Source: a virus. Taken from it: a stretch of DNA of 23,287 nt. A program made the translations under genes and the position numbers. Positions 1-23,287 of this stretch are shown one piece after another; position 1 is the first letter of the stretch; the number at the start of each line of letters is the position of its first letter. The notes beneath the pieces were generated by a model. It saw only the letters and a program-made list of their open reading frames with translations, was not told the DNA's origin and ran no database searches. The stretch covers positions 1-23,287 of IMG/VR virus record IMGVR_UViG_3300007541_000224; one strand, given 5' to 3'.

Positions 1-207
1 ACGCGAGTCAGACATGAGAACACCAGAGATAGTACCTCCAGTGATCGTGATTCTATCGAAAATCTCGTATTGAATCGCTTGAACGAGCTCTTTACGAGTG
101 ATGTTCTTAGTACCGTCGTCACCTTGAACAAGGTTAACAATTACAAAGAGGTCTTCTGACCTGGTATTAGCACCGGTAATGGAACCTAGTTCTGAAATCT
201 TTGACAT
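1..207 (-). CDS. Virion structural / fibre protein, N-terminal part (truncated by window edge)
   Basis: A reading frame opens at the ATG complementary to 205-207 and stays open for 69 codons to the left edge, so only the N-terminus is seen. It begins MSKISELGSITGAN, followed by DLFVIVNLVQGDDGTKNITR. From memory this opening is a recurrent start of structural and fibre proteins in marine T4-like phages; it probably anchors a longer fibre-like protein. A purine-rich ribosome site (AAGGGAAAG) lies just upstream, and a TATAAATA late-promoter element lies 22 bases before the start. The gene follows the S74 fibre gene after a 49-base gap. Its C-terminal function cannot be judged because the rest is outside the window. 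Confidence 0.8.
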   Translation of the reverse strand, partial: MSKISELGSITGANTRSEDLFVIVNLVQGDDGTKNITRKELVQAIQYEIFDRITITGGTISGVLMSDSR

Positions 208-229
208 TTAGTCTTTCCCTTTTTCTCTA

Positions 230-237
230 TATTTATA
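230..237 (-). promoter_or_regulatory. T4-type late promoter -10 element (TATAAATA)
   Basis: The minus strand reads TATAAATA, the exact consensus of T4 late promoters recognised by the gp55 sigma factor with the gp45 clamp. It lies in the 49-base gap between the S74 fibre gene and the leftmost gene. A transcript starting about six bases downstream would have a short leader containing the AAGGGAAAG ribosome site. Position and exact match support the call; activity is inferred. Confidence 0.6.
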
Positions 238-256
238 AGACCAAGCTACAAAAATA

Positions 257-1405
257 TTAATTACCGCTGCCACTTAAACGGTTTTCTAAATCATTTACCT
301 TTCCTTTCAATTCTTTAATTGCCTCGATGAGAAGAGGAATTACGTTATCATATCTTACAGCTTTGTAAGTTCCATTATTACGTTCATGATCAAATACTAC
401 TTCCGGTAAAACTTTTTCAATTTCTTGTGCTACGATGCCTGCGACGCGTTCTTCTGGTTTATCTACATAATTAAATGTGTATCCATTAACTTGTGATACT
501 TTATCTAACGCGTTATTAATAAGTTGTAAATTTTCTTTTAGTGCTAAGTCTGAAGCGCTATAAGCAGTAATTACGTCTCCAGATGCTCTGACTTCTCCAA
601 CTAATAAGTTTCCGCCTACTTCTGCATCAGCTCCGACTATTAACGCGATACCAGAACTTTTACTTAGTGTTATTTCACCACTAAAATTATAGTCTCCTGA
701 AGCGCTATCATTTGCATCAGATCTTATGAATTGTGTGCTGTTTAATCCGTCAAGTGTGTCAGCATCTGTAGCTGTACCACCGTCTGTTGCGTCTGTACCG
801 TTTACCCAAGCTGATCCGTTATATTTTAACACTTGACCGGCTGAAGGGGATGTTATAGTTACGTTAGTAAGATCATCGAGTGTTGTTGCACCACCACCGA
901 TAACTGTACCATCTGAAAGTCTAAACTCGTCTGCTACAATATCTTCTAAAGCGATTACATTCGGAACAGTAAGTGTTCCGGCTGTTGAAAGCTGAAATTT
1001 AGTAGGAGCAACACCAGTATCTATAACGAAATTTCCTGGTGTACTACTCTCTATACCAACATCCCACGATAATGATCCATTAGTATATCTTGTTTGTGCA
1101 CCAGCTGCGCCATAATTAAATGTAGCTACTATTTGACTTGTACCGACTAGTTCGATAGGAGACTGGAATGTAATCGTGCCGCTAGGAGTTCTAGAAGCGA
1201 TATCATCAGATTGTAACAGTGTAGATGCTACAACGTTAGTGGCAGTAAAGATACCATTTAATGTAGCGTTTCCGTTTGTTGTATCACCAGGAAGCGCAGC
1301 AGTAATTGCTTCGTTTTTGAAGAGGTCAACAAGTTCGTTTGTCTTGTCAAACCAATTCTGAAATGTCTGCGCAGTAGTAATATTTGCTAATGATGGTTTC
1401 GCCAT
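257..1405 (-). CDS. Tail fibre protein with C-terminal S74 intramolecular chaperone
   Basis: This 382-residue protein is a trimeric fibre candidate. Residues 1-60 (MAKPSLANITTAQTFQNW...) resemble the attachment starts common in marine T4-like structural proteins. The middle is Gly/Thr/Ser-rich and beta-prone, with a short GQVLKYNGSAWV motif near 190-201 of the type found in fibre shafts. Residues about 283-365 match the peptidase S74 (endosialidase-type) chaperone: SDLALK at 285-290 holds the self-cleavage Ser285 and partner Lys290. GYTFNY, GIVAQEIEKVLPEVV and AVRYDNVIPLLIEAIKEL follow in the family order. Residues 354-377 probably form the terminal coiled coil. By analogy with the family, the C-terminus assists trimer folding and is then cut off before Ser285. 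The stop codon of the preceding 60-residue gene directly abuts its ATG. Confidence 0.85.
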   Translation of the reverse strand: MAKPSLANITTAQTFQNWFDKTNELVDLFKNEAITAALPGDTTNGNATLNGIFTATNVVASTLLQSDDIASRTPSGTITFQSPIELVGTSQIVATFNYGAAGAQTRYTNGSLSWDVGIESSTPGNFVIDTGVAPTKFQLSTAGTLTVPNVIALEDIVADEFRLSDGTVIGGGATTLDDLTNVTITSPSAGQVLKYNGSAWVNGTDATDGGTATDADTLDGLNSTQFIRSDANDSASGDYNFSGEITLSKSSGIALIVGADAEVGGNLLVGEVRASGDVITAYSASDLALKENLQLINNALDKVSQVNGYTFNYVDKPEERVAGIVAQEIEKVLPEVVFDHERNNGTYKAVRYDNVIPLLIEAIKELKGKVNDLENRLSGSGN

Positions 1406-1588
1406 TTAATTATTTTCCAATTTCTCTATTCTTTCGTAAATAGTGATAATGCTTCTCTTGATCTCAAGAAGATCCTGTTGTAGTCGATCAACTTTACGAT
1501 AGTATGATCTCTCTATCTTGTATTTATTTAGAGCTTCGATGTCAGTATTAATAACTGCGTTAGATTTCGGATCTCTTTTAATCGCCAT
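1406..1588 (-). CDS. Small coiled-coil protein, unknown function
   Basis: This 60-residue protein is not recognised. The first 20 residues are polar (MAIKRDPKSNAVINTDIEAL). The remainder, about 22-58, is highly charged and helical with heptad-like hydrophobics (YYRKVDRLQQDLLEIKRSII...ERIEKLE), consistent with a coiled coil. Its ATG follows GAGGATATAAA, a plausible ribosome site. It sits 12 bases after the giant structural gene and directly abuts the S74 fibre gene, so it is co-translated with fibre components. A fibre-assembly partner or small connector is possible by context only. Reality of the gene is supported by the tight packing between two certain genes on the same strand. Confidence 0.75.
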   Translation of the reverse strand: MAIKRDPKSNAVINTDIEALNKYKIERSYYRKVDRLQQDLLEIKRSIITIYERIEKLENN

Positions 1589-1600
1589 TTTATATCCTCA

Positions 1601-4600
1601 CTAAGTAAGAGCTACGCCGCGATAGTCTCTTAATGTAGGTGCGTTGTGAACGTTTGGAGAAAGCATATCAATTCTGATTGCGAATCTACGGAAGCCCGAG
1701 AAGTCACCGGCATTGCTCGTATATGTTAACACGCCACTTCCATCTTTGTCTGAATCTGAAACTCTGTACTTGAATTCTCTGTAATCGTTAGTATTCGAGG
1801 TTGATGAGAAAACACCTACACCTTCAAACAACTCTAGCTCAACCCAGTCAACATTATCAAAATTATCGCTATCAAAAGTACTTTGAGGACGAATATAAGT
1901 TTTGATATCCGTTCCGGCCGGTCTATAAGCTGTTAGAATCAAGTGAAGATCTTCAGCGTCTAGGTCTGCGGCGAGCTCAATAGTCTTAGAAATATATTTC
2001 GAAGTAGTAGCCGGAGTGTTAGTAATCTTATATTGATAAGCGAGTAATTTAGATACCTCAATATCAACAAAAGGAGTCGAAGTTACGTTGCCCTGATTCT
2101 CCATATTAATTTTTAGCTCGAATGCTTGAGTTCCGTTAGGATCGTTACTTTTGCTGTACGCTGTAACTCCATTCGTGCTGAAGTTGTTATTATCATTGAA
2201 TTTCATACCAATATCGTAAGTAGCGCTAGGATCAGCTGGCGGAACGAAAGTACCTACAAGAGTCGTGGTAGAAACAGAATCGTTCGATTTCAAAATCATC
2301 GGCTGAACATAACTTAGATTGATGTTGTCGATCGATGCTAAGTTAGCAGTTGACCCACTATCGAATCCTATAATATTAGTCGCTGTTGAGAATGTGCGAC
2401 CGACTTTAGCGGAACTTCTCTCAAGATGCATCTCGAATGGATTACGAAGGTTATAGTAGGACAAGTAGCCTATGACAACAGGTGTACCAGTTCCGCCTGA
2501 AACTAAGAATGAAGTTGGTTTATTTAACGTAATCTGAGTAGAAGAATCTATGCTAGAAACTCTGAAAATATCAAAGCGTGATCCTCCAGCATTCGCTACC
2601 TTAATGTAATCACCCACTGAGTAAGTATCATCAAGCGCGGTGCCGGTAAGTGTAGTGCTTCCTAGTGCAACGCCGACTGTAGCTGAAGTTCCACCTGATA
2701 GTGCTTTCTCTTGGTAGACAAGTTCACCAGGATTAAATCTTCCTGTGATGTTATTAACAGTCAAGAATTCACAATCATTGTGTGTTAATGTTACGCTACC
2801 AGTACTCTGATTAAAGTTATGACGATATAAAGTAAACTTCATATCTTCATCCTGATATGACTTCCAAGCACTATTATTAGTTGAGCTGAATAGTACCCCA
2901 TCTCCCCAGTCCTGTACAATAGCGAAGCCCTGAGTGGCTCCAGGAGTGAGGTCTACACCACCGATCTTAGAAGTAAATACTAAGTAGTTTGGATCAGAAG
3001 CATCTGGTTGTAATACAACCGCGTACTCTTTTTCGACGTCAAGTCTTACAGGAGCTTCAAATACGAAGGTTGTCGCTACTGAAGCATCGTCAGTCGCTGA
3101 ACTTGTAAGAGCAGAAGGAAGTTTGTGTACAGTAGAGAAAGGAACAATCTGGTTAGAAGGATAGCCGTTCACTACTTCACGAATCTGTAAAGAGATACCA
3201 TTAGTTGTACTTACACGCTTGAAGTATACATCAACTTGTGATAAGAAAACTGAATTACTTCCAGCACCCATACCTTTCTTGACGAAGAATGTTTGAGCAA
3301 TAGGATCTCGTCCTACTGGTCTGCGAACAACGTTTCTCGTTGTAGTTGTTGCTGCAACATCGAAAGTAGGAGCTCGAGTAGAAGTTGTTAGTGCTGTACG
3401 TTCTACTGAGAAGTTGTAAGCTCTATACGTTACGAAACCTTTAGATGTAGATGCACTATCAATCGTGCTGTAAACATCGACGTCAGCAATTTCAAGTACT
3501 CTGTCGCCGACAAAGAAAGTTTCGGCAGGAATTCTAAACACTGCTCTGAGCACACCGTTAGCGTCAGTTGATACTTCGTCTCCTAACTCACCATTACGTT
3601 CGACGTCACCGACTGTATTTGATTCTGTTCCAGGAATGACATGAGCATTAATATCTACACCGTCAAAGAAGAACCAGTGTCTCTGATTAGGACGTAATCC
3701 TGACATGTAGATCTTAATATCTCTAGAAGCCATGAAAGGCTGGAATTGGAAGTTAGAGATAAAGTCACCTACGAACTGTTGTGTGGTAGCTGTTTCTCCT
3801 ACAGTTAGAGTTCTTGTAGTCGTTGTCTGTAAGAAGTTCTGACCGGCACCAGGGAAGTTACCGAATCTTCTAGCAAACTGATTCGGAATGAATCCATCAA
3901 TAAAATCTTCAGTAACTGTGGTATCAGTTAATGGCAAGAATTCTTGTAAGTTGTCAATAAACTCTTGGAAAGGAGTCGCGAGATCGATGTCGATAGTAAC
4001 AGGGTTAGTAGTGGTGTCGTACGTCGCGTCGTACGGAGGCGCGATCGCGCCGTCGCCTACGTATCTGTAGAAGTTACTTACGCAGTTACGGAATCCAGAA
4101 GCATAGGGTTGGCTGATGATTGAAACATTTGAGTTTCTACCTAAAGTAGCTACCTTAGCATCATTGATAGACGGGAATACAGAAGCGCTCGTTCCTGTCT
4201 TATATTTAAGATCGATTGGAAATGTCTTTACTGCAGGCGTCAGGATTCTTTGATTGAACGCAATAGCGGCATTGAACTCTGGACTTTCAATATTTGCAAG
4301 AGTAAGATCATTAAATGGATCTACAACGAAACCGTTCTTAAATCTTGTTAAACCGTTTTCATCTAAGATAGTAAGGTTTTGTGTTTCAGATTCTAGTTGA
4401 CTTAAAGAAATGTAGTAAGCCATATTGTCGATCTTCTTCTCAAGCGCATGAAGATCTTTCATTGTATAATTCTTAACGCCTGTTGATTTTGCTTTAACAG
4501 CGTATTCACGCTTGCGCTGAGCATCAGCCTGTTTAGCTGATAGAGCTGGGAATCCAGGAACAGTAACATGCGCGATTGCTAGCTGATCTGGTCCTACTCT

Positions 4601-7030
4601 CGGCGGAACAGCGAATCTCTGCTCTTCACCTCTAACTAAACTAATTTCACCATAAGAATCACATACGATGCTATCTACGCGAGACAGATAATATTCAAGA
4701 TCTGTAGTAATTGTTTGGTTTACAGCAGGAAGAAGAGGAGTACCGAAAGTCGTAAATGAAGGCGTCGTAGCGTCAACTAATGCGGTTACAGTTCCTGCAG
4801 CACCGGCTGTTGTGTGCGCATAAGATACATTAGAATCTAAGTTAACATACGGTCTAAAGTCGAAGCACTCACGCAAGTTATATCTTGCACCAGCATCTGA
4901 AATATACACCGGAATGTCGTAGCGATCTAATGTGTTTGGATAGCTGTTAATAGTGAAGAAGTACTCACCGGTCGAACCAGTGATCTGGAAAGCTTTAAGT
5001 TGAATTGTTAACACACCATTAGAAGGCTGCGGTCTTCCTTGAATATACTCCATGTATGAAAGATCGTAGTAAGTATCTTTCTGGTTAGACTTGAGTCTAA
5101 AGCTATCAGTAAAGTCATTACCGCTTCCATCAACGATACTTTGAATTTCGAATACGTCTGGGAATCCTAAGCTATATTTCGTCTGAGCACCAGTATAGTT
5201 AACCTTTACGTAAGGCTCAGCAACAGTCTTATCGTATGGTTCAACACCATTAACGCTTCCAATTAATCTCTTGTTATAGTAAACAGTAACACCTGGAGCA
5301 GAAGATGCTGCAGGATCTAAGTTGATTGTAAGTACACTGTTGTTAAGAGATGTAGAAACGCTTGTAACTGGAATGTATGTACTTGTGCTGTCAATAACAA
5401 GAACGTCATTGTTTTCACAAGCGAAATCTTCGCCCGGATTAGCATTAATAGTAATCGCGTTTCCTGTTTGTGTAGCAGCAGTCGATACTCTTACTGGGAT
5501 AAGTGAATCTGTTGCAGCGAACAAGCTGAACATTCCTGTGTCGAAAATTAGAGGGCGTTTTTCAGCTTTCTTAATCGAAGCGACTGCGCCGCCTCCAGCA
5601 ACAGTAACGAATCCAGATCCGTCAGCTATTTCTTGTACTTCAGAAAAATTCTTGCCAGAGTTCATACGAACACCGAACAGATAAACTCTTGTTGGTGTTA
5701 TGTTGTGTACAAACGCTGTACCGATGTTAGCAGCACCAGCATCTCTTAGATTAACAGGGGTAGAATGGCTGATGTCGACTTTACCACTAAAAGATACGAT
5801 GTCGACGTAGTTGCCATACTCAAGCGCGACTGCTTGGTTGTTAATCGTTTCTGTGCTTTGAACTTGGTCGATTTCAAAAGATCTTTCACCTGAGTTTTCT
5901 ACTCGGTATCCTTTAACGTAAGCTACACCCGTTCCTACTAGAACATGTACTTGGCTGTCGACTTCACCCTCTGGAATACGATCATCTGTTTGAAGAGGAA
6001 AATCTCTTAGAATATAGTTTCCACTCTCTTCATAAGTGCGACGAGCAAGTTCTTCACCTAGAACATTATATTGAGAAACGTCACGAACAGTAATAGCGTT
6101 TCCGTTCTGATATCTAATCAGAGTAAAGAAGTTTGCATCAGCATTAGCTTCTGAAGTAGGAAGAACTGTAAGTGTAGGAACTAGTTTTAAGCGATCCGCA
6201 CCCGGCGCATTCTCATTATTAGAGCCGTTTGCGTTGTCGTATAGAGATGAGTCTTGTAAAGCGTTGACTAGCGATTCTTCGACTTTATATCCTACAGAAA
6301 CGTTATTAGGAAGATTATCGTACTTAGAAACGATAAGTGTTTGTTCAGCTGCAAATAAGAAATGGCCTTTCTGGAAAATAACACCAGGCGCAGATTGAAT
6401 TCCGAAAGCAGGGCCTACGTGAACTTCTGGAGCTAAGCTAGTAACAGCAAGCGAACCGGCTTCGCCAGCCGCTGGTTGTGGTGTGACGTTTTCAGTAGTT
6501 AGAGGTTGATCAGTTGTTCCTCTCTTGAATTTATAAAGAGTAATTGTAAGACTCTCACCTTTAATGAAAGTCTTTACTCCAGATACCGTATTCGTGTAGT
6601 TAATGAAAAATGTATTTAAATTAGGAGGATTTGATTCGAATCCTCTTGCAGCCTGAATGATATTAGCTGTAAGACCAGAATCACCGCCGGTAAGCTCATA
6701 TACGTAGTCTAGTTCTACTTCTACACCACCCAGCGTTTCAACTGCTGTTCTACTTATAAAATTTTCAGGATTGAAGGCGGCAGGTGTATTACCTACTTTT
6801 ACGAATTGAAGACCGTCTAAGTTTGTAAAGTTACAACCTTTTACGATGCTACCTTCTTTAAAAACGTTATCGCCGAACTGCTCGACCTGATTTTGAAGCA
6901 TGGTCTGCAGTTGCGTAAGCTCGCGAGCTTGTACCGCGTAACCTGGTTTGAACATAACACGATAGTATTGATCTTCTACATCGAAGTTATCAAAATATGG
7001 TGCTAGATTGAGGTCTGTATTAATAGGCAT
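1601..7030 (-). CDS. Giant virion structural protein (DUF4815-like; probable baseplate-fibre connector)
   Basis: At 1809 residues this is the largest protein in the window. The N-terminus (MPINTDLNLAPYFDNFD, then MFKPGYAVQARELTQLQ and GDNVFKEGSIVKGC) is the signature of the DUF4815-type structural proteins of marine T4-like phages. A second conserved block at roughly residues 1235-1405 (DPIAQTFFVKKG, then IREVVNGYPSNQI, then WKSYQDEDMKFTLYRHNF) looks like a beta-sandwich module recurrent in the same family. A further conserved block lies near 1680-1720 (LILTAYRPAGTDIKTYIRPQ). No signal peptide or membrane segment is seen. It follows gp8 by 16 bases, with an AAAGGAAA ribosome site at 7041-7048. 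Its size and place after gp8, where T4 has genes 9-12, suggest a fibre or fibre-connector role. That role is inferred; the family's exact position in the virion is not evident from sequence. Confidence 0.8.
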   Translation of the reverse strand: MPINTDLNLAPYFDNFDVEDQYYRVMFKPGYAVQARELTQLQTMLQNQVEQFGDNVFKEGSIVKGCNFTNLDGLQFVKVGNTPAAFNPENFISRTAVETLGGVEVELDYVYELTGGDSGLTANIIQAARGFESNPPNLNTFFINYTNTVSGVKTFIKGESLTITLYKFKRGTTDQPLTTENVTPQPAAGEAGSLAVTSLAPEVHVGPAFGIQSAPGVIFQKGHFLFAAEQTLIVSKYDNLPNNVSVGYKVEESLVNALQDSSLYDNANGSNNENAPGADRLKLVPTLTVLPTSEANADANFFTLIRYQNGNAITVRDVSQYNVLGEELARRTYEESGNYILRDFPLQTDDRIPEGEVDSQVHVLVGTGVAYVKGYRVENSGERSFEIDQVQSTETINNQAVALEYGNYVDIVSFSGKVDISHSTPVNLRDAGAANIGTAFVHNITPTRVYLFGVRMNSGKNFSEVQEIADGSGFVTVAGGGAVASIKKAEKRPLIFDTGMFSLFAATDSLIPVRVSTAATQTGNAITINANPGEDFACENNDVLVIDSTSTYIPVTSVSTSLNNSVLTINLDPAASSAPGVTVYYNKRLIGSVNGVEPYDKTVAEPYVKVNYTGAQTKYSLGFPDVFEIQSIVDGSGNDFTDSFRLKSNQKDTYYDLSYMEYIQGRPQPSNGVLTIQLKAFQITGSTGEYFFTINSYPNTLDRYDIPVYISDAGARYNLRECFDFRPYVNLDSNVSYAHTTAGAAGTVTALVDATTPSFTTFGTPLLPAVNQTITTDLEYYLSRVDSIVCDSYGEISLVRGEEQRFAVPPRVGPDQLAIAHVTVPGFPALSAKQADAQRKREYAVKAKSTGVKNYTMKDLHALEKKIDNMAYYISLSQLESETQNLTILDENGLTRFKNGFVVDPFNDLTLANIESPEFNAAIAFNQRILTPAVKTFPIDLKYKTGTSASVFPSINDAKVATLGRNSNVSIISQPYASGFRNCVSNFYRYVGDGAIAPPYDATYDTTTNPVTIDIDLATPFQEFIDNLQEFLPLTDTTVTEDFIDGFIPNQFARRFGNFPGAGQNFLQTTTTRTLTVGETATTQQFVGDFISNFQFQPFMASRDIKIYMSGLRPNQRHWFFFDGVDINAHVIPGTESNTVGDVERNGELGDEVSTDANGVLRAVFRIPAETFFVGDRVLEIADVDVYSTIDSASTSKGFVTYRAYNFSVERTALTTSTRAPTFDVAATTTTRNVVRRPVGRDPIAQTFFVKKGMGAGSNSVFLSQVDVYFKRVSTTNGISLQIREVVNGYPSNQIVPFSTVHKLPSALTSSATDDASVATTFVFEAPVRLDVEKEYAVVLQPDASDPNYLVFTSKIGGVDLTPGATQGFAIVQDWGDGVLFSSTNNSAWKSYQDEDMKFTLYRHNFNQSTGSVTLTHNDCEFLTVNNITGRFNPGELVYQEKALSGGTSATVGVALGSTTLTGTALDDTYSVGDYIKVANAGGSRFDIFRVSSIDSSTQITLNKPTSFLVSGGTGTPVVIGYLSYYNLRNPFEMHLERSSAKVGRTFSTATNIIGFDSGSTANLASIDNINLSYVQPMILKSNDSVSTTTLVGTFVPPADPSATYDIGMKFNDNNNFSTNGVTAYSKSNDPNGTQAFELKINMENQGNVTSTPFVDIEVSKLLAYQYKITNTPATTSKYISKTIELAADLDAEDLHLILTAYRPAGTDIKTYIRPQSTFDSDNFDNVDWVELELFEGVGVFSSTSNTNDYREFKYRVSDSDKDGSGVLTYTSNAGDFSGFRRFAIRIDMLSPNVHNAPTLRDYRGVALT
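4038..4051. repeat. Perfect 14-bp GC-rich palindrome inside the giant gene
   Basis: GGCGCGATCGCGCC reads the same on both strands. It lies in a short GC-rich patch (about 4014-4060) of an otherwise AT-rich gene and encodes Gly-Ala-Ile-Ala-Pro near residue 995 of the 1809-residue protein. It contains a GATC and the octamer GCGATCGC. The palindrome is certain; any function is not. Confidence 0.5.
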
Positions 7031-7046
7031 CTTTTATCATTTTCCT

Positions 7047-8672
7047 TTAATATTCCAGTACAAACTTGAATTCTTCTCTAGATAAATCTGTTCTTTCTAG
7101 AGGGAAGAAGTTTTCCATAAAGTAAACTTCTCCACTTCTTTGAATATACTCGGACACTGTAACGTTGCTTGCTGCTGGACTATTTATTTCTATTGTTTGA
7201 CCGGTTTCATTACGAAATGGAAGAGTTAAATCCAATGAAGTGTCACCGTTTCCTGTGGCTCCATTATTCTGATATGGTCCCATGTATTCTGCAATGAAAA
7301 CCGTATTGCTGCTAGAATCTACTTCGTGAACAATTCCGGTGAAAACTGTTTCGTTATTAGAATCTATTTGAATCAAAACTGTGTTAGCCGTTACTCTATC
7401 TATATCATCTGTTACGACCGCGATTCGATTATCAAAAACTTCTGGAGAAGCTCCAGAAAATATCGGATTCTTTACTATACCTACGGCAGCATAAGTATTC
7501 GTGTCGCCTATGTTAGTGTTGTTCTCAGCTGTAATATAAGCGTAAAGTGAGAAGTGACGACACTTAAACTCGTCGATGAGATTATATCCGTGACCACCGT
7601 CGGGAGAGATTCTAGCTCTTACTATTGCTCTTACGTCAGTAGTTGTAACATCTTCTGGATTAAAGTCGTAAATAGGATCTACCACTTCCACCGCAGCGTT
7701 GTTATATCCACTTCCTTTACTTAACATTGTGATAGAGGTGATTCTGCCATTAGCAATGTTAGGAATTCCTACTGCACCAGTTCCGTCACCTATAATACTA
7801 ACTCTAGGGAATATCGAAAAGCTTGCATTGCTCGCGACCCCTGCAGCTACAGGATTAGGTTGACCTGAGAGTAAGTCTGCTCCAACACGAATTTCTGCAT
7901 TCGTAGTAAGATTGTTATACTGATAGTACTCGATCTCGAAAAGACACGAAACACCATTTACTGGGTTGGTCGTGTAAATATATTGTCCTACATAATAGTT
8001 ACTGATAGGGCTCCAAGTAGTAAAAGGATCTACTATCATAACACCGGAAGTAAACGGACTGCCGATCATTCCTCCAGTTTCTACTACGTATCCATCGTTA
8101 TCAAGAGGATTTTCTACTAAAATATCTGATATTTCGCCACCACCGCTGACTGCAGGATTAATATCAAACGTTCCAGTGATAGGAATATAACCCAGCGCAT
8201 TATAAGCTTCGAATTCTAAGTCTGTCATTCGATACATGTATTTCCATACATAACCGTCAGCAGTTTCATAAATCTGATTTGTCTGAGTAGCGTTGTAGTT
8301 AGGAGGACTATCTACATCAGCACCATCGTTATTGTTTAAGCACTTATAAACGCGATAGTCACCGGTATCGTTGTCATTAGGACCAACTACAGCATAGAAT
8401 TTTTTGTCTGATAGATCTACTCTGTCATCATACTCTTCGTAAACCAATCCTCGTTGCCAAGGATAGTATCTAATCATAAAGTGAATGTCTTCGTTCAATA
8501 CCTTTTTACCGAACAAAGTTTTTTCTAGAAATTGATTTTTAGCATAATTAGAATTAGCTGGATCAAAATCTGAAATCGCAGAGACGAACAAGTAATACTC
8601 ATCAGTAGCTAGACTATCGATGAATCTTCTTGTAGTGTCGCTCTTAAAATTAGTAGTTAATATCTCTGGCAT
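7047..8672 (-). CDS. 8: Baseplate wedge subunit gp8
   Basis: This 541-residue protein carries the gp8 signature near its N-terminus: NFKSDTTRRFIDSL, then YYLFVSAI, KTLFGKKVLNEDIHFMIRYYPW and the DGYVWKYMYRMTDLE segment around 140-155. In T4, gp8 is a dimeric wedge protein of the baseplate periphery that contacts gp7, gp6 and gp10. T4 gp8 is about 334 residues, so this version is some 200 residues longer. The extra length appears to be beta-rich material in the centre and C-terminal half. The upstream ribosome site is weak (GTATGAG), but the start agrees with the family N-terminus. The gene follows the subtilase-like gene after 50 bases containing an AATAAATA late-promoter variant. Confidence 0.85.
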   Translation of the reverse strand: MPEILTTNFKSDTTRRFIDSLATDEYYLFVSAISDFDPANSNYAKNQFLEKTLFGKKVLNEDIHFMIRYYPWQRGLVYEEYDDRVDLSDKKFYAVVGPNDNDTGDYRVYKCLNNNDGADVDSPPNYNATQTNQIYETADGYVWKYMYRMTDLEFEAYNALGYIPITGTFDINPAVSGGGEISDILVENPLDNDGYVVETGGMIGSPFTSGVMIVDPFTTWSPISNYYVGQYIYTTNPVNGVSCLFEIEYYQYNNLTTNAEIRVGADLLSGQPNPVAAGVASNASFSIFPRVSIIGDGTGAVGIPNIANGRITSITMLSKGSGYNNAAVEVVDPIYDFNPEDVTTTDVRAIVRARISPDGGHGYNLIDEFKCRHFSLYAYITAENNTNIGDTNTYAAVGIVKNPIFSGASPEVFDNRIAVVTDDIDRVTANTVLIQIDSNNETVFTGIVHEVDSSSNTVFIAEYMGPYQNNGATGNGDTSLDLTLPFRNETGQTIEINSPAASNVTVSEYIQRSGEVYFMENFFPLERTDLSREEFKFVLEY

Positions 8673-8706
8673 GCTAGGCTCATACTTTTGTTGGAGTCGT
8701 TTACTT

Positions 8707-8714
8707 TATTTATT
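8707..8714 (-). promoter_or_regulatory. Possible late-promoter variant (AATAAATA) before gp8
   Basis: The minus strand reads AATAAATA, one base from the T4 late consensus TATAAATA. It sits inside one of the few gaps of this cluster, about 35 bases before the gp8 start. A similar placement before the cupredoxin fibre gene supports the idea, but an AT-rich 8-mer can arise by chance. Confidence 0.3.
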
Positions 8715-8722
8715 CTCATTAT

Positions 8723-10594
8723 CTAAGCTCCTACTCTTATCTTTCTACGAGGATATGTTTGTCCGGAGGTTGGTCTACGACCGAATGATGGGCCGCGAAC
8801 ACTATTAATATATTTACCTGTTCCTAAACGAATGGAATAAGGAATGTATATTCGATCTGGACGTGTGCCGAAAAGATCACTCAAGTCTGTGCTACCGTTT
8901 TGAAAGCTACCGTTTGTAACACGAAATACATCTGATGATGAATAGAGTCTTGTTGACGCAAAATTAGTAGGTGAAGGAGTGCTTGAAAAATCTATTAGTC
9001 CTTCACTATCTAATGGTTGTTGTGAATTCTTTTGTATAATTTCTCTAAGTTGCGTGATAGAAGGATACTCGCCTCGCTTAATGAAAAAGTCGCAAATCAT
9101 AATGCTAGCGGTTCCTGCAGATTGAGGGCCTGCACAAGATGTTCCACTGAAGTAACCCCACGTTCCATCTAGTAGCGAAACGCTCGGATAAGCAGTCCAG
9201 GTATACGCGCCTGTTCCAGCAAAATCAATGACCGGTCCTCTATTACTGTAATCATCTAACAGCGGGTTGATTGTGCTTTGTTGACATGCTGCAACAACAT
9301 AATCATATGAGCCGCCGTAATCATAGGGTCTTAGAGGATAAACGACCGAGCTAGCTTGAGATGAAGGTGTGGTTGCACTAGCAAAAACATATTTTCCGTC
9401 AATGTCTACAGTTATAGAAACATAGCTTGTGCTAGTATCAAGAGATAGCTTAGTGTTGTATCGAGGATCAGCAAGTTTAACTTTAACGTCACCGTTGTTT
9501 CCTGCACTCTTGAAGTGATATATCCCACCAGCACTATTATAGTTGTTCATGATAGTGTCCATAGTGGTATATCGTGCCGAATTTCCCCAAGTAAGCATCC
9601 ACTTGTCTGTACTGTCTGCAGGGTCGTTAATTACTCTAGGAACGAGCAAGTTGTTAGTGAACGGCGTAAGATCACTTCCCCAACCACCGCCCGGTCTCGT
9701 AATCGTCGTTAAATTTCCATCTGCATCATACGCATCGATCTGATTAACTCTTTCTACCCAAATAGCACCGGTGAATTCTACACCGACGAATCCCCATGCT
9801 CCAGTAACGATTGTGGCGTTACGACGACCTGTTGCTGGATTTACTGGCTTGTTATTGTGGAAATTTAAAACACCGTTATATGCAGCAGAGACACCGTTTG
9901 ATAGATAAACTACTCTGAGACTTGAAACTTTACTCCACCCGCAATATTTTCCTCCAGCTGCACTGAGTACTCCAATCGCATGGGCATCAAAAAATTCTGT
10001 GTTGTTTGTAATTTGATCATTGTCAACGAGAGCGTTATCGTAGTCAGTCCAGTTTGTTTTTACGAATCGACTTGCCGAATCATCTTCGTTTAAAAAGTCC
10101 GGGTGATTCACATAAGAATCATAAGTATTAGAAGGAATGCCTGCTTCAATAGCAACTATATCGACGTACTCGCCTGCGTAGTTTTGAGTTATTGTCGAGG
10201 ACATTTCAGCATCTTCGCCACCAGTCGTAAAAAATCCTACTGGTCCTGTATTTCCAGATATGTCAACACCGCCAGTAAACCAGAAGTTAGTACCAGAATA
10301 ATCTGCGCCATTTACACCCGAAGGATTTAATCTTGTCTTAAGTGTTGTACTTCGAGAATATTCTGGAGTTACCGGATAAGCGGTAGGTGTTACTCTTAGT
10401 TCTTCTTCAACGTCAATAACAAGGTCGCTAAGCTTGAGTGACTCAACTTCTGCTTCTGTAAGCTTCATTGAAATAATACTGTCGAAGTTATTCAAGTTAC
10501 TGTGCACCTGCATTCCTGCCGCGGGGCCAGTAGTCAAGAAAGCTGTTTCGTCAGTTCCTGGTTGAAGAATGACAGTGTATATTTTTTTGTCCAT
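8723..10594 (-). CDS. Subtilase-fold (S8-like) protein with I9-type prodomain, catalytic triad apparently altered
   Basis: This 623-residue protein has the architecture of secreted subtilases but no signal peptide. Residues 5-68 match an I9 inhibitor/prodomain (YTVILQPG, then MKLTEAEVESLKLSDLVIDVEEELRV). In the peptidase part, VDIVAIEAGI (144-153) aligns with the V-x-V-x-V-I-D-S-G-I strand, with Glu150 where the catalytic Asp belongs. DAHAIGVLSAAGG (203-215) aligns best with the region after the catalytic His, putting Phe202 at that position; alternatively His205 is the active His. SAGNNG (363-368) gives the oxyanion Asn366, and GTSCAGPQSAG (484-494) gives the nucleophile Ser486. YSNRGPVIDFAG (449-460) is also typical. 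It lies four bases after the cupredoxin fibre gene and before gp8, so it is probably a virion protein, either an atypical protease or a pseudoenzyme. The fold call is firm; activity is doubtful. Confidence 0.8.
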   Translation of the reverse strand: MDKKIYTVILQPGTDETAFLTTGPAAGMQVHSNLNNFDSIISMKLTEAEVESLKLSDLVIDVEEELRVTPTAYPVTPEYSRSTTLKTRLNPSGVNGADYSGTNFWFTGGVDISGNTGPVGFFTTGGEDAEMSSTITQNYAGEYVDIVAIEAGIPSNTYDSYVNHPDFLNEDDSASRFVKTNWTDYDNALVDNDQITNNTEFFDAHAIGVLSAAGGKYCGWSKVSSLRVVYLSNGVSAAYNGVLNFHNNKPVNPATGRRNATIVTGAWGFVGVEFTGAIWVERVNQIDAYDADGNLTTITRPGGGWGSDLTPFTNNLLVPRVINDPADSTDKWMLTWGNSARYTTMDTIMNNYNSAGGIYHFKSAGNNGDVKVKLADPRYNTKLSLDTSTSYVSITVDIDGKYVFASATTPSSQASSVVYPLRPYDYGGSYDYVVAACQQSTINPLLDDYSNRGPVIDFAGTGAYTWTAYPSVSLLDGTWGYFSGTSCAGPQSAGTASIMICDFFIKRGEYPSITQLREIIQKNSQQPLDSEGLIDFSSTPSPTNFASTRLYSSSDVFRVTNGSFQNGSTDLSDLFGTRPDRIYIPYSIRLGTGKYINSVRGPSFGRRPTSGQTYPRRKIRVGA

Positions 10595-10597
10595 GCA

Positions 10598-12160
10598 TTA
10601 AGTCTCTAGTTTTAATGCTGTGAGCGTTACTGTGACTGTTCCTGTGCTTCCTGAGTTGTTAGTGATAGATACCGGAATTGTTGTTTCTCCATCATCAACG
10701 TATCCATAAACAGCAGGTGTTACTTTAAACTCTGTGTTAGCTGAAGTTGCTACGAACTCAGCGATGATGCCGGCTCCTTCAGGAGGATCATCACCTTGGT
10801 TGCGGCTAGCGTCAGCGGTACGTGAAGCTGTATCTGAATAGATTCGAATCCACGCTTCCTTGTCAGTTTGTACTGTGTATAGAGCGTAAGATTTACCTAG
10901 ATTAGCATAAGCTACGTTTCCTGTAGCACCATCTGCGATACTTGCGGTTGTTTCGGCTTCTGTAACTCGAGACAGTGATACACCACCTCCGCCACCACCA
11001 GCTGCAGCTTCTATAGTGAGTGTTCCATTCATACCACCATGGTTTTGACACTGATACGCGTAGTCTCCAGATATTGATGCTGGAACTTTCCAATACAATG
11101 TACCTGATGTCTTGCCTTGAGCACTAGTGTCAGTCGTTACTGTTCCGTCAGTCGCTACGTGAACGAGGCCTGTGCTGTAATTCGAACCACCGCTTGTTTG
11201 AATTAAGAACGGGTGGCTTGAAACCGCTGAAAGATCGAAAGCGATAGTTGTTCCGGCTTTCGCATAAACTGTAGGATTGTCAGTTGTTCCGTATTGATCA
11301 AAGCGATATGCAGAAGTACCGTTTGCTGTTACGACAAGTGTTGTTGCTGCTTGTCTTCCAATATCGTGTACGTCTAAATCAGCCGTATCAATTTCGGTAA
11401 GAGCAGCAAATGTAGTTGAACCGCTGCCTGCGCTAGGATCAACCCAATCGTAGTCAGAACCGGTCCAACTTAAAACTTGACCTGTAGTAGCAGTTGATGT
11501 GTTTAAGTGCGTGTCGACGTTACCATCAGTATATCCAGATCCTCCGCCGACAGAAACCCAAGCGTAATCTGAACCATTCCAACTTAGAACTTCACTCGCA
11601 CTAGCAGCAGACGTGTTGAGGTGTGTATCGACGTCTCCGTCACTATAACTACTAGGTGAAGCTGCAGCGATAGTGATAGTATCACTCGAATCATTAGTGG
11701 TTATAGTAATATTCGAACCGGCTACGAGTGTAAGTGTATCTGAAGTATTGTCAGCAACAACGTCGTTCTGGCCAGAAACTACTATTGTGCTAAAAGTATT
11801 TGAAGAAGAACCGCCGCCACCGCCGCCCGCAACATCAGTAAGCTTTGCGAGTTTAACCCACTCGGTTGAATTCGAATAGTAAAGATATCCAGTGTCTTGC
11901 GCGTATCCTAAACAACCCTTGTAAGTTGAAGCGTTTATTGCTAGTAGCGCAGATTCTGTAGCATAATAGAAAGAGATTTTATGTGGTTTATTAGGAAAAT
12001 CAAAGTTACCGCTTCCATCAAAAAGCGTAGTAACTGAGTTACCTCCTAGTGCGAAGTATAACTCATTAAAGTTATCGTTTGTTTTATCGAATGCATTACG
12101 TAACGGATCACCGGATCCGTCGTTCGCTGATGCTCCGATGTTAATTGTTTGCTTGGCCAT
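10598..12160 (-). CDS. Fibre-like structural protein containing a cupredoxin (blue-copper) domain
   Basis: This 520-residue protein is modular. Residues 1-40 (MAKQTINIGASANDGSGDPL, then AFDKTNDNFNELY) are a common N-terminal module of marine T4-like structural proteins. A Gly6-Ser3 linker (112-120) leads to a beta-rich shaft with two 38-residue tandem repeats (172-209, 210-247). Residues about 274-384 form a plastocyanin/amicyanin-like cupredoxin: TVYAKAGTTIAFDL, SHPFLIQT with His316, then YQCQNHGGMNGTLTI with Cys371, His374 and Met377. These are the four type-1 copper ligands, and the C-x2-H-x2-M spacing matches amicyanin. A second Gly6 linker (388-393) follows. The C-terminal 127 residues resemble a conserved beta domain of marine phage virion proteins. 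Only one other Cys (83) is present. The gene lies between the gp7-like gene and the subtilase-like gene. Copper binding is inferred from ligands only. Confidence 0.85.
   Translation of the reverse strand: MAKQTINIGASANDGSGDPLRNAFDKTNDNFNELYFALGGNSVTTLFDGSGNFDFPNKPHKISFYYATESALLAINASTYKGCLGYAQDTGYLYYSNSTEWVKLAKLTDVAGGGGGGSSSNTFSTIVVSGQNDVVADNTSDTLTLVAGSNITITTNDSSDTITIAAASPSSYSDGDVDTHLNTSAASASEVLSWNGSDYAWVSVGGGSGYTDGNVDTHLNTSTATTGQVLSWTGSDYDWVDPSAGSGSTTFAALTEIDTADLDVHDIGRQAATTLVVTANGTSAYRFDQYGTTDNPTVYAKAGTTIAFDLSAVSSHPFLIQTSGGSNYSTGLVHVATDGTVTTDTSAQGKTSGTLYWKVPASISGDYAYQCQNHGGMNGTLTIEAAAGGGGGGVSLSRVTEAETTASIADGATGNVAYANLGKSYALYTVQTDKEAWIRIYSDTASRTADASRNQGDDPPEGAGIIAEFVATSANTEFKVTPAVYGYVDDGETTIPVSITNNSGSTGTVTVTLTALKLET
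11009..11341 (-). other. Cupredoxin domain within the fibre-like protein
   Basis: This segment encodes residues 274-384. The copper ligands predicted are His316, Cys371, His374 and Met377; the Cys codon is complementary to 11048-11050. The strand before His316 (AGTTIAFDLSAVSSHPF) follows the cupredoxin pattern of a hydrophobic strand leading to the first His. The ligand loop has the short amicyanin-type spacing. Confidence 0.8.
11420..11647 (-). repeat. Two tandem 114-bp units coding 38-residue fibre repeats
   Basis: Residues 172-209 and 210-247 share Y(S/T)DG(D/N)VDTHLNTS, then VLSW(N/T)GSDYxWV, in the same register with identical unit length. The DNA units at 11534-11647 and 11420-11533 are diverged but alignable. 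Each probably adds one element to a trimeric fibre shaft. Confidence 0.8.
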
Positions 12161-12188
12161 GGCGTTAAGTTCCTCGGAATTAATTTAA

Positions 12189-12196
12189 TATTTATT
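12189..12196 (-). promoter_or_regulatory. Possible late-promoter variant (AATAAATA) before the cupredoxin fibre gene
   Basis: The minus strand reads AATAAATA within TAATAAATATTA. It overlaps the stop codon of the gp7-like gene and lies about 29 bases before the fibre gene start. It differs by one base from the T4 late consensus. A GAGGAA ribosome site sits between it and the ATG. Confidence 0.3.
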
Positions 12197-14759
12197 ATGG
12201 TGTAGGTTCATGATCCGCTGTAACGAACGTCGAGTCAGCAGTAAAGTTAGTAACTGACGCTTCTAGTAAGTTAACATCTGCAAGATCTAGTGGTGAACCT
12301 CTTCCGTCATCATTAAAGAATCTAACAAATCGAGCTTTTGTTTCTTGTGGTATCTCGACTTTGTAAATAAAATCGCCGAACATTTTTGTTCCGGCTAAGT
12401 GTACATTTTGTTTTAATAACTTTTCGTATTCGCCTTTCGAAAGTGTTGATCTAATCTGATAAGAGTATTCTTGATAGAAATCACTATCTTGTATTTTTTG
12501 TCCGGACGCGTAGTAAGTGTACTGATTAACGTACCTCCATATACTAGAATATGTTTCAAACCAAGGTTGTGTTCTTAAGCTTGGGGCTATGATAGTATTC
12601 CATCGAGTTACTGAAGCCTCTAGAACATCACTAGCACCAACCGCAAGCTTTAAGAATTGGAGAGAATCACTTGATTGAATAGATCCGTTCATATTGATGT
12701 CGCCATAAGCGAATCCGTCTGAAGCTGTAGTGGTCAACCAAGCATCTAGTTCAAGAGGCGATGCGGTTAGTCCTACTGCTACACGCGATACTTGTGTTAC
12801 AAACTCTTGTGTCGGTAAAATAGGCGTTTCGTCATCATAAGGATCTAACTCAAATCCGTTTAAATGAGATGAATAACTGGCCCAATATCCACTAGTCCTA
12901 CCCTGCGTGAGCGATCTTATTGTTCCTGATGCTCGAGGGTCGCTACTCGAATTTACAAGAGTTGCTTCTAGACCATCTACATAACCGAATCCTGAATTGT
13001 AGATAGCTACTGTTTGAATTCGGCCTATTGCAAACTCTGTATCAGAGTCGATAGTTGCGTTATCGCCAAAAGGTCTACTGTTGTAATCGACATCAACACC
13101 GATCACACCGAATTCATCACCATTAGATCTTCGAATATCATAATCACCACTAAACCCGTAGTAATCAAATGGAGTTACGCTCAAGAATCCGAATTCAGTA
13201 TTGACTTCGGTAATGATACCTTCTATGTTAGAAGTTACTTCTACAATCGTTTCACCTACAGAAAATACACCTGCTGCACCAGGATCAGTCAAGCGAATAA
13301 GTTGATTTCGTCGATCTAGAGGTTTAATCACATCATCTTCTGCGACTGCCCAAACTTGGTTTTGATATAAAGAACCTGGAGAAACATTGTCGAATCTCCC
13401 TATTCTACCGATAGTGATGTCTTGAATGTCAAAAGCCTGATTTAGAGGAGTCAACAGATTTACAGGAGAAGCGGGTCCCGACATCGGTGCTGCGGTCTCA
13501 TAGTCAGCAGCGTTGATACTTACACCTAAGAAAGGAGCAACAAGATCTGTGATTAAGCTAGCAGTCGAAGTGTTCGTAAGAGAGCCGACTATAACATCAG
13601 TAGTACTGCCGGTGTCAGGATATAAAAGACCCGGAGAAGATTCGTTTTTAGGTACCACACCTACTGGGAAGAATGTGATGTTGATGTCGTTTCCATCTTC
13701 ATCGAATCGATCTAATGTACTAATTGGAGTACCGAATGAAAAAGCTTGTCCTGAATTCATTCTAACTCCGAGAGAAGTGACGCTTTGGCCGATAACTATA
13801 CCTTGATTTCCAAGTCCATCTTCAAGTCTTTCATAGACTACGAAGTCTTGACTTGGATTTTCTAAAATGAGAGTCTGATTTGAAACGAGCAATCGAGTAT
13901 TTTCAACGCTGTAACCATATCCTCCATTTACTAATGTATAGTTAATTTGTCCTGATAGTTGATTTGATATCGAAGTAACGATAGCTTTACCACCTTCGCC
14001 GTATTCAGACACGACATCAAGAACATCACCAACTCTGTTTCCAGCAGTAACTGTTCCATCATCGTCAACTAAGAACTCGCTTAACGATCCGTTCACTACG
14101 CCGAATTCTACTACTTCACCATTAATGTTCGTAAAGATGTTATCGTATCTTTCAAAGTTTCCTTGAACAGAATCAATATAAACGATCGGTGTTTTAGTTC
14201 CGTTTAATAACATCCAGTTAACACGAGATACTGCAGCTTTTGCTCCGGATGCAGAACCAGTAATGTTCTTTGAAATCAGATCTTTATAACTGTATTGCTT
14301 CTCTGTCTTAGAAAGAAAAACATTTGTGTTTGGAAATAATTGTAAATAAGTTCCTTGTCTCCAAATCGAGTTAGATATTTTAAGCATCTTCTCAGCAGGA
14401 TATACGATTTCAACATCGAACTCTTGATAAAATATGGCAAAGAATAATTCGATACCAGCAGGTGTACCTTTACGTCTATACAAGTCAAGAATGTTCTTGA
14501 CAATGAATGTAACAATGTTTTCTTTAAGTGGAAGATCTGCTAAGAATTTTTTCTTGAAAAAAATTACCATTCTAGACAAAGTAGTATCGATATCACGATA
14601 CTCGAACATGCGTCTAGACACATAGGTCGACTGATTCGACTGAGTCTCTAAGAACGTGTAATAATCTTTTACAAGTTGAACGAGCTCAGCTCCTTCTTCC
14701 TTATAGATGCCAGGAAACTGTTGCTCGATGAATATCGATATATTCTTTTCTATTTCCAT
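12195..14759 (-). CDS. Baseplate wedge protein in the gp7 position, with a dockerin-like loop
   Basis: This 854-residue protein lies directly after gp6, where T4 encodes gp7 (about 1032 residues), the wedge subunit that starts wedge assembly. The helical N-terminus (FIEQQFPGIYKEEGAELVQL, then VKDYYTFLETQ, then LDLYRRKGTPAGIELFFAIFY at about 91-111) is typical of the equivalent protein in marine T4-like phages. Identity with gp7 rests on position and size rather than clear similarity. The central part (about 200-670) is beta-rich with repeated short Gly/Asp strands (NGGYGYSVEN, NSGFGYVDG). Residues 687-698 (DINMNGSIQSSD) fit the dockerin/EF-hand calcium loop, followed by an amphipathic helix. 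The C-terminal part (about 715-815) is aromatic and mixed helical. It starts 17 bases after the gp6 stop. Confidence 0.7.
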   Translation of the reverse strand: MEIEKNISIFIEQQFPGIYKEEGAELVQLVKDYYTFLETQSNQSTYVSRRMFEYRDIDTTLSRMVIFFKKKFLADLPLKENIVTFIVKNILDLYRRKGTPAGIELFFAIFYQEFDVEIVYPAEKMLKISNSIWRQGTYLQLFPNTNVFLSKTEKQYSYKDLISKNITGSASGAKAAVSRVNWMLLNGTKTPIVYIDSVQGNFERYDNIFTNINGEVVEFGVVNGSLSEFLVDDDGTVTAGNRVGDVLDVVSEYGEGGKAIVTSISNQLSGQINYTLVNGGYGYSVENTRLLVSNQTLILENPSQDFVVYERLEDGLGNQGIVIGQSVTSLGVRMNSGQAFSFGTPISTLDRFDEDGNDINITFFPVGVVPKNESSPGLLYPDTGSTTDVIVGSLTNTSTASLITDLVAPFLGVSINAADYETAAPMSGPASPVNLLTPLNQAFDIQDITIGRIGRFDNVSPGSLYQNQVWAVAEDDVIKPLDRRNQLIRLTDPGAAGVFSVGETIVEVTSNIEGIITEVNTEFGFLSVTPFDYYGFSGDYDIRRSNGDEFGVIGVDVDYNSRPFGDNATIDSDTEFAIGRIQTVAIYNSGFGYVDGLEATLVNSSSDPRASGTIRSLTQGRTSGYWASYSSHLNGFELDPYDDETPILPTQEFVTQVSRVAVGLTASPLELDAWLTTTASDGFAYGDINMNGSIQSSDSLQFLKLAVGASDVLEASVTRWNTIIAPSLRTQPWFETYSSIWRYVNQYTYYASGQKIQDSDFYQEYSYQIRSTLSKGEYEKLLKQNVHLAGTKMFGDFIYKVEIPQETKARFVRFFNDDGRGSPLDLADVNLLEASVTNFTADSTFVTADHEPTP
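12645..12701 (-). other. Dockerin type I-like calcium loop and helix
   Basis: Residues 687-705 of the gp7-position protein read GD then INMNGSIQSSDSLQFLKL. Asp687, Asn689, Asn691, Ser693 (or the backbone at this point) and Asp698 fall on the D-x-N-x-(D/N)-G-x-(I/V)-x-x-x-D pattern of dockerin repeats. The helix with the L-x-x-L-K spacing also follows the family. Only one clear copy is present; type I dockerins normally have two. Confidence 0.6.
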
Positions 14760-14776
14760 CTAAGAGATTCCACTCT

Positions 14777-16609
14777 TTATGCTGTGCTTGAAGCTGTTGT
14801 CGAAGGTGCTCGCTCTTCTAAACTCATATTCACTTTTACATCATTATCTCTAACGATAAAGACTCTGCCTTTCGGTGCTTTAACATCACTCTTCTTAACT
14901 CTCGCCATAATCTTAATACCGCTACCTGAAAAACTTTCAACTGCAAAGTTAGATAGTTTTACTTCACCCGTTACATAGTTAACAGTACCAGCGTTAGGAT
15001 TAATAATCTGAGGATTTGAAGGATCGTCCGTTACAGTCATCATATTACCTAGGCCATCATCTTGCAAGAATACACACACTCCATCAACGTCAAATTCGTT
15101 ACTTCTGATGGCTGGCTTATATTCAGTAAATCCATTAGAACTTCTGAATGGATATGGCTTAATTAATTCTGCTTCAAACTTAAATGTTGGGCTTGTAACA
15201 AGATTTAGAATAGGCGCATACTCGATGATGGGCATGATAGTAATGCTGTTGCTTTGAATACCAACGTCAACATCGTCGATGAGAGAAGAAAGCTTACTCT
15301 TACGTAAAGTAGTATTGAAGTTTTCTAAGTTCTCATTTGAATATGATTGCACCGCTGAGCGTATCAAGGTTTCAAGTTGTGCTGCGCCTTTTTCTGTATT
15401 CTTATTCGTATAAACTGCATCGATCTCAATGTCTGCGTATACGAATTTAGTTTGAACGAATATTGGTTCGATACCAAGAGGGCTTCGATCACGCAAATAT
15501 TCGAGATAAGAACTAGATAGTGTCGATGAGATTAATTGAGTCTGATCGTTTAAATAAATCGATATTGCGACTTTACCGAACTGAGGAGGATCGAGTTCTT
15601 CACCACCGTAAGCTGAAACCGCTGTAATTTCTGGAAAAGCTTGCTGAAGTAGAACTTCATAGTCGCTAGTAGTAACGGCGCGTTCTTGAATCTGTAAAGC
15701 TTTAGGAGCAAAGTATCGAATGCTCTCCATCGACTCTCGCTCTTGCCCACCAGAAGCTGGACTGATCGTTAAAACACTTATAGATGCACCTTCAACAAAA
15801 CTAGCAGCAAAAGTATTTGCACCGTTCGGCTCAGCACCTGAACAAATACGATATCTTACACGGACATCTTCGAAAGCTTCTGGTTGAAGACCGAACTCGT
15901 TTTTACCAAAGTAAATTGCATAACGATCGTCGAGGTAAGCTTCTAAATAGAATACTTTATCTGTAGGTCTTACACCGAATATAGTGTTTGCTCTTGTAAA
16001 GACATTCTGATCTTCTGTCGCTTCAGCGTCTACGAATACGACAATAGAATCAGTATCAACTTCGTTGTTTGTAAGTTGCACTCGAAGAATACCGTCCGCA
16101 TCCACGATGAAGCCTTCACGAGTAAAGCTTGCTAACATTTGTCCTTCAAATATCTCGACGTTGTCTGCAACATAAACGCCAGGTTCGGTACGTCTAGCAA
16201 CGTATGTTTGATTCGTTACGAAGTTATAGAGTTCGCCTTGGTAGTTAGCTGAAAAGTTTGTGTAGGTGGGAATCGCGATTGTTGAAGCAGTTTGAGTCTC
16301 GTCTGTGATTGTTACTTGAACGACTGCTTTCGCTGATTTACGAGATCTTGGAATATAGTTAAGTTCTTTTGCATGAGAAACGATACTGTTCTTTAAGACG
16401 GCCGAGTCAAGAAACATCTCGTTAAGAGCCATGTTCGTATAGAAGTTATTTTGAAACGAATTAAACGCTAGAACATCAAGCATAACACTCAAGTTACTAC
16501 CTTCAAAGTTATAATCTTTGAACTGAGTCTGTGTTTGCAGATATGTTCTAAGCTGTTGTTTGATCGAATCAAAATCTAATTCGGTTATCGGCGTTTTTAT
16601 ACTGGCCAT
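14777..16609 (-). CDS. 6: Baseplate wedge subunit gp6
   Basis: At 610 residues this is close to T4 gp6 (660). The N-terminal half has the family features: ITELDFDSIKQQLRTYLQTQ, then FEGSNLSVMLDVLAFNSFQNN, FYTNMALNEMFLDSA and LNYIPRSRKSA at about 80-95. The middle contains ERAVTTSDYEVLLQQAFPEI (about 310-330), typical of the gp6/baseplate J-like fold. In T4, gp6 dimers form the inner ring that joins neighbouring wedges and binds gp25, gp53 and gp7. The gene lies two bases after the gp25 stop codon and before the gp7-position gene, as in T4-like wedge clusters generally. I see no truncation. Confidence 0.92.
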   Translation of the reverse strand: MASIKTPITELDFDSIKQQLRTYLQTQTQFKDYNFEGSNLSVMLDVLAFNSFQNNFYTNMALNEMFLDSAVLKNSIVSHAKELNYIPRSRKSAKAVVQVTITDETQTASTIAIPTYTNFSANYQGELYNFVTNQTYVARRTEPGVYVADNVEIFEGQMLASFTREGFIVDADGILRVQLTNNEVDTDSIVVFVDAEATEDQNVFTRANTIFGVRPTDKVFYLEAYLDDRYAIYFGKNEFGLQPEAFEDVRVRYRICSGAEPNGANTFAASFVEGASISVLTISPASGGQERESMESIRYFAPKALQIQERAVTTSDYEVLLQQAFPEITAVSAYGGEELDPPQFGKVAISIYLNDQTQLISSTLSSSYLEYLRDRSPLGIEPIFVQTKFVYADIEIDAVYTNKNTEKGAAQLETLIRSAVQSYSNENLENFNTTLRKSKLSSLIDDVDVGIQSNSITIMPIIEYAPILNLVTSPTFKFEAELIKPYPFRSSNGFTEYKPAIRSNEFDVDGVCVFLQDDGLGNMMTVTDDPSNPQIINPNAGTVNYVTGEVKLSNFAVESFSGSGIKIMARVKKSDVKAPKGRVFIVRDNDVKVNMSLEERAPSTTASSTA

Positions 16610-16610
16610 C

Positions 16611-17027
16611 TTATCTTACCCTTGTTAAAATTAAGTCTAGTGTAACGGGGATGTCTGAATTTCTAACATAGAATTCTACTATCACGCTGACTCGATTGTC
16701 GTCGTATTGAGAAGAAGCGGTCACACCAATTAATATCGCTCGCGGCTCATAGGTCTCTATAGTAGTTTTAACTCGGCTCTCAATTAAATTTAAAATACCT
16801 GGTGTGATGTTTTCAAATAAAAGACCGCGTATGCCTCCACCGATGAATGGTTGCATGAGTCTCTCACCAGGATCAGTAAGTACTAAATTCTTTATTGATT
16901 GTTTAACAGCATCTTCGTCTTTAACGAGCGCTAAATCTTTAGATATAGGACTAATCGTCAGATCTTTCTTAAAATCTGAATATAGATTTTGTTTTTTACT
17001 AACTGGTGTTTTTAATGTTAGTGTCAT
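16611..17027 (-). CDS. 25: Baseplate wedge subunit gp25
   Basis: This 138-residue protein belongs to the gp25/GPW (lysozyme-like fold, non-enzymatic) family; T4 gp25 is 132 residues. The segment LVLTDPGERLMQPFIGGGIR (48-67) and the EPR motif at residues 94-96 (TYEPRA) are diagnostic. In T4 the EPR-containing core joins gp6 and gp53 and templates polymerisation of the contractile sheath. Its ATG overlaps the stop of the M15 gene as ATGA (17024-17027), suggesting translational coupling. Every family feature expected at this length is present. Confidence 0.95.
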   Translation of the reverse strand: MTLTLKTPVSKKQNLYSDFKKDLTISPISKDLALVKDEDAVKQSIKNLVLTDPGERLMQPFIGGGIRGLLFENITPGILNLIESRVKTTIETYEPRAILIGVTASSQYDDNRVSVIVEFYVRNSDIPVTLDLILTRVR

Positions 17028-18571
17028 CTTGGAATTTCTCTTATATCTAAGTGAATAGCATCGTCGTATACGACAACACCTTTAAATCCGTGCTTTAAAG
17101 CAGCTTCGGTGAAAGCATCAACATCAGTCATATCTTTCTTAATATCTATAACGAAACCACTCAAATGACTATTATCAGGATCGTACTCTTTCTTATCATT
17201 CCAGTCTTTGCTATACCAGCCTTCAATAATTGTATATTTGCCGCCGAGCTCATCATATATTCTTTTCAAATATACTTTTACATCTAAATCAATTCGGCTG
17301 TAACCGTAGATACCTACACCTTCTTTCTCGTCTTTCCACTCGCCCTCGACCTTGAGCCAGTCAACCTTTCCGGACCATACCTTACCACATGTAGGTAAAG
17401 AACCGTACTCAGCTATAGTTATAGGTTCTATAGTTACAGGTTCTTCACCAGTTGGAGTGATTCGCTCTCCGCCGTCCCCGCGCCATAAAGCTCTTAACTT
17501 ATTTATCGATTCTTTGCGGCGTTCTTCTGATAAACGTATTGCTCCATTTCTAATTGCTGTAGAAGTGTTCATGTTCGAAATATTCTTAAGACGATTTACT
17601 ATTCGTTGGTGTCTCTGTGTATATTCGTCTAGTGGTCTCTTAATGTCTTTTAGCAGAGCTTCGATGTTCGTAGCAAGAGCGCAGAATCTATATACTAAGA
17701 ATTGAATCTGTGCGAGAGTAGGACTTTCGAACATACTAACAGCATAATCAATTAAACCACGAATTTTTTGTTTGATCGTTTTCTTATTCTCGTCAGTAAA
17801 GAAAGCACAAAGTTGTTCTTTAGTTGTTAAAATCGCTTTAGCGCTAGCGACACCTCCTACTGTAAACTCAGCCATTACGTTTTCTATGTTAAAGTTATTA
17901 ATTGCGTCGACAACGTCTTGAATGACCTGATCTACTACATCTTCTAGTTTTCTTTTTATTTCGTCGATCAGTTTTTCCTTTATTTCTCCTTCAGCAACCT
18001 CTCCGAATCCATCGAAGTTTCTGACTTTATCGATAAAAGCAGCAGCATCAGTAATGATGCCGTCTACAACACCGATCAGATCATAGAAAGCGTCGATTTG
18101 CTGGAAAATATTTTCCATTGTCGCACAAAAGCCACCCATGATGCTCTTAGAGAACGAGTCTTTGTAGTAGTTGTTAAGTTGTCTAGTGAGCTTAATAAAA
18201 TCTATTTGATCAAGAATATCAGTAGGCGTATAGTTAGCGACTCGCATAAAGTCAGCAGCTTCAAGATTTGTGATGTTTCCTCTATCCCATCTTCCTTTAA
18301 GCTCTGGATAGTCTTGTAGAGAATTAGCAACTCTATCTTTAAAATCGTTGTTTATGTAAGCTACTGAATCATAAAATGTATTGCCGTATCTGTTAACCGC
18401 GACGCTGATTGGATTGTTATCAGCTTCTGCTATAATGTTAGCGGCAAGCTCGTTTGCAAACACGTCAATCTGATTAAAAGTGAACGCGCCTCTCGCATCA
18501 ACTGTTGGTCCAGTGGCAGCGGCTAATTTATTTAAAGTCGTTTGATCTGTATAATCTACACATCTAGTCAT
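17024..18571 (-). CDS. Baseplate-associated protein with C-terminal M15-type zinc peptidase domain
   Basis: This 515-residue protein has two parts. Residues 1-365 are mostly helical and charged, with long helices at about 150-225 and 250-365; I do not recognise them and they are probably structural. Residues about 390-515 look like an M15 (D-Ala-D-Ala / L-Ala-D-Glu) peptidase. SHLSGFVID (468-476) fits the S-x-H-x2-G-x3-D style zinc site, with His469 and Asp476. DDAIHLDI (503-510) gives Asp504 as general base and His507 as the third zinc ligand, the D-x-x-H form found in T5 endolysin. The gene follows the lysozyme-less gp5 by two bases and overlaps gp25. It therefore probably supplies the wall-cutting activity of the tail tip. 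There is no signal peptide. The domain call rests on motifs, not overall similarity. Confidence 0.72.
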   Translation of the reverse strand: MTRCVDYTDQTTLNKLAAATGPTVDARGAFTFNQIDVFANELAANIIAEADNNPISVAVNRYGNTFYDSVAYINNDFKDRVANSLQDYPELKGRWDRGNITNLEAADFMRVANYTPTDILDQIDFIKLTRQLNNYYKDSFSKSIMGGFCATMENIFQQIDAFYDLIGVVDGIITDAAAFIDKVRNFDGFGEVAEGEIKEKLIDEIKRKLEDVVDQVIQDVVDAINNFNIENVMAEFTVGGVASAKAILTTKEQLCAFFTDENKKTIKQKIRGLIDYAVSMFESPTLAQIQFLVYRFCALATNIEALLKDIKRPLDEYTQRHQRIVNRLKNISNMNTSTAIRNGAIRLSEERRKESINKLRALWRGDGGERITPTGEEPVTIEPITIAEYGSLPTCGKVWSGKVDWLKVEGEWKDEKEGVGIYGYSRIDLDVKVYLKRIYDELGGKYTIIEGWYSKDWNDKKEYDPDNSHLSGFVIDIKKDMTDVDAFTEAALKHGFKGVVVYDDAIHLDIREIPR

Positions 18572-18573
18572 GA

Positions 18574-20505
18574 TTAACCTCCGACCGGAGTAATTTCACC
18601 AGTGACAGGATCAATTACGTAGTTTGATTCGTCAAAAACAGTCTCTACTACTTCAGGTTCTGGTATGTCTACAGGAGGAATTACGATCTCGCCATTCTCA
18701 CCAAATTGGAAATTAGTGTCATTCGCTTCGTTGATAATGTCGAGAATAGTGTTCTCTCCAGTAATCTTACTAAGACTATCGAAGAATCTCTTATCTCGTG
18801 CTGTATCACCAAGAGGTGCTGAGTAACCAGCATTGCTGCCAAAAAGATTATAGTCATTTGCGAGAAGACTGTAAGAAGGACTTACCGGCTCCGGAGCTTG
18901 TACGCGCTTGATACCATAACCACCAGTTCCAAGAGGATTAGGAATACCGAGAGCAGCGAAAGGACTCGTTAACACTCCAGTGAAGAAGTCTACGATATTG
19001 CCGTTCGGTGAAGGATATGCCCAACCAGAGAACGAAGAACCAGGAACCGGAGGCGGAATAAGCAAGCTTTGTGCAGGTGGTATCTTCAATGGTATCGTCG
19101 GAATCGCAATGACCGGAGGAGGCACAACTGCAGGTGTACTTCCGATAGGGCCTGTATAACTTGCAGCTCTAAGACGCACATGATTTGATATTCCGAAAGT
19201 AGCTACAGCCGCGCTCATTGCTGTAGCTTGTAGTGTCGTAGCATTAACATTCGTTCCTGTTACTACACCGCCATTGATGATATCTGCATTCCAGAATCCG
19301 TTAAAGCTTCCGTATGTCGGAAGACCTGCAAATCCTGCCATATTAATAGTAGTAGCCGTTAAATGGAATCCTGGAGTACTTAGTGAAGCACCATTTAGAG
19401 GATTCGGTGGTATCAAACCATGAGCTGACATAATAATGTTGCTCGCCTGCATATGAATATCCATGACCGTCGTGAACTTGATGCTCTTGTTACTGTAAAC
19501 ATCGAAGTTCATTAGAGCTGTATTCTTAATGTTCGCTGAAACGAAATTCAATTGCTTCTCAGCTTCGAATTGAATCTCAGACTTACCAAATAGTGTTAGT
19601 GTGTCAGAGTTCGCTTCGATTTTAACATTCGCTGCTCGAGTTTGTAAGCTCGTTCCTGCAATCTGGAATAAGTTCTGACCAACATTTACTTCATGGTTAC
19701 CATGAACTAAGAGTTTATAGTCGCCCATAATCTCTTCGGTCTTATTACCTTTCACATACACATGGGCATTACCGTTGATTGTTACAACGCTGTGCCCCGA
19801 AGACTCATGCTTAGTTCCAATATTATTTTCATAACGATCACCCATTGCTTTTTCAGTTGTGGTGCCTTTAGAGTCTATCTGTATGAATGCTCCTGACACG
19901 TGGTGTATCATTATTCGTTCATTACCAGGAGTGTCGTCGAGCTCTATAGTATGTCTTGCTGTTTCAATAACTCTGTTGTAAGGATATTGTGCTGCGTATG
20001 CTGAAGCTGGTTGTGACCAAGTTTTATCAGAGTTCGCTATCTTTTGAGGCGGTATGACGTTTGAGCTAACAGCTTCATGATATGTTTCTTGAATCCTTTC
20101 GCCTCTTCCTACTTTAGATCTTTGATGTTCACCAACATCTTCAGGTCTAAACCCTTTTGCTAACAGATCACCATTTTTTACTGGAATGACTCCCCAGCCG
20201 TCCTTACCTGGCTCATGGTCTTCAAGATATTGTGTAGGAATCATTCCTAGTACTAGAGGATGCTGAGCTTCCTCTCCGTCTAAGAACACGCCGAAAACGA
20301 AAGAGTTGAGTGGAGGAACCGGATCATCTGCGGTGTAAGCACCACTCACGCAAATGGCCCAAGGAAGTTCCCAAGGCTTAATTTCTGCGTTTGATCCGTG
20401 CACGCCGAACGCGCGAACTCGAACTCGACCTTGAAAAGATTTGTCGTCGTTATCTTCAACGACACCAACAAAGAACATTGGATTTGTAATTCCTACTCCT
20501 CTCAT
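18574..20505 (-). CDS. 5: Baseplate hub / spike protein gp5-like, lacking the lysozyme domain
   Basis: At 643 residues, this is the central spike. Residues about 9-95 form the gp5 OB-fold (NPMFFVGVVED, then GRVRVRAFGVHG, then PLVLGMIPTQY). HTIELDDTPGNERIMIHH (185-202) with SGAFIQID is the gp5/VgrG hallmark. It is followed by a beta-helix with short Val-Gly repeats (about 210-290). T4 gp5 has a lysozyme domain between OB-fold and helix; none is visible here, as in cyanophage gp5. The C-terminal third contains a proline-rich stretch (about 458-495, several PPP/PPV runs) and an acidic tail (IPEPEVVETVFDE). The start is joined to the gp27-like stop as TAATG, with a GAGG ribosome site upstream, so hub partners are translationally coupled. 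The next gene encodes the M15 domain. Confidence 0.9.
   Translation of the reverse strand: MRGVGITNPMFFVGVVEDNDDKSFQGRVRVRAFGVHGSNAEIKPWELPWAICVSGAYTADDPVPPLNSFVFGVFLDGEEAQHPLVLGMIPTQYLEDHEPGKDGWGVIPVKNGDLLAKGFRPEDVGEHQRSKVGRGERIQETYHEAVSSNVIPPQKIANSDKTWSQPASAYAAQYPYNRVIETARHTIELDDTPGNERIMIHHVSGAFIQIDSKGTTTEKAMGDRYENNIGTKHESSGHSVVTINGNAHVYVKGNKTEEIMGDYKLLVHGNHEVNVGQNLFQIAGTSLQTRAANVKIEANSDTLTLFGKSEIQFEAEKQLNFVSANIKNTALMNFDVYSNKSIKFTTVMDIHMQASNIIMSAHGLIPPNPLNGASLSTPGFHLTATTINMAGFAGLPTYGSFNGFWNADIINGGVVTGTNVNATTLQATAMSAAVATFGISNHVRLRAASYTGPIGSTPAVVPPPVIAIPTIPLKIPPAQSLLIPPPVPGSSFSGWAYPSPNGNIVDFFTGVLTSPFAALGIPNPLGTGGYGIKRVQAPEPVSPSYSLLANDYNLFGSNAGYSAPLGDTARDKRFFDSLSKITGENTILDIINEANDTNFQFGENGEIVIPPVDIPEPEVVETVFDESNYVIDPVTGEITPVGG
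18577..18582 (-). promoter_or_regulatory. Strong ribosome binding site for the M15 gene
   Basis: The minus strand reads GGAGGT, ending five bases before the ATG. It is built from the last two glycine codons of gp5 (GGA GGT TAA). It is the best Shine-Dalgarno match I noticed in the cluster and fixes the start of the 515-residue protein. Confidence 0.7.
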
Positions 20506-21914
20506 TATCCAGACCTCACTTCAGAATTTTGTCTATTATCAGAACCAGCATCACTCCAGTCATATTTAAATAGTTGTAAATGTGTAGCCATAATATCGCT
20601 ATCACATGAGTTGACTATGTGAGTTATTAGATATCTTCCGCTCAGTTGATCGTTTAATAATACTTGGTTGGTGCTCTGGTTTAATTCTCTAATTCTTATA
20701 AAGACAACATCACCTGGACTTAAATCTAATCTTCCAGAAGTCATTGCAGTAACTGAAGTCGATTGCAAGTGATTGTTATACATTACTCTCGATGCAACTA
20801 GATCTCTAAAATTCTTTTCTCCACCGAATGCTTTAGCGTCATAAGTATCTCTGTAATCTCTCACTATTAGGTATTGTGGCGCATTGGTTTCGTTATATGT
20901 AGCATCGACAAAATCTTTCGTGTGTACGTCAGCAGACCAACTAGACTCTTTTCCAGTACTATCTTTAAACATACCAGCATCATAAGAATAGTTATATTTT
21001 TTTGCTGTATGATTTAACAAGTCAATTTCTACGAATGAAGTTCTATAAGCACCTCTTGCGAGATCTCTAGCCGAATCAACTCTAGTGGTATTAGTAAATG
21101 ATTCTAAAGATCGAACCTGTTCAGTCACATTTAAAGGATCTAAATCTACCTGCGCCGAATAGTTCAATATATTTTTATTGGAAATACCATTTAAAGTAGC
21201 GCGCTCAAACATCCACTCGTCACTTACGAAATAAAACCCGTCCCAAGTTTCGAAAAATCTAAAAGACGAAGACTTTGATTGTGTGTTTGAAAAGGCTCGC
21301 TTAACACACATACCCATCGCTTCTGAAGCAGAATATTTCGGTATAGTGAAAGTTGTTGTAGCTTCTGTTTTCTGCAAAACAAATTTTCTTTCTTGTTCAC
21401 CTTCAATGTTGTAAATGCTAGTATTTTCTGGCAACTTTACATTATCTGTTTTTGACGTAGTGTAAGCTCTAAGTTTAGCGATGTACTCTTGAAATATCTC
21501 TTTAACTATTGTTGAAACGCTCTTGTTTGTATAAGCTCTAATTATTGACTTAGTGAATCCGTTCCAACTCGGTTTAGAAATCCAACGAAGTGTGTAAGTG
21601 ACACCTTTAGTATCTGGTGCTGGATTAATGTCGTCGATCCTATAGATCACAGCTTTAATTTTACGAACAGTTTGAAGGTCATAACACTTAATTTCAAGAT
21701 CTAGTGTTTCTTCACCTCTTAGAGGAAGTCTCTCCATGAAACTCTGATTGTCTAGCACAGTGATACTACCAGTCAAAGATACTTTTGAAATACCATGTTC
21801 GATATCGAAGGCGCCGATAATAGGAGATATGTCTTCGCCTGCAGTGCTTTCCTTTCCATAAGGAGAAATAACTGCTTTAACTATTTCACATTTTCCTGGA
21901 CTAAATTCTGACAT
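20505..21914 (-). CDS. Baseplate hub protein, gp27-like
   Basis: This 469-residue protein occupies the hub position immediately before gp5. T4 gp27 (391 residues) forms the trimeric ring on which gp5 sits. The N-terminus (IIGAFDIEHGISKVSLTGSI, then LPLRGEETLDLEIKCYD) has the beta-barrel style of hub domain 1 of gp27/VgrG-like proteins. A DLSPGDVVFIRIREL segment near 402-416 and GRYLITHIVN near 428-437 resemble the last barrel of such hubs. The middle (about 180-230, SASEAMGMCVKRAFS, FETWDGFYFVSDEW) fits the tube-contacting domain. Similarity to T4 gp27 itself is not obvious by eye, so the call rests on domain style and synteny with gp5. The ribosome site (AAGG) is modest. Confidence 0.65.
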   Translation of the reverse strand: MSEFSPGKCEIVKAVISPYGKESTAGEDISPIIGAFDIEHGISKVSLTGSITVLDNQSFMERLPLRGEETLDLEIKCYDLQTVRKIKAVIYRIDDINPAPDTKGVTYTLRWISKPSWNGFTKSIIRAYTNKSVSTIVKEIFQEYIAKLRAYTTSKTDNVKLPENTSIYNIEGEQERKFVLQKTEATTTFTIPKYSASEAMGMCVKRAFSNTQSKSSSFRFFETWDGFYFVSDEWMFERATLNGISNKNILNYSAQVDLDPLNVTEQVRSLESFTNTTRVDSARDLARGAYRTSFVEIDLLNHTAKKYNYSYDAGMFKDSTGKESSWSADVHTKDFVDATYNETNAPQYLIVRDYRDTYDAKAFGGEKNFRDLVASRVMYNNHLQSTSVTAMTSGRLDLSPGDVVFIRIRELNQSTNQVLLNDQLSGRYLITHIVNSCDSDIMATHLQLFKYDWSDAGSDNRQNSEVRSG

Positions 21915-21919
21915 GAGCC

Positions 21920-22177
21920 TTATTCTGTGCTAACTGAACGAGAGAATTCACGAGTGATTTGTTCTAAGTATGCTTTATCGAACAAATAGATCTCTTTTTT
22001 GTTTTCGTTCAACGTATTTTCATAATCATAAATTCTATACGGTTCCCACTCTTCAGGAATGATGCGCTTGATGATGATCTTTCGACCAGTCTCTGTTCTT
22101 AGAATGACGCGGTCTTCTCGACGAAGATAAATCGTTCTAAAAGATTCTGGTGCTAATATAATTTCTTCTACGGCCAT
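21920..22177 (-). CDS. Small conserved-position baseplate protein, unknown function
   Basis: This 85-residue protein is not recognised. It is charged and beta-prone in the first half (EIILAPESFRTIYLRREDRV, then TETGRKIIIKRIIPEEWEP), and the C-terminal 30 residues look helical (KAYLEQITREFSRS). It has no Cys and no membrane segment. It starts three bases after the gp53 stop and ends five bases before the gp27-like start, so it is embedded in the hub/wedge operon. A small adaptor between tail tube, hub and wedge is conceivable but not shown by sequence. Confidence 0.75.
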   Translation of the reverse strand: MAVEEIILAPESFRTIYLRREDRVILRTETGRKIIIKRIIPEEWEPYRIYDYENTLNENKKEIYLFDKAYLEQITREFSRSVSTE

Positions 22178-22180
22178 TTA

Positions 22181-22555
22181 TTATACTCTCTTTACATAAT
22201 ACAGGATGTTGTCATCATTGTTAGGATCTTGAATCCAGTCGATAACATCTTCACCGACTTCACCTGAGATCTCTGTATACTTATCTACGAGGTAAGCGTT
22301 AAAAGTTTTCGGATCCATAGGCCACTCATAATAAGGATCAATAATGTTGTTCGCCATGTATACTAGCCAAATGTAATCAACTGAACCATAATACCATCTT
22401 GCGACGTCTTCTGCGCGCTCACCTTCTTTAACTGTATAAGGATAGTAAACGTAAGGGTTGTTAGCTACAGCTTTAATGAAAGCAGATCTTCGAGTAATAT
22501 CGCGAACACGGCGTCCTTGATATTCTATGATTGGAAAGTTTTCAAAGTATTTCAT
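22181..22555 (-). CDS. 53: Baseplate wedge subunit gp53
   Basis: This 124-residue protein matches gp53: MKYFENFPIIEYQGRRVRDI, then YYPYTVKEGERAEDVARWYY (38-57), then DYIWLVYMANNIIDPYYEWP (59-78). The central segment (about 38-70) is LysM-like, as noted for this family. T4 gp53 is 196 residues; shorter forms are usual in marine T4-like phages. In T4 it clamps gp25 and gp6 and locks wedges together around the hub. The ribosome site is AGGGGAAAA directly before the ATG, and the gene lies 25 bases after the tube-cap gene. Confidence 0.93.
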   Translation of the reverse strand: MKYFENFPIIEYQGRRVRDITRRSAFIKAVANNPYVYYPYTVKEGERAEDVARWYYGSVDYIWLVYMANNIIDPYYEWPMDPKTFNAYLVDKYTEISGEVGEDVIDWIQDPNNDDNILYYVKRV

Positions 22556-22580
22556 TTTTTTCCCCTACACACGACATTAA

Positions 22581-23287
22581 TTATTGACTAGAACTAGAAT
22601 TTTTATTCTCACTAGACTTTGTCTGTGAATCTGTGTAATCTTCAGCAGTTTGAATGCTGAGCTCTTTAAATGTTATTGAAAGAGTTACAGAAGCTGGAAC
22701 ACCGCCTTTGATAATACTTACCTGAGGACCGCCTCCAGAATAATCTACTGTTACGTCAGATATCATGGCTCTCTTAAATCTTAAGAAGTGTTCTTCTTGA
22801 ACACCGAGTAGACTCAATTCTACTACTGAAGGATAACCTAAGAACGCGCGCTCTAATCCTTCGATGCCGGCGACTCCGCTAACTGAAGGTAACATTTTTC
22901 TCTTTAGAAATCTAACGATTTCTGTAATCTTTTCTGTGTCTGATTTATTAGCAGGAAAGAGTTCCCACTCAAACGAATACTCTCTTAGATTAACACCTTC
23001 AAAAGCCAGTGTTTGCTGAGGATTAACAACCTTTCCGAAAACGGTGCCGGCAGTTTTTGCGAGATCTCCACTGATATATTTCTGTGCCAAGTATGCAGCA
23101 ATCGATTTTGCATCATTTATTTCCAAGGCCTTGAGCGCTTCTTCTGCCGATGTTAAGAATCCTTTCTCACCAATGCTCTTCCCCAAATTATAAGCACCAT
23201 CTAAAGCTTGATTTGCTATTCCTGCCATTGCGTCCATCACACCTGACATCGATGATTTATCTTTCAATATTCCAGCAGCTCCTGAAG
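22581..23287 (-). CDS. Baseplate tail-tube cap protein (gp48/gp54-like), C-terminal part
   Basis: The frame is open through the right edge, so the 5' end is missing. About 234 codons are visible; T4 gp48 and gp54 have 364 and 320 residues. A TTG at 23267 is in frame but the reading continues upstream (SGAAGILKDK), so it is not a believable start. The core VNPQQTLAFEGVNLREYSFE (about 81-100 counted from that TTG), then EKITEIVRFLKRKMLPS, is characteristic of gp48/gp54-like proteins, which cap the hub and start tail-tube polymerisation. The C-terminus carries a tube-like strand (GGVPASVTLSITFKELSI) and ends in a Ser/Asn-rich tail (SSENKNSSSSQ). I favour gp48 because marine T4-like phages usually place it before gp53, but gp54 cannot be excluded. 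Confidence 0.75.
   Translation of the reverse strand, partial: SGAAGILKDKSSMSGVMDAMAGIANQALDGAYNLGKSIGEKGFLTSAEEALKALEINDAKSIAAYLAQKYISGDLAKTAGTVFGKVVNPQQTLAFEGVNLREYSFEWELFPANKSDTEKITEIVRFLKRKMLPSVSGVAGIEGLERAFLGYPSVVELSLLGVQEEHFLRFKRAMISDVTVDYSGGGPQVSIIKGGVPASVTLSITFKELSIQTAEDYTDSQTKSSENKNSSSSQ

Follow-up and report, generated by a model that had tools for sequence, protein, structure and literature searches.

We report a cupredoxin domain with a predicted intact set of type-1 copper ligands in a baseplate protein of an aquatic T4-like phage. The analyzed DNA, hereafter called the window, is the whole stretch of 23,287 bp from the IMG/VR virus record IMGVR_UViG_3300007541_000224. The domain is encoded on the minus strand at positions 11009–11341, which correspond exactly to residues 274–384 of a 520-aa ORF (10598–12160, minus strand); the plus strand of this region is stop-rich. 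The four residues singled out by the initial annotation (H316, C371, H374, and M377) are present, and the ligand loop has the spacing C-x2-H-x2-M. Taken as a whole, the explanation that we propose, a metal-clamped cupredoxin on the baseplate connector that is displayed for surface contact, is probable.

The baseplate connector and its genomic context

Judging from sequence matches, the carrier is a gp10/gp9-type baseplate wedge/tail-fibre connector of a T4-like phage. Residues 1–43 (12032–12160, minus strand, as are the other features of this ORF) constitute a T4 gp10-like N-terminal motif: the T4 gp9/gp10 N-terminal family PF07880 scores 23.9 bits against a cut-off of 25 (E = 4.9e-5), and residues 3–43 match the T4 gp10 N-terminus in a phmmer search of PDB (7.9e-5; structures 2fl8 and 5hx2). 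Residues 110–384, cupredoxin domain included, match at 8.3e-42 the family phrog_677, labeled "baseplate wedge tail fiber protein connector". The C-terminal beta domain (residues 394–520; 10601–10981) matches phrog_15343 at 1.1e-22. In the full-length model, which is of low confidence (pLDDT 57) and resolves separate blocks only, residues 394–520 form a separate beta-rich block and residues 386–399 have pLDDT <50.

The initial annotation described a fibre-like protein in which the domain is bracketed by two Gly6 linkers. Two fibre-type repeats, DG[DN]VDTHLNTS..., are indeed present at residues 174–240 (11441–11641), but the carrier is a baseplate protein of the gp10/gp9 type and not an unknown fibre. 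Similarly, one Gly6 linker (residues 388–393; 10982–10999) directly follows the domain, whereas the other Gly6 run (residues 112–117; 11810–11827) lies about 156 residues before it, with the repeats in between.

The same-strand neighbours of the carrier are baseplate genes of the gp8, gp6, gp25, gp5, gp53, and tube-cap types, and therefore the locus represents a T4-like baseplate cluster. Also on this strand are genes for a DUF4815 protein and for a fibre that bears an S74 chaperone, and all genes of the window are virion-type. Together with the gp10-like N-terminus and the gp9 body, the baseplate neighbours agree with the original suggestion that the domain is a displayed module of a virion protein. 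The baseplate wedge ORF at 12195–14759 contains a dockerin/EF-hand-like stretch, DINMNGSIQSSD, at 12666–12701 (minus strand; residues 687–698).

Three bases downstream of the carrier gene, an S8 (subtilisin)-like protein is encoded at 8723–10594 (minus strand). It is homologous over the full length to an ORF of locus L003 (7e-290), which in turn passes Pfam Peptidase_S8 (1e-7), and contains GTSCAGP at residue 484. Where the catalytic Asp would probably lie, the sequence is VAIEAG, and hence the protease activity of this protein is doubtful.

The closest relatives of the window gp6 are from Sinorhizobium phages phiN3 and phiM12 (41%), and psbA was not found in 15 contigs with close relatives of the domain, although these are mostly fragments and the absence is weak. 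Based on these two observations, the host of the window phage is probably not a cyanobacterium.

Fold of the domain

Residues 274–384, a stretch of 111 residues, are confidently predicted to form a cupredoxin fold. The AlphaFold model of the domain, built with 64 relatives in the alignment, has pLDDT 94.7 and pTM 0.88, and the Greek-key beta-sandwich of 7–8 strands that is typical of cupredoxins is seen with AlphaFold, Foldseek, and VIA alike. The leading Foldseek matches in PDB are all cupredoxin folds, namely, amicyanin, nitrite reductase, rusticyanin, laccase, and plastocyanin (E-values from 1e-4 to 1e-3); amicyanin is at the top, and probability 1.00 with E about 1e-4 was obtained for amicyanin, rusticyanin, plastocyanin, and copper nitrite reductase. 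VIA-align yields Z up to 11.3, with 2.4 Å over 107 residues, for domains of copper nitrite reductases and multicopper oxidases. Independently of these comparisons, a sequence profile of 25 relatives searched against PDB retrieves nitrite reductase (8.7e-6), rusticyanin (1.6e-5), plastocyanin (2.2e-4), and amicyanin (1.7e-3), and in the profile alignment the His, Cys, His, and Met of the domain align with the rusticyanin ligands. Thus, the cupredoxin assignment with an intact type-1 ligand set, made originally from the letters of the DNA, is borne out by prediction, structural comparison, and profile search.

In the model numbering, H47 precedes strand 49–53, C102 ends strand 96–102, and M108 precedes strand 109–115. 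The Cys is therefore predicted at the end of the penultimate strand, in the His...Cys...His order of type-1 sites. The proximity of His316 to the Cys-His-Met loop, expected by the initial annotation, would be consistent with this strand topology: the His stands before a strand and the loop lies between the last two strands.

At the level of family models, the domain scores below thresholds: 16.5–16.8 bits with Pfam Copper-bind (PF00127; gathering cut-off 21.2) and 16.6 bits with the plastocyanin model TIGR02656 (equivalog cut-off 87.85). For the amicyanin model TIGR02657, the window domain has no match at E 0.1, and the best relative scores 9.8e-5.

Conservation of the ligand residues

Two data sets constitute the evidence for ligand conservation, an alignment of 25 relatives and a survey of 312 distinct domains gathered with a profile whose ligand columns were blinded (X). 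Because the relatives were retrieved with DNA patterns, some of which include the CxxH or HPF stretch, the degree of conservation may be a little too high. The members of alignment A3 had been selected for the motif beforehand, and its invariant columns were left out as evidence.

The 25 relatives are 31–74% identical to the window domain and share eight invariant columns, all four ligands included. In the blinded survey, the first His ligand position, His316 of the HPF motif before a beta strand (11213–11215), is His in 311 of 312 relatives; the thiolate position Cys371 at the end of the penultimate strand (11048–11050) is Cys in 310 (entropy 0.15–0.23 bits); the second His position, His374 (11039–11041), is His in 310; and the axial position Met377 (11030–11032) is Met in 308 and Gln in two. 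In terms of ligand sets, there are 308 HCHM, two HCHQ, one HSSV, and one ANFS, so that homologues very seldom lose the residues on which the initial annotation was built. At 60% redundancy, HCHM is kept in 60 of 64 domains. Among 64 relatives with less than 60% mutual identity, a ranking of the 102 columns by conservation has the ligands at places 2, 5, 6, and 8, whereas the chance of four random columns all falling in the top eight is about 1.6e-5. A chance motif is ruled out by the retention of all four ligands (308/312) and by these ranks.

The positions between Cys, His, and Met are variable, with entropy of about 2.0–2.7 bits vs. 0.15–0.28 bits at the ligands; the second His is followed by S, G, A, or P and preceded by N, F, Y, or L. 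In both domains that have lost the ligands (HSSV and ANFS), Cys, the second His, and Met are gone together. Where the Cys-His pair is retained, Gln is the only residue that replaces the axial Met, and stellacyanin naturally uses Gln as its axial ligand. The axial Gln and the joint loss are what a metal site would predict.

More distant repeats occur in gp10-like neighbours of cyanophage gp9, some of them with CHYHTGQ and some without the ligand loop; as far as can be read from these repeats, phage tails do contain a cupredoxin-like relative that is metal-free. The gp10-like protein of locus L101 (1688–4675; T4-GC 399 type) contains cupredoxin-like repeats, one with an axial Gln and one without ligands. 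In cyanophage gp10-like proteins (L101), a YHYH domain (PF14240, 1.6e-17) is joined to the cupredoxin-like repeats.

Distribution and modular reuse

Depending on the query, tblastn finds the domain in 278–352 public phage records, mostly annotated as gp9. Nearly all of them are T4-like phages of Synechococcus and Prochlorococcus; the remainder are few and include Pelagibacter phages, marine phages, and one actinobacterial phage. In IMG/VR, 253, 378, and 376 relatives were found for three queries, and these sets may overlap, while BFVD contains 54 predicted viral proteins with the domain at E ≤ 0.001. The hundreds of public phage and IMG/VR relatives rule out that the domain is unique to the window phage. 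The rarity implied by the initial annotation thus did not hold, as about 350 public phage records carry the domain, never labeled as copper-related.

In cells the domain is rare: among the genomes sampled, it was found in 3 of 190 from the class to which L255 (Hyphomicrobiales) belongs and in 9 of 198 from the phylum of L253 (Bacteroidetes). The L255 protein (3116–4408), 430 aa long and from Hyphomicrobiales, contains the cupredoxin twice, and the matching genomes (3/190) are small, 1.4 Mb. A search for carriage of the domain on plasmids gave no match.

The domain occupies the end of gp9 in S-SM1 and other phages, and it is found in tail spikes (P-SSM2) and in a roughly 1,840-aa protein of MED4-213. 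It also ends virion S8-type proteins at 73 loci, many of which were retrieved by a single scan whose query was such a fusion, and adjoins an S8-type gene at 31 loci. Both counts were taken from the GTSxAxP motif, because an iterated S8 profile leaked into the cupredoxin domain. S8 subtilisin-like virion proteins fused to the domain or situated beside it include those at 8723–10594 (minus strand) of the window, L332 1–1830, L082 4321–6327, and L500 956–2791. Two further carriers are a Bacteroidetes collagen-like surface protein (L253, 2948–5971) and an actinobacterial phage protein encoded beside collagen-repeat genes (L499, 2041–3411). Since the domain is reused on gp9, S8 proteases, spikes, and bacterial surface proteins, its carriers indicate that it is a mobile display module and not a photosynthetic plastocyanin.

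Comparison with known systems

The closest counterpart of the window protein is cyanophage gp9 (T4-GC 398/phrog_677; S-SM1 gp9, ADO97247), which likewise has a gp10-like N-terminus, a fibre-like middle, and the HPF...CxxHxxM domain. However, S-SM1 gp9 stops at the domain, which spans about residues 310–408, whereas the window protein adds a Gly6 linker and the C-terminal domain, and the window domain is only about 30–43% identical to the cyanophage gp9 copies. The domain is in gp9 in both S-SM1 and Syn9, for which virion proteomes exist (PMC3037559). The family is already in databases as gp9. In the open-access literature other than bioRxiv preprints, we found neither a mention of the copper-type site that its sequences suggest nor any phage tail protein described as containing a cupredoxin.

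Among free cupredoxins, amicyanin shares the fold and the C-x2-H-x2-M loop, but it is a free periplasmic electron carrier, whereas the window domain has Pro after the first His and no match to the family model. An HP-type first His is also found in oxidase type-1 sites. Rusticyanin, the best free cupredoxin by profile and with aligned ligands, differs in having a longer ligand loop and in being a free soluble carrier. The cupredoxin domains of copper nitrite reductases and multicopper oxidases are structurally the best by Z, but the window protein has a single cupredoxin domain without ligands of type-2/3 centres.

Plastocyanin has the loop C-x2-H-x4-M, unlike the C-x2-H-x2-M of the window. 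The phage PetE plastocyanin (T4-GC 225) is a phage-encoded cupredoxin as well, but it is not a virion protein, and its gene is described as a separate one in a metabolic cassette (PMC3037559). A free photosynthesis plastocyanin was rejected given the plastocyanin model score, the loop spacing, and the baseplate-like N-terminus, and it is further opposed by the Sinorhizobium phage affinity of gp6 and by the lack of psbA in the 15 related contigs; hence the original distinction between the domain and phage petE stands. At locus L081 (5788–6294; phage S-SCSM2R, XQU50115.1), a protein annotated as PetE is a short gp9-like structural protein with the domain, and its gene adjoins an S8 peptidase gene.

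Metal sites have been proposed for phage fibres. The HxH sites of T4 gp37 and alterophages resemble the present case as metal sites in fibre proteins, but they bind iron, are octahedral, are formed in a fibre trimer, and involve no cupredoxin fold (PMC11705849).

Possible roles of the putative metal site

Metal binding by the domain is highly probable, and copper is somewhat favored over zinc as the metal. We suggest that the domain serves as a displayed binding or spacer module and holds a soft metal, with copper as the likeliest candidate. The metal would link the strand of His316 with the Cys-His-Met loop and stiffen the small beta-sandwich in the extracellular environment, and the variable loops of the domain may contact the host surface or neighbouring fibres. 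Copper loading is a real difficulty, given that virions assemble and their proteins fold in the cytosol, which offers little free copper. The metal could be taken up after cytosolic folding, as Cu(I) or by zinc exchange, or from the surroundings after release or lysis. The ligand-poor relatives in cyanophage gp10-like proteins and the existence of cupredoxin-like domains without metal also count against the metal clamp.

These relatives, along with the two ligand-less domains of the blinded survey, are what a metal-free structural cupredoxin would lead one to expect, with the four residues kept for packing and no metal in vivo. Nevertheless, an otherwise variable family retains exactly the metal ligands and loses them together rather than singly, which makes this explanation unlikely. 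If the site does hold copper, Cu(II)/Cu(I) cycling on the virion, e.g., as a trigger or an electron carrier at the host surface, would be compatible with a full type-1 ligand set that includes an axial Met, such as electron-transfer cupredoxins have. On the other hand, there is no conserved docking patch, because the residues flanking the second His vary; the module sits in unrelated carriers without a redox partner nearby; and the window holds only virion-type genes. Redox use of the site is accordingly rated as improbable, and structural display or adhesion seems likelier than electron transfer.

Copper capture, or mimicry by docking to host copper-handling surface proteins, would be a copper version of the Ferrojan idea, proposed for the iron-binding HxH sites of phage tail fibres (PMC11705849), and several copies per virion are plausible. 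Yet no host partner is apparent, there are no copper genes nearby, and bacterial surface proteins carry the module too; we regard this role as very unlikely.

A metal-clamped display module would have consequences beyond the window. That many T4-like marine phages have working blue-copper sites on baseplates and virion proteases, with copper-dependent infectivity, is a tentative and somewhat doubtful extrapolation from sequence. If the blue-copper reading is true, the virions would be copper proteins, and a particle would carry about 18 sites for gp9, provided that the T4 stoichiometry holds. Should copper occupy the site, a phage group that ranks among the most abundant of the sea would have a copper centre in the tail, phage infectivity would be tied to trace copper, virion metals beyond the iron sites of fibres would become open to a direct test, and genuine phage plastocyanins could be told from structural look-alikes when photosynthesis genes are surveyed. 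Surveys of phage plastocyanins may be counting gp9-like proteins such as XQU50115.1.
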